NCBI GenBank assembly: GCA_945787445.1
Contig: CALZHT010000028.1
Span: 1-57,071, forward strand
Reading direction: 5' to 3'
Source of the DNA: an uncultured Desulfobulbaceae bacterium
GTDB taxonomy: Bacteria; Desulfobacterota; Desulfobulbia; Desulfobulbales; CALZHT01
Length of the DNA: 57,071 bases
Part shown: positions 1 to 57,071 of the stretch, piece by piece
Layout: each line of letters begins with the position of its first letter
How positions within the stretch are numbered: position 1 is the first letter of the stretch
Translations under genes and position numbers: made by a program
The notes under the pieces: generated by a model
Seen by the model: only the letters and a program-made list of their open reading frames with translations
What the model was told of the DNA's origin: nothing
The model's database searches: none

Positions 1-1
1 G

Positions 2-283
2 GTTCTCAATTATGGAGTTTTCTATGATGTAGACCAGGTACAAGCTACTGGTCAGATAACCAGCACTCCTGCAGGCATAAATTGCACAACCGGCAACACT
101 TGCAGCGCAAGCTTCAATGCCGGAATAACCGTGAGGCTCACGGCAGTTCCCGATCCGGACTTTGCAGCAGGGGCCTGGATGGGTACAGACACCTGTAATC
201 AAATGGGAGGAACCGCAGCAAGTTACTGGTGTGACGTCATGATGGACAGCAATAAGCAGATAACAGGCACGTTTCAGCGCTGA
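2..283 (+). CDS. C-terminal part of a secreted InlB B-repeat-like protein (5' end outside window)
   Basis: The frame is open from base 2 and stops at TGA 281-283, so only the last 93 codons are present. The text is a near-complete divergent InlB B-repeat unit. It has a Q(I)TSTPAGINC start, two or more Cys in the CTTGNTCSASF segment, then TVRLTAVPD, a GAWMG stretch and the typical closing TGTF. In this family such units sit in tandem at the C-terminus of exported or cell-surface proteins, and the Cys pairs suggest a periplasmic or extracellular location. The function of the whole protein cannot be judged from the fragment. Identification rests on the motif pattern alone. Confidence 0.6.
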   Translation, partial: VLNYGVFYDVDQVQATGQITSTPAGINCTTGNTCSASFNAGITVRLTAVPDPDFAAGAWMGTDTCNQMGGTAASYWCDVMMDSNKQITGTFQR

Positions 284-433
284 GTTTGGAGTATGAAACT
301 ATGGTGTGATATGGGGAACGGATTCAAAGGTAAAAAAGGGACTTTTGGGTGGCGACCATAACACAACAAAATAATCGTCTTTCTGGGTAATTCTTAATAA
401 ACGTTATAGAGGATGAAGCAGAAATCAGAAAGT

Positions 434-1105
434 TTATAAGAAGTTAATAAAATATGCATTCGCGATATTCACCACTACGTGAATGATATAGACCGGCCAG
501 AAGGAATTTCCCCGGTAGGCTATGTAGCCGAATAATATGCCGGTGAATATGCAACCGAAGGTTTCGACCTCGGGTTTTCGGATATGCAGGAGGGTGAATG
601 GCACCATCTGGACAAGGATGGCGCCTTCCTTGAATTTTTCCTTCAACCCAAAGAGCATGAAACCGCGGAACAGGAATTCAAAGCCCAGCATATAGACACT
701 GATCTGCAGAGAGTAGTTCAGCAGGCTTAGATGCTGGGCCGTGTAATACCGCTTCATGGGATGGAGATGCGAACCAATATAAAGGATCGGCAACGCGAAG
801 AGAAGGACGACACAGACATACTTCAGCCACAACCGCCAGTCCCCGAGCCCCAGGCCAAGGTGAAGCGGATTTTTCCTGAGCAGGATAATAATGGTCAGAA
901 CCGGAAAAACAGCAAAATAGACAAACGAGCTGGCCCAGGAGTTCCCAAGTTTGTGGTAATAATGAAGGAGGATAAACAGGGTTGAACTTGCTATGACAAC
1001 AATCTCGGTATAGTTTCTTTTTGCGAAACCAACAAGATCCTGTAATTCAATTGCGATTGCTTTTTTCATAACAGTTGCCAATTCGCGTTGATGGAACCAC
1101 TGCAA
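434..1105 (-). CDS. CPBP-family intramembrane metalloprotease
   Basis: A 223-residue multi-spanning membrane protein with the three CPBP (CAAX protease/bacteriocin-processing) motifs. These are EFLFRG (only the second Glu of the usual EE pair is kept, Phe replacing the first), FTLLH, and a C-terminal HVVVN. Family members cleave substrates within the membrane or act in prenyl-protein and peptide maturation; no substrate is indicated here. The longest frame starts at a TTG (1105). An internal ATG at 1069 (MKKAIAIEL) is an equally plausible start because neither has a clear Shine-Dalgarno. The gene stands alone, divergent from the lipoprotein gene downstream. Confidence 0.7.
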   Translation of the reverse strand: MQWFHQRELATVMKKAIAIELQDLVGFAKRNYTEIVVIASSTLFILLHYYHKLGNSWASSFVYFAVFPVLTIIILLRKNPLHLGLGLGDWRLWLKYVCVVLLFALPILYIGSHLHPMKRYYTAQHLSLLNYSLQISVYMLGFEFLFRGFMLFGLKEKFKEGAILVQMVPFTLLHIRKPEVETFGCIFTGILFGYIAYRGNSFWPVYIIHVVVNIANAYFINFL

Positions 1106-1170
1106 TTGGGATCAGGTAATGACGGCATCGTTGGGAGTCCGCTGCCATCGTTGTATGGCCTTATATTCCA

Positions 1171-1210
1171 TTGAAAGTACATTGCACGGTAACCGCTTAC
1201 CCGACTTTTT
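1171..1210 (+). repeat. Dispersed repeat, copy A (core only)
   Basis: A 40-bp stretch matching the core of the repeat also found at 3726-3764, 23997-24036 and, inverted, 40594-40636. It differs from the consensus at about four positions (GCACGGTAACCGCTTACCCG here versus GGCACGTTAACCGCTTTCCC elsewhere). The flanking inverted ends seen in the other copies are not recognisable, so this is probably a decayed copy. It lies upstream of the lipoprotein gene at 1324. Confidence 0.6.
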
Positions 1211-1323
1211 GCGCGTGTGTCAAGTATTGAAAATGGATTAATGAATTTTATCCATAAAAATCAGCATAATAATAATCGACCAATAGGGGGACATTTTTAT
1301 TGCTCACGCAAAGGAGGGATACC

Positions 1324-2118
1324 ATGGTAGGCAGAGTGATTTTTTTACTGATCGTGTCATCAACATTTATCGCCTGCGGCGGGGGCGGCGATGATAGCGC
1401 CGGCAATCCGAATCCACAGCAATCAGTTGCTTTGACTGAAGAAGTAAACAATACCTTTCCCTTCTCCGCCAGTGATCCCTTAAAGGTCTTTTTCAGCTGC
1501 CAGCGTCGAGGCTCAAGTCTGGCATTTGATTTCGACTTTAAGGGGGACGGCACATTCGATGTGCGATTCGTTGACACCACTCCTGCAGACATACTCTTAC
1601 CCGGCACCTACCAATACACGAACTCCACCATAACCATCGATCCCATAAACACCTTGACCTCCTTCCCTGAAAAAAGCAGGGATATCGAGACCTTTATGGG
1701 CATGATCGTCGCGTTTGAAACATTTATTGACGATCCTTTGGCTAATCCGAATCAAATAGAAATGCAGTGCGTTGCTGTAGGGCATCGGTACGGTGATCCA
1801 GGTCTTGAGTCCTGGCGCCACTATGGAACTTGTGATGCGCAGACCTTTAACACCCTTACCTATGACAATGCCTTTGAATTCACCGCCCATTCTTCCGTGC
1901 ACACAACCTTCGAGGTTCCCGGCGGTGTGTTCAGACACCGGGAATGGCTGGGACAGCAGAATATTCTGCAAGGATGGGGCATCTACCGCCGGGTTGGCAA
2001 TACCTATTATGCATACTTCGGCAACCAGTTTGATGACGAAAATCTATTTAAAGGTGAATTTTCAAATGGAGACCAACAGATTTCAGTGCCGCAAATAAGT
2101 ATTAATTGCAGCCAGTGA
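1324..2118 (+). CDS. Hypothetical secreted lipoprotein
   Basis: 264 residues from the ATG at 1324, chosen because AAAGGAGGG lies just upstream; a longer frame from 1300 lacks this. Residues 1-20 are a lipoprotein signal ending in a lipobox (TFIAC) followed by a run of glycines (CGGGG) and an Asn/Pro-rich linker. The mature part has several Cys and many aromatic residues and looks like a beta-rich periplasmic or surface domain. I do not recognise a family. Another lipoprotein with the same architecture follows about 240 bp downstream, but no functional link is visible. Confidence 0.6.
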   Translation: MVGRVIFLLIVSSTFIACGGGGDDSAGNPNPQQSVALTEEVNNTFPFSASDPLKVFFSCQRRGSSLAFDFDFKGDGTFDVRFVDTTPADILLPGTYQYTNSTITIDPINTLTSFPEKSRDIETFMGMIVAFETFIDDPLANPNQIEMQCVAVGHRYGDPGLESWRHYGTCDAQTFNTLTYDNAFEFTAHSSVHTTFEVPGGVFRHREWLGQQNILQGWGIYRRVGNTYYAYFGNQFDDENLFKGEFSNGDQQISVPQISINCSQ

Positions 2119-2135
2119 AAAAGGATAAATGGTAA

Positions 2136-2182
2136 GTGCCATAACATCGTTTACAAAAAAATGTGCCACAACATCGTTTACA
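2136..2182. repeat. Two direct repeats in the gap between the lipoprotein genes
   Basis: GTGCCATAACATCGTTTACA (2136-2155) and GTGCCACAACATCGTTTACA (2163-2182) are 20-bp direct repeats differing at one base. They resemble the reiterated terminal motifs at the ends of some insertion sequences, but no transposase is present. They may be a relic end. Confidence 0.5.
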
Positions 2183-2216
2183 GTAATTGCTATAATTTGG
2201 ATTACCAAATTTAAGA

Positions 2217-2273
2217 AACATTTTCCTTTTCAATCCTTTCACCCTAAAATTAAGGGTTTAAAAGGAAAATGTT
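2217..2273. repeat. Long inverted repeat (hairpin)
   Basis: AACATTTTCCTTTT (2217-2230) and AAAAGGAAAATGTT (2260-2273) are perfect 14-bp inverted repeats. Inside them is a smaller pair, ACCCT and AGGGT. In RNA this would form a strong hairpin. It lies between the two lipoprotein genes and could act as a terminator-like or mobile palindromic unit. Confidence 0.55.
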
Positions 2274-2363
2274 GCGACTTATTGCCCTTAGTCCATGCGG
2301 GGCTCAGCAGTAGGCGTGATCCCTTTATGACCTGAACTCTGCAACCTCTGGGGTAAATGTGTG

Positions 2364-3191
2364 ATGAAAAACAAATCCCTAAACCATGCCATATTGCTCT
2401 TTTTGCTCTTTGCATTGATCTTCATTTCATGTGATGACGGCGATGACAATGCCAATCCTCCTGTTCCTCAGGTCAGCAATACCAATTTCGAAGCTGAGGA
2501 AACCTTTTCCTTAGAAGCATTGGTGGAGAACCGCGCCCAATTTCGATTGCATGGGAAAACTGGGGGAATCACCATCACCGGTCAACCCGGGGCGCTTTCG
2601 GTTACCATTACAGGGACGAAACGGGTGCAATCAGAAAGTACTCAGGATGCCCAGGCGCACTTGCAGGATCTTACAGTGAATATGCAAAGTCTGCCAAACG
2701 AAATTTTTGTCGAGACTTTTCAACCGCAAGACCAAAACACAGGCGGGCGAGAATATATCGTCGATTATACCATCACCCTACCGCAAGATTTACAGACACA
2801 TGTCAATAGCATCAGTGGTACCGTGACACTCGATTCCATTAACAACAACGTTTCCGTAAACAATGTAGGTGGGAGCGTCACACTGAAGCAAATCGTTGGA
2901 GGGGCATTGATTAATGTACTCGGTGGCACAATTGAAAGTGAAATCACCTTGCCATTGAACGGCTCAATCGACCTGAACACCTTGAATGGCGATATCAATC
3001 TTACCATACCACTTAACACTTCGGCAGGATTCTCTGCTACCGTTACCTTGGGAACTATTACTGCACCCAATCTTGTCCTTCAGAATGAAACAAGAACATC
3101 TACTTTTTTAGGCGGGACACTTGGCAGCGGCCAGGGCACGATTACCCTGGAAATAGAACAAATCGGCAATATACGCGTAACGGGGATTTAA
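2364..3191 (+). CDS. Lipoprotein with DUF4097-type beta-helical domain
   Basis: 275 residues from the ATG at 2364 (a GTG directly before it is also possible). The N-terminus is a lipoprotein signal with lipobox FISC followed by an acidic DDGDD spacer. The body shows repeating short beta-strand units of the DUF4097 putative-adhesin type: GGITITGQPG, SISGTVTLDSINNNVSV, NVGGSVTL, DLNTLNGDINL. These predict a right-handed parallel beta structure at the periplasmic face or cell surface. The molecular role of this family is not established. It may belong with the preceding lipoprotein, but a repeat-rich 245-bp gap separates them. Confidence 0.6.
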   Translation: MKNKSLNHAILLFLLFALIFISCDDGDDNANPPVPQVSNTNFEAEETFSLEALVENRAQFRLHGKTGGITITGQPGALSVTITGTKRVQSESTQDAQAHLQDLTVNMQSLPNEIFVETFQPQDQNTGGREYIVDYTITLPQDLQTHVNSISGTVTLDSINNNVSVNNVGGSVTLKQIVGGALINVLGGTIESEITLPLNGSIDLNTLNGDINLTIPLNTSAGFSATVTLGTITAPNLVLQNETRTSTFLGGTLGSGQGTITLEIEQIGNIRVTGI

Positions 3192-3377
3192 AGAGGATTG
3201 GTTCTTAAGGGAATCAGGCAGAGAACCTTCTAACAATTACCAACAGGTCTTTAAGGGTCATCTACACCCAAGGCAAAAGGGATTCCACCTTCCACACCCT
3301 TCCCTAATTCATACTCTTCTTAGCTGATTACTGACTTTAACGTTACGAAGCATAACCTGTTAACCTTTTCTATGTCC

Positions 3378-3445
3378 GTCATTTCGAACGAACGTGAGAA
3401 ATCTTTTCCTGGGGCAATGAGATTTCTCGCTGTGCTCGAAATGAC
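3378..3445. repeat. REP-like palindrome, complete copy
   Basis: GTCATTTCGA at 3378 and TCGAAATGAC ending at 3445 bound an imperfect palindrome. Its arms are GAACGTGAGAAATCT and GAGATTTCTCGCTGTGCTC. Together with upstream GTTACGAAGCATAACC (about 3341) it matches a second, half copy at 8042-8114. It lies in the 607-bp gap between 3192 and 3798. The rest of that gap holds only a small GGGGCG/CGCCCC hairpin (3622-3639) and repeat copy B. Confidence 0.65.
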
Positions 3446-3672
3446 AAGGGGTTCTTAAGCGCGAATAAAAAAACAGCAGCGTTTTAGTAGTTATCAGGAT
3501 TCATAAAGCATGGATAAAAAAATCCAACGCTTACAAAGGGAATCATACTGGTTCCGATAAAAGTGGTTACGCTTCGCACCGCTTATGCTTATTTTATGCT
3601 TAGAATAGGATAAATCGGAGAGGGGCGCTATGTCGCCCCAATGTAATGAATTAATATCATTGCTCTTTTAAG

Positions 3673-3778
3673 TTTGATGAAATCATAAAAATTACGATTT
3701 CATCGATGTTTTACGTTGGAACTAATTGAAATTACACGGCACGTTAACCGTTTCCCGACTTTTAGCGGGATCTTCAAA
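3673..3778 (+). repeat. Dispersed MITE-like repeat, copy B
   Basis: An element of about 106 bp. It begins TTTGATGAAATC, which with a nearby TACGATTTCATC forms a hairpin, continues into the shared core (GGCACGTTAACCG, 3726-3764), and ends GGGATCTTCAAA. That end is the approximate inverted repeat of its beginning. It ends about 20 bp before the start codon of the DksA-like gene, so any transcript of that gene probably begins in or beyond it. Confidence 0.6.
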
Positions 3779-3798
3779 GCTTGAGAGGAGATAAGCTG

Positions 3799-4146
3799 AT
3801 GAGTGGACAAAAACTCAATGAGATCAAAGACAAGCTTCTCCAACAACGGCAAGAGATATTTGAACGGTTTCAGCGAACTGAATCCGGCTGGCAGAGCCTC
3901 GGCGAGCGTGAAATCGAGATGGAAGAAGAGGCCCAAAAAGCGGTCTTGACCCGTATTTTCGACCAGTTGGAAGAGCTTGACAAAACAGCAATTGAAGCAA
4001 TCGACCTGGCACTTTTGAAAATGGATACGGCAAGATATGGTATATGTGAGAATTGCCAGAAGAATATCCGCCCGAGACGGCTGGAGGCGTTACCCACGGC
4101 CCGTTTGTGTCACCAATGCGCTCTCCGGAAGGAAAGCGGACAGTAA
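3799..4146 (+). CDS. DksA/TraR-family zinc-finger protein
   Basis: 115 residues from the ATG at 3799, preceded by GAGAGGAG at good spacing. The N-terminal two thirds is a charged coiled coil and the C-terminus has a four-Cys zinc finger (CENC then CHQC about 18 residues later), the layout of DksA/TraR proteins. DksA itself binds the RNA polymerase secondary channel and acts with ppGpp; short paralogues such as this one have varied or unknown roles. The coiled-coil tip lacks an obvious DksA DxxDxA motif, so I do not name it dksA. lon follows on the same strand after about 170 bp. Confidence 0.75.
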   Translation: MSGQKLNEIKDKLLQQRQEIFERFQRTESGWQSLGEREIEMEEEAQKAVLTRIFDQLEELDKTAIEAIDLALLKMDTARYGICENCQKNIRPRRLEALPTARLCHQCALRKESGQ

Positions 4147-4315
4147 TTGTGCAGGTAGAAAACCGCTTGATAATGGAAAAAATTTTCCCAAATATGGAGA
4201 CAATACAATACTTCACAATGGCGAATTGGTATGTGTACAATATATCCAATCCACAGCTCATGTTTATGTATTTGAAAGATTGAGGTAACCTTTGAGACCC
4301 GGAGGTATATTGCCA

Positions 4316-6655
4316 GTGAGTGAAACCAGCCAATCCTTTAAAGTCCCTGTTCTTCCCTTAACAAAAGCCGTAGTTTTCCCGTATATGACCCTGCCGGTTT
4401 CAATCGACAAGCCTGCATCAATCGCTGCTGTTGAAGCAACGCTGGCCAGAGAAGACAAACGGCTTGTGGTTCTCACCAAAATCGCCAGCGCCAAGGATGA
4501 GTTGCGGCCGGAAAATCTCTTTTCTATCGGCACCACCGCCATGATCAAGGTTTTGGCCCGTTTGGAGGGCGCTGTCCAAATCATCCTCCAAGGCCTTGAG
4601 CGGGTCCAAGTTGTCAATTTTGAGCAGGCTGAACCATTTCTTGAAGTCCGGGTAAAACCCTTGCTGATGCCTGAGGAAAAGGGAGTCGAGGTCGAAGCGC
4701 TCCAGCGCGAAATACTGGACCTCACCACTAAATATCTTACCCTGGGCCATCCGGAACTGCATCTGACTTTTCCGCAAATCCTCGCCCAAGGCGAAGATAT
4801 CCTGCATTTGCTGTATCATCTGGGTCAATTATTTGCCCAGGATATCACGAAAGCCCAGTCAATCCTGGAGGCCCCCAACCGTATCGAGGCGATGAAAATA
4901 ATGCGCCGCATTCTTAATTATGAGATTGAGATTCTCCAGCTTCGCCAAAAGATAGCAAAACAGGCGCAGGAAAAATTGAGCCGTGAGCAACATGACTACC
5001 TACTCCGTCAACAACTCCAGGCTATTCAGCAGGAACTTGGTGAAAAAGGCACGGCTGAGGCTGAAGTGAGTGAATTGCACAAACGGTTTGAGGAAATCAC
5101 CTTACCCGATGAAGTACGCAAGGAAACCGAACAGGAATTATCTCGTCTGGAGCGTATCCAGCCCGTTTCGCCGGATTATCAAGTTATCCTCACCCATTTG
5201 AAGCTGGTGCTGGAACTGCCATGGAATGAAGAGACAGCTGATATTCTCAGCCTGGCCAATGCCCGCCAGGTTCTTGACGAAGATCACTACGGCCTGAAGG
5301 AGATTAAGGAGCGGATTATTGAATATCTGGCTGTGATGAAATTAAATCCAAAGGCCAAAAGCCCGATCCTCTGTTTTGTCGGGCCGCCGGGGGTGGGGAA
5401 AACCTCTTTGGGACAATCCATTGCCCGGGCTTTAGGCCGCAAATTTGAAAGATTCAGCCTGGGCGGCATGCATGACGAAGCTGAACTGCGCGGCCATCGG
5501 CGTACCTATATCGGTGCCATGCCGGGCCGCATTATCCAGGCTACTCGCAGGGCCGGAGTAAAAAATCCATTACTGATGCTCGATGAAGTGGATAAACTTG
5601 GCCGCGATTTCCGGGGCGACCCTGCAGCGGCGCTCATGGAAATCCTTGATCCGGCCCAAAACTTCACCTTTCGTGATAATTACCTCGATCTCCCGTTCGA
5701 CCTCTCCAGAGTCCTTTTTATCACCACCGCCAATACCATTGATGCCATCCCCAGGCCTTTATTGGACAGGATGGAGACCTTAGTGCTGCGCGGCTATAGT
5801 GATGAAGAGAAAAAAGCAATAGCCCTTGAGTATCTTCTGCCCCGCCAGCGCACGGAAGCAGGCCTTGCCGAAGACGATTTCATTGTACCTGATGATACGC
5901 TGATCACGGTAATCCGCAATTATACCAGAGAGGCTGGGGTGCGTGGCCTTGAACGCATGCTCGGACGTCTGGCCCGTAAAGTTGCGGTGAAATTTGCTGA
6001 AAACCATATAGAACCGGTCACTGTGCAGCGCGATGATCTTGTTGATATGCTTGGTCCGAAAAAATTCTTCATCGAACAGATCAGAAAAGAGCTGCCTGCC
6101 GGAGTGGCAACAGGCCTGGCCTGGACAGAGGCGGGGGGTGATGTTTTGTATGTCGAGGCTATTACCTTGCCTGAACATGAGAAATTCACCCTCACTGGTC
6201 ATCTTGGCAGCGTCATGAAAGAATCGGCCATGACTGCCAACAGTTATGTTATTTCCCGTTGCGACTCGCTGGGCATCAACAGAGTAAAACCACCGGTCCA
6301 TATCCATGTGCCGGCCGGCGCAATTCCTAAAGACGGCCCTTCGGCCGGGGTGGCCATGGCAGCGGCATTGGCATCATTATATACCGGCTGGCCTACTCGC
6401 AGTGATACGGCAATGACCGGTGAAATTACCCTGAGCGGTCTGGTCCTGCCGGTAGGCGGCATCAAGGAAAAACTCCTGGCTGCGCACCGTGCCGGAATAG
6501 AACGGGTGATTCTTCCCAAAGAAAATAAAAAGGACCTTCTCGAACTGCCGGATCAGGTCCTTATAGAAATGGAATTTATTTTCGCTGAAACCATTAACGA
6601 TGTTCTATTGGGCGCCATATCGCAGCTGAACAACAATAACCTCACCTGTGAATGA
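4316..6655 (+). CDS. lon: ATP-dependent protease La (Lon)
   Basis: About 780 residues, the usual length for LonA. The order is an N-terminal substrate-recognition domain starting at [13 protein letters not shown], a coiled coil, an AAA+ module with Walker [10 protein letters not shown] near residue 355 and Walker [10 protein letters not shown], and a C-terminal serine protease domain. The Ser-Lys dyad is visible: Ser676 in DGPSAG and Lys717 in GGIKEK, numbering from the GTG at 4316. That GTG is preferred because GGAGG lies 10 bases upstream; a TTG at 4292 in frame is the alternative. Lon degrades misfolded and regulatory proteins in the cytoplasm. A GC-rich frame on the opposite strand is only a shadow. 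Confidence 0.96.
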
Positions 6656-6742
6656 TTGATCTTTCCCTCCCCGATTAAAAGGATTGGCAGGAAATGAAGA
6701 CGACCTTGCACAGGGTATACCCCCAAATAATGTGGACAGACC

Positions 6743-7165
6743 CTATTCTTCGGCAGCAATTCGGGCTTTCAATTCTTCAACCTCACGACGCAAATTAAAA
6801 AGCTCTATGGCTTGGCGCAGAATCATTTTTAACTCATCAGGTTCCCATGGCTTGGTAAGGTAACGATCAATGCCCCTTTTGTTGACTTCACCTAATATAA
6901 GATTCAGGTCCGCATGGCCTGAAAGGACAATGCGGATCGTATCCGGATAGAATTCATTCACCATATCAAGGAGTTCAAAGCCGTTCATGAGCGGCATTTT
7001 AATATCAGCGACAATAACTTTGCAGGGGTTTCTTTCAAGCAGTTGCATGGCTGCCTCGCCCGAATTAGCCAGAAAAATTTCATAGCCTTCCTCTTGAAGT
7101 TCTCGGTTCAGGGCGGCGAGGACCTTATCTTCGTCATCAACAAATAGTATCTGATCATTGCTCAT
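6743..7165 (-). CDS. Stand-alone response regulator receiver protein
   Basis: 140 residues containing a single CheY-like receiver domain and a short C-terminal helix. The acidic pocket (VDDED), the phospho-acceptor Asp in VADIKMP, the switch Ser in VLSGH and the Lys in LTKPW are all present, so it should be phosphorylatable. There is no output domain. The LTKPWEPDEL ending is typical of receivers related to the RpfG/HD-GYP class. No partner kinase lies beside it. The methyltransferase gene just upstream on the same strand (28-bp gap) may be co-transcribed. Confidence 0.85.
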   Translation of the reverse strand: MSNDQILFVDDEDKVLAALNRELQEEGYEIFLANSGEAAMQLLERNPCKVIVADIKMPLMNGFELLDMVNEFYPDTIRIVLSGHADLNLILGEVNKRGIDRYLTKPWEPDELKMILRQAIELFNLRREVEELKARIAAEE

Positions 7166-7192
7166 AATTAAAATATCCTTTAACCAATACCT

Positions 7193-8008
7193 TCATTTTT
7201 TAGTGCCCATGGTGTATAAGATATTCATTTCCAACCAAATCCCCTTATGCGAAGAAAGCCCTTCAACCTCCTGCAGATGCTCTTGTTTGAATTTCTTCAT
7301 ATCATTTTCTGAAAGCTGACTTACCAAGCCGCGAAAACCCCCGTTCCAGATGATATACCACCAGTCTTCAGCGCTGTTAAGATAATAGCCATTATCCTTT
7401 TGAAAACTGCGAATATCCTGTAATTCAGTACCATTGAAAAGAGAGACGCACATCTCATCTGTAGCGACACGCTTCCACCTCATAGGTGGTATTTCGACCT
7501 CATATTTTTGGATGGTCTCCAAAAATAGTTCCGCTAGCGGTGAAAAGGCGTTTTGGTAAAAACTTGTTATGATAATTTTACCGCCGCTCTTGACTTTGTC
7601 GGCAATATGGCAAAGCTGTTTCTCCATGTCTTCTGCAAAGAAAATGCTGAAGGCGCTTACCGCACCATCGAAATGATTATCCGGAAAATCAATGGCCTGC
7701 ATTTCCATTTCTACAAAGCATACATTTTTGATATTCCAAGCCTTTCTTTTTTTGGCCGCCTGCGCGAGCATGCCTGCAGAAAAGTCTATGCCGGTCACAT
7801 GGCCTCGCGGCAGATCTTTGGCAAGAGTAAGCGCGACACACCCGGTTCCGGTTGCCACATCAAGTATGTGTTCATTACCCCTTAAGTGCAAATAGGAAGA
7901 AAGATGCTTTGCGCTTTCCGGGAAAAAACGCATGGCTGCACCATCGTACCCATCGGCAACCGTGTTAAAAGTCTCTTTGTAGACTGCCTTTCGTTCGTGC
8001 TCATCCAT
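7193..8008 (-). CDS. Class I SAM-dependent methyltransferase (UbiE/Methyltransf_11-like)
   Basis: 271 residues. SAM-binding motif I is ILDVATGTGCVAL near residue 48, followed by a GIDFSAGML motif II and a VSAFSIFF post-motif, the Rossmann-fold pattern of class I methyltransferases acting on small molecules or lipids. The C-terminal third (aromatic, with a WWYIIWNGGFRG segment) probably forms the substrate cap. The substrate is unknown. It is not part of a recognisable quinone-biosynthesis cluster, so calling it ubiE or menG would be unjustified. Confidence 0.75.
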   Translation of the reverse strand: MDEHERKAVYKETFNTVADGYDGAAMRFFPESAKHLSSYLHLRGNEHILDVATGTGCVALTLAKDLPRGHVTGIDFSAGMLAQAAKKRKAWNIKNVCFVEMEMQAIDFPDNHFDGAVSAFSIFFAEDMEKQLCHIADKVKSGGKIIITSFYQNAFSPLAELFLETIQKYEVEIPPMRWKRVATDEMCVSLFNGTELQDIRSFQKDNGYYLNSAEDWWYIIWNGGFRGLVSQLSENDMKKFKQEHLQEVEGLSSHKGIWLEMNILYTMGTKK

Positions 8009-8041
8009 AATGAAATCTGCTTGCCATCATTTCTCAGCTAG

Positions 8042-8114
8042 CTTAACGATACGAAGCATAACCTTTTGACTCTTAATATGTCTGTCATTTCGAACGAACG
8101 TGAGAAATCTTTTC
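8042..8114. repeat. REP-like repeat, half copy overlapping a gene end
   Basis: TACGAAGCATAACC followed by GTCATTTCGAACGAACGTG and AGAAATCTTTTC repeats the left part of the element at 3341-3408, without the right palindromic arm. It overlaps the last codons of the minus-strand gene ending at 8085, so the repeat supplies that protein's C-terminal residues (HVRSK region). Confidence 0.6.
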
Positions 8115-8717
8115 TATCCCTTTGGATTTCAGTGAATCTCCAAAGGGCGTCCTATCCGGTTGAGCGATAAGAACTTTTTCTGCCCCTGAGACCTTTATTA
8201 CCAGTCCGTGCCGTGCAAATATTTCACCTAATTCCGAGAATATCCGGGCTTTATTGGCAATATCTTTAACAGCCAGGTTTTCGTGACCGGAAACAGGTTT
8301 GCCTCCTGCACTATCCCATACAGATGATGTATAGGCAGACAGGGCCAGTCTTTCCGACATCTGGGTATTGTTATCGCCGAAAGCATTGAGCAACCTTCCA
8401 ATAAACAGCGTGTGAATTTCCTCTATATTCTCTCGTTCAAAAACATTCCCTAATATTCTGGAAAATAAATCAATCTGCTCAGCAAAGGCGAGGTCGGAAT
8501 TTGATCTCAGACGGAGTATGCCCCTGTTGATCTCAGTCTGATAGGTGGTCAGGCTGATCTTCCGGCTATCATCTGTGAGGATGGTGTATGAGGTCTCCTT
8601 ATATTCCGGATGTTTTTGAATAATAATTTGAGGAGACTGACCATAGACATTTGCCGATAAAGCATGCCCAACAGTTAAGATTACATAGAGAATCAGGTAG
8701 TTTTTTCTATCTTTCAT
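8085..8717 (-). CDS. Hypothetical exported protein
   Basis: About 210 residues from the ATG at 8717; a longer frame from 8750 is possible, but the signal peptide starts best here. Residues 1-26 form a signal sequence (KDRKNYLILYVILTVGHALSA, then VYGQ). The mature part is mixed alpha/beta with no motif I can assign. The stop codon and last eight or so residues come from a dispersed REP-like repeat, so the original C-terminus was probably altered by insertion. No neighbour suggests a function. The 220 bp upstream show nothing convincing. Confidence 0.45.
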   Translation of the reverse strand: MKDRKNYLILYVILTVGHALSANVYGQSPQIIIQKHPEYKETSYTILTDDSRKISLTTYQTEINRGILRLRSNSDLAFAEQIDLFSRILGNVFERENIEEIHTLFIGRLLNAFGDNNTQMSERLALSAYTSSVWDSAGGKPVSGHENLAVKDIANKARIFSELGEIFARHGLVIKVSGAEKVLIAQPDRTPFGDSLKSKGIEKISHVRSK

Positions 8718-8970
8718 AATTATATGATTGGAAAAATTTCTAGCGCACAAAAGGAAGCCAATTTATATTCTATGCCAAATCTCCTTTTCTTTAAGATCTC
8801 TCAATTCCTAATACATTAGACAGGGAATACCTGGCCAACCAGTCCCTGTATCGCAAATATAATGAACGCGACGCAACACGTTATAATTGGTATCTTTAGT
8901 ATGGCTGGGTAATGAAAAGATAGGGGAATTATTGATGCAAGCGTACCTCTGAGAATGAGCACCAGGTGTT

Positions 8971-9330
8971 CTATTTGTATGCCAAGCCAAGCTCTTTTGC
9001 CGCTGACTTCAGCCTCTTGTCGCCTGTCCACAAGGGCAATCCAGCTAATTGTGCTGAAGCTAAAAGCTGGACATCAACAAATCCAATTCCTTTCCCTTCC
9101 AATTGATTATGCTCTATAAAGTGCAAATATTCATTAAATTCAATAATTGGAGACCTGGGAAGGGATTGTAGTAAGGAAAGGATTTCATTTCGATTTTTCA
9201 TGTTGCCACAAGCAAGCTCACCAATAACAAAGATATGGCACATTACCTCAGCATCAAGGAGCAATTGCTCTAATTGCCGATTACCATCGTGCAGGTGGCT
9301 TATCCAGATCGATGTATCAACAATAACCAT
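8971..9330 (-). CDS. vapC: VapC-type PIN-domain toxin
   Basis: 119 residues from the ATG at 9330 (MVIVDTSIW). The PIN-domain acidic residues are present: Asp5, the Glu in IGELACG, the Asp in GFVDVQLLAS, and the Asp in TGDKRL. VapC toxins are Mg-dependent ribonucleases, often cleaving tRNA. Its antitoxin gene lies just upstream, but a 124-bp MITE-like element separates the two. The sequence before the ATG is the end of that element, with no Shine-Dalgarno, so translation of this toxin is likely weakened. Upstream in-frame codons (MRLGIKII) are element-derived. Confidence 0.8.
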   Translation of the reverse strand: MVIVDTSIWISHLHDGNRQLEQLLLDAEVMCHIFVIGELACGNMKNRNEILSLLQSLPRSPIIEFNEYLHFIEHNQLEGKGIGFVDVQLLASAQLAGLPLWTGDKRLKSAAKELGLAYK

Positions 9331-9340
9331 GATTATTTTT

Positions 9341-9464
9341 ATACCAAGTCGCATTCAAATTCTAACTTTGTTGGCTGCGTCGTCGGCTTCCTCGACGTAT
9401 TTTATATACGCCTCCGGGACCTCCTCCTTGCCGCCTTGTTACCTCTTTGAATGTGACTTGGTAT
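9341..9464. mobile_element. MITE-like element inserted between vapB and vapC
   Basis: ATACCAAGTCGCATTCAAA (9341-9359) and TTTGAATGTGACTTGGTAT (9446-9464) are 19-bp terminal inverted repeats with one mismatch, bounding 124 bp with no gene of its own. The interior (GGCTTCCTCGACG, TACGCCTCC) resembles the interiors of the elements at 31817-31999 and about 50290-50450. It overlaps the 3' end of vapB and abuts the start of vapC. Confidence 0.75.
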
Positions 9465-9654
9465 TCGTTGATCTTCGTCTGGGAATGGCGCGCAAATCCT
9501 TCTCAGTGCCTCCGAGCTTCGCAAGGCGCCTGCTGCTTTCGCGGGCAATTAATGCCTCAAGACCAAGCCGCACCAAGGCTGTCTTTTCTTTGATCCCAGT
9601 TAAGCGCGACGCTTTTTCAATTATTTGATCATCTATATTGAGTGTTGTTCTCAT
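9439..9654 (-). CDS. vapB: VapB-type antitoxin with element-derived tail
   Basis: About 71 residues from the ATG at 9654 (MRTTLNIDDQ). The N-terminus is a ribbon-helix-helix/Arc-like DNA-binding fold, then a LVRLGLEALI helix and the toxin-wrapping tail ending in PRRRS, which is where this VapB subfamily normally stops. The remaining residues (about TNTKSHSKR) are read from the MITE inserted at the 3' end. The toxin-binding part looks intact. The antitoxin probably autoregulates through the palindrome in its promoter at 9663-9683. Confidence 0.8.
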   Translation of the reverse strand: MRTTLNIDDQIIEKASRLTGIKEKTALVRLGLEALIARESSRRLAKLGGTEKDLRAIPRRRSTNTKSHSKR

Positions 9655-9661
9655 ATGCATG

Positions 9662-9690
9662 AGTATGCATTAATTGTGCATACATGTCAA
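9662..9690 (-). promoter_or_regulatory. vapB promoter with overlapping operator palindrome
   Basis: On the minus strand, TTGACA (9685-9690) and CATACT (9662-9667) are spaced by 17 bp, a good sigma-70 match. A perfect 7-bp inverted repeat, GTATGCA/TGCATAC (9663-9683), overlaps the spacer and -10 and is a natural VapB operator. The predicted transcription start falls at about 9655, at the ATG, so the mRNA may be leaderless. Confidence 0.55.
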
Positions 9691-9763
9691 TACGGGAATA
9701 CGTAACCTGAAAAATCCCTTTTCAGAATTTGAAACGCTCAATGGAGGTTAAGGAAGTGTGCGG

Positions 9764-10267
9764 CTAATCAAGCAGGCCAAGATCCTTGCTGATCCGAACC
9801 GCCTTGCTTTGATCGAGTTTGGGGATAATCTTGGCCACGACATCCGATTTCATGGCCCGTAAGATTTTGACGACCGTACCATCTTCCATTTTGTTAAGCA
9901 GCGGCGCCACTTTGGAAGGGCTCATTGTACTATACACTTTAATGAGGTTTTTGAACTCTTTGTCTTTGATACCTATCAGCTCATCAATCTTTTTCTGCAC
10001 ATCCTGCTCCAACCGGGTCAACCGATCCAGTTTGGTTTCCACATCCTCTTGCAAGGCGGTAAATTCCTGCAGTTTTTTCTCGAGTTCCTCTTCCTGCTTA
10101 ATCACAATTGTTTCACGTTCTTTCAAGGAACGGGCAAAGGCTATCTCCTTTGACGAAGCAGTGATAGGTTTGAATTCTTCTGCCGCAACCGGCAATGGTT
10201 CGAGAAGGAAAAACCCGTAAATCCCGAATAGGATAATGATAAAATTTGCTATACCCAAGCGCATCAT
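9764..10267 (-). CDS. MotE-like flagellar motor protein (MgtE N-like domain)
   Basis: 167 residues. There is an N-terminal signal or anchor helix (FIIILFGIYGFFLLEPL), a long coiled coil (about residues 40-100), and a C-terminal MgtE-intracellular-N-like segment (VYSTMSPSKVAPLLNKM, VVKILRAMKSDVVAKIIPKL). This architecture is that of MotE, a periplasmic chaperone for stator-associated proteins described in alpha-proteobacteria and widespread next to fliJ. It is the last gene of the fliE-F-G-H-I-J series here, supporting a motility role. The function is inferred from architecture and position. Confidence 0.6.
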   Translation of the reverse strand: MMRLGIANFIIILFGIYGFFLLEPLPVAAEEFKPITASSKEIAFARSLKERETIVIKQEEELEKKLQEFTALQEDVETKLDRLTRLEQDVQKKIDELIGIKDKEFKNLIKVYSTMSPSKVAPLLNKMEDGTVVKILRAMKSDVVAKIIPKLDQSKAVRISKDLGLLD

Positions 10268-10324
10268 GTCTTAATTATTAAACTTTTATTTTTATATTTT
10301 CTAGCTCGTAGCTTCTGATGGTTT

Positions 10325-10774
10325 TCAGATCAGGCCATCGATTCTGCCGAAACGGAGCAGCACCTGCTCATCATTTTCATGCAGCTCTTTTTTCATCTCT
10401 TCTTTTAGATATAGTTGGTAATCCTTTTCCTTAACTTTTTCAACAATCTCCCTATCCTTTCTTTTTTCAATCAAAATTCGCCGCGCATCCTCAACCACTT
10501 TCTCTTGAGCCGCAATAGTGTTTCCCTGCGTGGCAATCTGCTGCTCTTTAAACCGTATGGCCCCCATATAGAACAGGTATACTGCTGCCATTATGCCTTT
10601 TTGCTTGCGTTTGTCAAAATCCTCAATCAAGTGCACCCTGGCCGCTGTAAGCTCTTCAAGATGGTTTCGGTGATTTTCCAGGATACCAAGCTCTTTGGTG
10701 AGTCGATGCTGGGACTGTTCTTCCAGGGTACGCCGGTATCCCAGTAGCTGTTCCAGCTTAAATTGATAGGCCAT
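10325..10774 (-). CDS. fliJ: Flagellar export protein FliJ
   Basis: 149 residues, almost entirely a long antiparallel coiled coil (LEQLLGYRRTLEEQSQHRL at the start, EKVKEKDYQLYLKEEMKKEL near the end). This is the FliJ pattern and length. FliJ links the export ATPase FliI to the FlhA gate and escorts chaperones. The gene sits directly after fliI, about 20 bp away, as is usual. Confidence 0.85.
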   Translation of the reverse strand: MAYQFKLEQLLGYRRTLEEQSQHRLTKELGILENHRNHLEELTAARVHLIEDFDKRKQKGIMAAVYLFYMGAIRFKEQQIATQGNTIAAQEKVVEDARRILIEKRKDREIVEKVKEKDYQLYLKEEMKKELHENDEQVLLRFGRIDGLI

Positions 10775-10793
10775 TTTTTACATATCCATATCG

Positions 10794-12128
10794 TTATGCG
10801 ACTTGAAAGAGATTCTTTAGCAAAGAAAAGGTCTCTCCCATGGAAACCTTTTCATGCACCGGCTGACGCTGAAAGGTATTCAGACTGTCAATCATCTTGA
10901 TGGCATAATCAATCTTTGCATTACTGCCGGCTACATAGGCGCCGATATTGATCAGGTCTTCGGCCCGACGGTATGTTGACAACACATCAACAAAACGGCG
11001 TGCCAGATCGAGCTGCTCCCCTTCAACGACATCAACCATGCAACGGCTGATGCTCCCTAAAATGTCAATGGCAGGATAGTGTCCATGGTTTGCCAATTCT
11101 CTACTCAGGATAATATGGCCGTCAACAATGGAGCGTACGGCATCCGCTATGGGTTCGTTCAGATCATCGCCTTCAACAAGTACCGTGTAAATTCCGGTTA
11201 TACTCCCCTTGTCCTGGCAGGTTCCAGCCCTTTCCAGGAGCTTTGGAAGTTGAGAAAACACTGACGGCGTATATCCTCGGGAGGTTGGCGGTTCGCCGAT
11301 AGCAAGCCCCACTTCCCGGCTGGACATGGCAAAGCGGGTCACGGAATCCATCATCAGGATCACATCTCTGCCCTGATCCCGGAAAAATTCCGAGATAGCG
11401 GTGGCCAGGTAGGCGCCGCGCATCCTGACCAATGGCGGTTGGTCGGAGGTAGCTACCACTACCACCGATCTGGCCAAACCTTCCGGTCCAAGATCACGTT
11501 CAATGAAATCCTTAAGCTCCCGACCGCGCTCTCCGATCAATGCAATAACGCTGACATCCGCTGCGGTATGGCGGGCTACCATGCCGAGCAAGGTGCTCTT
11601 GCCGATTCCTGAACCGGAGAGAATGCCAATACGTTGTCCTTTAGCCAGGGTAAGCAATCCATTAACGCTTCTGACCCCAACATCAATGGGTTGTTCAATC
11701 CGCTCGCGGGTCATGGGATTAAGCGGTTCAGCATACAGGGGATAGTGACGCTGAATAGCCAACGGCCCTTTACCATCAACCGGTTCGCCCAAGCCATTTA
11801 TTACCCTGCCGAGAAGAGATGATGAAACCGGCACAGAAGCCTTACCGCCCACAAACCGTATGATGCTGCCAGGCTCTATTCCCCGCATTTCCCCTAAGGG
11901 CATGAGCAAGGAACGGCCTTCACGAAAACCAACCACCTCGGCAAGGACAGTGCATTTGCCCCGGAAAACCTCAATTTCACAAACGCTGCCTACCGGGATA
12001 CCGGGACCGACACTTTCAACTACCAGCCCGATAACCTGAGAGACGCGGCCGCAAACCGAAACAAGGGGCGCTTTTTTCGCCATTTCAATACAGTTGCTAA
12101 GATTCATCTGTTTCAGTCCAATTGACAC
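10794..12128 (-). CDS. fliI: Flagellum-specific ATPase FliI
   Basis: 444 residues, homologous to F1-beta/type III secretion ATPases. The P-loop GSGIGKST lies near residue 172, the Walker B ILMMDSVTRFA and the SREVGLAIGEPPTSRGYTPS region follow, and the C-terminus is a helical domain. It powers or times substrate entry into the flagellar export apparatus, with FliH and FliJ. The annotated start is a GTG at 12128; the ATG at 12107 is also possible, as neither has a clear ribosome-binding site. About 95 bp separate it from fliH, more than elsewhere in this operon, without a recognisable signal. Confidence 0.95.
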   Translation of the reverse strand: MSIGLKQMNLSNCIEMAKKAPLVSVCGRVSQVIGLVVESVGPGIPVGSVCEIEVFRGKCTVLAEVVGFREGRSLLMPLGEMRGIEPGSIIRFVGGKASVPVSSSLLGRVINGLGEPVDGKGPLAIQRHYPLYAEPLNPMTRERIEQPIDVGVRSVNGLLTLAKGQRIGILSGSGIGKSTLLGMVARHTAADVSVIALIGERGRELKDFIERDLGPEGLARSVVVVATSDQPPLVRMRGAYLATAISEFFRDQGRDVILMMDSVTRFAMSSREVGLAIGEPPTSRGYTPSVFSQLPKLLERAGTCQDKGSITGIYTVLVEGDDLNEPIADAVRSIVDGHIILSRELANHGHYPAIDILGSISRCMVDVVEGEQLDLARRFVDVLSTYRRAEDLINIGAYVAGSNAKIDYAIKMIDSLNTFQRQPVHEKVSMGETFSLLKNLFQVA

Positions 12129-12224
12129 AAGGTGATTGATTGCATGAAGGGAATTTTGATGATTTTATCCATAGATAAATCGGCCTATCAGCAAAGCACG
12201 GAACCACTGCAATTGCAGCAATGA

Positions 12225-12974
12225 TTACTCCATTCCTTGGTCATCAAGGGCCAGGGACTCGAGAAAAAACTCATCAATGGCCTTGTAGAGTTTGTCCTTA
12301 CAGTTCTCCAGCGTGGCATCGATTTCACCAAAATCAGTTTCCAGAAGGCAACCGCCCCGAGACACGGCAGGATCCTCGATCAACTGTACTCTGGTGCTTC
12401 CCTGCAAAAAAGCAGGATCTTCAAAACCGGCTTCTTTAATGCGCATGAAATCATCGGGGCTGAGACGAACCTTGATCATGGAATTCTCTATGACATATTC
12501 CATGGCTTTGTTCAGGCAGGCCTGGATCACTTTAGGATTCACCGACACCTCGTGATTAACCAGGCGGTCCACCATGGTCTTGATCAGAAGCAACAATTCA
12601 TTCACATACTGCTTGTTGAGAGAAGTGTACTGATCCTGAAGGTCTTTGAAAATTCCGTTGAGCCTGGCGACCTCCTCATTGATCTTCTGGGCAAACTGAG
12701 CACCAGCCTCTTCTTCACCCTTTGCAAAGCCCTTGTTATATGCTTCCTGCTCTATCCTGGCTGCTTCCTCTTGGGCTTTATGTAAAATTATCTCTGATTC
12801 CTGCCTGGCATGGTCAAAAATATTTCCTCCAACGGCTTCTCCATCAGCAGTCTCGCCCATAAGCATCTCAAAGGAAAGAAAATCCGCTGCACCTGCTCCC
12901 TCCCCATCTGCCGGACGGGATGAAACAGCATCAGACTTGGGGATAGTACTCTGGAATTTTATTACTCTAGACAA
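12225..12974 (-). CDS. fliH: Flagellar assembly protein FliH
   Basis: About 249 residues from a TTG at 12974, which overlaps the last codons of fliG by 8 bases and follows GAGGAAG; a longer frame reads through fliG sequence and is unlikely. The middle is a Glu/Ala-rich coiled coil (ARIEQEAYNKGFAKGEEEAGAQ), followed by the FliH/HrpE C-terminal domain (LIEDPAVSRGGCLLETDFGEIDATL). FliH binds and restrains FliI and docks it at the C-ring. The overlap with fliG suggests translational coupling. Confidence 0.88.
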   Translation of the reverse strand: MSRVIKFQSTIPKSDAVSSRPADGEGAGAADFLSFEMLMGETADGEAVGGNIFDHARQESEIILHKAQEEAARIEQEAYNKGFAKGEEEAGAQFAQKINEEVARLNGIFKDLQDQYTSLNKQYVNELLLLIKTMVDRLVNHEVSVNPKVIQACLNKAMEYVIENSMIKVRLSPDDFMRIKEAGFEDPAFLQGSTRVQLIEDPAVSRGGCLLETDFGEIDATLENCKDKLYKAIDEFFLESLALDDQGME

Positions 12975-13989
12975 ATTCTTCCTCTGCGCCGCTCGCGACA
13001 AGATGAATCTTACCTTCCTGTTCAAGACGTTTCGCAACCTTTATAATTGACTGCTGGGCAAGTTCCACGTCCTTAACTCTGGTCGGGCCCATGATTTCAA
13101 TGTCCTCTTTCAGCATCTCGACAGCTCTTTTAGACATATTCCTGAAAATCTTATCCTTGAGCTCATCTGTGGCGGTTCGCAGGGCAAGTTTGAGGTCGTC
13201 AGTGCTCACTTCCTTAAGAATAGCCATGATGCCTCTATCATCTACGCCAAGCAGATCCTCAAAGATAAACATCAATTTTCGTATCTCATCAGCCAGGCTT
13301 TCCCGCTGCTCCTCAATACCTTCCAGGATAAGCGCTTCAAGGGCTCGATCCGTATGGTTCAACAATTCAGCCACCGACTCCACTCCGCCCAGTCTTTGGC
13401 CTTCCATGCCCTCAATGGTCAGCAGCTCCTCCTGGAGGACCTTGTCAAGGTCAACTAAAATTTCAGGACTCACCTTATCCAGTTCAGCCATGCGCAACAT
13501 GACTTCAACCTGGGTTTCCTCCTTGAATTCTTTCAGAATATCAGCAGCCTGGCTTTTGGCCAGAACCGAAAGGACAAGGGATATGGTCTGAGGATGTTCA
13601 TTGCGAAGGAAATTAACCAGGACCTGAGGCTCGAGTTTTCGTGCTTTTTGAAAGAGGGTGAGTTTCCAGTCCGAACGGATCTCGTCTAGAATTTCATTGG
13701 CTTGATCGGTTGACATTGCCCGCTTCAGGGCTCCTTCCAGCATGTCGTTGCCGGAAAAGAAAAGATCGCCGCCACCCGAGTCAGACCTGAATTCAGAAAG
13801 CAGGGCGGAAATATCCTCTTTATCAACCTTGTCTATCTTAGCCATCTGGCGCCCGACAATCTTTATATCGTCAGGGTCCAATCGCAGAAAGACTTCGGAG
13901 GAAAAATCCTCTCCAAGGGTCATTAAAAAAATGGCGGCTTTCTCCGGTCCAGAAAGATTATCAGCTGATCCTTCTCTTTTTTTCGCCAT
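12967..13989 (-). CDS. fliG: Flagellar motor switch protein FliG
   Basis: 340 residues with the three FliG domains: N-terminal (LSGPEKAAIFLMTLGEDFSSEVF), middle with the EHPQ motif (NEHPQTISLVLSVL), and a C-terminal torque domain with charged residues (LMFIFEDLLGVDDRGIMAIL). FliG forms the rotor ring on FliF and contacts MotA. It lies 3 bases from fliF and overlaps fliH, all in one operon. Confidence 0.96.
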   Translation of the reverse strand: MAKKREGSADNLSGPEKAAIFLMTLGEDFSSEVFLRLDPDDIKIVGRQMAKIDKVDKEDISALLSEFRSDSGGGDLFFSGNDMLEGALKRAMSTDQANEILDEIRSDWKLTLFQKARKLEPQVLVNFLRNEHPQTISLVLSVLAKSQAADILKEFKEETQVEVMLRMAELDKVSPEILVDLDKVLQEELLTIEGMEGQRLGGVESVAELLNHTDRALEALILEGIEEQRESLADEIRKLMFIFEDLLGVDDRGIMAILKEVSTDDLKLALRTATDELKDKIFRNMSKRAVEMLKEDIEIMGPTRVKDVELAQQSIIKVAKRLEQEGKIHLVASGAEEEFV

Positions 13990-13992
13990 TGA

Positions 13993-15603
13993 TTAGCCCT
14001 CTTCACGCAGCCAGCGCCTTACAAGGTCTGCTGCCCGGTCGGGATCAGACTGCGCCAGGTGATAAATCCTTTCCTTGTCTGTCATTTGCCGCGGCGCTAG
14101 ATGTAAATCCTCTTCATCTTCAACATATTCCGATGCACTTGGTTTGCGGCCTTCCCCTGCCGCTTTGCGCACGGCAGGACGTCCCGCCGGTTGTGCCGCC
14201 AACATCCGCAACATGGGGCGCAGGAAGAGCAGGATGAACAATATTCCACCGACTATATAAATAATCGGCATAACCAGACGCTCTAAAATTTCAAACCCCC
14301 GGTCCACGAGTTTTGTTTCCGGTTCCACCACGGAGGAAAGGGCGAATGGCATATTAGCCACCTCAACCTGATCCTCTCTGTCCTCATTATAGCCTATGGC
14401 ATTTTTCACCAATTTGTCAAACCATTGCATCTCTTCTGGGGTGCGGGCCTTATATTGCAAGACGGTTTCCCCATCTTCGTTCTCGGTCTTATCATAGGTG
14501 CCGTCCACCATTACCGCAACTGAAAGGCGTTTGATGCTGCCGGTGGGCTCCTGGACATGTTTCGTGGTTTTACTGATTTCAAAATTTCTCGTGACGTCAT
14601 TGCTCTTGAAACTGCTTGATTGGCCTCCCCCGCCAGCGCCTTCACCGGCAAAGGTTGCCAGACTCCCTTTGACACCCGGGATGCCGGCGCCATCCAAACC
14701 GGCCGCATCCTCGCCTTCAATATGCAATTTTTCACTTCGAACCACCGGGGTTTCAGGATCGAAACTTTCCTCCATCACATTGACTCTGCTGAAATCAATT
14801 TCTGCCGTTACCTGTGCCCTGACCCGGTTTACACCCACAACTTCCTCAAGCATGGTCTCTACTTTATGGCGCAAGCCCTCTTCTATGGAGGCCTGATACT
14901 CCAACTGGGTTGCGGACATAAAACTCTCTTCGCCGCCTTTTTTCCTAAAGAGCAAACGGCCGCTGGTGTCCACCACTGTAATATTCTCAGGGGTCAAGCC
15001 GGGAACGGCACTGGAAACCAAATTTACGATACTTTGCACCTGGTTGGAGGAAAGTTTTTCCCTGCCCTTTAATTTTACACTGACTGAAGCGCTGGGAGGT
15101 TTCTCATCCTCAATAAATACAGACTCCCGAGGTGTGGCAATATGAACTCTGGCTTCCTGGACCTGTTGGAACTGGCGTATTGTTCTGGCAAGTTCTCCTT
15201 GCAGGGCCCGCTGGTAATTCAGACGGTTTACAAAATCAGTGGTACCGAGACTTGTTTTATCAAAAATCTCAAAGCCCACCCCGCCACCTCGCGGCAAGCC
15301 CTGTCCAGCCATGGCCAGACGGGTCTCGTGTACCCGGTTGGCCGGGACCAGAATGGCTGTGCCATCCTCGGACAGTTTATAAGGAGTCCGCTGCTCCCCC
15401 AATTTGGCAACAACTTCGGAGGCATCTTCCTGGGTCAGCCCACTAAATAAAACCTTATAATGTATTTTCGCGCCGCCGAATGATAGCGTAAGCAAAGCGC
15501 CGAAGACCACGACCAGGACAACAGCGGCGATAATCTTTTGCGCCAGGCCAAACTGTTTGATATTCGATACAATCTGATCAAACATTTCTTTGGGCGTTGC
15601 CAT
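13993..15603 (-). CDS. fliF: Flagellar MS-ring protein FliF
   Basis: 536 residues from the ATG at 15603, preceded by TGGGGGT; an upstream ATG four codons earlier is the alternative. A transmembrane helix near residues 20-45 (IIAAVVLVVVFGALLTLSF), YscJ/FliF ring-building motifs (LFSGLTQEDASEVVAKL, NYQRALQGELARTI), a second membrane helix near residue 440 (VMPIIYIVGGILFILLFL) and a C-terminal FliG-binding tail are all visible. It forms the inner-membrane MS ring on which the motor and export gate assemble. Confidence 0.96.
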   Translation of the reverse strand: MATPKEMFDQIVSNIKQFGLAQKIIAAVVLVVVFGALLTLSFGGAKIHYKVLFSGLTQEDASEVVAKLGEQRTPYKLSEDGTAILVPANRVHETRLAMAGQGLPRGGGVGFEIFDKTSLGTTDFVNRLNYQRALQGELARTIRQFQQVQEARVHIATPRESVFIEDEKPPSASVSVKLKGREKLSSNQVQSIVNLVSSAVPGLTPENITVVDTSGRLLFRKKGGEESFMSATQLEYQASIEEGLRHKVETMLEEVVGVNRVRAQVTAEIDFSRVNVMEESFDPETPVVRSEKLHIEGEDAAGLDGAGIPGVKGSLATFAGEGAGGGGQSSSFKSNDVTRNFEISKTTKHVQEPTGSIKRLSVAVMVDGTYDKTENEDGETVLQYKARTPEEMQWFDKLVKNAIGYNEDREDQVEVANMPFALSSVVEPETKLVDRGFEILERLVMPIIYIVGGILFILLFLRPMLRMLAAQPAGRPAVRKAAGEGRKPSASEYVEDEEDLHLAPRQMTDKERIYHLAQSDPDRAADLVRRWLREEG

Positions 15604-15661
15604 AGTTACCCCCAATGAAAAGCAATATGCATATTATGGATACCGATCGCCACCTGCCACA

Positions 15662-15958
15662 TTAAAGCTGCAACCTCATTATCTCCTGAAAGGCCTCAAC
15701 CACCTTGTTTTGGGCTTTAGTCATGAGTCGGAAGGAAATATTGGCCTTTTCAATGGCGATCATGGTTTCGTGGATATTTGAATGCTGGCCGCTGACAAGA
15801 CCAGCGGCTGATTTTCCCGCCTCCTCCAAGGACTTATTGACCGCATCAATCGATTTATCAAGAACCTCTTTGAATCCGGAAGCTGGTGAAGCATCCGGAT
15901 TCTTTATTCCCATCCCCGGCTGAACACCAGCCAAGGGATTGATGGACAGATCTTTCAT
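15662..15958 (-). CDS. fliE: Flagellar hook-basal body protein FliE
   Basis: 98 residues, the usual FliE length. The C-terminal helix pair (NIHETMIAIEKANISFRLMTKAQNKVVEAFQEIMRLQL) is the conserved part that joins the MS ring to the rod. A GGAGGTGAA site lies upstream. It sits between flgC and fliF, as in most sigma-54-controlled motility clusters. Confidence 0.92.
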   Translation of the reverse strand: MKDLSINPLAGVQPGMGIKNPDASPASGFKEVLDKSIDAVNKSLEEAGKSAAGLVSGQHSNIHETMIAIEKANISFRLMTKAQNKVVEAFQEIMRLQL

Positions 15959-15972
15959 TCTTCACCTCCTCA

Positions 15973-16407
15973 TTAACGGCTTATATCGAGTGCCTTCAAA
16001 GCCATGTCTTTAACGGCATCCAGCGCAGTAACATTGGCCTCATATGCCCTTCTGGCACTCATGATATCCACCATTTGCTCGACACTATTAACATTTGGTA
16101 GCTGCACCATGCCGTTTTCATCGGCATCCGGATGGGAAGGATCATGAACCTCCTTAAAGGGAGTATTATCCTCTACTACTTCCACAACTTCCACTTTGCG
16201 CAATTCTCTATCCGCTGCATCAAGAGTTCCCTGGAAGTCCGGTTTCAGTGGTGTTGCGGCAAAGACAACGGATTTTGCTTTATATGGCCCTCCTTCGACG
16301 GTCCTGGTTGTATTAACATTTGCAAGATTGGTTGCTGCGATATTGAGCCGGGTCCGTTCAGCCTTTAGAGCGGAACCGCTGATTTGCATGGCTTTCAAAA
16401 TATCCAT
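15973..16407 (-). CDS. flgC: Flagellar basal-body rod protein FlgC
   Basis: 144 residues. The N-terminal rod-protein signature (LNIAATNLANVNTTRT) and the C-terminal heptad helix (NVNSVEQMVDIMSARRAYEANVTALDAVKDM) are those of FlgC. It is a proximal rod component exported by the flagellar type III system. It is 15 bp from fliE and 3 bp from flgB, in one operon. Confidence 0.94.
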   Translation of the reverse strand: MDILKAMQISGSALKAERTRLNIAATNLANVNTTRTVEGGPYKAKSVVFAATPLKPDFQGTLDAADRELRKVEVVEVVEDNTPFKEVHDPSHPDADENGMVQLPNVNSVEQMVDIMSARRAYEANVTALDAVKDMALKALDISR

Positions 16408-16410
16408 CTG

Positions 16411-16797
16411 TTATTTCCCTCCTTCATCAATGACGAACTGTAATGCGGCGAAATTTTTGGCAATAATCTTAGTACCGACCTGATACATTAGCCGGTTCTG
16501 GCTGAGCTTAACCATTTCCTCGTCAAGATCCACCGGTTGATCGCCTTGTGAAATCTCCGGTTCTTTGCTTATATCGAGTGGTTCCACATCTAAATGCATG
16601 GGATGGGTGCGCTGCAGTTCTCCGGCACCGGTCATCGCCTTTTCCATGGCCTTGGCAAAGGAAAAATCTTTTGCTTGATAGCCCGGCGTTTCCATGTTGG
16701 CAATATTTGACTGAATAAGCCCCTGCTTCTGCATCCGGAGATCAAGGGCTTTGCCGGTTAAAGCAATATTGCCGCCGAAAAGTTTATTGATTGGCAT
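16411..16797 (-). CDS. flgB: Flagellar basal-body rod protein FlgB
   Basis: 128 residues with the rod signature (IQSNIANMETPGYQAKDFSF) near residue 30 and a C-terminal helix (DEEMVKLSQNRLMYQVGTKIIAKNF). It is the first structural gene of the operon and is preceded, about 130 bp upstream, by a sigma-54-type promoter. A GGAGGAAATATGCC stretch at the start codon gives a strong ribosome-binding site. Confidence 0.94.
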   Translation of the reverse strand: MPINKLFGGNIALTGKALDLRMQKQGLIQSNIANMETPGYQAKDFSFAKAMEKAMTGAGELQRTHPMHLDVEPLDISKEPEISQGDQPVDLDEEMVKLSQNRLMYQVGTKIIAKNFAALQFVIDEGGK

Positions 16798-16928
16798 ATT
16801 TCCTCCTGAAAATATCGGTCCAGGGGCAAAAAATTGGAGTATCTGCAGCCCCAGGTAAATGGGATCCCTTTTTTGCGCCGACCAGCTTTACGGTAACTGC
16901 TCGCTTTTATGTTCAGCTTCAAAAAGTA

Positions 16929-16944
16929 TGCAAATAAAATGCCA
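16929..16944 (-). promoter_or_regulatory. Sigma-54 (-24/-12) promoter of the flgB-motE operon
   Basis: On the minus strand the sequence reads TGGCATTTTATTTGCA, with GG and GC exactly 10 bases apart, as RpoN promoters require; the -24 box TGGCA and -12 box TTGCA are near consensus. It is the only such match I noticed in the 410-bp gap 16798-17208, and it is followed downstream by flgB. The adjacent sigma-54 activator genes make it functionally coherent. Confidence 0.65.
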
Positions 16945-17208
16945 CGCTATTTCCTCAAAGCAACCGCACCGGAACGCTTGGTAATTTCAAGCGGGAAAGA
17001 GACGCATGCCCTATTTTTCCGGCCAAGGGGCAACTGAAAAACAGAGACACAAAAAGATTTTTTTGTACCATAACATCATGAAAAACAACGAAAATCACAG
17101 TGTATCTGAAATCGATTTTAAAACGAAAATACAGGGAATTACATTTTCATTGCAGTAAAAGAATGGGTAACCAGATCAGCTACAGACAGAAGAGAGTGTA
17201 CCGGAAAA

Positions 17209-18654
17209 TTATTCCATTATTTCCTGATTGCGATACTCATTGAGCTTGTTACGCAAAGTGCGCACGCTGATACCCAACATCTTGGCAGCATGGGTCCTAT
17301 TGTTGTCAGTTTTTTGAAGGGCCTGTAGGATCATTTGACGCTCCACCTCTCTTAAACTGACCATGTCACCATCAGCATTTTGAAACACCACATTGTTCCT
17401 GGGGCTGGCATCCCCCTGTTCCACAAATTCCCGCGGGCTTGCCTCCTTTACTCCCTCTACCGGCATATTGCCGGGAAATCCCTCTTCGTCCCAGAAATCC
17501 AGGATTTCCAGCAAATCTCCTGTGCTCAGCAGCACTGCCCTCTCCACCAGGTTCTCCATTTCCCTGACATTTCCCGGCCAATTATGGGATAGAAAAAAAT
17601 CTGCAGATGCCTTGGAAAGTTTTTTAACTGATTTGTTGTATTGGGTGGAGTATTTCCGAATAAAATGGGCAGCAAGCAAAGGGATATCATTCTTTCTCTC
17701 CCGGAGGGACTGCAAACGGAGCGGTATGACATTTAATCGGTAGTATAAGTCCTGGCGGAAGGTCCCTTCTTTTACCGCATCTTCCAGAGACCGGTTGGTG
17801 GTGGCCACCACATGCACATCGATTTTAGTGGGAGATTTGCCGCCCAAGCGGTCAACCTCATCCTCTTGCAGAACCCTTAAGAGCTTGGCTTGTAGATGTA
17901 TTGGAATCTCGCCGATTTCATCAAGCAGCAGGGTGCCGCCGTCTGCCAGCTCAAACTTTCCTTTCTTGGCAACGATTGCGCCGGTAAAGGCTCCTTTTTC
18001 ATGTCCGAAAAGCTCGCTCTCCAGCAGCCCTTCAGGCAAGGCAGCACAGTTTAACGCGACAAAGGGCCCTTTGCAGCGATCGCTTTGGTTATGGATATAA
18101 CGGGCAAAAATTTCCTTGCCTGTACCAGACTCCCCGAGGATCAAAACCGTTGCCTTGCTTGATGCAACGGATTTTGCTTTTTGCAGAAGCTGTTTAAACC
18201 GTTCATCTTCTCCTATGATGGGCTTCTGAAAACCACTTCCGTCGTTGCCTGGCTGGGCGGTGGCAACGAGAGTATCGCGTTCCAGGTTGGCAAAAACCCT
18301 TTCCACAGTATTTTCAATGACCTCGACCGGAAATGGCTTCATGATATAATCAAAAGCGCCGTTTTTCATGGCCTCCACTGCTGTATTAATGGTGGCATAG
18401 CCTGTAATGATGACCACCGGCAGTTCAGGTTTCATCTGCTTTGCCTGATGCAGCAATTCAAGGCCGTCTATTTCCGGCATTCTGATGTCGGTTATGAGAA
18501 TATCCGGATTGGATTTTTGCAGAAGTTCTAAAGCCATCCTACCGTTTTCAGCCACTTCCACTTCATAACCATTGCGTTTTAACGCTTCGAATAAAGCAAT
18601 CCGCATATTTTGTTCATCATCAACAATGAGTATTTTTCCTGTTCTCTCAGACAT
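17209..18654 (-). CDS. Sigma-54-dependent response regulator (FlrC/FleR-like)
   Basis: 481 residues. An N-terminal receiver domain has intact VDDE, the phospho-acceptor Asp in ITDIRMPE and Lys in IMKPF. Then come an AAA+ domain with Walker A GESGTGKE, a canonical GAFTGA loop and Walker B GGTLLLDEIGE, and a C-terminal Fis-type helix-turn-helix (RTHAAKMLGISVRTLRNKL). Its position between a kinase gene and the flgB promoter matches the FlrC/FleR class, which activates mid-tier basal-body genes. It probably drives the promoter at 16929-16944. Confidence 0.88.
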   Translation of the reverse strand: MSERTGKILIVDDEQNMRIALFEALKRNGYEVEVAENGRMALELLQKSNPDILITDIRMPEIDGLELLHQAKQMKPELPVVIITGYATINTAVEAMKNGAFDYIMKPFPVEVIENTVERVFANLERDTLVATAQPGNDGSGFQKPIIGEDERFKQLLQKAKSVASSKATVLILGESGTGKEIFARYIHNQSDRCKGPFVALNCAALPEGLLESELFGHEKGAFTGAIVAKKGKFELADGGTLLLDEIGEIPIHLQAKLLRVLQEDEVDRLGGKSPTKIDVHVVATTNRSLEDAVKEGTFRQDLYYRLNVIPLRLQSLRERKNDIPLLAAHFIRKYSTQYNKSVKKLSKASADFFLSHNWPGNVREMENLVERAVLLSTGDLLEILDFWDEEGFPGNMPVEGVKEASPREFVEQGDASPRNNVVFQNADGDMVSLREVERQMILQALQKTDNNRTHAAKMLGISVRTLRNKLNEYRNQEIME

Positions 18655-18682
18655 AAAATCGCTTTTATCCTAAAAAATGAAC

Positions 18683-19798
18683 CTACGCAAGGTTCTCATG
18701 GCTCATTGGTAACAACACCACGATCGTTGTGCCTTTGCTTTCCCTGCTTTCCACTTTTATGAGGCCGTTATGCGACTCAGTAATGTAATGCGCGACGGCT
18801 AAGCCAAGCCCGCCGGCATTATCCTTGGTTGTGAAAAATGGGTCAAATATTTTGGCAATGATTTTCTGGGGAATGCCTTGACCCTGATCGGCAAATGAGA
18901 TGGAAAGCAAAGCTGGATGCTCCTCCGTCGGCGCAACCGTCTTCGTTTCTATCCGTAAAAGCTGGCCGTCCTTCATTGCATCCAAGGCATTAAGACCCAG
19001 ATTCATGGATAATTGCTCCAGCAGGTCTGGATCGCCATTAATCTCCGGTGCGGAGTGACTATAATTCCCGGAAATTTCAATATTTTTTCCTTTATCGAGC
19101 AGTTGAAGGTGGTTAATGGTTCTATGGATCCAGTCCTTAATAATAATCCTCTGTGGTTGCGGCTTGGGAAGACGTGCAAAGGTCATGTAATTATTAAGGA
19201 GCAAATCCATGGATTTCAAGGCCTGTAGCATCCGGTCGACAATGGTTTCATTTTCCGGATCAGCGGCCAGCTCCCGCTTAAGCATTGAAGCGTAAAGTTC
19301 CATCCCGCCCAAAGGATTTTTGAGTTCCTGGCTCATAGTGACTGCCATTTCCTCCATGGCGGCGAAACGCTTTCGCCTTTCAATCTGGGCCTCTGCCATC
19401 TTGAGAAGAGTGATATCTTCCAAAGAAATAATGAACCCCGAAACATCCAGGAAAGGACTTTTCAAATCGTTTCTGCAGATACGAAAATATTTTTCCCCAG
19501 CCTTATTGGGAGGAGAATTTTGCACTTCACAAACAATGCTGGCAGAGGATGATTTCTTGAGAATATCGATATCGGCAGGTTGCAGACCAAATGACTGGGT
19601 AAAAATCTTCCAACAGGAATGCTGCAGTGATGCGCTTCCTGAGATTCCGGCAAGCTGGCTCCATTTTTGATTAGCAGCAATAGGTAGTCCCTCTGGATCT
19701 GCAAGCAGTATGCCGTGCGGCAAGCTTTCAAGCAAGGTGAACAGGAACTCCCGCAACTGCCCGGCATTTTCAAACAAAACCGGTTTCCCCCTACCCAT
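18683..19798 (-). CDS. PAS-domain histidine kinase-like protein (FlrB/FleS-like) lacking the phospho-acceptor His
   Basis: 371 residues: an N-terminal PAS domain (about 15-130), a dimerisation helix pair, and a C-terminal HATPase domain. The N-box (NLGLNALDAM), G1 (ADQGQGIP) and G2 (TTKDNAGGLGLAVAH) are intact, so ATP binding is expected. The expected H of the H-E-x-x-N-P motif is Gln: the sequence reads TMSQELKNPLGG, codon CAG. No other His fits nearby. It sits 28 bp upstream of the FlrC-like regulator, its presumed partner. It is soluble, with no membrane helices. Confidence 0.82.
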   Translation of the reverse strand: MGRGKPVLFENAGQLREFLFTLLESLPHGILLADPEGLPIAANQKWSQLAGISGSASLQHSCWKIFTQSFGLQPADIDILKKSSSASIVCEVQNSPPNKAGEKYFRICRNDLKSPFLDVSGFIISLEDITLLKMAEAQIERRKRFAAMEEMAVTMSQELKNPLGGMELYASMLKRELAADPENETIVDRMLQALKSMDLLLNNYMTFARLPKPQPQRIIIKDWIHRTINHLQLLDKGKNIEISGNYSHSAPEINGDPDLLEQLSMNLGLNALDAMKDGQLLRIETKTVAPTEEHPALLSISFADQGQGIPQKIIAKIFDPFFTTKDNAGGLGLAVAHYITESHNGLIKVESRESKGTTIVVLLPMSHENLA

Positions 19799-19824
19799 AG
19801 CCTTAAAATCTACCGCACCAATTA

Positions 19825-21945
19825 CTATTTTTCCAACACGGCCCGGACTTCAGCCAGAGACCGGTCAATATTTCCATGCTGCATCATTTCTACAGCGCGT
19901 TTCTTATAAAATTCATTAGGACCTGTCTTTGCAGCTTCAATGTGACTTGCAGCATCTTCAATCTTACCCAATCTGTATAGAGCCTCCCCAAAATGTAAAT
20001 GTATAGCCTGAACACGTTCCCCTTCGCTGGGCATATCTTTGCCAATGGCATTTTGGTAAGAAGAGGCCGCCGCCTGAAAAGAGTTCCGTCTGAGACGTGC
20101 ATCTCCAAGGGTACTATACCAGTACTGCAGTTGCGAAGCAGCAAGCCAATTCTCCTTATGGTACCGAAGGAGTAAGTTCGCAGCCCCATCGTATTGCTCC
20201 AGGTCAATGAGCATCTTTACATGCGCTTCACCATATTTTGCTTTTTCTCCAGGATTCCCGGGGACAGCGGCAGCCTTGGCATAGTATTCCAGGGCTTCGC
20301 CCTTATTTGTTTGCGCCTCTCGAAGCTTGCCGCTTAAAAAATAAATTTCGCCAATTTCCTTTTTCCCTTTATAAATCTTGCGGAGATAGGCAAGCAGCCG
20401 CTCAGCAGACTGCCAATCCTTCTTCGTGATGTATACCTCGGCCCTGCGATAATAAAGGCCGGTTTTGTCCTCATCGCTCAATGGCAGACCCAAGGCACGG
20501 TAATAGACAACTGCTGCCTGATCATAAAGATAAAGAGCTTCCAGCGCCTGGCCGACAAGGTAGAGGAGCTCCCCCCCTTCATAGGATGTGACATGGTGAT
20601 GTTCGGTGGTATACAGCTCATATACTTTCTCATATTCTTTGTTATCGAGAAGCCCCTTAACCAGATGGAGTATGATCTCTCCTGCAATGGCCTTGGCCGC
20701 CCTGCTTCTCTTCTTGTTCACTTGGTCAAATTTAAGGTAGCTCCTGCCGACCTCATAGGCCTGTTCGAAATCATCGCGTGCCACAAACCGTTTGAACAAA
20801 CCATAGCGTGCCTCTTGGGCCTGGGGCGCCTCATGGAAATGATCGAGCACCGCTGAATAATAACGGTCTCCTTTCGAGTCGGTGAGATCGTTGCGCCGCT
20901 GCCATTTGCCAAGTTTTTTGTTGGGATCGTCAAGATACTGGGCCTGCCTGAACTTACTCATGACCACAACACGATTTTCAGGCTCTCCATCAATGACTAT
21001 TGTCTCATACAACCTCTGGGCCGATGCATCATCACCTTCCTTGTAGAAACTTTCAGCCAGATCAAAAAGTACATCAAGCCGTTCAAGTTCGTTTTCAGAA
21101 AGATTGAGATAGTGGAAAAGATATTTTCTGCCCTGCACCAGTTCGCCGGCCTGCATGTATGCCTTACCCAACTTGAGGAGAACCAAGGGCTTTTCAACAT
21201 AGTAGTCAGGGTCTTTCTCAATAACTTGTTTATAATACTCCAAAGCCTTGTTGTGTTCCTTTTTGGCGTACCAAATATCACCGACTCCCATCAATCCCCT
21301 GGCATAGTGCTCCACATCCTGGCTTTTGAGAAGCCCGGAAAAAGCATCTTGGGCCAGTTCATACCTACCCGTTTCAATCAACGTCTTGCCTTGCCAGTAC
21401 CGAGCAACTGGTATCAATGCTGAATCGGGGAACCGATCTTCAAACAGATTCAAATAAATAAGAGCTTCCCGGTAGAGCTTCATCTGGAAATAGGAGATGC
21501 CGACATTTAGGTACGCTTCTTCGGCATGGGGAGAATCAGGAAAATCCGTAACAAAGGCCTTAAAGAGGTTTTTGACTTGCTCCCAAGTAACCTTCATTGT
21601 CTGGTCGGCAAGATTTTTATAAAGTTTCGCTGCATACCACAACGCCTGCTCAGCTCGTGGAGAATCAGGATATTTTTCATAGATGCGGGAATATAATTTT
21701 GCTGCGGCGTGCTTATTCTGGTGTGCTGCTTCGGCTTTTTCCCAGAGGGAATCGACAGGACCACTAGGTGACGATTGCTGAGGCCTTGATATATTTTCCG
21801 GTTCAGCGGCGAAAACTAAAGGCGGTGATAGAATTAAAAGTGCAAATAACAATAAAAGAAGAAAACCAGATAGCCGGGGTCTTTTTCGTGAAAATAAAGC
21901 TCTCGGTTGTCGATTGATTATCCTGCGGAACATTGTGTTGGACAT
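19825..21945 (-). CDS. Large exported TPR-repeat protein
   Basis: About 706 residues from an ATG at 21945; the longest frame starts at a TTG at 21972 inside the preceding gene. A basic N-terminus is followed by a hydrophobic signal (GFLLLLLFALLILSPPLVFAAE) and then by about 15 tetratricopeptide-like repeats (for example AEEAYLNVGISYFQMKLYREALIYLNLF, KALEYYKQVIEKDP). It is probably a periplasmic scaffold. The BamD/YbgF-like early repeats (YPDSPRAEQALWYAAKLY) are noticeable. Placement between two motility regulators suggests a role in flagellar or envelope assembly, but no function is known. Confidence 0.7.
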   Translation of the reverse strand: MSNTMFRRIINRQPRALFSRKRPRLSGFLLLLLFALLILSPPLVFAAEPENISRPQQSSPSGPVDSLWEKAEAAHQNKHAAAKLYSRIYEKYPDSPRAEQALWYAAKLYKNLADQTMKVTWEQVKNLFKAFVTDFPDSPHAEEAYLNVGISYFQMKLYREALIYLNLFEDRFPDSALIPVARYWQGKTLIETGRYELAQDAFSGLLKSQDVEHYARGLMGVGDIWYAKKEHNKALEYYKQVIEKDPDYYVEKPLVLLKLGKAYMQAGELVQGRKYLFHYLNLSENELERLDVLFDLAESFYKEGDDASAQRLYETIVIDGEPENRVVVMSKFRQAQYLDDPNKKLGKWQRRNDLTDSKGDRYYSAVLDHFHEAPQAQEARYGLFKRFVARDDFEQAYEVGRSYLKFDQVNKKRSRAAKAIAGEIILHLVKGLLDNKEYEKVYELYTTEHHHVTSYEGGELLYLVGQALEALYLYDQAAVVYYRALGLPLSDEDKTGLYYRRAEVYITKKDWQSAERLLAYLRKIYKGKKEIGEIYFLSGKLREAQTNKGEALEYYAKAAAVPGNPGEKAKYGEAHVKMLIDLEQYDGAANLLLRYHKENWLAASQLQYWYSTLGDARLRRNSFQAAASSYQNAIGKDMPSEGERVQAIHLHFGEALYRLGKIEDAASHIEAAKTGPNEFYKKRAVEMMQHGNIDRSLAEVRAVLEK

Positions 21946-21949
21946 AGAG

Positions 21950-23338
21950 TTATGATGGCTCTGGAGCCACAATTTTATACCGTTTCATCTTTTCCAACAG
22001 TGTTGTCCGATTAATATGGAGCAGTTTTGCAGCCCGGTTTTTAACCCAAGCCGTTTTATCAAGAGCTTGAAAAATTAACCTCTTTTCAAAATCAGCCAAA
22101 ACGGCGTTCAACTCAATACCGTGTTCCGGAATTTCGTTCACCTCTATAACCGTTCGATTTCCTCCTTCCCTGAGACGCCCGGGTATGTCTTCCAGGGTAA
22201 GGGTGTCGCCACTGGCGAGGATCACCATGCGTTCGACCACATTCTCAAGCTCTCGGACATTGCCGGGCCAACCATACTTCATAAGGCATTCATGGGCATC
22301 AGGATCTATCTGCATGGCGCCCTTGCCCCTGACCTGAATAAATCTTTCAACAAAAGCGGCCAACAACAAAGGGATATCGGAAGCTCTTTCACGCAACGGC
22401 GGCGCTTCAATAGGAATTACGTTCAAGCGGTAATACAGGTCCTGCCTAAAATGCCCCTTTTCAACCTCCTCCTCCAAATCACGATTTGTTGCCGCAATAA
22501 CCCTGAAATCGGATTTTATGGTTTTGGTCCCCCCTATCCTTTCAAACTGCTTCTCCTGTAACACTCTGAGAATTTTTACCTGCAGCATCGGACTCATTTC
22601 CGAGATCTCATCAAGGAAGACCGTACCGCTATCAGCCAATTCAAATCGGCCCATTCTGGTCCTGATTGCATGGGTGAAAGCCCCTTTTTCGTGCCCGAAA
22701 AGTTCACTTTCAAGGAGTTCAGCAGGGATGGCACCGCAATTGACAGGGATGAATGGTCCATTTCTTCGTTCGCCTTCAAAATGCAGGGCCCGGGCAATCA
22801 GTTCCTTGCCGGTACCGCTTTCACCATGAATCAACACCGTTGTATCGGCATCACATACTTTCTCAATAAGTGAAAAAACCTTTCTCATTCTTTCACTCTG
22901 GCCAATAATGCCGGCAAAACCACATTCACCAACGGCGGTTGCAGCGTGTTTTAGTGAAGGAGGATTGTGTGGCGTTGGATTGTTCAAAGTTTTGGTGATA
23001 ATAGAGATTATCTTGCTGCCATCAAACGGAGGAGTCACATAATCTTTTGCTCCGGCCTGCAGATATGATATCGCATCTTGAACGGAAGGCTCTTGGGCAA
23101 GCACAATTATTGGAATAGATTTTCCCTCTTCTATAAGAAAGTTCTGCAATTCTTTGCATTCGTCAAGGGATGGCAGACAGAAAAGAGCAACTTGAAAATC
23201 CTTTTCCTGAAGGAGGGTAAAGGCATCAGCAAGTCCTTCGGCAACAGAAAAATCAAATTTTGTTTTCTTAACCTGTTGGCCGAAGTTGCCGAAGGTCTTT
23301 ATATGATCGACTATCGAGAGAATGGAAGTATTACTCAT
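21950..23338 (-). CDS. Sigma-54-dependent activator with degenerate receiver (FlrA/FleQ-like)
   Basis: 462 residues. The N-terminal 120 residues fold like a receiver, but the phospho-acceptor strand reads ALFCLPSLDE without the usual Asp and the acidic pocket is missing, so it is unlikely to be phosphorylated. The AAA+ domain has Walker A GESGTGKE and Walker B GTVFLDEISE. The sigma-54 contact loop reads GAFTHA instead of GAFTGA. A Fis-type helix-turn-helix (NRAAKLLHINRTTLLEKM) ends the protein. A non-phosphorylated receiver-like domain at the head of a motility cluster is typical of the master activators FlrA and FleQ, which respond to c-di-GMP. That ligand is inferred. Confidence 0.82.
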   Translation of the reverse strand: MSNTSILSIVDHIKTFGNFGQQVKKTKFDFSVAEGLADAFTLLQEKDFQVALFCLPSLDECKELQNFLIEEGKSIPIIVLAQEPSVQDAISYLQAGAKDYVTPPFDGSKIISIITKTLNNPTPHNPPSLKHAATAVGECGFAGIIGQSERMRKVFSLIEKVCDADTTVLIHGESGTGKELIARALHFEGERRNGPFIPVNCGAIPAELLESELFGHEKGAFTHAIRTRMGRFELADSGTVFLDEISEMSPMLQVKILRVLQEKQFERIGGTKTIKSDFRVIAATNRDLEEEVEKGHFRQDLYYRLNVIPIEAPPLRERASDIPLLLAAFVERFIQVRGKGAMQIDPDAHECLMKYGWPGNVRELENVVERMVILASGDTLTLEDIPGRLREGGNRTVIEVNEIPEHGIELNAVLADFEKRLIFQALDKTAWVKNRAAKLLHINRTTLLEKMKRYKIVAPEPS

Positions 23339-23836
23339 AGCAATACTATCAATGTAGTTCTAACCGATGACCAATGTCAAATGTATTGTCACCTATCTGT
23401 AAAACTCCCCCATAATGAATCATTAGCTCAGTGATTATGGCCAACACTCTGTTGACAAATAATTCCTAGAGAATATATATCCGAATATATCATAAAAAAC
23501 TTGAAATTTCAGTATGGTAAGAAACATATTTATTTTTTTCTCAGCTGAGGAGATTTGTAATTATTAACGCTCCCCTTAGCCCCACTTGCACAGTATCTTT
23601 GCGTGGCTATTCAAGAGATTACACCATAAGACATCAATGGATTCATAAAATTACAAACAAATAGCGTACTAACAAAACAAGAATACGCACTGCAGATAAT
23701 GTAAAAAAAGTATTCTCTAACAAGCCAGACATTCCGCATTGATTGACGCAGAGGATCAAATCTTGTAGGATGGGCTCGATTTATGAAATAATTAAAGATC
23801 CCAATGGACTATAATATGCGGACAGGGTTTCTCACT

Positions 23837-23944
23837 ATGCAAGGTAATTTTTATTTTTTATGTGCTGACGATCCGTGGTGCAAAAGTGGTAGATGCATTC
23901 GCTTTGCATGTTCAATATGGAGTCCTTTTGCAGAAATTAAATAA
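23837..23944 (+). CDS. Possible 35-residue Cys-rich small protein
   Basis: An ATG at 23837 opens 35 codons ending in TAA at 23942-23944. The product has four Cys spaced at 9, 15, 20 and 25 around a DDPWCKSGRC core, plus Trp residues. An AGGG lies 9-12 bases upstream and a TATAAT hexamer at about 23813. It may bind a metal or form disulfides. It is the only coding candidate in the 775-bp gap 23339-24113, whose remainder shows nothing recognisable except repeat copy C. Confidence 0.35.
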   Translation: MQGNFYFLCADDPWCKSGRCIRFACSIWSPFAEIK

Positions 23945-24048
23945 TTGATGAGATCATTAAAAATTCATTTTTAATGATCTATTACATTGTAAGTAGTTGA
24001 AATTGCATGGCACGTTAACCGCTTTCCCGACTTTTTGTGGGATCATCA
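23945..24048 (+). repeat. Dispersed MITE-like repeat, copy C
   Basis: A 104-bp copy beginning TTGATGAGATC and ending GGGATCATCA, approximate inverted repeats of each other. Near its left end a perfect 13-bp hairpin is present: AGATCATTAAAAA, loop TTCA, TTTTTAATGATCT (23951-23980). The shared core, with GGCACGTTAACCG, occupies 23997-24036. It starts at the stop codon of the possible small ORF and ends about 65 bp before ftsE. Confidence 0.65.
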
Positions 24049-24113
24049 TAATTGCCTGTTGATCTGGCCACGCCACACAAAATTAATTAATTTGACAGGA
24101 ATTGTTCGTAATA

Positions 24114-24815
24114 ATGACGAGTACTTTCAAAATTGCAGAAGATTTAGAAGAGAGCCGTCCCATTGTTGAGGCTGTCAAAGTCACCAAGGTTTATACTCCT
24201 GATGTGGTGGCATTGCAGGATGTCTCCTTCCGGATAAACAAAGGAGAAGTTGTCTTTCTTACCGGCATGAGCGGGGCAGGCAAGACAACCTTGCTTAAAT
24301 TGATTTACTGCCTTGAAATGCCGACAAAAGGCCTGATTGAAGTGAATGGCAGAGACCTTTCCAAAATAACATCCGCCGGCATCCAGCGGTTGCGACAGAC
24401 TATCGGTGTTGCCTATCAAGACTTCAGGGTATTGCCAAAAGTCACTGTTTTTCAAAATATCGCCATGGCCATGGAAGTACTGTACAAGGAACCCAAGGAA
24501 ATCAAATCCCGGATAAACGAACTCCTTGATATGTTGAATCTTCTCGAAAAACGACATACCCCGGCGGGCAAGCTTTCAAGGGGTGAACAACAGCGGGTCG
24601 CCATTGCCAGAGCGGCAGCCAACAAACCGCAGCTGTTGATAGCCGACGAACCCACCGGCAACCTTGACAAAACAATTTCCGCCCGGGTGATGGAGCTTTT
24701 CAAGCAGCTCAACGAATCAGGCACTACTGTTATCATTGCCACCCATGACGAAACAATTTTTAAAGACTCAAAAAACATGGTGCTCGACCTGCATCATGGT
24801 CAGCTTTCTTTTTGA
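24114..24815 (+). CDS. ftsE: Cell-division ATP-binding protein FtsE
   Basis: About 233 residues. ABC ATPase motifs are clear: Walker A GMSGAGKTT, signature LSRGEQQR, Walker B LLIADEPTGNLD and the switch His in ATHDE. FtsE pairs with the membrane protein FtsX and, through ATP hydrolysis, activates murein hydrolases at the septum via EnvC-type partners, whose gene follows. The ATG at 24114 is chosen over a TTG at 24102. The N-terminus has an extra stretch of about 17 residues (TSTFKIAEDLEESRPI) before the usual FtsE start. Confidence 0.93.
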   Translation: MTSTFKIAEDLEESRPIVEAVKVTKVYTPDVVALQDVSFRINKGEVVFLTGMSGAGKTTLLKLIYCLEMPTKGLIEVNGRDLSKITSAGIQRLRQTIGVAYQDFRVLPKVTVFQNIAMAMEVLYKEPKEIKSRINELLDMLNLLEKRHTPAGKLSRGEQQRVAIARAAANKPQLLIADEPTGNLDKTISARVMELFKQLNESGTTVIIATHDETIFKDSKNMVLDLHHGQLSF

Positions 24816-24854
24816 TAAACACATGATAATCACCATGTTGTGAGGAGAAACACC

Positions 24855-25742
24855 ATGGGGCAATTTGGCTACATAGTAAAACAAGCCGCACGCAATATTT
24901 CCCACACCTGGAGTACACAGCTTATGACCCTGCTAACCGTGAGCCTCGCTGTACTCATTTTTTCTTTTTTCTTTCTCGTGTATACCAACATGCTCAAGGC
25001 CGGCGCCCGGTTGGACGATGATTTACGCATAATTATCTATCTGGAAAACGAAATCGTGCCGGAAATGCAAAAACAGATGCGCAAGAAAATCAAGGACTAT
25101 GGCGAAGTAGAAAAAATAGTCTTTATTTCAAAGCAGGACGCTTTTGAGCGGCTCAGCCGACAACTGGGAAATGACCGTGATGTGCTCAATGACCTGGGAC
25201 CTTCTTTTCTACCGCCTTCAATTGAGGTCTATCCGGAAAAGAACCTAAAAACGCTTACCCAAATCAAGGAGTTCTCTGATTTTCTTGCAACATTACCCGG
25301 CGCTTCAAAGGTACAATATGGCCATAACTGGATGGAACGCCTTGGCTATTTCACAAAACTCCTCAGAATAATCGTCATGCTGAGCGGCGCCCTGCTTCTG
25401 CTTACCACGGTTTTTATTGTATCCTATACCATTAGACTGACTGTGGTTGCCCGACATGAAGAAATAGAAATACTACGCCTCCTTGGCGCAAACAACGCCT
25501 ACATCCAGGGTCCTCTTTTTATCGAAGGATTTCTCCAGGGTTTCCTTGGCACCTCTATCGGGATCTTTTCCCTTTATCTTCTCTATCACTGGATAAAATC
25601 GCGTTTCAGCGGTCCGGACATCCTCAATATATTTGAGTTTTCTTTTTTCCCGCCATCGATAACGTTCCTCATAATTTGTACCGGATTAATTTTGTGCTCC
25701 GGCGGCAGCCTATTGTCCATAAGAAAATATTTACGAATATAA
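24855..25742 (+). CDS. ftsX: Cell-division protein FtsX
   Basis: 295 residues from the ATG at 24855, with GAGGAGA just upstream. Four membrane helices (near residues 22-45, 170-195, 220-245 and 265-285) and a large periplasmic loop between the first two give the FtsX layout. It transmits FtsE ATPase cycles across the membrane to an amidase activator. It starts about 40 bp after ftsE, with envC-like following after one base, so the three are one operon. Confidence 0.92.
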   Translation: MGQFGYIVKQAARNISHTWSTQLMTLLTVSLAVLIFSFFFLVYTNMLKAGARLDDDLRIIIYLENEIVPEMQKQMRKKIKDYGEVEKIVFISKQDAFERLSRQLGNDRDVLNDLGPSFLPPSIEVYPEKNLKTLTQIKEFSDFLATLPGASKVQYGHNWMERLGYFTKLLRIIVMLSGALLLLTTVFIVSYTIRLTVVARHEEIEILRLLGANNAYIQGPLFIEGFLQGFLGTSIGIFSLYLLYHWIKSRFSGPDILNIFEFSFFPPSITFLIICTGLILCSGGSLLSIRKYLRI

Positions 25743-25743
25743 T

Positions 25744-27039
25744 ATGAAGCATATTCTTCCGGACCGAAACGTCATCTCGTATATTTTTTTCCTATTTGTC
25801 GTTTGTTGGTGGACTCTTTGCACCCCTGTGGCTGCCGAGGAAACGAGCGCTCCTCGCAAAACCATTAAGGTCTTGGAAACCAAAATTCTCCAGCAGCAGA
25901 AAAAAATCTACCGATTGAAGAAAGGCATTGAGGGGCACAAAACCAGAATTAAGGATTCGAGAGGCCAAGAGATTGATCTCCTGGGTGAACTGGAAAAGAT
26001 CGATCAGTCACTTGCCGAACAAAAGGAAAAGCTTCTGGAGTTGAATCAGGAACTTGAGTATCAGGAAAACTACATAAACCAGATTCAGGACGAACTGGTG
26101 GTGGTAATTAAAGAGAAGGAAGAGAACAAAAAACACGTTGAAAGGAGAATCACTGCCTATTACAGGCTCGGCTCAGTTGGGATTGTCAATGTTCTTTTCT
26201 CAACCACAACGCTTCCTGACATGCTCAACCTAAAGGAAAATTTCCAGCACATGCTGGAATATGACCAGAAAGTTCTTGGTGTTTACAGGGAAAAAATAAC
26301 TAAACTCTCCACCACACGCGAAAAACTTCAAAAAGAAATCAAAGGACTTCTTGCGGTTATTGAGAAAATTGAAAGCAAGGAAGCCCAGCTTGCCCTTATA
26401 AGACAGAACAGGATGGCCTTGCTGACCAAAATCAGAACCGAAAAAAATCTCTACAAGCAGGCCCTTGTTGAAATGGAGGAGGCGGCTGATAATCTTTCCG
26501 GCACTTTGAAAAATCTTAAAAAGAAAGCATCGGAGAAAAAGTATGAGGCGGTTAAGCGCTTACGTTCATCAAAAAAAAGACGCCCCGGCGCCTTTTACAA
26601 ATTTGCAGCATACAAGGGCAAACTCGATCCCCCGGTAAATGGTACAGTTTCAACCTTTTTTGGCCGCAACACAACCGGACAATTCGGTATTACTACCTAT
26701 GCCAACGGCATTGATATCAAAACCAAGGCGGATTCAGACATCAAAGCAATTTTTGCGGGCAAAATCATATATTCCGGCATACTCCGCGGTTATGGCAATC
26801 TGATGATAATCTCTCACGGTGATCAGTATTATAGCCTTGTTTCCCGGGCGGCAGAGTTTTATAAAAAGGAAAACGACTTCGTTAAAAAAGGGGAAGTAGT
26901 AGGAAAAACCGGCGACCTTGACGGCCTGTTAGGTGAAGGTCTCCATTTTGAGATCAGGCACGGAACGGAACCACAGAATCCTTTACACTGGATAAACAAT
27001 GCCAAGCTTAAAATCAAGGCTTCCCCAAAGGTTCGGTGA
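25744..27039 (+). CDS. EnvC-like murein hydrolase activator (degenerate M23 peptidase)
   Basis: 431 residues: a signal sequence (VISYIFFLFVVCWWTLCTPVAAEE), two long coiled coils (about 35-115 and 180-270), and a C-terminal LytM/M23 domain. In the LytM domain the first zinc ligand of the H-x-G-x-D motif is Asn (YANGIDI), and the HxH motif reads GLHFEIR with the first His missing, so it should not cleave peptidoglycan itself. This degeneracy is typical of EnvC, which is recruited by FtsEX and switches on amidases at the septum. The ftsEX operon position supports that role. Confidence 0.85.
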   Translation: MKHILPDRNVISYIFFLFVVCWWTLCTPVAAEETSAPRKTIKVLETKILQQQKKIYRLKKGIEGHKTRIKDSRGQEIDLLGELEKIDQSLAEQKEKLLELNQELEYQENYINQIQDELVVVIKEKEENKKHVERRITAYYRLGSVGIVNVLFSTTTLPDMLNLKENFQHMLEYDQKVLGVYREKITKLSTTREKLQKEIKGLLAVIEKIESKEAQLALIRQNRMALLTKIRTEKNLYKQALVEMEEAADNLSGTLKNLKKKASEKKYEAVKRLRSSKKRRPGAFYKFAAYKGKLDPPVNGTVSTFFGRNTTGQFGITTYANGIDIKTKADSDIKAIFAGKIIYSGILRGYGNLMIISHGDQYYSLVSRAAEFYKKENDFVKKGEVVGKTGDLDGLLGEGLHFEIRHGTEPQNPLHWINNAKLKIKASPKVR

Positions 27040-27340
27040 TACTTTTTTGTTATCAAGAAGCTGCATGTCTTTTTCAGACCTCAGACATGCCTATGACCTC
27101 AAACAGTATCTCAAGGGAAAACTCTGTGCCTAATCTGATAAACATTATTAGATTGTTTGCGATTTTGCAAAATGCTATTATATTTAAAGTATCATAGCTT
27201 ATCGAAGTTTAGCCTCTCATACGCCGTTGTACTCAAAATGATAACGAGCCGGCAACGTGGCCAACACAGTTCAGCTTTGAATGCGAAGGCGTATCAATAG
27301 ATAAACTTTTAATCATTCCCATGCTTTTTGGAAAAACCAC

Positions 27341-28795
27341 ATGAAAATTAAAAAACTGTCCCTTGTTAAAAAAATCTCCGTTGTCGGTTGTTTTTGCCTT
27401 TCAATCCTGATCCTTTCTCTGTGGCAATACAATTCAGGAGTTTCCGCCAAACCCCAAGACACATACAGAAATCTCGAAGTCTTTTCCAATGTCTTGAATA
27501 TAGTTCAGAAAAACTATGTTGAAGACGTCAATGTCCAGGAACTGATCCAAGGTGCGATCAAAGGAATGCTTTCATCCCTTGATCCTCATTCCACCTACAT
27601 GAAACCGGATGACTTTAAAGAATTAAAGGTTGAGACCAAAGGCAGCTTTACCGGAATCGGCATCGAAATTACCATGAAGGACGGGATTCTCACCGTAGTA
27701 TCACCCATAGAAGGAACCCCTGCTTTTAAGAAAGGCCTCAGGGCTGGCGACAAAATTATTAAAATTAAAAAAGAATCAACCAGTGACCTGACCTTAATGC
27801 AGGCTGTCAAAAAACTTAGAGGCCCCAAGGGAACGTCCGTTACTATTTCAATCCACCGTAAAGGATGGACAAATCTTAAAAGAGTCACAATTGTCAGAGA
27901 TGTCATTCCGCTGCAAAGCGTTAAATCAAAATTTCTCGATCCAGGATATGCCTATATCAGGGTAATAAATTTCCAGTCAAAGACTACCCGTGACTTTATC
28001 AAAGCCTTAAAAGATCTTAAGGCGGAGGAAACAATCAAAGGGCTTATAATTGATCTTAGAAACAATCCCGGTGGCCTTCTGGATCAGGCCGTTAAAGTTG
28101 CAGATATTTTTCTTGAGGACGGCGTCATTGTCTCGACAAAGGGTCGTATCAAAGACCAGAACATGATCTTCAAGGCCCACAAAAATGGCGACCGGCATGA
28201 TTTCCCAATGGTTGTCTTGGTCAATGAAGGAAGCGCAAGCGCCTCGGAAATTGTCGCCGGCGCCCTGCAGGATCAAAAAAAGGCCATTGTCATGGGCGCC
28301 AAGACATTCGGCAAGGGATCGGTACAGACCGTTATTCCCATGAGCAATGGTGCCGGACTGCGACTCACTACCGCGCGCTATTACACCCCCAACGGCATAT
28401 CGATTCAGGCCAAGGGCATAACACCAGATATCCTTGTGGCGACGGAAGTATTTAAAAAAGACTCAAATGGCAAACTCAAAAAAATGAAATTCCTTCGTGA
28501 AAAGGACCTGAAACGACACATCAAAAACGGTGAGGAGCCTGAAGAAGAAAACCTTGATGAGGATGACGGCGCAGAAGCTGTGGAAGATCTGTTGGAGGAA
28601 GATCCTTCTGAAGAAGACACCTCCTTGATGGATGATGATGAAGATGAGGATACTGATGAAGACTTTGACAAAGATGATAAGGACAAAGAAAAGGAGAAGA
28701 AAGAAGCTATACGCAAAGACAAGCAGTTGTTTGAAGCCCTTACCCTTCTGAAAGGCTTGAATGTGTTTGAGGAATTATACAGCAAAAAACAATAA
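27341..28795 (+). CDS. ctpA: C-terminal processing protease CtpA (S41)
   Basis: 484 residues: an N-terminal membrane anchor or signal (VVGCFCLSILILSLW), a PDZ domain (about 95-175, GIGIEITMKDGILTVVSPIEGTPAFKKGLRAGD), and an S41 protease core with the SASASE serine and the Lys in TFGKGSVQ. It trims periplasmic proteins and can regulate cell-wall hydrolases, fitting its position after ftsEX-envC. After the core there is an extra stretch of about 60 residues (around 395-460) that is almost all Glu and Asp with Ser and Lys. The 301-bp gap before the gene has only a small GCATGTC/GACATGC hairpin (27063-27090). Confidence 0.92.
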   Translation: MKIKKLSLVKKISVVGCFCLSILILSLWQYNSGVSAKPQDTYRNLEVFSNVLNIVQKNYVEDVNVQELIQGAIKGMLSSLDPHSTYMKPDDFKELKVETKGSFTGIGIEITMKDGILTVVSPIEGTPAFKKGLRAGDKIIKIKKESTSDLTLMQAVKKLRGPKGTSVTISIHRKGWTNLKRVTIVRDVIPLQSVKSKFLDPGYAYIRVINFQSKTTRDFIKALKDLKAEETIKGLIIDLRNNPGGLLDQAVKVADIFLEDGVIVSTKGRIKDQNMIFKAHKNGDRHDFPMVVLVNEGSASASEIVAGALQDQKKAIVMGAKTFGKGSVQTVIPMSNGAGLRLTTARYYTPNGISIQAKGITPDILVATEVFKKDSNGKLKKMKFLREKDLKRHIKNGEEPEEENLDEDDGAEAVEDLLEEDPSEEDTSLMDDDEDEDTDEDFDKDDKDKEKEKKEAIRKDKQLFEALTLLKGLNVFEELYSKKQ

Positions 28796-28838
28796 ACCAC
28801 CCAAACCAATAGGATTCCGGTGTAGGCCAGGATGTGGT

Positions 28839-29426
28839 TTATGCCGATTTTCTCTTATCCCTGACTATCTGGTAATAATCCCTGCCGTGGATATCATTAA
28901 TCACCACGGCAGGGAAGCTTTCCACCTCGAGACGAAAAAGGGCCTCAGGTCCTGCATCCTCGAAAGCAACCAAATCACATTGTGTAATGCATTTCGATAG
29001 CAACGCCCCTGCGCCGCCAATGGATGCAAGGTAAACAGCTCCTGCCTTCAGCATGGCTTCCCGCACTTGCTCAGAGCGCTGGCCCTTGCCTAGGGTTGCC
29101 TTCAATCCGAGATCTAACAATTGAGGGGTATAGGCGTCCATCCTGTAACTCGTGGTAGGTCCGGCGGCGCCAATAACCTGCCCGGGCTTCGCCGGACTCG
29201 GCCCCACATAGTATAAAAGTTGGTCATGAAAATCTACCGGCAGGTCGCGACCCGACTCAATGAGTTCACAAAGTCGGCGATGTGTCTGATCACGACCGGT
29301 ATACAAACTCCCGGTAAGGCTCACAAGCTGGCCGGCATGAAGATCTTCAAGTACTCCTTCCTCAAAAGGGACTTTTACTTCCTTTAAAGAATCAAAAAAA
29401 TCCGGGCGATAACGCAAGAGAGACAT
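28839..29426 (-). CDS. Class I fumarate hydratase, beta (C-terminal) subunit
   Basis: About 195 residues from the ATG at 29426; a longer frame starts at 29462. It is the swivelling C-terminal domain of class I hydro-lyases: GQLVSLTGSLYTGRDQTHRRL, VIGAAGPTTSYRMDAYTPQLLDLGL and LASIGGAGALLSKCI. With the alpha subunit upstream it makes an Fe-S fumarase or, less likely, an L-tartrate dehydratase. Between the subunits, 130 bp carry three copies of a CTTTAGGCA motif (about 29518-29554). Confidence 0.87.
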   Translation of the reverse strand: MSLLRYRPDFFDSLKEVKVPFEEGVLEDLHAGQLVSLTGSLYTGRDQTHRRLCELIESGRDLPVDFHDQLLYYVGPSPAKPGQVIGAAGPTTSYRMDAYTPQLLDLGLKATLGKGQRSEQVREAMLKAGAVYLASIGGAGALLSKCITQCDLVAFEDAGPEALFRLEVESFPAVVINDIHGRDYYQIVRDKRKSA

Positions 29427-29555
29427 AACTTCAATACTCCGGAGGGCGATACATGTTTTCAAGCAGTTACAAAATGTGCCTTTAGTATTGGTGCTTTTCT
29501 GGTCAGGTTTTTTTTAACTTTAGGCACTTTAGGCACTTCGAACTTTAGGCACTTC

Positions 29556-30392
29556 TTATAGGGTACTTTCCTTGTGCCGGTGGGCATGGCATTGAATATT
29601 CACTGCCACCGGCAGGCTGGCGATATGGGTGGGATAGGTTTCAATATGGACGGCAAGAGCTGTGTTATTTCCGCCAAATCCATGCACACCCTGCCCTTTT
29701 TCATTAATAACTGAGAGCAATCTCTTTTCCAGCTCTGCCACATCATCCCTCGCACTGGCAATACCAAGGGGCCTCAGCAAAGCCCTCTTGGCAAGGAACG
29801 CCGCTTTTTCAAAGGTGCCTCCAATACCAACCCCCACTATTACAGGGGGACAGGGATTGGAACCCGCTGCGAAAACAGTATCGGCAACAAAGCCGATCAC
29901 TCCAGCAGTACCGGCAGATGGCGGTAGCATTGTGAGTTTACTCATATTCTCACTGCCGCATCCTTTGGGGAGAAAACTGATCTTTATATCATCACCCGAC
30001 ACAATATCAAAATGAATTATAGCGGGAGTATTTGTCGCGGTATTTACACGCAAAAGAGGATCACACACTGATTTTCTCAAATACCCTTCTTGGTACCCGG
30101 CTCGAACTCCCTCCTGGATGGCATCATAAAGATTCCCGGTGACATGGACTTCCTGACCAATATCAACAAAAACAACCCCGACACCGGTATCCTGACAGAC
30201 CGGTATTTTCTCCCTACTGGCAATATCAGCGTTATTAATAAGAAGTTCCAGAATGTTTTTCGCTAATTCCGATGTTTCCCGGTCCCGAGCCGCGACCAGA
30301 GCATCAAGTATGTCAGGCTCCAGGTCCGTGGCAGCTTCTATGGCCAATTTTTTTACTGCCGTGGTAATATTTACGGCGTCTATCTCTCTCAT
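29556..30392 (-). CDS. Class I fumarate hydratase, alpha (N-terminal, 4Fe-4S) subunit
   Basis: 278 residues. The three cluster-binding Cys are visible: Cys in PVCQDTG (near residue 66), Cys in LPKGCGSENMS, and Cys in SNPCPPVIVG. The oxygen-sensitive [4Fe-4S] centre interconverts fumarate and malate. Its ATG (30390-30392) overlaps the stop of the PilZ gene as TGATG, implying coupled translation and transcription from the motility promoter. Tartrate dehydratase is the main alternative assignment. Confidence 0.9.
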   Translation of the reverse strand: MREIDAVNITTAVKKLAIEAATDLEPDILDALVAARDRETSELAKNILELLINNADIASREKIPVCQDTGVGVVFVDIGQEVHVTGNLYDAIQEGVRAGYQEGYLRKSVCDPLLRVNTATNTPAIIHFDIVSGDDIKISFLPKGCGSENMSKLTMLPPSAGTAGVIGFVADTVFAAGSNPCPPVIVGVGIGGTFEKAAFLAKRALLRPLGIASARDDVAELEKRLLSVINEKGQGVHGFGGNNTALAVHIETYPTHIASLPVAVNIQCHAHRHKESTL

Positions 30393-30991
30393 CAGTCCTT
30401 TCTTTTTCTCTGGCGCAACATCAGGGTCTGCAGCTTAAAATTATGCTGGATAATCTTTTCCCGGTCATCATCCATCAACAGGGTAAACTCTGCTGCCGTC
30501 TTAAATGGGCCAACGGCTCTTCCTTTTGCTAATTTTTCATTCTGCACAACTTTGCCAAAGGCATGGATGATTGAAAAGCTCGGCAGCAAACACAAATTAA
30601 GTTCAAGGAAATCTCCGACCGTCAGTTGTTCTTTTGCATAGAAAGCAATGCCGCTGCCGCTTAATTCTAAATCCTGCAGGGTAAGGCCCTCCAAGGGGGA
30701 TATGCCCCCTTTCAGGCTGTTAAGAATCAGGTTGATCTTCGTATCCAGGTAGTGCAGGAATTCCGCCAGATCTTCATTGTGAGTACGCAGTTTCTCAAGA
30801 GCATTCTGAGCCCCTGAAAACATATGAACATCTGATGAACTCCACTGTTTATAGGGGCTGATACCATTACTGTAATCTGCAAGGATCAAGTCATACTTTT
30901 CCTTGGGGACCAGTTTATATGAAAAAAGGCTACGGTCATTTACTCGAACAGCGTTTCTGCGATCCTTGTCATAATTCATGATAGTATCCAT
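30392..30991 (-). CDS. PilZ-domain protein
   Basis: 199 residues. A basic DRRNAVRV motif near residue 10 and a later LELSGSGIAF strand (near residue 110) resemble the two parts of a PilZ c-di-GMP-binding site (RxxxR and D/NxSxxG). They are separated by about 90 residues of helical sequence instead of the usual 20-30, so this is an atypical or split PilZ domain and c-di-GMP binding is uncertain. It lies between motB (45 bp upstream) and fumarase alpha (overlapping), on the same strand. A YcgR-like effect on the motor is a reasonable hypothesis. Confidence 0.6.
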   Translation of the reverse strand: MDTIMNYDKDRRNAVRVNDRSLFSYKLVPKEKYDLILADYSNGISPYKQWSSSDVHMFSGAQNALEKLRTHNEDLAEFLHYLDTKINLILNSLKGGISPLEGLTLQDLELSGSGIAFYAKEQLTVGDFLELNLCLLPSFSIIHAFGKVVQNEKLAKGRAVGPFKTAAEFTLLMDDDREKIIQHNFKLQTLMLRQRKRKD

Positions 30992-31035
30992 ACCACAATC
31001 ACCCTGCTTTTAAATTGTATCGCCTGCAATCACCA

Positions 31036-31770
31036 TCATTCTTCAATAGATTGTATCCCATTAAACACAATACCTTTTTTGAGTGGCTTGATTTTGAATT
31101 CAACCCGCCGGTTTTTTGCACGACCTTTTTCTGTTGCATTATCCGCCACAGGCTCACCATCTGCAAAGCCTGCAGCAGAAAGTTTTTGGGGAGAGAATTT
31201 AAATCTATCAGCCAGATACTCTACAACTTTGACAGCACGCACCGCTGACAGGCTCCAGTTGGAACTGAATTCAGCATCTTTCATGAGAGGCACATTATCA
31301 GTATGACCGCTTACAATCATCTTGACATCTTGTCCGGCAATGGATTTGCCCAGATTATCCAGCAAGGTTTTAAAACGATCTTTAATTTCAGCCTTGCCGG
31401 AATCAAATGCCACGCCCCCTTCAACTCTTATAATCAGGCCCTCAGGAGTGAATTCCGTTTCCACAATCTCTTCTTCTATTTCTTCAGCCAGGTTTTCCAT
31501 TACGGTTACCTGAACCTGTAACGGAATGGTGGAAAATTCAGGGGAGACCATTTCCATGCCACGGATAGAGTCTTTAACAGGAACATCTTTCTGCACGCCA
31601 AAAGCTTTCTCCATGGAACCTGCAACCTGTTTGAATTTCTGTCTGTCCATCTCGGAAAAGGAAAGCAACAGCACGAAAAAACACATAAGCAGGGACATCA
31701 GGTCGGCAAAGGTGGTCATCCACTTGGGGGCACCCCCTTCTTCTTTATCTTTTTTTACTTCTTCCGCCAT
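31036..31770 (-). CDS. motB: Flagellar motor stator protein MotB
   Basis: 244 residues. A single membrane helix carries the proton-channel Asp (TTFADLMSLLMCFFVLLLSF, near residue 22), followed by a plug and linker and a C-terminal OmpA-like peptidoglycan-binding domain (SGHTDNVPL to GRAKNRRVEF). It forms the ion-conducting stator with MotA. In many genomes motA and motB overlap or touch; here 230 bp separate them, most of it a palindromic element. Confidence 0.93.
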   Translation of the reverse strand: MAEEVKKDKEEGGAPKWMTTFADLMSLLMCFFVLLLSFSEMDRQKFKQVAGSMEKAFGVQKDVPVKDSIRGMEMVSPEFSTIPLQVQVTVMENLAEEIEEEIVETEFTPEGLIIRVEGGVAFDSGKAEIKDRFKTLLDNLGKSIAGQDVKMIVSGHTDNVPLMKDAEFSSNWSLSAVRAVKVVEYLADRFKFSPQKLSAAGFADGEPVADNATEKGRAKNRRVEFKIKPLKKGIVFNGIQSIEE

Positions 31771-31816
31771 TTATGACCACACTGTTATCAAAATACGTCG
31801 GGGGAGACTATTTATT

Positions 31817-31999
31817 TTCCATCCGGAAATGGCCTCTTTCGCCAATCTCAGCGTCAACCTGTGGAGTCACTTGTGCGGCGTACCTGCGTACGCCTCCGCG
31901 TATCTCCTTGTTTTCCTTGATCTTGACGAAAAATTTCCATTTCCGAATTGGAAACAACTTGTTCCAGCATCCGCAAAGTCTGCGACTTTCCGGATGGGA
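31817..31999. mobile_element. Palindromic element between motA and motB
   Basis: CCATCCGGAAA (31819-31829) and TTTCCGGATGG (31987-31997) are perfect 11-bp inverted ends of a region of about 180 bp with no gene. Inside, GCGTACCTGCGTACGCCTCCGC and neighbouring sequence resemble the interior of the element between vapB and vapC. It interrupts the motA-motB pair. Confidence 0.55.
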
Positions 32000-32000
32000 A

Positions 32001-32765
32001 CTATTTTTTCTCCTCGTTATTGCCACGTTCCTTGGGAGGTAAAAAAGTTTCCAGGAATTCTTCCATAACTCGTGGATTAAGACCTTTAAGGATGCCGAGA
32101 ACGCCTTCGATGATAAGTTTTCTGTTCCTTTCCTCCTCCTGACTGCGCAGCATGAGCTTGTCGGCCAGGGGAAGAAAAAATAGGTTGGCTAGTATAGCGC
32201 CATAGAGGGTGGTCAGGAGAGCGACAGCCATGGATGGTCCAATTGAGGCGGGATCATCCATGGTGGCAAGCATCTGCACCAGACCGACCAAAGTACCTAT
32301 CATGCCGAATGCCGGAGCGGCATCGCCCATACCCTTGAACACGCCCTGGCCGATCTCATGGCGCTCAACCGTGAGGTGCACCTCCTTTTTTAAAACTTCT
32401 TCGATAAATTCCGCTTCATGGCCATCTACACAATACATGATCGCCTTTTTGAGAAAATTATCCTCAATGTGTTGCTGTTCAAGAACAATTAAGCCGTTCT
32501 TCCTGGCAATATTTGCGAGATTGACGATCTCCTGGATCACATCATGGGGAATGCTCAATTTAACGAAAAAGGCATTTAAAGCCACCTTGATGGAATTAAT
32601 CACATCCACCATGCTGAAACGAATAAAGGCCGTGGCAAACGTGCCGCCCAAGACGATCAGGATTGAAGGAACATTAACAAACATGAGGGCCGAGCCCCCG
32701 AGGATAATAGCGGAAAGAAGAATCCCTGTACCGAACACCAACCCTATAACTGTTGCGATATCCAT
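32001..32765 (-). CDS. motA: Flagellar motor stator protein MotA
   Basis: 254 residues with four membrane helices (residues 1-20, 33-50, about 150-170, 180-200) and the large cytoplasmic loop that contacts FliG. GTFATAFIRFS and GMGDAAPAFGMIGTLVGLVQML are the conserved MotA segments. The C-terminal tail (PPKERGNNEEKK) ends at the edge of the palindromic element before motB, so its last residues may not be original. Confidence 0.94.
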   Translation of the reverse strand: MDIATVIGLVFGTGILLSAIILGGSALMFVNVPSILIVLGGTFATAFIRFSMVDVINSIKVALNAFFVKLSIPHDVIQEIVNLANIARKNGLIVLEQQHIEDNFLKKAIMYCVDGHEAEFIEEVLKKEVHLTVERHEIGQGVFKGMGDAAPAFGMIGTLVGLVQMLATMDDPASIGPSMAVALLTTLYGAILANLFFLPLADKLMLRSQEEERNRKLIIEGVLGILKGLNPRVMEEFLETFLPPKERGNNEEKK

Positions 32766-32871
32766 AAGCTACATTCAAACTCCCCTGCTAGCCGCTTCAA
32801 CATGCATTATGTTCACCCGCCGTAAAAATGCGCAAATTAAGATGGTTTATGACCCTGGCAGTCCACTTTAC

Positions 32872-32898
32872 TTATCGAACGTACGGCCTTATGGATTA
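32872..32898 (-). promoter_or_regulatory. Possible sigma-28 (FliA) promoter for motA
   Basis: On the minus strand, TAAT (32895-32898) is followed after 15 bases by TTCGATAA (32872-32879). The enterobacterial sigma-28 consensus is TAAA, 15 bases, GCCGATAA, so the match is good but not complete. It lies about 105 bp upstream of motA, between motA and the end of panB. Confidence 0.4.
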
Positions 32899-32902
32899 AA
32901 CT

Positions 32903-33760
32903 TTATTTTATCTTTTTATTTTTTTTATCAAGCAATCCGCCAATATCACCCTGCATGGTATAGCTGTGGTCCTTGTCAGGAAAGGCGCCACTTTTAACTT
33001 CATCCCGAAAGGCCGTCACTGCTTTCTGCATTTGCGGAGCCAGCTTGGCATATTGTTTGACAAAGCGTGGCACAAACTTTTCAAACAAGCCCACGAGATC
33101 ATGGGTGACAAGGACCTGACCATCACAGTAAATCCCGGCGCCGATGCCGATGGTCGGGATGGATATACTTTCGGTTATGGCTTGGGCCAGGGTATCGGGA
33201 ATACACTCAAGCACAATGGAAAAGGCGCCCGCCTTTTCTAGGGCTTTTGCTGCCTTCAGGAGCTTCCGGGCTGGTTCAGCATCCTTACCCTGCACCTTGT
33301 AGCCGCCTAGTTGGCTGGCTGTCTGCGGGGTAAGGCCTATATGGCCCATAACCGGGATTCCCGCCCGCACCATGGCCTCGACCGTATCGCAAATTTCCTT
33401 GCCGCCTTCAACCTTTACAGCATCACATCGAGCCTCTTTCAAAAAACGGCCGGCGTTGGCTATCGCCTCATATGTACTGGTCTGGTAAGATAGAAACGGC
33501 ATATCACCGACAACAACAGCTCTGTTCACTGCTCTGCCCACTGCTTTAGCATGGTGGAGCATTTCTTCCATGGTAACAGGCACAGTGGAATCATATCCTA
33601 ATACCACCATTCCAAGGGAGTCACCTACCAGAATGATATCAATATCGGCACGATCAAGAACAGCGGCAAAGCCTATGTCATAGGCGGTGAGCATGGTAAT
33701 TTTTTCCCCTGCTTTCTTCAAGGAGACAATTTCCGCAATGGTTATCTTATCGCTCTTCAT
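32903..33760 (-). CDS. panB: 3-methyl-2-oxobutanoate hydroxymethyltransferase PanB
   Basis: 285 residues from the ATG at 33760 (MKSDKITIAEI), preceded by GGTGA; a longer frame from 33787 is less likely. The conserved LTAYDIGFA, LVGDSLGMVVLGYDSTVPVT, GGKEICDTVEAMVRAGIPVMGHIGLTPQ and GIGAG segments identify PanB, which makes ketopantoate for coenzyme A synthesis. No other pantothenate genes are adjacent. Confidence 0.95.
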   Translation of the reverse strand: MKSDKITIAEIVSLKKAGEKITMLTAYDIGFAAVLDRADIDIILVGDSLGMVVLGYDSTVPVTMEEMLHHAKAVGRAVNRAVVVGDMPFLSYQTSTYEAIANAGRFLKEARCDAVKVEGGKEICDTVEAMVRAGIPVMGHIGLTPQTASQLGGYKVQGKDAEPARKLLKAAKALEKAGAFSIVLECIPDTLAQAITESISIPTIGIGAGIYCDGQVLVTHDLVGLFEKFVPRFVKQYAKLAPQMQKAVTAFRDEVKSGAFPDKDHSYTMQGDIGGLLDKKNKKIK

Positions 33761-33959
33761 GCCATTCACCGAATTGTATGGAAACAAATTTGAGTAAAGC
33801 TCCTCCCATAGAGCGGGAGGCCTCCGAAAGCCCCCTTAACGGGGAGCGTTTAACAGCCGTCCTTTTTTGAATAAAATCGAATGTTGAGTAAAGCCCAAAT
33901 TTTCACCGGATCGGTAGAACTTATCCGGGTCCACCACTGGAAGTAGGGAGGCGTAACAA

Positions 33960-35006
33960 CTAAAACAGTCGCCTGTTCACTTCGTCATCTTCTGCTTGGT
34001 TTTTATTGGTATAACTCCGGCCGAAATGCTCGTATGCCGTGGCGGTTGCCATCCTGCCGCGGGGGGTGCGGGCCAGAAATCCCGATTGAATCAAAAAAGG
34101 CTCATATACGTCTTCCAGGGTGTTTTTCTCTTCGCAGACAGCGGTAGCTAAGGTATCAATGCCGATGGGACCACCCTGGAATTTGTCAATAAGGGTAAGC
34201 AGAATACGTCTGTCCATATCATCAAGGCCTTGACGGTCAACAGAAAGCATTTCAAGGGCTTGATCCGCGACCTTGGCGGTAATTTTTCCTTCCGCCTTGA
34301 CTTGGGCAAAATCCCGCAGTCGCTTGAGCAACCGGTTAGCAATTCTGGGCGTACCTCGTGAACGGCTGCCCATCTCCTGGGCCCCGGCATGGTCAATCGG
34401 GATGCCAAGAATCGCTGCGGAACGTTTGATGATTACCTCCAACTCCTCGACCGAATAAAAGTCAAGCCGCAGAATCACACCGAAACGGTCACGCAGAGGC
34501 GGAGTTAACAGGCCAACCCTAGTCGTTGCCCCAACCAGGGTAAAACGCGGCAGATCCATTTTAACAGTTCGGGCGCCCGGTCCCTGGCCAATCACCAGGT
34601 CGAGCTGGAAGTCCTCCATGGCAGGATAGAGTATCTCTTCCACCACATGATTCAGCCGATGGATTTCATCGATAAAGAGAATATCCCCTTCCTGAAGGCT
34701 TGACAGAATGGCAGCCAGGTCTCCCGGTCGCTCAATGACAGGCCCGGATGTAACCTTTATGTTTGACTGCATCTCATGGGCAATAATGTAGGCAAGGGTG
34801 GTTTTGCCTAAACCGGGAAATCCATGAAAAAGAACATGATCCAAGGGCTCTCCCCTGCCCTTGGCCGCCTGGATGGCAATTTCAAGATTCTTTTTGAGGT
34901 GCTCCTGTCCTATATACTGAGACAACAGTTTGGGCCGGAGATCTGTTTCCACCCTTAATTCATCATGCTCAACAACCGGACTGACTAGCCTTTCTTCGTG
35001 ATTCAA
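33960..35006 (-). CDS. ruvB: Holliday junction branch-migration ATPase RuvB
   Basis: 348 residues: AAA+ domain with Walker [10 protein letters not shown] (Phe in place of the usual Pro), Walker B LFIDEIHR, sensor and arginine-finger region [18 protein letters not shown], and a winged-helix C-terminus. Its ATG overlaps the ruvA stop as ATGA. With RuvA it drives branch migration of recombination intermediates. The 200-bp gap after it holds only a CCTCCC/GGGAGG hairpin (33802-33820), which could be a weak terminator. Confidence 0.96.
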
Positions 35007-35626
35007 GCGAGCGACCTCAAGGTCTGACGTAACATTTCTTCAAGGCTCATACCAATAAAAGCATCTTCAGGTATCTGCCGGCGGAGGGTGTCCAATGCCT
35101 GGCGCGCCCTTGGCGCAGGATAACCAAGATTGACCAGTGCGGAAACAACGTCCCTGCTGCGTTGGTCTTCAGGCTCTTTTTTCGCATCAACAATACTTGC
35201 CGGAATTTCTTCGGTGGTGGGCAGAAAATGGACCTTGTCCTTGAGTTCGAGGCACAAACGTTCCGCCGTTTTTTTTCCCACCCCGGGCAATTGGATAAGG
35301 CGGTGGATATCTTCTGACAAAATTGCGTGGCCGAGTTCAGCCGGCGAAATACTCGAAACAATGTTTACGGCAAGTTTGGGCCCTATCCCGGAAACATTTA
35401 AAAGGAGGAGAAACATCTCTTTCTCCGCCACATCTATAAACCCGTAAAGTGTCAGAGCATCCTCCCGAACATTCATATGAATATGGAGGAATATATCATC
35501 GCCTGTTTCCGGCAACTGATTCAGGCTGTTTGGCGGCATGAACACTTCATATCCCACCCCGCCGACATCTACAATCAGTTTCTCCGGCGATTTATAGAAA
35601 AGCTCTCCTTTCAGGCAAGCGATCAC
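35003..35626 (-). CDS. ruvA: Holliday junction DNA helicase subunit RuvA
   Basis: 207 residues with the OB-fold start ([28 protein letters not shown]), two helix-hairpin-helix motifs ([33 protein letters not shown]) and a C-terminal RuvB-contact domain. It binds four-way junctions and loads RuvB. It is in the ruvC-ruvA-ruvB operon order common in this phylum. Confidence 0.95.
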
Positions 35627-35678
35627 TTCGTATTATCCTTTGAAAAGGTTCAAACGGTCTATGACACTAACCGCATTA

Positions 35679-36212
35679 TCACCTATTCACCTGGAGATTA
35701 CAAGAACTCAAGAAGTTGGCAGTGCACAGGGCCACGGCAAGGGCATCGGCTGCGTCCGGGCTCGGGTATCCGGAGAGGTTGAGCAACGCCCGCACCATAT
35801 GCTGGACTTGGGACTTGTCTGCCTGGCCGTAACCAACCACGGTTTGCTTGACAACGCGAGGGGTGTATTCATGAATGTCTAAACCATGCTGCATGGCAGC
35901 GAGAATGATGACCCCGCGGGCGTGCCCCAGCTTTAAAGCAGAACGAGGATTCACTGAAACAAAGACATCTTCTACTCCGGCAACAGACGGTCGGTGGTGG
36001 TCAATTACCTCGCACACCCCATCATGGATTTCTTTGAGCCTTTCCGAGAAACTCTCCTTGTCCGAAACCTTGATGACGCCGCAGGTTACATAGAGGAGCC
36101 TGTCCCCCTGTTTTTCAATCACCCCATACCCGGTTGATCGGGAACCCGGATCAAGTCCCAAGATGCGGCAACCTTTCCTTTCAGCTGCCGCACTCATGCC
36201 ATTCTGATCCAT
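35679..36212 (-). CDS. ruvC: Crossover junction endodeoxyribonuclease RuvC
   Basis: 177 residues. The RNase H-like acidic catalytic residues are in ILGLDPGSRSTGYG (Asp), VEDVFV (Glu) and PDAADALAVALC (Asp pair). It resolves Holliday junctions. The first 12 residues are extra relative to most family members, and the ATG at 36197 (MSAAAERKG) is a possible true start. Confidence 0.94.
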   Translation of the reverse strand: MDQNGMSAAAERKGCRILGLDPGSRSTGYGVIEKQGDRLLYVTCGVIKVSDKESFSERLKEIHDGVCEVIDHHRPSVAGVEDVFVSVNPRSALKLGHARGVIILAAMQHGLDIHEYTPRVVKQTVVGYGQADKSQVQHMVRALLNLSGYPSPDAADALAVALCTANFLSSCNLQVNR

Positions 36213-36285
36213 CTGCCATTGGCGGTGTTATACATAAATCACGTGTAGTACAAGAATGGGTAGTACATTGATTGGTTGCTTGTTG

Positions 36286-37032
36286 TTATGACAGGGATTC
36301 CATAAGTTCGTCCGGAATATCGAAATTGGCATAGACATTCTGGACATCATCACAGTCCTCAAGATTTTCAAGGAGTTTGAGGATTTGTCTAGCCACCTTT
36401 TCGTCGGTTACATCAACCACATTTTTTGGAATCATGGAGACTGAGGCTTCAAGGAAAACAATATTCTTTGCAGCAAGAGCCTCGCGCACATTCTCAAAGT
36501 CGTCGGGATCCGTCACCACCTGAAACTCATTCTCTTCTTCTACCACGTCGTCAGCACCGGCCTCCAGGGCATGGTCCATGAGTTCATCCTCGGAGATTGT
36601 CGTTTTGTCGACAACGATGGATCCCTTCCTGTCAAACATCCACGAGACGCAACCGCTTTCACCGAGGTTTCCGCCGCTCTTGCTGAAATAATGCCTCACG
36701 TCCGCAACGGTGCGGTTTTTGTTGTCGGTCATACATTCCACCAGAACAGCCACCCCGCCAGGGCCATATCCTTCGTAAGTGATTTCCTCAAAAACCTCTC
36801 CTTCCAGTTCACCGGTTCCTTTTTTGATGGCCCTCTCTATGTTGTCCTTGGGCATATTTTCGGTTTTGGCTGCGGCGATTGCGGAGCGGAGACGAGGGTT
36901 GCCATCCTGATCACCGCCGCCCATCCTGGCTGCCACTGTTATTTCCTTTATAAGCCTCGTAAAAATTTTGCCGCGTTTGGCATCAACAGCGCCTTTTTTT
37001 CTTTTTATCGTGCTCCATTTTGAATGCCCTGA
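36286..37032 (-). CDS. yebC: YebC/PmpR-family protein
   Basis: 248 residues from a GTG at 37032 (read as [14 protein letters not shown]), with GGAGG five bases upstream; the longer ATG-initiated frame is unlikely. The three-domain YebC sequence is complete ([39 protein letters not shown]). The family includes DNA-binding regulators and, from recent work, factors that help translation of proline-rich stretches. It heads the ruvCAB operon, a frequent arrangement. Confidence 0.93.
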
Positions 37033-37068
37033 CACATCATCCTCCTTATATCGCAAAAACTAATGATC

Positions 37069-37242
37069 TCACGCAAAGCCGCAAAGACCGCAAAGATAAC
37101 TTCTTGTTATTCTGTTTTAGGGTCTAATACCTCGCAGCTTGCTGCGGTTGATTAAATAAACACAAAGTTTTGATACATCGCGGCTTGCCGCGGGGTAATT
37201 CATTAAATAAAAAAACTTTGCGTACTTTGCGGCTTTGCGTGA
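37069..37242. repeat. 174-bp palindromic element between yebC and rlmE
   Basis: TCACGCAAAGCCGCAAAG (37069-37086) and CTTTGCGGCTTTGCGTGA (37225-37242) are perfect 18-bp terminal inverted repeats. Inside are two smaller hairpins: CCTCGCAGC with GCTGCGG, and TCGCGGC with GCCGCGG. It has no coding capacity and has MITE or REP character. Confidence 0.7.
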
Positions 37243-37247
37243 TATTT

Positions 37248-37877
37248 TTACTTTCTCACAAATCTCATCCCCAACACAAAAACTTCCCGGCTTTCGGATC
37301 TGGAACTCTTGGGTTTAAAGATCTTGACCGATTTAAACCGCTCCTTTACCTGATTGACAAATTCCTTGAAATCTTCTCCCTCGAAAACCTTGCAGTAAAA
37401 ATTGCCATTTCGGGAAAGCAGTTCTTCTGAAAGTTCCAGGGTTCTTCGCGACAAGGTAAGGGACTTCTGCTGGTCCGCCCATTTGTTGCCCGTTGTCCTT
37501 GGCGCAATATCGCTGAGTACTACATTAAAGTGGTTTCTTTTTTCTTGAATGATCCGGATTATATTCTCAGCCATGATATCGGCACGGATCAGGTGAATAT
37601 CTGCCGCATTGGCTAGACCCATTTTCTTGGTATCCAATAAATCCACCCCTACCACCATACCTTTGGGACCGACAATTTTTGCCGCATACATTGCCCAGCT
37701 TCCCGGGCTGCAGCCCAGATCCAGGACTGCATCTCCTTTTTTCAGTATTGTGTATTTTTGCTGGGCTTCCTCCAGTTTGTATACCGAACGGGCCGGATAT
37801 TTGTCCTTTTTAGCCTTCTTAAAATAATAGTCCTGAACTTTTTTCAAAGGATACAATCCATTAACATTGCAACACAT
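37248..37877 (-). CDS. rlmE: 23S rRNA 2'-O-methyltransferase RlmE (FtsJ)
   Basis: Up to 209 residues. SAM motif I is VLDLGCSPGSWA, and the K-D-K-E catalytic tetrad is visible as Lys in ARSVYKLEE, Asp in VLSDIAPRTTGN, Lys in FYCKVFEG and Glu in SRSESREVFVLG. It methylates a uridine of the 23S peptidyl-transferase region. The first 10 residues (MCCNVNGLYP) are atypical, and translation may start at a TTG about 10 codons in (KKVQDYYFKKAKK). The 379-bp gap to the arsR start holds two hairpins (38058-38084 and 38143-38166) and the hgc promoter. Confidence 0.92.
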   Translation of the reverse strand: MCCNVNGLYPLKKVQDYYFKKAKKDKYPARSVYKLEEAQQKYTILKKGDAVLDLGCSPGSWAMYAAKIVGPKGMVVGVDLLDTKKMGLANAADIHLIRADIMAENIIRIIQEKRNHFNVVLSDIAPRTTGNKWADQQKSLTLSRRTLELSEELLSRNGNFYCKVFEGEDFKEFVNQVKERFKSVKIFKPKSSRSESREVFVLGMRFVRK

Positions 37878-38197
37878 ATTTTCAGGAAATAGGCGGCATT
37901 GAAGAGAAATTTTAGGTAATTACTAGCTTATTTAGTAGGCAAAGACAAGAGAAATTGGCCTATTGCTCGAACAGCAGGACCAGGGATACTGTATAAAAAA
38001 GTATATTTTTATCCAAACATAGATATCCAAATTCTTCTAGAGGCAGCGAGAGTGAGAATGGCCGGGATGCGGTTCCCGGGCCATGTGAATCCTTAAGTGT
38101 ACAACGTGGTCTGCATGGCGGAGAAGAAGTTCCTTGGGCGGCAACACCTCGATACTTGAAGGTGTTACCCAATTCACTGAAAAACTTTTGGCGACCA

Positions 38198-38226
38198 TTG
38201 ACAACCAACGGCCTCTGGTTTATCGT
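38198..38226 (+). promoter_or_regulatory. Sigma-70-type promoter of the arsR-hgcA unit
   Basis: TTGACA at 38198-38203 is a perfect -35; after 17 bases TATCGT (38221-38226) forms a four-of-six -10. The start of transcription is expected near 38233, about 24 bases before the arsR ATG. The -10 lies inside the palindrome described next, so repressor binding would block polymerase. Confidence 0.6.
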
Positions 38227-38239
38227 AATTAAACGATAA
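38220..38239. promoter_or_regulatory. Candidate ArsR operator at the hgc locus
   Basis: TTATCGT (38220-38226), six bases, ACGATAA (38233-38239): a perfect 7-bp inverted repeat overlapping the -10 and transcription start and lying 17 bp before the arsR start codon. Size and placement fit an ArsR/SmtB-family dimer site; the sequence differs from the operator at 47240-47259, suggesting separate specificities. Confidence 0.6.
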
Positions 38240-38256
38240 GAGAAACAGCGATATAC

Positions 38257-38559
38257 ATGGACAAAAAAGCACCCAAAAAACATGACGAATCTCTTGATCC
38301 GGAATTCTTAGCCAGTGTGTGCAAGGCATTGGGGCATCCCGCCCGTGTCAGTATCATGCAGTTTTTACGAAATACCGACCACTGCATCTGCGGTGAAATT
38401 GTGGAGCTTCTGCCCCTTGCCCAATCCACCGTAAGCCAGCATTTAAAATGTTTGAAGGACGCTGGACTGATAAAAGGTGAAATTGAAGGTCCCCGCACCT
38501 GCTATTGTGTAAACAAAGATATATTGAACAAATTTTTGCAAATGGCTGGTGCACTCTAA
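38257..38559 (+). CDS. ArsR/SmtB-family metalloregulator linked to hgcA
   Basis: 100 residues, a winged helix-turn-helix with recognition helix QSTVSQHLKCLKDAGLI. It has two close Cys pairs: CIC (in NTDHCICGEI, the position of the ArsR type-1 site CVC) and CYC (in PRTCYCVNKD), plus an N-terminal Cys (ASVCKAL). These could bind a soft metal or arsenite and release DNA. It is 35 bp upstream of hgcA on the same strand. ArsR-like genes have been noted beside hgcAB in other methylators. The inducer here is unknown. Confidence 0.85.
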   Translation: MDKKAPKKHDESLDPEFLASVCKALGHPARVSIMQFLRNTDHCICGEIVELLPLAQSTVSQHLKCLKDAGLIKGEIEGPRTCYCVNKDILNKFLQMAGAL

Positions 38560-38594
38560 CACCTCCTTCGCCAAATTAAAGAGTCATACAAATC

Positions 38595-39800
38595 ATGAAC
38601 ATTCTTGATCAAAAAGAAAAAGGATGCTGCGGCACCGAAAAATCTTGCGGTCCGGAAGCACCATTGCAGGGCCTGCAGATATTACCCGTGCCCAAGGTGG
38701 ACGACGAACCCTGCTGCGGGCCGCCAGCCGGTCCTGAAAGCAGCCCGCTTGAAAGGCCGGGATACATGCTCTGGCATTTTGTCGAAGGTCTCATCAATAC
38801 GCCGGCCGGGCCGGTGCCCAAGGTGAAAACAGTCCTTGAACGGCCTGATCATCTGGGTACGGCGCGGGCCCGCTTCGGCTATAAGCGTAATCAGTATACA
38901 ATTGCCCCTGGGCTTTATGGCGTTGGCACACCGGGACCTGAATCCCCAATCCTGGTAACAGCCAACTACAAACTCTCCTTTGACAGCCTGCGTAAAGAAT
39001 TGACCGGCCTTGATTCCTGGATACTTGTCATAGACACCCGAGGCATCAATGTCTGGTGCGCGGCCGGCAAAGGTACTTTTGCAACATCGGAAATAGCCCG
39101 CCGGGTCAGAAACACCAACCTTGAAAAAATTGTGAACCACAGGGAACTTATCCTGCCGCAGCTTGGCGCCCCTGGTGTTTCCGCCCATCTCCTCAAAAAG
39201 AATTGCGGCTTTAAAGGGATATGGGGTCCAATCCGGGCCAGTGACATAAAGGCCTTTCTTAATTCAGGAAAAAAGGCGCCGCCGTCCATGCGCACAGCCA
39301 CCTTCTCAATGCTTGAGCGGTTGGTACTGGTACCGGTGGAAATCTCTTTGATCATCAGACCTACCTTATGGATATTCCTTGCTTTTTTTATCCTTTCAGG
39401 TATCAGCCCCGATATCTTTTCCATTACTGCCGCCTGGCAACGATCCCTTATGGTCGTGGCAGCCTATATTGCCGGAGTCTTTGCAGGCGCGGTAGCCGCC
39501 CCCGCACTTCTGCCCTGGATTCCCTCAAGAATTTTCGCCCTTAAGGGCATTATAATAGGACTTCTGGCAGGTGCAGGCATCACTGCAATGTATTGGGATG
39601 CCATCGGAGTATTGGAATCCTTAACCTTACTCCTCTGCGCTACGGCAGTCAGCTCCTATGCCGCCATGAACTTTACCGGCGCCACTCCTTTCACATCACC
39701 ATCCGGGGTGGAAAAAGAAATGCGCCGGTTTATTCCGGTGCAGGCTGTTGCGGTTGTAGTTGCTGCTATCACCTGGATTATTGCTCCATTTACTACATAA
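38595..39800 (+). CDS. hgcA: Mercury-methylation corrinoid protein HgcA
   Basis: 401 residues. The defining cap-helix motif N-V-W-C-A-A-G-K is at residues 152-159, with Cys155 as the presumed lower axial ligand of cobalamin. Before it are other HgcA landmarks (CCGPPAGP near 40, HFVEGLINTPAGPVPKVKT, ITVTANYKLSFD-like VTANYKLSFD). After it come KTGLxK-like NTNLEKIVNHRELILPQLGA, and then five membrane helices from about residue 255 to the end. HgcA transfers a methyl group to inorganic Hg(II), receiving it via its corrinoid. It is the second gene of an ArsR-led unit. Its usual partner hgcB is separated by an unusually long gap. Confidence 0.95.
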   Translation: MNILDQKEKGCCGTEKSCGPEAPLQGLQILPVPKVDDEPCCGPPAGPESSPLERPGYMLWHFVEGLINTPAGPVPKVKTVLERPDHLGTARARFGYKRNQYTIAPGLYGVGTPGPESPILVTANYKLSFDSLRKELTGLDSWILVIDTRGINVWCAAGKGTFATSEIARRVRNTNLEKIVNHRELILPQLGAPGVSAHLLKKNCGFKGIWGPIRASDIKAFLNSGKKAPPSMRTATFSMLERLVLVPVEISLIIRPTLWIFLAFFILSGISPDIFSITAAWQRSLMVVAAYIAGVFAGAVAAPALLPWIPSRIFALKGIIIGLLAGAGITAMYWDAIGVLESLTLLLCATAVSSYAAMNFTGATPFTSPSGVEKEMRRFIPVQAVAVVVAAITWIIAPFTT

Positions 39801-39954
39801 AGAACTTAGTATTATGTATTAGTTGGTAAATAAGGAGTGCCATAAAATGTGACCTTAAAAGGGTAAGCAGGATCAGCAGTGAAGCATATTTCATTGCCAT
39901 TTCACGCAGCCGAGCAGCATAGAATTGGCCGGATTAAGCGCGAGGACTGCCTGA

Positions 39955-40036
39955 GCACCCCGCAAGGGGGTATAAACTACGCGAGTTCCGCGGCGCCCGG
40001 CCAATTCGAGCAGCACCCCGCAAGGGGGCATAAACT
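39955..40036. repeat. Two direct repeats in the hgcA-hgcB gap
   Basis: GCACCCCGCAAGGGGGTATA at 39955, and the same with GGGGGCATA at 40013, each followed by AACT, are 24-bp direct repeats 58 bp apart. Each contains a CCCCGCAAGGGG mini-hairpin. They form the left half of the non-coding insertion between hgcA and hgcB. Confidence 0.6.
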
Positions 40037-40107
40037 TCGGGCAGTCACGCAACGCGGGACCAAGCCCTCCTGCGGAGGATAAATTTCCGGCTGCCCTTTC
40101 TTTTTGG

Positions 40108-40163
40108 TTCTTTTTCTTTCGGGCAAGCAAAGAAAAAGAACGGGCAAGCAAAGAAAAAGAACA
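40108..40163. repeat. Hairpin and tandem repeat in the hgcA-hgcB gap
   Basis: GTTCTTTTTCTTT (40108-40120) and AAAGAAAAAGAAC (40130-40142) are perfect 13-bp inverted repeats around CGGGCAAGC. The right arm plus loop is repeated in tandem with a 21-bp period (40121-40141, 40142-40162). This resembles widespread small palindromic elements and would form a strong hairpin between the two cistrons. Confidence 0.65.
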
Positions 40164-40269
40164 GTTTGATATAGATTGCAAGCTCAATATGACCATAAGA
40201 GTAAATTATTTTAAAAATACTTTATCGACTTTACAGATTAGAGCACTTTGGAACAAAAAGGACAACTCA

Positions 40270-40563
40270 ATGGAAACCTTCAGATATCTTCCCGATGTAT
40301 CAACCCTTCAACTTGATGAATCCACCTGCATAGGCTGCGGCAGCTGCCAACTCGTCTGTCCGCATGGTGTTTTTGCGGTCGAACCACAGGGCAAGGCCAA
40401 GATCATGGATAAAAACGGCTGTATGGAATGCGGCGCCTGCGCGCAAAACTGCCCGGTCAATGCCCTTACAGTCACCCCCGGGGTGGGCTGCGCTTCATAC
40501 ATCATTCAAGTATGGATCAAAGGCAAGGATAAAGCAGCCTGCGGCAGCATAGAGTGTTGTTGA
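40270..40563 (+). CDS. hgcB: Mercury-methylation ferredoxin HgcB
   Basis: 97 residues from the ATG at 40270 (METFRYLPDV, the usual HgcB beginning); an upstream in-frame ATG at 40189 lacks conservation. Two [4Fe-4S] motifs are present: Cys20, 23, 26, 30 and Cys51, 54, 57, 61, the second within CMECGACAQNC. Cys74 (GVGCAS) and the terminal Cys pair 96-97 are the other hallmarks and probably carry Hg(II) to HgcA. It reduces the HgcA corrinoid. The start is about 470 bp after hgcA, so it may need its own promoter; TTGATA at 40166 with TATGAC 16 bases on is a weak candidate. Confidence 0.93.
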   Translation: METFRYLPDVSTLQLDESTCIGCGSCQLVCPHGVFAVEPQGKAKIMDKNGCMECGACAQNCPVNALTVTPGVGCASYIIQVWIKGKDKAACGSIECC

Positions 40564-40582
40564 AACACCATGCAGGTAATTT

Positions 40583-40779
40583 TTGATGGTCCTGTAAAAA
40601 GTCGGGAAAGCGGTTAACGTGCCATGTAATTTCAATGATTTACACCGTAATACAACGATGAACTGGCAATGGCTCTTCAAAAAATTTCGGCTGGACTTAT
40701 CGCCCGTGTCATCGCAAGAGATCAAGGTGGTCAACGCGTCCGCATAGCAGACAATTCGTAGTTTTTACGAATTCATCAA
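40583..40779 (-). repeat. Dispersed MITE-like repeat, copy D (long form)
   Basis: The core (reverse of GGCACGTTAACCG, 40594-40636) lies inverted relative to copies A-C. The ends TTGATGGTCCTGTAAAAA (left, 40583-40600) and the complement of TACGAATTCATCAA (right, ending 40779) are approximate inverted repeats, and the right end has its own AATTCGTA/TACGAATT hairpin. This copy has about 95 bp more interior than copies B and C. It fills half the 407-bp gap 40564-40970; the rest shows nothing recognisable. Confidence 0.6.
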
Positions 40780-40970
40780 TTTTTTATTGCATGAATTTCA
40801 ATCGGATTTTATTAATCTTTCTCAATCGCCACATACGATTGCAGGCATAATCGTCCGCCGCTTCTTGGTTTGTTGCTATTTTGGAGTTGCTAGCAAAACA
40901 ATAATGAGTTAATCAACGGCGCAGCCACCAAATTTTGTATCTGAATTAGACAAAAATATGGAACCACCGC

Positions 40971-43298
40971 ATGACTGCCAGCTTCCTTTTTATCCATATA
41001 AATGAATGGGCTCCTCCGGATTCTCCTGACGCTGTCCCCATATCACTGGCCTATATTTTAGCGTATCTCAAAAAACATGGATACGACGGCACCATTCTCG
41101 GAGACTACAAAAGCGCGCCACTTTCTCCGCAACTCCTGAAAAAAACCATCACTTCCCTGCGTCCGAAAGCGCTGGGCTTCACGGTTTATGATGAGAATAT
41201 CAACAGGATGCGGTCCTGGGCACGGTTTGCCAAAAAGATCGATCCGGATCTTACCATTGTCCTGGGCGGCCCCCAGATAACTTTTATGCCGGGCCAGGCT
41301 CTGCTCGATCTTTCCGAAGCGGATATCCTTTGCCGGGGCAATGGCGAACCTGTGATGCTCGCTCTGGCCAAATCCTTGGAATCCGATGGAAGCTTTAAGG
41401 AGGTGAAGGGCATCTGCTATCGGAATAACAGTAAAATCATTGAAACTGCTCCATGCCTAGGGGTGGAAGATCTGGACGACCTCCCCTCTCCCTATCTTGA
41501 AGACCTTGTGGACCTTTCTGGAAAAACCAGGGTCATTCTCCTTTCTTCCCGGGGCTGTACTTCACCGTGCACCTTCTGCTATACAACCAGGGCGAGCGGC
41601 AAAAAAATCCGCTTCCATTCCATTGACCGGATGATTGCCGAGATGGAGCACCTCAAGAATAAAGGGATCACAGATTTCTGGTTTGCCGACCCCAACTTCG
41701 CCTATTCAAGGAAACGGTTGGTTTCATTGCTTGAGGCCATGATCAAAATTGTACCCGGCATTGAGTTCTGGTGCCAGACCAGATACAACCTGGTGGACCC
41801 GGAACTCCTTGATCTTATGAAACGCGCCGGAGCAAGGACCCTAGCATTCGGCCTCGAATCAGCCAACCAGCCCGTTCTCAAAAATATCAACAAGGGTTTG
41901 GACCTTGAAAGGCTTGCAAAAGCAATCCGTATGACCCAGGATGCCGGGATCGAGGTGGAGCTTTTCACCATGTTCGGCCTGCCGGGTGAAACTCTTGAAC
42001 AGGCAGGAAAAACCCTGGATTTCGTAAAGCAAAACAACGTTGCCGTTGAAGGAAACTCCATATCGCAGCAATTGCATATTTTCTTCGGCACTCCCATTAA
42101 TGATGACCTAAACTCCAACCATATTACGCCGTTGTCCATAACCAAACCATCGTATCTCAGCATATGCCGTGATTTTGAAACAGATACCATGTCAGCGGCA
42201 CAAATCCGGCAGATGAGTCTTCACTGGCGGCTGAACCGCAGAGACTATGCAGAAGATGAACATATCAATATCTTTGAGAAAGCGGGCTTCATAACCACAA
42301 ACCATGAAGAACTCCGCATCCGGTCAGAGGCAGGCATGCACCTTGCCAGGATATATATGGAACTTGAAGAATACGAAGGAGCCCATGAATGTCTGGCAAG
42401 GCTCAAAAGGGACTTTTCTGCAGAGGCTGAAGTACAAAATTTTCTGGCAGGGCCATTTACAGGATATAAGGTGAAACGCAGGTCCGTAGCAGAGCATGGC
42501 TGCAAGGTCATTTTTGACTGCAAGGGCATGATCAGCGGCAAAGTCATCCCTGCAACCGAAACATATTATCAGGAAGGAGTTCTTGGTGATGGAACCCTGC
42601 TGCCGGATTTTGAAAAGGGAATTACAGGGCTGAAAGCAGGACGCTGGACCCAGTTTGATGTGACCTTCCCGGATGACTATGGCAACCAGGAGCTTGCCGG
42701 CAGGACTGCTACTTTCCAGGTTGTGCTTCATCTGGTCATGGAACCGGTCACCATGGAAAATATGGAAGATATCAGAAGTAGGCTGCCGCCCAACAAATAC
42801 AGGTTTACAGACCTGCAATCTCTACGGGAAAACAATGAAAAACTCTACTATATGGTCCTCCGAGACACATCCATGCGCGGCGTCACCCAGGACATGACCG
42901 ACTATCTCACTTTGGTAAACTTTTACCTGAAACTCGGCTTCTTTGACAAGGCCTGGGAAATGGCCGGGGTACTGCCGGAAGAACCCGGGATGCGAAATCA
43001 CGCCAGCAAAATATATCTCGCCAACGGCCGTGCCCGGGAAGCGCTCTCACTCATTGATCCGGTTGCAGCGCACTCCACGGAAACAAAAATCACCCAGATT
43101 AAATGTTTCATAAAACTTGAACGTTACAATGAGGCGGAACAGCTGGCCGGCGATCCTGCTCTGACAAAAGAACTCCAGGCCCTTGACCTGCGGGTCGGGA
43201 TTGCTTCCTATTTGCAGCTTCCGGAAGAAACCTATTTACAGCGAATGGACGACCTTTTGGAAAACCAAGTGGAATCCATGATACGCGATGCCGGGTGA
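40971..43298 (+). CDS. B12-binding-type radical SAM protein fused to an FKBP/trigger-factor-like domain and helical repeats
   Basis: 775 residues. About 1-140 is a cobalamin-binding-type Rossmann domain (VPISLAYILAYLKKHGYDG, LGGPQITFMP). A radical SAM barrel (about 185-420) follows, with Cys196, Cys200 and Cys203 in RGCTSPCTFCY and the GxxxGPGETxE-like LFTMFGLPGETLEQ. Around 500-590 the sequence matches the peptidyl-prolyl isomerase fold of trigger factor/FKBP: VLGDGTLLPDFEKGITGLKAGRW, FDVTFPDDYGNQELAGRTATFQV. The last 180 residues are TPR-like helices. It is convergent with rsmI and lies about 400 bp after hgcB on the same strand. The substrate is unknown. Confidence 0.85.
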   Translation: MTASFLFIHINEWAPPDSPDAVPISLAYILAYLKKHGYDGTILGDYKSAPLSPQLLKKTITSLRPKALGFTVYDENINRMRSWARFAKKIDPDLTIVLGGPQITFMPGQALLDLSEADILCRGNGEPVMLALAKSLESDGSFKEVKGICYRNNSKIIETAPCLGVEDLDDLPSPYLEDLVDLSGKTRVILLSSRGCTSPCTFCYTTRASGKKIRFHSIDRMIAEMEHLKNKGITDFWFADPNFAYSRKRLVSLLEAMIKIVPGIEFWCQTRYNLVDPELLDLMKRAGARTLAFGLESANQPVLKNINKGLDLERLAKAIRMTQDAGIEVELFTMFGLPGETLEQAGKTLDFVKQNNVAVEGNSISQQLHIFFGTPINDDLNSNHITPLSITKPSYLSICRDFETDTMSAAQIRQMSLHWRLNRRDYAEDEHINIFEKAGFITTNHEELRIRSEAGMHLARIYMELEEYEGAHECLARLKRDFSAEAEVQNFLAGPFTGYKVKRRSVAEHGCKVIFDCKGMISGKVIPATETYYQEGVLGDGTLLPDFEKGITGLKAGRWTQFDVTFPDDYGNQELAGRTATFQVVLHLVMEPVTMENMEDIRSRLPPNKYRFTDLQSLRENNEKLYYMVLRDTSMRGVTQDMTDYLTLVNFYLKLGFFDKAWEMAGVLPEEPGMRNHASKIYLANGRAREALSLIDPVAAHSTETKITQIKCFIKLERYNEAEQLAGDPALTKELQALDLRVGIASYLQLPEETYLQRMDDLLENQVESMIRDAG

Positions 43299-43325
43299 CA
43301 TTAAAGAACATAATGCAGGTTCTGA

Positions 43326-44213
43326 TCATCCAGGTTCCAGTTCTTCCCACACCTTGAGAGCTTCCTTATAAACTTCGGAGCGGTTGAGCCCCAGGTCGGC
43401 GGCAATACGTTTAACTGCTTCGCTTAAAGAGAGCCCGGCCTGATTTTTATACCATACAAGAAGCTGGGGAAGATCTTTACCCTCAGGTTTACCCTCATTT
43501 TCAGCGCCTGCCAGAATCACGACAAATTCACCTTTGATGGAAGGCCTTGCTGCCAGGACCCCATGCACCTCTGAAAGCGGACCGTGGAGAACTTCTTCAT
43601 GTATTTTGGTGAGTTCACGCGCAATCAGAGCTTGCCGGTCGCCCAGGATTTTGCGGCAATCCGCAAGGGTTTTAAGGATCCGGTGGGGCGATTCGTAAAA
43701 AATGATGGCAGCCGGATAAAATACCAGGGCTTCAAGATATTTCTTGCGCTGGTTCTGCTTTGCAGGTAAAAAACCGGCAAAATGGTATGCTGCTTCGGTA
43801 AGGCCGGAAATGCTGAGGGCGGCCGCCAGCGCGGACGGCCCCGGGACCGGAACCACCCGGAATCCATTGGCTCTTGCCATTTTGACCAGAATGGCTCCCG
43901 GGTCCGAGATTCCCGGTGTTCCGGCATCCGAGACCAGGGCAACATCATCTCCCTGGTCAAGCAATTCCAGGATTGTCTCTGCTCGTTCAACCTCTTTGCC
44001 CTTATAATAACTGAGCAAGGGGGTGCGGATATCATATCGGGATAAAAGCTTCTTGGTATGGCGTGTATCTTCCGAAGCGATCAGATCAACCTGGTCAAGT
44101 ATCCTCAGCGCCCGTAATGTTATGTCTTCCAGGTTGCCGATAGGTGTTGCCACAACATGGAGCGTGCCGGGACCTTTATCGGCAGATTCTTTGCTCTTCT
44201 TCGGCTTCACCAC
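43326..44213 (-). CDS. rsmI: 16S rRNA (cytidine-1402-2'-O)-methyltransferase RsmI
   Basis: 295 residues, tetrapyrrole-methylase fold. VVATPIGNLEDITLRAL, LIASEDTRHTKKLL and VSDAGTPGISDPG are diagnostic of RsmI, which methylates C1402 of 16S rRNA. The C-terminal extension ends with a helical domain (SLSEAVKRIAADLGLNRSEVYKEAL). The histidine kinase gene upstream ends 2 bp before its start codon region, so the two may be co-transcribed. Confidence 0.94.
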   Translation of the reverse strand: MVKPKKSKESADKGPGTLHVVATPIGNLEDITLRALRILDQVDLIASEDTRHTKKLLSRYDIRTPLLSYYKGKEVERAETILELLDQGDDVALVSDAGTPGISDPGAILVKMARANGFRVVPVPGPSALAAALSISGLTEAAYHFAGFLPAKQNQRKKYLEALVFYPAAIIFYESPHRILKTLADCRKILGDRQALIARELTKIHEEVLHGPLSEVHGVLAARPSIKGEFVVILAGAENEGKPEGKDLPQLLVWYKNQAGLSLSEAVKRIAADLGLNRSEVYKEALKVWEELEPG

Positions 44214-44215
44214 TA

Positions 44216-45031
44216 CTAAACGACCTTTTCAGTGGGAATTGTAAGGGTAAAGCGTGTGCATCCCGGGTTGCTCTGACAGGCAATCTCGGCGTCGAAGAGG
44301 GCCGCTATTTTTCTGGCAAGATGGAGTCCCAAACCGGCATGATTCGTCTTAGTGGTAAAAAAAGGCTCAAAAATTCGATCCATATGCGCGGGATCTATCC
44401 CACTTCCGGAATCCTGCACAACAATACTCTGAAACCCCTCTGACTGGCCGGTTTGGACCAGCAGCATTGGAGGTTCGCTTGTTTCTCGCATGGCCTCAAG
44501 AGCATTCTGCAGGAGAATGGCGATGATCTGATGAATCTCAACAAGGAAATTGCGCAGGGTGGGAAGACCCTCCGCATGATTCATATCCTTTTTTACCTTG
44601 TGTTTGAAAAAGGGGTCGGCGCAGAGAAAATCCTTTTCTGACAGAACAACGTTATTGATTGAATACTCAGGCAGGAAAAGAGATTCCCTGAAATTTTCAA
44701 GGGTAGTTGTACGGCGCATCATCTTCTGGATATTTCTGATAATGAGCCGGATTTTATCGATTATCCCGGATCTGCTGGCAATGAGGTCGTGCAGCTTTCT
44801 TAATTTCCTGGCAGCGTCATCAGAGTGAAGATCCTCTTGCGAGAGGCTCTGCAAATCCTCCCTGGCTTTCTCAATCATCAGGCCAAGCAATTCAGCATTC
44901 ATGGACATGGCCTGGATTTCGCCATTAAGATTGTGAACGATTCCCCTGTACAACCTTCCCAGCGCCGCATCGTGGCTTTGATCTAAATAGGCCTTTTCCC
45001 AGGCTTCAACTTTCGGATCTTCCATACTCAT
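44216..45031 (-). CDS. Soluble sensor histidine kinase
   Basis: 271 residues without membrane helices or a recognisable sensor domain. A possible phospho-acceptor is His in YRGIVHNLNGEIQAM (near residue 31), an HNLN variant typical of HWE/NtrB-distant kinases. The catalytic domain has an N-box (ILLQNALEAM), G1 (VQDSGSGIDP) and G2 (TTKTNHAGLGLHLARKI). No response regulator is adjacent, so its partner is elsewhere. It precedes rsmI on the same strand. Confidence 0.78.
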   Translation of the reverse strand: MSMEDPKVEAWEKAYLDQSHDAALGRLYRGIVHNLNGEIQAMSMNAELLGLMIEKAREDLQSLSQEDLHSDDAARKLRKLHDLIASRSGIIDKIRLIIRNIQKMMRRTTTLENFRESLFLPEYSINNVVLSEKDFLCADPFFKHKVKKDMNHAEGLPTLRNFLVEIHQIIAILLQNALEAMRETSEPPMLLVQTGQSEGFQSIVVQDSGSGIDPAHMDRIFEPFFTTKTNHAGLGLHLARKIAALFDAEIACQSNPGCTRFTLTIPTEKVV

Positions 45032-45171
45032 TTGTATAATTTCTTGATCATTAATAACAGTATTTTATTAAATTATCGAATTTACATAGTAGAGCACGTA
45101 AACGCCTGCAAATATTCAATACCTCGCAGCACATTGTTCCAGCGTATCCCTATCCACCGTTCATTTCATTT

Positions 45172-47028
45172 TTAATCATTGAGATACCAAATAATTGATC
45201 GGGGCGGCAGCGTATCGTCCTGCCAGACCGTTTTGTCCTCTGCAGGGTCGGCATAGAGAATAGCCCTATGCGGCCTGCGGATATTGTTTAACGGCTCTCC
45301 ACCGAACTGTACCAGTACCGACAATTCCGCGCCATCACCAAGCAGCCATTGCACCTGCAACGCTTTGCGTCCCAGGAGTCGATAATGACCATTCGCGCCG
45401 GTCAATCCGGCCAGTCTCGGTACAATCTTCGTGTGACGCAATTCCAAAAGTCCTTTATAGAAGTGCTGCCATTCATTTCCAGGTTCTTCCACTGCCGGCC
45501 ATTGGAGACAGGATCGACTGAACGATTGCGGATCACCCGGATCTGAAATGTTCCGGCGCTGTTCAACATCACGGAACCGGGGGAAACGGGCAAGTTCCCG
45601 CCTGCGGCCATTGGCAACCTTGTCGGCCAGGTCCGGGCCAAAATCGCAGAAGAAAAGAAAGGGAGTCTCGGCCCCATATTCTTCACCCATAAAAAGGAGT
45701 GGCGGCGACGGTGCCAGAAGAAACAATGCAACAGCAAGCTTCAGTATGGGATCAGCGGTGAGCTTTATCAATCGCTCACCCATGGCGCGGTTTCCCACCT
45801 GATCATGGTTCTGCAGAAAGGAGACAAAAGCTGTCGGTGGCAGATGTTTGCTTGCGCCTCCACGGCAAGCTCCATGACGGTATAAAGATGGTTCTCCCTG
45901 ATAGGCGAATCCCTCAGTCAAACATCGGCCAAGGTGATGCAGCGGGGCATCAGCATAATCCATATAATATCCATCCCTTTCATTGGTCAGCATGACATGG
46001 CAGGCATGATGCAGGTCATCATTCCACTGGGCCGCATAATATTTGGGTGATCCATTAACTGACCGACCTAAATATCGGGGCTCGTTGTTATCATTCTCGA
46101 GAACAAGGTGCACCTGCCGCTCTTTTCCAGGCCCGTTTTGCATAGCCTGGGCAATATCTTCCAGAATATCGGGTCTTGAATCATCCTTGATCACATGGAC
46201 AGCATCAAACCGCAGACCATCGAGATGATACTCCTCTAGCCAATAGAGGGCGTTATGGATATAAAAATCCCTTACAGTCCGGCTTTGCGGGCCGTCAAAA
46301 TTGATTGCCGCGCCCCAAGGCGTATGATGACGCTCGGTAAAAAAGGCGTTGCGTCCATAGACATGGAGGTAGTTGCCCTCCGGCCCGAAATGGTTATAAA
46401 CAACATCGAGGAACACCATCAATCCTCGGGCATGGGCGGCCTGCACCAAATTTTTCAAATCATCCGGCTGGCCGTATACTCGGTCAGGAGCAAAAAGAAG
46501 GACTCCATCATACCCCCAGTTTCTCCGGCCGGGAAAATCGGCGATTGGCATGAGTTCGATGGCAGTAACACCAAGATCGGCCAGATAATCGAGGCGCTCG
46601 ATAATACCGGAAAAACTTCCTTCCGGTGAAAAACAGCCGACATGTAATTCATAGATTACCGCTTCATGCCAAGGCCGGCCGGTCCAGCCATCATCCTGCC
46701 AGTCGAACGACTCCGGATCAACCACCACGCTTGGACCATGGACATCATCGTCTTGACAGCGAGAAGCAGGGTCGGGCACCAATAGTCCCCCGTTTACGCG
46801 AAAGCGGTATAAATTGCCGGGGACGGTCTGCAGATTCAAGCAATCGAACCAGCCATTATCCCTTTTCTCCATGGCAAAAAACTGCTGAGAACCATTGAGG
46901 TCTTCCAAGCAGAGATCCACTTTTCCGGCATCAGGAGCCCAGAGCCTAAACAGGACACCGCTGCCGGGCATAATTTGCGTGCCGAACTCCATATGGTGCG
47001 CGCTCGATTTCTGCATTCCAGGCGCCAT
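45172..47028 (-). CDS. treZ: Malto-oligosyltrehalose trehalohydrolase TreZ
   Basis: 618 residues, GH13 family. An N-terminal CBM48-like domain (RLWAPDAGKVDLCLE) precedes the barrel. TreZ landmarks are YELHVGCFSPEGSFSGIIERLDYL, GYDGVLLFAPDRVYG, the nucleophile Asp in DGLRFDAVHVI, the acid Glu in LVLENDNN and FLQNHDQVGNRA. It releases trehalose from maltooligosyl-trehalose made by TreY. treY is not in the window, so the pathway partner must be encoded elsewhere. Confidence 0.9.
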   Translation of the reverse strand: MAPGMQKSSAHHMEFGTQIMPGSGVLFRLWAPDAGKVDLCLEDLNGSQQFFAMEKRDNGWFDCLNLQTVPGNLYRFRVNGGLLVPDPASRCQDDDVHGPSVVVDPESFDWQDDGWTGRPWHEAVIYELHVGCFSPEGSFSGIIERLDYLADLGVTAIELMPIADFPGRRNWGYDGVLLFAPDRVYGQPDDLKNLVQAAHARGLMVFLDVVYNHFGPEGNYLHVYGRNAFFTERHHTPWGAAINFDGPQSRTVRDFYIHNALYWLEEYHLDGLRFDAVHVIKDDSRPDILEDIAQAMQNGPGKERQVHLVLENDNNEPRYLGRSVNGSPKYYAAQWNDDLHHACHVMLTNERDGYYMDYADAPLHHLGRCLTEGFAYQGEPSLYRHGACRGGASKHLPPTAFVSFLQNHDQVGNRAMGERLIKLTADPILKLAVALFLLAPSPPLLFMGEEYGAETPFLFFCDFGPDLADKVANGRRRELARFPRFRDVEQRRNISDPGDPQSFSRSCLQWPAVEEPGNEWQHFYKGLLELRHTKIVPRLAGLTGANGHYRLLGRKALQVQWLLGDGAELSVLVQFGGEPLNNIRRPHRAILYADPAEDKTVWQDDTLPPRSIIWYLND

Positions 47029-47239
47029 TACTTGGAAACCTTAAAAAGGATAATGGAAAATCATTCGATCGAGTATGTAGTATTGCCCTTTCTTTCCTTC
47101 GATTTTCTGATGAAAGGTTCGTAAAAATCAAGGGTAATGAAACCATGGAATGACTTTTTTGTACCTTTACTATATCTTCTTTCCCTTCGGAGCAAAGGCC
47201 CCTATCTTTCAGTTGACAGGACCACAAAAACCTCTTAGT

Positions 47240-47259
47240 ATATGAGCAGTTGCTCAAAT
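47240..47259. promoter_or_regulatory. ArsR/SmtB-type operator before the efflux operon
   Basis: ATATGAGCA, GT, TGCTCAAAT is a near-perfect inverted repeat of the well-known ArsR/SmtB operator type (ATATGAACA-n-TGTTCATAT). It ends 19 bp before the arsR start codon at 47279, so the regulator very likely represses its own operon here. Confidence 0.65.
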
Positions 47260-47278
47260 GATAAAAAGATAATGTTTT

Positions 47279-47638
47279 ATGGAAGAAATAAAAATCGATT
47301 CATGCCAATGCCGCATTATTCATGAAGAGCTGGTTGCAGAGGCAAGGAAAAACGCGCTGGCAACATCCGAGGTTGAAGAACTTGCCTACCTTTTCAAGGC
47401 CTTTGCTGATGGATCACGGATGAAAATATTGTTGGCTCTTATTCAAAACGAAATGTGTGTATGCGACCTTGCCGCACTCCTATCCATTTCGGAATCAGCG
47501 GTAAGCCATCAATTGAGGTTGTTGCGCACCATGCGGCTGGTCACCAACCGGAGAGAGGGAGCAGTTCTTTACTATCGCCTCAATGACGACCACGTCAATG
47601 AACTCATCCGCGTGGCACTGGAACATATTCGCGAATAA
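47279..47638 (+). CDS. ArsR/SmtB-family metal-responsive repressor
   Basis: 119 residues, winged helix-turn-helix (LSISESAVSHQLRLLRTMRLV). It has a CVCDL motif (NEMCVCDLAALL), the SmtB/CadC alpha-3N-type Cys pair, and an N-terminal CQC (DSCQCRIIHEE) that could complete a CadC-like site for Cd, Pb or Zn. A C-terminal DDHVNELIRVALEH contains alpha-5-type ligands. It lies 28 bp before the permease gene. It is distinct from the hgc-linked ArsR in both metal motifs and operator. Confidence 0.88.
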   Translation: MEEIKIDSCQCRIIHEELVAEARKNALATSEVEELAYLFKAFADGSRMKILLALIQNEMCVCDLAALLSISESAVSHQLRLLRTMRLVTNRREGAVLYYRLNDDHVNELIRVALEHIRE

Positions 47639-47666
47639 CACTTTTTAATTTTATGGATACTACACA

Positions 47667-48869
47667 ATGACATTCATCGTAAATATACTACTTGAATCAT
47701 GGCATCTGCTGCTCGATTCCGCCATATATATCATTTTCGGCCTGCTCATTGGCGGACTTCTCAAAGTCTTTCTTTCTCCCTCTTATGTGGCCTCTCATTT
47801 GGGAAAGGGTCGATTTACCTCGGTTTTCAAGGCTGCTCTGCTCGGCATCCCGATCCCTTTATGTTCCTGCGGCGTGCTGCCGGCTGCCGCGTCATTAAAA
47901 AAACAAGGGGCCAACAACGGCGCCACCACCGCCTTTCTGATTTCAACCCCGGAATCCGGGGTGGATTCCATCAGTATTACCTATGCCCTGCTCGACCCTA
48001 TCATGACGGTGGCACGGCCTGTTGCGGCATTTATTACCGCCTTTGCCGCCGGCATCATGGAAAACCTCAGCAACCGTCCTTCACAGGAATCCACCTTGGC
48101 GCCGGATCTCAGTTGTACCATTGACAATTGTTGCGATGGTCTTGACTGCCATCCCGACGACCACTCCCGCCACCACACCTTTTTTGAAAAGCTGCGGTCC
48201 GGGATCAACTACGCCAGAGGTGAACTCTGGGGTGATCTGGCAGGCTGGTTTTTCATCGGCCTTCTTCTAGGCGGTATAATCACCGCACTGGTGCCGCAAG
48301 ATATCATGAGCAGCTATCTCGGTGGCGGCTTGAGCTCCATGCTCATTATGCTGGCAGTGGGTATCCCTTTATATATCTGCGCTACAGCCTCCACTCCCAT
48401 TGCCGCCGCCCTCATCCTCAAAGGAGTGAGCCCCGGCGCAGCGCTTGTCTTCCTGTTGGTGGGACCTGCTACCAACATGGCTTCCCTTTCCGTAATCACC
48501 GGATTGCTGGGCAAAAGAGCAACGGCCAGGTACCTCATCACTCTGTCAATATTCGCCGTCATGTGCGGTCTGGCAGTGGATGTTATCTATAGTGGCTTTG
48601 GCATTTCCCCGCAGGCGGTTATCGGTCAGGCAGCTGAAGTAATTCCCTATCCTGTACAGTTGGTCGGAACTCTTCTCCTTCTTGCCCTTTCCATTAAACC
48701 TCTCAGCAGGGATATCCTCTACTACTTCAGGAAAAAAAGCGGCACGGGATCTGTCAGCCAAGGAGAAGAGGCCTGCGGCTGTACATCGTGCGATACTGCT
48801 ACGCCTTTTCCAATGTCACATTCGCCCAAAGATACGACGGATTGCCATCCAGGCAAAGGATGCTGCTGA
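47667..48869 (+). CDS. SO_0444-type Cu/Zn efflux permease
   Basis: 400 residues, about eight to ten membrane helices. The family signature LCSCGVLPAAASLKKQGANNGATTAFLISTPESG is present in helix 2-3. A soluble loop near 155-180 is rich in Cys, His and Asp (CTIDNCCDGLDCHPDDHSRHH), and the C-terminal tail has further ligands (CGCTSC, DCHPGKGCC). These suggest capture and export of Zn, Cu or Cd. Its pairing with a CadC/SmtB-like repressor fits a resistance unit. A role with the hgc locus is possible only by proximity. Confidence 0.82.
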   Translation: MTFIVNILLESWHLLLDSAIYIIFGLLIGGLLKVFLSPSYVASHLGKGRFTSVFKAALLGIPIPLCSCGVLPAAASLKKQGANNGATTAFLISTPESGVDSISITYALLDPIMTVARPVAAFITAFAAGIMENLSNRPSQESTLAPDLSCTIDNCCDGLDCHPDDHSRHHTFFEKLRSGINYARGELWGDLAGWFFIGLLLGGIITALVPQDIMSSYLGGGLSSMLIMLAVGIPLYICATASTPIAAALILKGVSPGAALVFLLVGPATNMASLSVITGLLGKRATARYLITLSIFAVMCGLAVDVIYSGFGISPQAVIGQAAEVIPYPVQLVGTLLLLALSIKPLSRDILYYFRKKSGTGSVSQGEEACGCTSCDTATPFPMSHSPKDTTDCHPGKGCC

Positions 48870-49024
48870 TTAACGTTTCAGCCTTCTAACAATATATTTC
48901 CGCTTCAACCGCAGAATAAAGTTGTTACCCTCCTGGGGGTAAGTGAGGAATTAAGTTTGTACCTCTTCATAGGGTGATATCGAAATTTCTTTAACACCAC
49001 TTCTACAGTTCGTCATTTGTCACT

Positions 49025-49059
49025 CGTTATTCGTTATTCGTTATTCGTTATTCGTTATT
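49025..49059. repeat. Tandem 7-bp repeat
   Basis: CGTTATT is repeated five times head to tail, followed by a partial CG. Such repeats can change length by slippage. It lies 70 bp beyond the end of the minus-strand TPR-methyltransferase gene, in a 263-bp gap with no coding feature. Confidence 0.8.
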
Positions 49060-49132
49060 CGAATACGACAAACAATTGACAACGTAAAGTTATTTATCAG
49101 AATATAGGGCTTACCCATTGAACTCGGACGAA

Positions 49133-50095
49133 TTAATGCCGGTATAACAAAATAAAATGATCTCCCATTATCCATTGCCCTATCTCCTTCCGAATTTCAA
49201 AAGAACAGACCGCCTCAACTGAAAAACCATATTTTGTTGTAAGATCGAAAAGATACGCACGGCTGTGACTATATCTACCGGTGGGATTCAAGGCATACAT
49301 TCTACCCTTACAGCTCTCAACCGAAAAAATAAAAAACGCGCTCTTGGCCGCACAACTTTGTACTGCCTGAAAGATACGATTCAGGTCCCCAAAATACACA
49401 AAGACATCAGCCGCAAGAAAGAGATCAAATTTCTGTTGGCATGATTCGAGAAAAACAACAAGATCCTCTTCTTTAAGATCATCGTAGACCTTCTTCTTGT
49501 CCGCCTCTGCGAGCATTTTCTCGGACAAATCCACCCCGGTTAATCTGGCGGTAACTTCCCGGAATGATTCACCGGACAACCCTGTACCGCATCCCAGATC
49601 AACAGCGTTGTGGAAATACATTCCGCCTCTGGTTATTTGATGCAAAATGTGAAAAAGCTTGTGTGGTGCGCTGTATTGAAGCGTTCCCGTGAGATGTTCA
49701 TCAAACCTGGCAGCATACTGGTCGAAAAGGCTCTTTATATATTCCACCGGCGCCCTTTCCGTTATTTCTCCGGATATGGCTGCCAGCATATGTTTCGCAG
49801 AACCACTTTGGGGATTCAATTGCACTGCCTTTTGATAGGCCGAAATTGCCTCAAACCGTTCACCTTGAATGTTCATGACCATACCCAGGTTATCGTACGC
49901 TGAGGCATAATTGGGATTAATTATGATGGCCCTTTTGAACGAGGCTGCCGCCAAGGCATATTCTCCCTCTTTGATTAATGTATTGCCGAGAGAATTGTAC
50001 ACTTCCGCCTGATCAGGACAAACGTCAAACACCTTCTTATGTTCAGCCACCGCGGCATCAAGTCTTTTCTTAATGTTGAGCCTAATACTTTCCAT
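49133..50095 (-). CDS. TPR-containing class I methyltransferase
   Basis: 320 residues. About 1-110 holds three tetratricopeptide repeats (AEVYNSLGNTLIKEGEYALAAASFKRAI, YASAYDNLGMVMNIQGERFEAISAYQKAV). The rest is a SAM-dependent methyltransferase with motif I AVDLGCGTGLSGESF and LTGVDLSEKMLAEA. The TPR part probably binds a protein target or lipid-linked partner. Similar fusions (bacterial methyltransferases related to NDUFAF5-like or trans-aconitate families) exist, but no substrate can be named. Confidence 0.75.
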   Translation of the reverse strand: MESIRLNIKKRLDAAVAEHKKVFDVCPDQAEVYNSLGNTLIKEGEYALAAASFKRAIIINPNYASAYDNLGMVMNIQGERFEAISAYQKAVQLNPQSGSAKHMLAAISGEITERAPVEYIKSLFDQYAARFDEHLTGTLQYSAPHKLFHILHQITRGGMYFHNAVDLGCGTGLSGESFREVTARLTGVDLSEKMLAEADKKKVYDDLKEEDLVVFLESCQQKFDLFLAADVFVYFGDLNRIFQAVQSCAAKSAFFIFSVESCKGRMYALNPTGRYSHSRAYLFDLTTKYGFSVEAVCSFEIRKEIGQWIMGDHFILLYRH

Positions 50096-50289
50096 GGATA
50101 CAGCCCTTATGAAAAGCAGGTATTCTATAAAGGGAATTTGCAGTTGGAAGAAAGTGTTACTTCATTTGAATTCAGCTTGGCAGCCGTTGTCAAGGAAATG
50201 TCAGAATAAAAAGATACTTTGTTCTATTAAACAGTGCACGGTTACTACCTTTCATGTACTTCCAACAAGTATTGGGATGGCTAAGCACA

Positions 50290-50450
50290 AAAGTTCGATA
50301 TACGCCCAACGGAAGTGCCCTTGGGGTGCAAGGCGTGACGGTGTCGAGGAAGCGGAGACATACATACGGTATGGTTAAGCATTCCGAAAACCCGCTACAA
50401 CGCGGGAGATTGGGTTTATGCCCTTTGGGTGCTTTTTGCGACGCCATCAC
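50290..50450. repeat. Intergenic palindromic repeat (approximate limits)
   Basis: The region contains GCCCTTGGGGTGCAAGGCG and a later GCCCTTTGGGTGC, with GTCGAGGAAGCGGAGACATA and CGCTACAACGCGGG between, a pattern of widespread Desulfobacterota/Gammaproteobacteria intergenic elements and similar to the interior of the element at 9341-9464. No reading frame is convincing. It occupies the middle of the 487-bp gap 50096-50582; the flanks show nothing. Confidence 0.45.
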
Positions 50451-50582
50451 CTTTTATGGTTTACCTGGGGTTTTTCTCTCAATACAATCTAATCAGCTTA
50501 GTGTCTTGTCAAGAATCAATAATGAAATGATCCCAACCTGTTCCGGCACGCTGTCATTGGAGAGCGCCAAAGGAGGAAAGCC

Positions 50583-51233
50583 ATGAGTCTCACAGAAGAA
50601 TTAACCAGACTGAAAGAGCAGTTTAGCGGGCAAGCACCGGCTGAAACCCTGAAAACCATGGCCGATGCCATAGAACGGTTGGCAAAAACCGGCATTGTTG
50701 AACGCAGCCTGAAGAGGGGCGACAAGGCACCGGACTTTACCCTGCCCAATGTTTCAGGCAATATGGTTTCCTCTTCTGCTCTCCTTAGAGCAGGACCAAT
50801 AGTATTGAGCTTCTATCGGGGAGTCTGGTGACCTTACTGCAATTTAAAGCTGCGGGCATTGCAGCTCAGGCTTCCTGAAATTCAAGCCTTGGCAGGCCAA
50901 CTGGTGGCAATATCACCCCAACTTCCCGACAATTCCTTGTCCACAGCCGAAAAACTGGATCTAACCTTTGAGGTGCTAAGTGATGAAGGCAACAAGGTGG
51001 CGCGAAAATTCGGCCTGGTCTATACCCTGGAGGAAGACCTCAAAACACTTTATGACCGGTTCGGCGTTGACCTTGAAGCATCGAACGGAGACAAGAGCTA
51101 CGAATTGCCGCTGCCGGCAACCTATGTTATCGGCACAGACCATGTGATCAGACATGCTTTTGTTGATGCAGATTATACAAAAAGGCTGGATCCGGATGAA
51201 ATCATAGCGGCCTTAAAGGAGATAAGGGGCTGA
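50583..51233 (+). CDS. AhpC/TSA-like thiol oxidoreductase, selenoprotein with in-frame UGA
   Basis: 216 residues if the TGA at 50829-50831 is read as selenocysteine 83. The text before it ends SFYRGVW and continues in the same frame with PYCNLKLRALQLRLPEI. Homologues have W-C-P-Y-C here, so UGA replaces the peroxidatic Cys of a CxxC pair (now U-x-x-C). Sequence on both sides is conserved peroxiredoxin-like (KAPDFTLPNVSG, VAISPQLPDNSLST, LPLPATYVI). A stem-loop lies 19 bases after UGA. A strong ribosome-binding site (AAAGGAGG) precedes the ATG. Normal gene finders would split this into two ORFs. Confidence 0.88.
50848..50866 (+). promoter_or_regulatory. Bacterial SECIS-like hairpin
   Basis: AGCTGC, loop GGGCATT, GCAGCT: a perfect 6-bp stem with a G-rich 7-nt loop, beginning 19 nt after the UGA (50829). 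Bacterial SECIS elements are expected at about this distance, inside the coding region, with a G in the apical loop for SelB. Confidence 0.65.
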
Positions 51234-51294
51234 AATTCTCGGCCGATATATTCGAGAGCATTGCTTGACGGATTCGAAAAAATCTTTTTTTCTA

Positions 51295-51375
51295 CCACAG
51301 AAGTCCCAGAGAGCACAGAGCAAAACCTTATTTTTTTTCAAATAGTTACCTCTGTGCTCTCTGTGTTCTCGGTGG
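51295..51375. repeat. Palindromic CACAGAG element
   Basis: AGAGAGCACAGAG (left arm, to 51320) and CTCTGTGCTCTCT (right arm, from 51350) are inverted repeats, extended outward imperfectly to CCAC and GGTGG. It fills most of the 292-bp gap between the selenoprotein gene and the convergent DsrC-like gene and could act as a terminator for both. Confidence 0.65.
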
Positions 51376-51525
51376 TGATTTCATTATTTATATGATTTGA
51401 ATACAAAAAAACTCCACTGATGTGAATCAGCAGAGCTCGCACAACTGCTTTTTAATATAAAGGCGCTCTTACCTGCAAAGTGAGCCAAAAGCACCATTAG
51501 TTGAGGACAATCTCTTTTAAACTGT

Positions 51526-51882
51526 TCAGCAGCATTCTTCCAGCATATATCGTTTGCCGTCAACACTGACGAAATGAATGCCTTCTAGCTTGGGGAGACC
51601 GGCAATCTTCCATGCCTTTTCCGGATTAATGAATTCTTCATTCACACAGCCTTTAGCTTGGTGGGTATGCTTACAGACATAATCCAAAATAGGGAATGCA
51701 TTGAATTTCCTGTAGTATTCCCGCATGAACTTTACGATCTCCAGTTTTTCATCCGAAAGGTCCTCAATCCCTTCATTGAATGCCAGATCTTGGGCAACCT
51801 CTTCGTCCCAGTCTTCAAGATTCATCAGAAAACCCTGATCATCAAGTTTGACTGTTTTGCCAGGATGTCTAATTTCCGTCAT
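51526..51882 (-). CDS. DsrC/TusE-family sulfur-relay paralogue with shifted cysteines
   Basis: 118 residues from the ATG at 51882, with GGAGGTGA six bases upstream; a GTG three codons earlier is less likely. The body is DsrC/TusE-like (LDDQGFLMNLEDWDEEVAQDLA, REYYRKFNAFP). The C-terminal arm, however, reads EKAWKIAGLPKLEGIHF: both redox Cys of true DsrC (GACK and TGCV) are replaced by Trp and Ile. Other Cys occur in YVCKHTHQAKGCV and at a terminal CC pair after a further 15 residues. It may relay sulfur or sense thiols differently from DsrC. Confidence 0.75.
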   Translation of the reverse strand: MTEIRHPGKTVKLDDQGFLMNLEDWDEEVAQDLAFNEGIEDLSDEKLEIVKFMREYYRKFNAFPILDYVCKHTHQAKGCVNEEFINPEKAWKIAGLPKLEGIHFVSVDGKRYMLEECC

Positions 51883-52192
51883 TAAAATCACCTCCTCATC
51901 GCAAATTTGCTTTTATGAACTTCTTTCTTACAAAAATATCTCTCACACAACGGCTTATCAGGCTGTTGCTGATTCCCGTTGGATTAAATGCTCTCTATAC
52001 TGACTAAATAATAAGGATGAAAAGAGGCGAAGTCAAAGGCATAAAACCAAGTCTGCAGGGTGTAGACGCCTAAAATAATTGCTACTTTGCAGAGAAGGTT
52101 TCATTAGGGTGCAAACTGGTCATAGCAAGATCTTTTTTTTACATCACAGTACTGTCTTCGCTAAAGCTATAATACTCAATAGTCCATAACAG

Positions 52193-52227
52193 AAAAGGGC
52201 ACTGACCCTAAAGCCAGTGCCCTTTTT
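52193..52227 (-). terminator. Rho-independent terminator for the carboxypeptidase-regulatory-like gene
   Basis: AAAAGGGCACTG (52193-52204) and CAGTGCCCTTTTT (52215-52227) form a strong hairpin about 30 bp beyond the stop codon of the minus-strand gene at 52254. The T-run on either side means it could serve both strands. The remaining 362-bp gap 51892-52253 has nothing else recognisable. Confidence 0.8.
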
Positions 52228-52253
52228 CAAAAAACAAGGTCAATAGAATTACT

Positions 52254-53234
52254 TTATTTCTTTTCCTCAGCGTCCTTGGATGCAGCCTTTAATTGCTCAC
52301 GGAGTTTACCTGGATCGGGTATCTTCGCCATCTTTATGGTAACATCCTTTATGGTGTCTCCTTTTTTACCGGTTACCGGAAGCGCGGTAACACCGCCAAG
52401 TTTGCCGACCCCGCCCGGCACTCCAACTCCGGCCGGCGGACCTGCCTTTCCTTCCAAGCCGGCTCCTTTAGGTAGTTCAATGCCCGGCGGCGGGCCGAAT
52501 CTGTCGTCCGGAACTTCTTCCTTGGGCACCTCCTTACCATAGGTCCCCACATAGTTGCCCGGCAGCGGCCTGCCAACCGGCATCTTATCTGCAACTTGTC
52601 TGGACATGAGGTAATAGGTGCCGGGCGGCAACTGCAATTTGAAGCGGCCGTCTTTTCCTGTCCGTTCGGATACCATAATGGGACGGAAATCATTGGGCTT
52701 TGCCTTCACCATGATAATCGTTTGGGGAAAAGGTTTTCCCTGGTCATCCTGTACAATCCCCTCAACCGTGAAGTAATCCTTGCTCGCCGGAAAGGCATCT
52801 GACTTCGCAGTAGTGATGGTGCCGACATCCTTTGTGGATCTAGGTGCAACTTCCAGTACCCAAAGACCGCCCTTGTCATTGGCGGCAAAAAAGAAACTCT
52901 CGCCCGGTTTTGGCGGCCCGGGTCCGCGTTGCGGATCCGTAATGATAAGCGCCCCCATATAATATTTGCCGGGCACGAGTTTTACGGAAAATTTGCCCTC
53001 GGTATCCACCCGGCCGACAAATTCCGGCACGCGCTGGATGCCGCCCCACATAGGCGGTGGGCCTCCCTCACTGTTAAAAAACGAGACGATCCCGCCCGGC
53101 AGAGGCTTGCCTTCATCAGTCAGAACCGTACCGGATATGGTGCCCATGTTCTTTTTCATGAAACCAGGCACACCGGCCAGGGCCTCATGCGACACAAACA
53201 GCATAACTAGAAGTAAAAAACAGAGTCTTTTCAT
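52254..53234 (-). CDS. Exported protein with carboxypeptidase-regulatory-like domains
   Basis: 326 residues from the ATG at 53234, chosen because GGGGG lies seven bases upstream. A signal peptide (LCFLLLVMLFVSHEALA) precedes at least two CarboxypepD_reg-type beta-sandwiches (GTISGTVLTDEGKPLPGGIVSFF; FTVEGIVQDDQGKPFPQTIIMVKA), followed by a Gly/Pro-rich segment (GPPPGIELPKGAGLEGKAGPP) and a charged tail. Such domains bind or stabilise surface partners. It is a single-gene unit with its own terminator. No specific function can be given. Confidence 0.7.
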   Translation of the reverse strand: MKRLCFLLLVMLFVSHEALAGVPGFMKKNMGTISGTVLTDEGKPLPGGIVSFFNSEGGPPPMWGGIQRVPEFVGRVDTEGKFSVKLVPGKYYMGALIITDPQRGPGPPKPGESFFFAANDKGGLWVLEVAPRSTKDVGTITTAKSDAFPASKDYFTVEGIVQDDQGKPFPQTIIMVKAKPNDFRPIMVSERTGKDGRFKLQLPPGTYYLMSRQVADKMPVGRPLPGNYVGTYGKEVPKEEVPDDRFGPPPGIELPKGAGLEGKAGPPAGVGVPGGVGKLGGVTALPVTGKKGDTIKDVTIKMAKIPDPGKLREQLKAASKDAEEKK

Positions 53235-53431
53235 GTGCATCCCCCTTCATATAATTTTGATAATTTTTTTTCCTCATGAATCGATTACGAAATTCTATTG
53301 TTTATGAAAGTTTCGCGTCAAGATAAATACAATAAAAAATGGTATTCAAACCAACTCATGCCTAATCCTTTCACCTTGATATTTTCATGCAAAAAGATTA
53401 CTATTTCATGAAACTCTAAGGAGGATACATC

Positions 53432-53704
53432 ATGGCAAATTTACAAATCAAAGGTATTGACGATAGCCTTTACTCCCAGCTCAAAGAACTTGCGGCGGCA
53501 GAAAACAGATCAATCAGCCAGGAAGTCCTCTTTTTGGTGAAGAGCTATCTGGCCCATAAAAAGAGCATCCTATCAGCTAAAACTCCAGCCCAGGTTTTGC
53601 TTAATCTTGCCGGTTCATGGGAAGATGAACGGTCCCCTGCCGATATCGTCAAGCAGATAAAAAGCGCGCGAAGAAATTCTGAAAAACTCTCGGAAGGTTT
53701 CTGA
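53432..53704 (+). CDS. FitA/VapB-type ribbon-helix-helix antitoxin
   Basis: 90 residues with an N-terminal ribbon-helix-helix (NLQIKGIDDSLYSQLKELAAAENRSISQEVLFLV) and a disordered toxin-binding tail (SWEDERSPADIVKQI). An AAGGAGG site precedes the ATG. Its stop TGA overlaps the toxin ATG as TGATG, ensuring coupled synthesis. It belongs to the FitAB-type vapBC subgroup. Confidence 0.82.
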   Translation: MANLQIKGIDDSLYSQLKELAAAENRSISQEVLFLVKSYLAHKKSILSAKTPAQVLLNLAGSWEDERSPADIVKQIKSARRNSEKLSEGF

Positions 53705-54099
53705 TGTATCTCCTTGATACCGAAACCATTATATACAGTCTGAAAGGCGCCAAGGCTGTTCAGAAAAAATTGCGCGTTCATTTGCACGATCCGCTGAAAA
53801 TCAGCGTAATTACGCTGATGGAGCTTTATTATGGAGCATATAAATCCCAACAAGTTACCGGGAATCTGGCAAAAATAAAGGCCCTCGAAAGTTCTTTTGA
53901 TTTGGTACCCCCTGGTCCGGAGGTTGTGGAAATAGTCGGTATGCTCAAGGCAAAACTTGAAATGGAAGGCAATAGGCTGGACGACTTTGATTTAATAATT
54001 GCCGCAACTGCCCTCACTCATAATCTTGTCCTGGTCACTAACAATGTGAAACACTTTCAGAGAGTACCTGGACTCAATGTAACCAACTGGTGCAAATAA
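53704..54099 (+). CDS. FitB/VapC-type PIN-domain toxin
   Basis: 131 residues. PIN-domain acidic residues are Asp5 (MYLLDTE), Glu in LMELYYG, Asp in LDDFDLIIAA and the Asn/His pair in VTNNVKHFQRVPGL, typical of this VapC subgroup. It is an Mg-dependent ribonuclease neutralised by the upstream antitoxin. The pair appears intact. Confidence 0.85.
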   Translation: MYLLDTETIIYSLKGAKAVQKKLRVHLHDPLKISVITLMELYYGAYKSQQVTGNLAKIKALESSFDLVPPGPEVVEIVGMLKAKLEMEGNRLDDFDLIIAATALTHNLVLVTNNVKHFQRVPGLNVTNWCK

Positions 54100-54112
54100 A
54101 GAATTGAAGTTT

Positions 54113-54277
54113 TTAATATTCTTCTAATGCACGCTGTAAGGACACCACCTGCGCTAAGATTGTCTTACCGCATTGTCGCGGGCCAAGCATCGCAACAACA
54201 GGATTGCGTTCCAAAAAGCTGTAAATTGATTCAGAATACACTGGCCGTTTCGTTTGATAATACCCCCAGGAAGTACT
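54113..54277 (-). pseudogene. Fragment of an AAA/DUF4143-type ATPase
   Basis: The minus strand is open for 54 codons between stops. It reads YSESIYSFLERNPVVAMLGPRQCGKTILA: the N-terminal P-loop segment (GPRQCGKT) of DUF4143-type ATPases, which are normally about 380-450 residues. The rest of the protein is missing, no start codon is evident, and the stop follows soon after the P-loop. It lies between two toxin-antitoxin pairs and fills half of the 328-bp gap 54100-54427. Confidence 0.55.
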
Positions 54278-54387
54278 TTACTCCAACAGCATCAACCCTC
54301 TTTTCCCAAAACACCCAATTGTCAATCCTAACCCCAAATATGCTGCACTCACTTTAAAAAAATACTCTGGACTTAGCCTCAAACAAG

Positions 54388-54407
54388 TCGTACAATATAT
54401 TGTACGA
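54388..54407. promoter_or_regulatory. YefM operator palindrome
   Basis: TCGTACAATATATTGTACGA is a perfect 20-bp palindrome ending 20 bp before the yefM ATG. YefM-type antitoxins bind palindromes with a TGTACA-like core, so this is the likely site of autorepression. Confidence 0.65.
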
Positions 54408-54427
54408 TAATACTTGGGGGAAACATT

Positions 54428-54679
54428 ATGAAAACATTGACTTACAGCGCTGCCAGGGAAAAACTGGCTGCGACCATAAAAAAGGTCTGTGATGATCATG
54501 AACCGGTCATTATTACACGGAAACGTGAAAACGCTGTGGTTATGATCTCCCTGGAAGACTATAAATCTCTTGAGGAAACAGCTTATTTACTGCGCAGTCC
54601 AAAAAGTGCCAAAAGATTACTCGAGTCTATAGCTGAGCTTGAACAAGGAGGCGGTAAGGAACGGGAGCTGGCTGAATGA
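54428..54679 (+). CDS. yefM: YefM/Phd-type antitoxin
   Basis: 83 residues, Phd/YefM fold (KTLTYSAAREKLAATIKKVCDDHEPVIITRKRENAVVMISLEDYKSLEETAYLLRS). GGGGGA precedes the ATG. Its stop overlaps the toxin start (ATGA). It neutralises the adjacent YoeB and, with it, represses the operon through the palindrome upstream. Confidence 0.9.
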   Translation: MKTLTYSAAREKLAATIKKVCDDHEPVIITRKRENAVVMISLEDYKSLEETAYLLRSPKSAKRLLESIAELEQGGGKERELAE

Positions 54680-54930
54680 AGATAGTTTTTTCAGCCAATG
54701 CATGGGAGGATTATCTCTATTGGCAGCAAACAGATAAAAAAATGCTCAGAAGGATCAATAAACTCATAAATGAAATTCGCCGCTCCCCTTTTAAAGGGAT
54801 TGGCAAACCCGAACCTCTCAGGCATGGGCTTTCCGGTTACTGGTCACGACGCATTAACGACGAACACAGAATTGTTTACAAGGTTGCAGCAGATGCACTG
54901 TTAATTGCCCAATTGCGTTATCATTACTAA
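54676..54930 (+). CDS. yoeB: YoeB/Txe-type mRNA interferase toxin
   Basis: 84 residues, full length for YoeB. Conserved residues include WEDYLYWQQTDKK near the start, RSPFKGIGKPEPLRHGLSGYWSRRINDEHRIVYKV (with the catalytic Glu, Arg and His region), and the C-terminal LRYHY. It cleaves mRNA at the ribosomal A site. The pair is complete and probably active. Confidence 0.9.
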   Translation: MKIVFSANAWEDYLYWQQTDKKMLRRINKLINEIRRSPFKGIGKPEPLRHGLSGYWSRRINDEHRIVYKVAADALLIAQLRYHY

Positions 54931-55015
54931 ATCCTGACAACTGACAACTCTTTTCGCCTCACCCTTCGATGAAAATAAGAAAATCGCTGGATTGAACGGC
55001 AAGGCGGCTGGGGGA

Positions 55016-55249
55016 TTAATCTAGTTTTTCCCGGGTCTGATGGATCATTTCACTTTTATTGTCCTTGCCGGTAATCATCGAATCACCTAATAAGAAAATA
55101 AAATAAATCACTGTTCCCAAGACAACCGATAAGGCAAGCAATCTAAAGGTCTCTTTCGGCTTAAGGCATGCAATAAGTGCAATCGTATGGCGGTGAAAAA
55201 AATACGTGACAAAGGCTAGTAATCTATCCAGATCCATATTCTTTTCCAT
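55016..55249 (-). CDS. Small hypothetical membrane protein
   Basis: 77 residues (or 73 from a second ATG at 55237, better placed after GGAAAAG). A central hydrophobic stretch (FRLLALSVVLGTVIYFIFLLGDS) suggests one membrane helix with a charged C-terminal tail (GKDNKSEMIHQTREKLD). No family is recognised, and coding status rests only on this composition. It sits between yoeB and a group II intron fragment. Confidence 0.35.
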   Translation of the reverse strand: MEKNMDLDRLLAFVTYFFHRHTIALIACLKPKETFRLLALSVVLGTVIYFIFLLGDSMITGKDNKSEMIHQTREKLD

Positions 55250-55329
55250 AAATTGGGAACTGACAAATGGATATAATAAATCTTTTTGCTAACTTCATTA
55301 AATTATAACGAAATTTTCCATCGTCCTGC

Positions 55330-55700
55330 AACTGCCCCTCATACACTTATTAAGTTAACTCCGTCCCGTGCTCTCGCCAGTACATCCCTTCGCCTCACGG
55401 CGACGGTAGCACAAGGGCATAACATGAGACCTCCCCGGGTAATGCGCACCCACCTTCATGCTTATGCCCGCCGCATTTACGTCCATGCTTTCCGTACAGG
55501 TATCGGACTTTAAAGATAATTGCCTTCTCATCCAGCATGACCGCCTCATATGCGATTTCTGTTCGTCGGGCCAGCGCTTTGCTTACAGCTTCCTTCAGCC
55601 AATACCTCGCGATAGTGACCTTGCCGTTCAGCTAACACTTCCCCCTGTCGGGTGTGTAGAGGACTTTCACCTCCAAGTGGGTGCGCCCTGCCGGGCGCAC
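55330..55700 (-). mobile_element. Truncated group II intron RNA (5' part only)
   Basis: Reading the minus strand from 55700: GTGCGCCCGG, then GGAGGTGAAAGTCC, and further down ACCCGGGGAGGTCTCATG, which are conserved features of bacterial group II intron domain I. No reverse-transcriptase ORF or domain V/VI follows, so the intron is cut short. The right boundary is precise and the left is approximate. Short ORFs across it are artefacts. It accounts for most of the 517-bp gap 55250-55766. Confidence 0.6.
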
Positions 55701-55706
55701 AATACA

Positions 55707-55738
55707 AAAGGGGCCATCCCTTTTGGAACAGCCCCTTT
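55707..55738 (-). terminator. Terminator hairpin of the multihaem cytochrome gene
   Basis: AAAGGGGC and GCCCCTTT form a hairpin about 30 bp after the cytochrome stop codon at 55767, with TTTTG after it on the minus strand. The group II intron fragment begins only about 7 bp beyond. Some bacterial group II introns insert right after terminators. Confidence 0.6.
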
Positions 55739-55766
55739 GATTCATCCTATTCTCGATTGAGAGAGG

Positions 55767-57071
55767 TTATGGCGTGAAGTAAGGTGTGGTTGAGCTGCAA
55801 TTGCCGTCATCATTCACACTGTTATTGCACGGCAGGTCAGTCGCCGTAGGTGTAAAGGTATAGGTGGAAGACGCCGGATTACAACTGCTGGGCGTTCCAG
55901 TATAGGCAGTACCGGTCGAATTCAGCCTCTGTGGCAGCTGGTCGCCCGAGACAGTACCTGGATTCGCCCATTCAATGCATTGGCTACCGTTACCGTCGTC
56001 AATATCCTTCAATAAGCCGCTCCACCTGGTTGCATTATCATCTCCATCGGTATCATGCACCTGCGGGAATTCGCGGAATGAACTCCTGAACAGGTTGAAC
56101 TTGCCGCGGCCCGGCGCAAAGCGGTACTTGTCAAACGGCTCATCGTTGACAGCACCGCCATTAGTGTGCGAATATGTCGGCGGTTTGGCGTGGAAACGGC
56201 CGACTGTGTGACAGGCCAGACATGCGCCGTAGTTGTAAACATCGATGGCTCCGCCCTGGCTATAGATGCGGTGTCCGGTCAACTCAGTCTGTTGGACTGT
56301 TGCCGCACCGTTATCAGAAACATCGAGCTCTGTAACCTCAGCGCCGGTCATGCCGGTGAGGTTTACCGGATTATAGGAATCAGCATACACCCGCAGGTCA
56401 TTACCAGCATCGGCATGGCCAACACCATCGTTGGTATGGCACTCACGACAGGCCAGCTGTTTGGGAATTAATGCCGGTGCTGACATACTGTAATCAGTCA
56501 CAAAACCCGTCGTGGCAGTACCGGACACATCAGCTGTGCCTGAATAACCAGGACCGGAATTATAGGAGTCCACCGTTGCCGGTCGCGGATCGGCATGGCA
56601 ATACGTACAGTATCCAGCCTGGGCATTGGTGGTGGTATGGTGCCGCAGACCGTCATATTGGTACATGTTATCAGTATCATCAGCCGGGGTGGCCGGTTCG
56701 TTGCCGGAATAATGGCAGGTTTCACAATAGGTGGTGGTGCCAGCGATACCGGCAGTGATCTCATCCGAGACATTACTGTAAAGATGGCATTGCAGACAAC
56801 TGGCATGCTCGGAAAGCCGCTGCTGCGTAGTTCCTATCGTATGACAATCAGCACAGTTATAATCACTATCCGAGAGGATGATGTTGGCGTTATACGAACC
56901 AGGCTGGTTAGTTTGCGTCGCATCATTGCCGCCAGCAGTGGTCTGCCATACAGCACCTCGTGAGTTGCCAATATAGTTATGCTCGCCGGCAACCGTAGCT
57001 GCGGTCAGACCGTGACCATAAGGAATGCTGCTGCCCGCACCACCGGCCGTGTCATGGCAACCATCGCAATC
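55767..57071 (-). CDS. Multihaem c-type cytochrome (5' end outside window)
   Basis: The minus-strand frame is open from the window end to TGA-type stop at 55767, so about 434 residues are seen and the N-terminus is missing. Seven CxxCH haem-binding sites are visible in order: CDGCH, CADCH, CLQCH, CETCH, CTYCH, CRECH and CLACH. Between them are Ser/Thr/Gly-rich spacers, a style seen in large exported cytochromes of Geobacter and Desulfobulbales. The last 130 residues have no haem site. It probably acts in periplasmic or extracellular electron transfer. The hairpin at 55707-55738 ends the transcript. Confidence 0.88.

Follow-up and report, generated by a model that had tools for sequence, protein, structure and literature searches.

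What does a radical SAM protein act upon when a trigger-factor-type prolyl isomerase is built into its C-terminal half, and does a position just behind the mercury-methylation genes hgcAB say anything about its role? The question is raised by an open reading frame in a 57,071-nucleotide stretch of a contig from an uncultured Desulfobulbaceae bacterium (the whole of this stretch is called the window below). The frame, at 40971-43298 on the + strand, starts with ATG, encodes 775 residues and is free of internal stops, at exactly the coordinates given in a preliminary description that had been made from the letters alone.

Domains of the protein and integrity of the gene

The protein begins with a B12-binding (Rossmann) domain (residues 20-132, 41028-41366; Pfam PF02310, E 8e-16), followed by a radical SAM barrel (residues 192-352, 41544-42026; PF04055, E 2e-25) that carries its CxxxCxxC [4Fe-4S] motif at C196, C200 and C203 (41556-41579). 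Downstream come a TPR segment (residues 453-493, 42327-42449; PF14559, TPR_19, E 4e-8), a trigger-factor-type FKBP, or prolyl isomerase, region (residues 500-624, 42468-42842; TIGR00115, E 2.5e-20), whose Pfam core is FKBP_C (PF00254, residues 507-586, E 1.3e-7), and a TPR-like tail with its best stretch at residues 680-726 (43008-43148), where the Pfam matches are weak and below cut-off; all these features lie on the + strand. The B12-binding, Radical_SAM, TPR_19 and FKBP_C matches all exceed the curated cut-offs. Thus, the cobalamin-binding-type domain, the CxxxCxxC barrel, the trigger-factor/FKBP segment and the TPR-like tail of the preliminary description were all recovered, the three profiles that it had proposed for a search (PF02310, PF04055 and PF00254) being matched above cut-off and the two stretches on which it had recognized an isomerase, VTFPDDY and LAGRTATFQV, both falling inside the FKBP segment.

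The three cysteines of the cluster motif are invariant in 44 of 44 aligned homologs, as is a GGPQ block (G99, G100, P101, Q102) in the B12-binding domain; no DxHxxG motif was seen within residues 20-132. The protein is best read as a free-standing class B (cobalamin-type) radical SAM enzyme that probably binds a corrinoid. Its catalytic half resembles PhpK, ApyD, HpnJ, BchE and TokK/CysS in having an N-terminal B12-binding Rossmann domain ahead of a CxxxCxxC radical SAM barrel. In TokK, TsrM and OxsB, the cobalt sits above the residue that follows strand 3 of the B12 domain, which is Trp, Arg and Asn, respectively (PMC13331322). The corresponding position, aligned through CysS, is E75 in the present protein and is variable overall (Glu in 23 and Arg in 15 of 44 sequences), with Arg in the short forms described below.

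An assembly chimera is excluded, since the complete fusion was found again, at 53-59% identity, on unrelated contigs of 22 further genomes of the order. The frame is full-length in 19 of these; in the remaining three it is split across two contigs, interrupted by an in-frame stop or broken by an internal gap. A recent foreign origin was considered from base composition and rejected, the GC content of the gene (49.7%, against 46.9% in the window) being unremarkable.

The FKBP region covers only positions 143-262 of the 410 in the NCBIfam trigger factor profile, and its 73 bits against a cut-off of 180 are to be expected because a single domain is being matched against a whole-protein cut-off. 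The segment aligns without gaps, over 85 residues and at an offset of 349, to residues 159-243 of the E. coli trigger factor (PDB 1w26; E 9e-9), and a PDB sequence search with it returned trigger factors alone. Single-sequence prediction of the full-length protein gave a mean pLDDT of 38.5. When residues 495-605 were modelled by AlphaFold2 from the one sequence, the pLDDT was a moderate 66, and the best structural matches of the model were trigger factors (1t11, E 7e-5), ahead of mostly other FKBPs; the FKBP fold predicted for residues 490-600 on the strength of short sequence matches was therefore borne out. In the E. coli trigger factor, the isomerase pocket is lined by F198, F217, Y221 and F233. 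Their equivalents F547, F566, Y570 and F582 are kept in 28, 29, 28 and 24 of 29 fused homologs, respectively, and this conservation extends to families at 35-41% identity. The prolyl-isomerase site is thus preserved, and the domain is probably an active isomerase. Within the order, the mean identity of the FKBP part (56%) is nearly that of the catalytic half (59-62%), which indicates that the domain is under selection; the tail is the least conserved part (43%). The same genome also encodes a complete trigger factor of its own (380 bits), so the domain does not serve as a substitute for one. Unlike trigger factor, the 775-residue protein has no ribosome-binding N-domain, and its FKBP is an insertion into a radical SAM enzyme, flanked by TPR segments.

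A family with one-gene and two-gene forms

Beyond the order, fused homologs occur in four other families of the phylum at 33-49% identity. A short form, consisting of the B12-binding and radical SAM domains only (426-482 residues, 38-44% identity), was found in at least seven families of the phylum. A tree of fused and short forms, built without outgroups, parts the two by a single branch (SH-aLRT 99%). At 15 of 16 short-form loci (L078, L112-L119, L121 and L129-L133), a same-strand gene for a TPR protein of 445-647 residues lies no more than 4 kb away, L120 being the sole exception; in 14 of them it is the very next gene, often overlapping by a few bases. Five of these partners were scanned and proved to be TPR-rich and devoid of an FKBP domain. 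The two-gene version shares with the fusion the catalytic half (38-43% identical) and its invariant residues, and differs from it in drawing its TPR module from a separate gene and in having no FKBP. The presence of this gene beside the enzyme in the arm-less sister branch shows that the TPR module accompanies the enzyme whether fused or split. The stable theme of the family is thus a B12-radical SAM protein plus TPR, in one-gene and two-gene arrangements.

One draft genome (G415) carries both forms, a long, partial one (L102) and a short one (L129); contamination is possible there, and if the observation is genuine the two may not be simple replacements for each other. A scan of genome contigs with the single sequence found only one weak, unrelated B12-radical SAM protein. 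As a separate observation, the N-terminal half of the TPR partner contains an invariant cysteine and a conserved Cx9Gx4C...CxxC pattern, which presumably resembles the SPASM/twitch auxiliary-cluster motif and is possibly an auxiliary iron-sulfur site.

The catalytic half finds its best NCBIfam matches in PhpK, ApyD, HpnJ and BchE (E 1e-36 to 1e-39), with scores far below the cut-offs: 135.6 bits against 600 for PhpK, 132.8 against 750 for ApyD and 127.5 against 481 for BchE. No named subfamily profile (these four, TIGR03975, TIGR04014 and others) reached its curated cut-off, either with the fused protein or with the short forms, and no NCBIfam equivalog covers the family in either form. The structurally characterised cobalamin-dependent radical SAM enzymes covered by one review include none with an FKBP or TPR domain (PMC13331322). 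Among the papers searched, none describes a protein that unites a radical SAM barrel and cobalamin binding with an FKBP or trigger-factor domain. This is an undescribed family of class B radical SAM enzymes, and the substrate-handling arm is its new part.

Possible substrates of the enzyme

We put at about even the chance that this cobalamin-type radical SAM enzyme acts on a polypeptide presented to it by the FKBP/TPR arm, in line with the preliminary suggestion of a protein or peptide substrate. The domain profiles, the kept isomerase pocket and the two-gene version, in which a TPR partner is dedicated to the enzyme, all support this reading. The C-terminal TPR-FKBP-TPR arm would capture an extended or proline-containing stretch of a protein or peptide, and its FKBP could isomerise prolyl bonds within the captured segment. 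The arm would then present the segment to the radical SAM active site, where the C196/C200/C203 cluster and SAM would generate radical chemistry beside a corrinoid held in the N-terminal Rossmann domain, leading to C-methylation or another radical modification. To our knowledge, a protein has been established as the substrate of only a handful of B12-dependent radical SAM enzymes. If the arm does capture the substrate, the family would show how such enzymes seize folded or unfolded proteins, and the occurrence of one-gene and two-gene versions makes the recruiting module directly testable by swap or removal.

The catalytic half says little about the matter. Peptide-acting enzymes, ApyD and rSAM_ocin_1, are among its top profile matches, and its score to ApyD is about the same as its scores to PhpK, BchE and HpnJ, which act on small molecules or lipids, all of them far below cut-off. 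With such near-equal scores, the case for a polypeptide rests on the FKBP/TPR arm and not on the catalytic half, which by itself does not indicate a peptide. Further observations also count against a polypeptide. No neighbouring gene or small open reading frame that could encode the substrate is conserved across families; in one distant fused homolog (L111) the FKBP signature is largely gone; and in the f70 homologs the FKBP score falls under the Pfam cut-off.

Another explanation, possible though somewhat doubtful, is that the arm is a docking scaffold only, attaching the enzyme to a partner complex or membrane assembly, and that a small molecule, lipid or tetrapyrrole is what the radical SAM half modifies. 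BchE, HpnJ, HpnR and PhpK act on substrates of this kind, the catalytic half scores alike with PhpK, ApyD, HpnJ and BchE and well under every cut-off, TPRs bind proteins generally, and L111 retains the tail without the FKBP signature. A degenerate scaffold, however, need not keep an aromatic pocket, and F547, F566 and Y570 are each kept in at least 28 of the 29 fused homologs. Nor are there recurring biosynthetic genes in the neighbourhood: the neighbours of the fused form are conserved only among close relatives, none of them across families.

If the substrate is a polypeptide presented by the arm, it might be an unfolded or nascent chain of a housekeeping protein, bound and oriented by the trigger-factor-derived arm; this narrower proposal we regard as rather unlikely. 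It is more doubtful still that the enzyme matures a RiPP, its substrate being a small dedicated precursor whose gene lies elsewhere or has been missed. Ribosomal peptides are indeed modified by B12-radical SAM enzymes (PMC12257519), and the peptide-modifying ApyD stands among the top profile matches. ApyD, PbsB and rSAM_ocin_1 belong to the same enzyme class and would, by hypothesis, share a peptide substrate with the present protein, but there is no precursor gene, cluster or leader-binding partner near its gene. Small open reading frames of at least 20 codons within 900 bases are not conserved beyond close relatives, no protease or transporter genes recur, and leader-binding domains are not usually large TPR/FKBP arms.

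The hgcAB neighbourhood

The hgcAB genes lie just upstream of the gene for the 775-residue protein, as had been noted, and both are genuine by curated cut-offs: hgcA, encoding the mercury-methylation corrinoid protein, at 38595-39800 (+; NF040863, 440 bits against 275) and hgcB, encoding a ferredoxin, at 40189-40563 (+; NF040864, 118 bits against 99). An ArsR-family regulator gene upstream of hgcA (38257-38559, +; PF01022), a neighbour only, is syntenic with hgcAB in relatives. A shared operon with hgcAB was considered and rejected. The gap between hgcB and the gene under study is 407 bases, with all genes on the same strand; on the + strand of this gap no match to a sigma-70-type promoter or a terminator was found, but the promoter-scan count was near the shuffled expectation, which makes that scan uninformative.

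This arrangement had led to the suggestion that the protein might mature HgcA. The same-strand adjacency speaks for it, as do the corrinoid nature of HgcA and the report that SAM is the methyl donor of HgcAB (PMC11588087). In the 258 genomes of the class, however, the fused form is present in 23, hgcA in 139 and both in 10, so that hgcA is not commoner in carriers of the fusion (10 of 23) than in non-carriers (129 of 235; Fisher p=0.38). Among 96 relatives the corresponding numbers are 16, 52 (hgcA above cut-off) and 7 (p=0.42). Thirteen carriers of the fusion have no hgcA match. The two are found on one contig in this window only and elsewhere always on separate contigs, and no homolog of the fusion occurs in 20 hgcA neighbourhoods of relatives, surveyed over up to 20 kb. 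The preliminary description had itself named a lack of co-occurrence with hgcAB outside this genome as grounds for refutation, and by that yardstick its idea fails. A genome of the same family (G002) has ruvB-ruvA-ruvC-yebC-rlmE-arsR-hgcA-hgcB in the same order as the window, but the genes that follow hgcB are different ones, and its genome lacks any homolog of the fusion. Moreover, in an assay with SAM as methyl donor, purified HgcAB was reported to suffice for the first half-reaction (PMC11588087), which leaves no obvious gap for the 775-residue protein to fill. The adjacency to hgcAB is coincidental and peculiar to this one genome, and it is most improbable that the protein has a part in the maturation or modification of HgcA or supports mercury methylation in some other way. 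Those who look for HgcA-maturation genes thereby have one misleading candidate fewer to consider.

Another gene pair gave better clues to partners of hgcA. Further downstream in the window, at 47279-48869, lie genes for an ArsR regulator and a permease of the SO_0444 family (NF033936, 412 bits against 300), relatives of which occur in at least 200 of the 258 genomes of the class. In at least 13 of the 139 genomes with hgcA, belonging to several genera, arsR, permease and hgcA genes follow one another on one strand (loci L154-L165 and L138); hgcB comes next in at least 12 of these genomes, and in at least nine of the loci the permease gene and hgcA overlap by 4 bases. By our estimate, such an adjacency would arise by chance only rarely, about once in thousands of genes per genome. 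In one genome (G034), the permease and HgcA are joined in a single frame of 758 residues (L145:8197-10473), with hgcB next; the two halves (permease 15-339 and HgcA 426-756) score 395 and 433 bits, both above curated cut-offs, although an assembly error is possible in this single case. The arsR-permease-hgcA operon and the permease-HgcA fusion suggest a transporter that works with HgcA, in Hg(II) import or methylmercury export. Among the papers listed by a literature search, none mentions hgcA together with ArsP; in a selenoproteome review of 2026, HgcA and SO_0444 appear as separate entries.

A single in-frame TGA is present in the SO_0444-family permease genes of many relatives, and in hgcA of one genome (G018), which is compatible with selenocysteine, a residue listed for both families (PMC13188914). 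Finally, three genomes (G045, G059 and G070) encode HgcA-like proteins that match positions 28-282 of the HgcA profile with 179-186 bits, against the cut-off of 275; these are possibly HgcA paralogs of other function.

Follow-up and report, generated by a model that had tools for sequence, protein, structure and literature searches.

Positions 50583 to 51233 of the analyzed stretch of DNA (57,071 nucleotides from an uncultured Desulfobulbaceae bacterium, hereafter the window) hold two conventional open reading frames, 50583-50831 (82 aa) and 50859-51233 (TTG start, 124 aa), and raise the question whether a broken gene or a complete one is present. The ATG at 50583, the TGA at 50829-50831 and the final TGA at 51231-51233 were all in one frame, and the first TGA was its sole interruption. 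These coordinates were verified in the sequence and agree with the initial annotation, which had described two same-frame open reading frames split by a TGA only. When the first TGA was read as a residue (U83), the product was 216 residues long and contained the stretch F-Y-R-G-V-W-U-P-Y-C, so that the U-x-x-C redox motif expected by the initial annotation was indeed found, as U-P-Y-C. The gene with the apparent premature stop is almost certainly an intact gene for a selenium-containing redox protein. The complete reading, an intact UGA-decoded selenoprotein of the peroxiredoxin (Prx) fold with a thioredoxin-like UxxC motif, including selenocysteine (Sec) insertion and the chemistry proposed below, is in our judgment highly probable. 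The locus illustrates clearly how standard annotation would divide an intact gene in two or label it as a pseudogene. Its features are as follows.

50572-50577, plus strand: Shine-Dalgarno sequence AGGAGG, 5 nt upstream of the ATG, read from the sequence.
50583-51233, plus strand: coding sequence of the predicted Prx-like selenoprotein, 216 residues, UGA-83 as Sec and the final TGA as stop; assigned from PF00578, TGA-spanning homologues and purifying selection.
50829-50831, plus strand: predicted Sec codon UGA-83, first position of U-P-Y-C, opposite Cys or TGA in homologues.
50838-50840, plus strand: codon of Cys86, which is proposed to be the resolving residue and falls on the Prx peroxidatic Cys in structure alignments.
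50848-50866, plus strand: bacterial SECIS hairpin AGCUGC[GGGCAUU]GCAGCU, within the bSECIS constraints, paired in 19 of 19 members of its own group and poorly in Cys forms.

Homologues with selenocysteine or cysteine at the UGA

The protein alignment of homologues ran on through both sides of the UGA. The site was W-[U/C] in 90 homologues, with TGA at this codon in 64 and Cys (TGT or TGC) in 26. The Cys homologues formed one unbroken chain across the site, and their Cys stood opposite the UGA. The TGA therefore occupies the first Cys position of W-C-P-Y-C, as had been claimed, and the alignment with Cys homologues that had been suggested as a check gave the expected result. In a whole-genome search, the five relatives that were found first all had TGA at this codon. 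Matches were obtained in 38 of 257 genomes at the class level and in 29 of 395 at the phylum level, in both searches with TGA at the same codon in nearly all. Most TGA homologues were in genomes of the window's own phylum, where Cys was rare. In a contig scan, Candidatus Binatia, Desulfotignum and Deltaproteobacteria MAGs had TGA at the site. Bacteroidota, Paenibacillus, Verrucomicrobiota, gamma- and zetaproteobacterial MAGs and, at 60% identity, a Symploca MAG had Cys instead, in most cases as WCPYC or WCPFC.

In every pair tested, nonsynonymous change was much lower than synonymous change both upstream and downstream of the UGA, and this codon comparison indicates purifying selection on the two flanking segments. 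On an 87-row tree the Sec/Cys label required seven state changes; the backbone was weak, and a single origin of Sec is therefore still compatible with the tree. The Sec and Cys homologues, together with the three SECIS positions described below, constitute a useful set for studying the origin of Cys-to-Sec switches and the placement of a SECIS inside constrained coding sequence.

The SECIS hairpin and the proposed decoding of the UGA

The stem AGCUGC (50848-50853) / GCAGCU (50861-50866) encloses the loop GGGCAUU (50854-50860). The stem begins 19 nt downstream of the U of the UGA, and with 6 bp in the stem the gap from UGA to loop is 22 nt; when an extra G-U pair is included, the hairpin has 7 bp, a 5-nt loop (GGCAU), a spacing of 23 nt and an energy of -8.8 kcal/mol. 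The bSECIS model specifies a loop of 3-9 nt, a stem of 4-16 bp, G in the first two loop positions, a distance of 16-37 nt from the UGA and an energy of ≤ -7.5 (PMC13188914), and the hairpin at 50848-50866 satisfied all of these constraints. Both the perfect, SECIS-like 6-bp stem with a G-rich loop 19 nt after the TGA and the outcome hoped for from a bSECIS-type prediction were thereby confirmed. An equally stable SECIS-like hairpin followed 34 of the 2,208 TGA triplets in the window (1.5%) and equal stability was reached by 2.5% of synonymous recodings, so that the hairpin by itself is modest to weak evidence. When 47 nt were folded in isolation, an alternative of similar energy was preferred to it, and its stability did not exceed that of shuffles. 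As the hairpin alone was no proof in that setting, a comparative test was used.

The median energy of the best SECIS-like hairpin was -7.5 kcal/mol in Sec forms versus 0.0 kcal/mol in Cys forms (Mann-Whitney p ∼2e-13, which is only nominal because the set includes near relatives). The hairpin was found at three alternative positions, with the loop 16, 19-20 or 22-23 nt after the UGA. Counted from the UGA, positions 18-23 paired with 29-34 in all members of the group that includes the window (n=19), positions 16-19 with 25-28 in all members of a second group (n=35) and positions 12-16 with 21-25 in all members of a third (n=6); the groups were defined by hairpin position, and the full pairing within them is thus partly by construction. 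G was present in the first two loop positions of nearly all sequences of the three groups, and Cys forms paired poorly at all three hairpin positions. Since the paired bases were near-invariant inside each group, the support consists of presence versus absence of the hairpin and not of covariation.

The genome to which the window belongs (4.46 Mb, 227 contigs, 95.6% complete) contained all four genes whose presence had been proposed as a check, selA, selB, selC and selD. The tRNA-Sec scored 71.5 bits and had the anticodon TCA (UCA), SelB was above its cut-off, and SelA and SelD scored 638 and 340 bits. The SelD frame had its own in-frame UGA at the active site (RTCGUAAK); the genome therefore also has a UGA-encoded site in a classical selenoprotein. 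Among 41 carriers of the UGA gene that were tested, selB was above the cut-off in 35. Among the remaining six, selA was present in five and tRNA-Sec exceeded its cut-off in four, and the missing selB genes are for this reason likely to be gaps in fragmented assemblies. In the sixth genome (G160, 72% complete) selB, selA and tRNA-Sec were all missing from the assembly. According to the proposed mechanism, SelB with Sec-tRNA(UCA) would bind the hairpin just 3' of UGA-83 and the ribosome would put Sec at this codon with no termination.

Three other readings of the UGA were weighed against Sec insertion. A pseudogene created by a recent nonsense mutation, or a TGC or TGT miscalled as TGA, might be suspected in a window from a fragmented draft assembly of 227 contigs. 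However, the identical TGA was present at the identical codon in dozens of genomes, selection was purifying downstream of it and the hairpin was confined to TGA forms. The recurrence in dozens of separately assembled genomes excludes a sequencing error, and we regard this reading as extremely improbable. Neither a genome devoid of Sec machinery nor a TGA miscall, the two circumstances named beforehand as speaking against a selenoprotein, applies here. A suppressor or reassigned tRNA that decodes UGA as Cys or Trp would agree with the Cys of the homologues, but it would leave the SECIS hairpin without a role in a genome where tRNA-Sec (UCA) and SelA/B/D are present. Reassignment was rejected because UGA is the ordinary stop of four other genes in the window and of the selenoprotein gene itself; we consider it very improbable. 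The UGA could also be a real stop followed by a restart, giving two separate proteins, and an open reading frame from TTG 50859 does exist. This start is not preceded by a Shine-Dalgarno sequence, the split would strip the active-site motif from both halves, and the Cys homologues are single chains, which leaves next to no probability for two proteins. Sec insertion at UGA-83 is thus the reading that we adopt.

Predicted fold, active site and related selenoprotein families

The product matched Pfam AhpC-TSA (PF00578) with 101 bits against a cut-off of 26. PF13911 did not match at E 0.001, the motif being UxxC and not UxxS, and no NCBIfam model reached its curated cut-off (SelL-related NF040769, 30.9 vs 120 bits; PrxU NF040737, 25.8 vs 270 bits). 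An AlphaFold model, for which 24 family members were used, had a mean pLDDT of 96 and a pTM of 0.92. It matched Bcp/PrxQ and AhpE structures with Z 20-22 over ∼150 residues, with Z 21.7 to 3hjp (157 residues, rmsd 1.8). Residues 1-41, mostly two helices, were outside the matched domain. In the alignment to 2cx3 and 5epf, Cys86 corresponded to the peroxidatic Cys, Sec83 to Ser/Thr and Arg79 to the Pro of PxxxTxxC. The alignment to the thioredoxin-family protein 3hdc placed U-P-Y-C over C-P-Y-C. We therefore view the protein as a Prx fold that carries a thioredoxin-like active site. The description of the protein as peroxiredoxin-like therefore stands for the fold, as modeled; the protein is not a canonical peroxiredoxin, because Sec is at the Prx Thr position and Cys86 at the peroxidatic position.

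The product is probably cytoplasmic. By analogy with thioredoxin-fold enzymes, Sec83, which directly precedes the active-site helix, would be the attacking selenolate, Cys86 would resolve the intermediate as a Se-S bond, and this bond would then be reduced by a cellular thiol reductant. The most likely role is that of a thiol:disulfide oxidoreductase or a thiol-dependent reductase in redox-stress defence. A true peroxidase would instead be a 2-Cys-like peroxiredoxin in which Cys86 is peroxidatic and Sec83 resolving. The Prx fold and the alignment of Cys86 with the peroxidatic Cys of PrxQ/Bcp structures favor such an enzyme, whereas the thioredoxin-like layout does not. The canonical PxxxT/SxxC site was absent, the sequence being R-G-V-W-U-P-Y-C. 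With Arg79 in place of the Pro and Sec83 in place of the Thr, the protein lacks the canonical peroxide-activating site. We therefore consider a peroxidase unlikely, and prefer the reductase or oxidoreductase with an attacking Sec83.

Selenoproteins of this kind were already known. Prx-like UxxC selenoproteins of PF00578 were predicted with high confidence (PMC13188914). The Prx-like thiol:disulfide oxidoreductase (PF00578, UxxC; reference WP_010940744.1) is listed in PMC13188914, PMC9312934 and PMC1794560, and Prx-like UxxC selenoproteins had been listed for Desulfotalea, Geobacter and Syntrophus by 2006 (PMC1794560). Others were described in Sargasso Sea (PMC1088965) and GOS data (PMC2398784), the latter with 225 Sec and 2,740 Cys members of Prx-like 1 (pfam00578, UxxC). 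We place the window protein among the Prx-like thiol:disulfide oxidoreductase selenoproteins already described, a family predicted ∼20 years ago. The AhpC-TSA domain, the UxxC motif, a SECIS after the UGA and the bacterial group are common to both and no difference was found, the likeness being drawn from these features. The GOS Prx-like 1 set, likened by its description, has the same domain and motif and differs in being a marine metagenome set. The selenocysteine peroxiredoxin (PF00578, TxxU) shares the fold and the Pfam family, but has Sec at the peroxidatic position and Thr three residues before it, whereas the window protein carries Sec in place of this Thr and Cys in the peroxidatic position. 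The peroxiredoxin-like/AhpC-TSA family protein of cd02970/pfam13911 (PMC13188914, PMC9312934) shares the Prx-like fold and Sec at the first motif position, and differs by its UxxS motif and by PF13911, which was unmatched here.

Genomic context

The window copy had no evident operon partner, its neighbors being a TPR-methyltransferase gene, a dispersed repeat and a DsrC-like gene, and across relatives no conserved operon partner pointed to a substrate or reductant. In several Sec and Cys loci of relatives a TetR-family gene adjoined the homologue, in most cases upstream of it and in divergent orientation, and five loci had an old-yellow-enzyme gene nearby. These neighbors hint at an electrophile or redox-stress role, which we take as a lead. 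Because several relatives adjoin a TetR regulator and an old-yellow-enzyme gene, we tentatively suggest, as a possibility rather than a probability, that the family is an unrecognized electrophile-stress selenoenzyme. Equally tentatively, the three hairpin positions may mean that the SECIS slid within this short run of codons or was built anew each time that Cys changed to Sec independently.

Two further PF00578-type genes with a UGA were observed in the same genome. The first (L107, G000:C43:41155-41658, minus strand) is a paralogue with 34% identity; its N-terminus resembles a signal peptide, its motif is W-U-H-Y-C, and it has a relative (L158) in another genome of the phylum. The other (L175, G000:C85:7103-7438), the third PF00578 gene, has one in-frame UGA, is secreted and ResA/TlpA-like with the motif H-W-U-K-K-C, and lies ∼2.6 kb from selD.

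Upstream of the selenoprotein gene, positions 50263-50450 of the window form a dispersed repeat with recurring modules, to which the genome contains 33 complete or partial matches with identities of up to 92%. Directly downstream, at 51294-51376, there is a 27-nt imperfect inverted repeat (ACCACAGA...CTCTGTG type), which may be a terminator or a small mobile element. The DsrC-like protein, with a Cys-Cys end, is encoded at 51526-51891 on the minus strand, convergent with the selenoprotein gene. The only Rfam match in the window was a group-II-D1D4-3 intron at 55445-55616 on the minus strand (135.7 bits). Two neighboring toxin-antitoxin pairs, an RHH antitoxin with a PIN toxin and Phd/YefM with YoeB, were located at 53432-54099 and 54428-54930, respectively.
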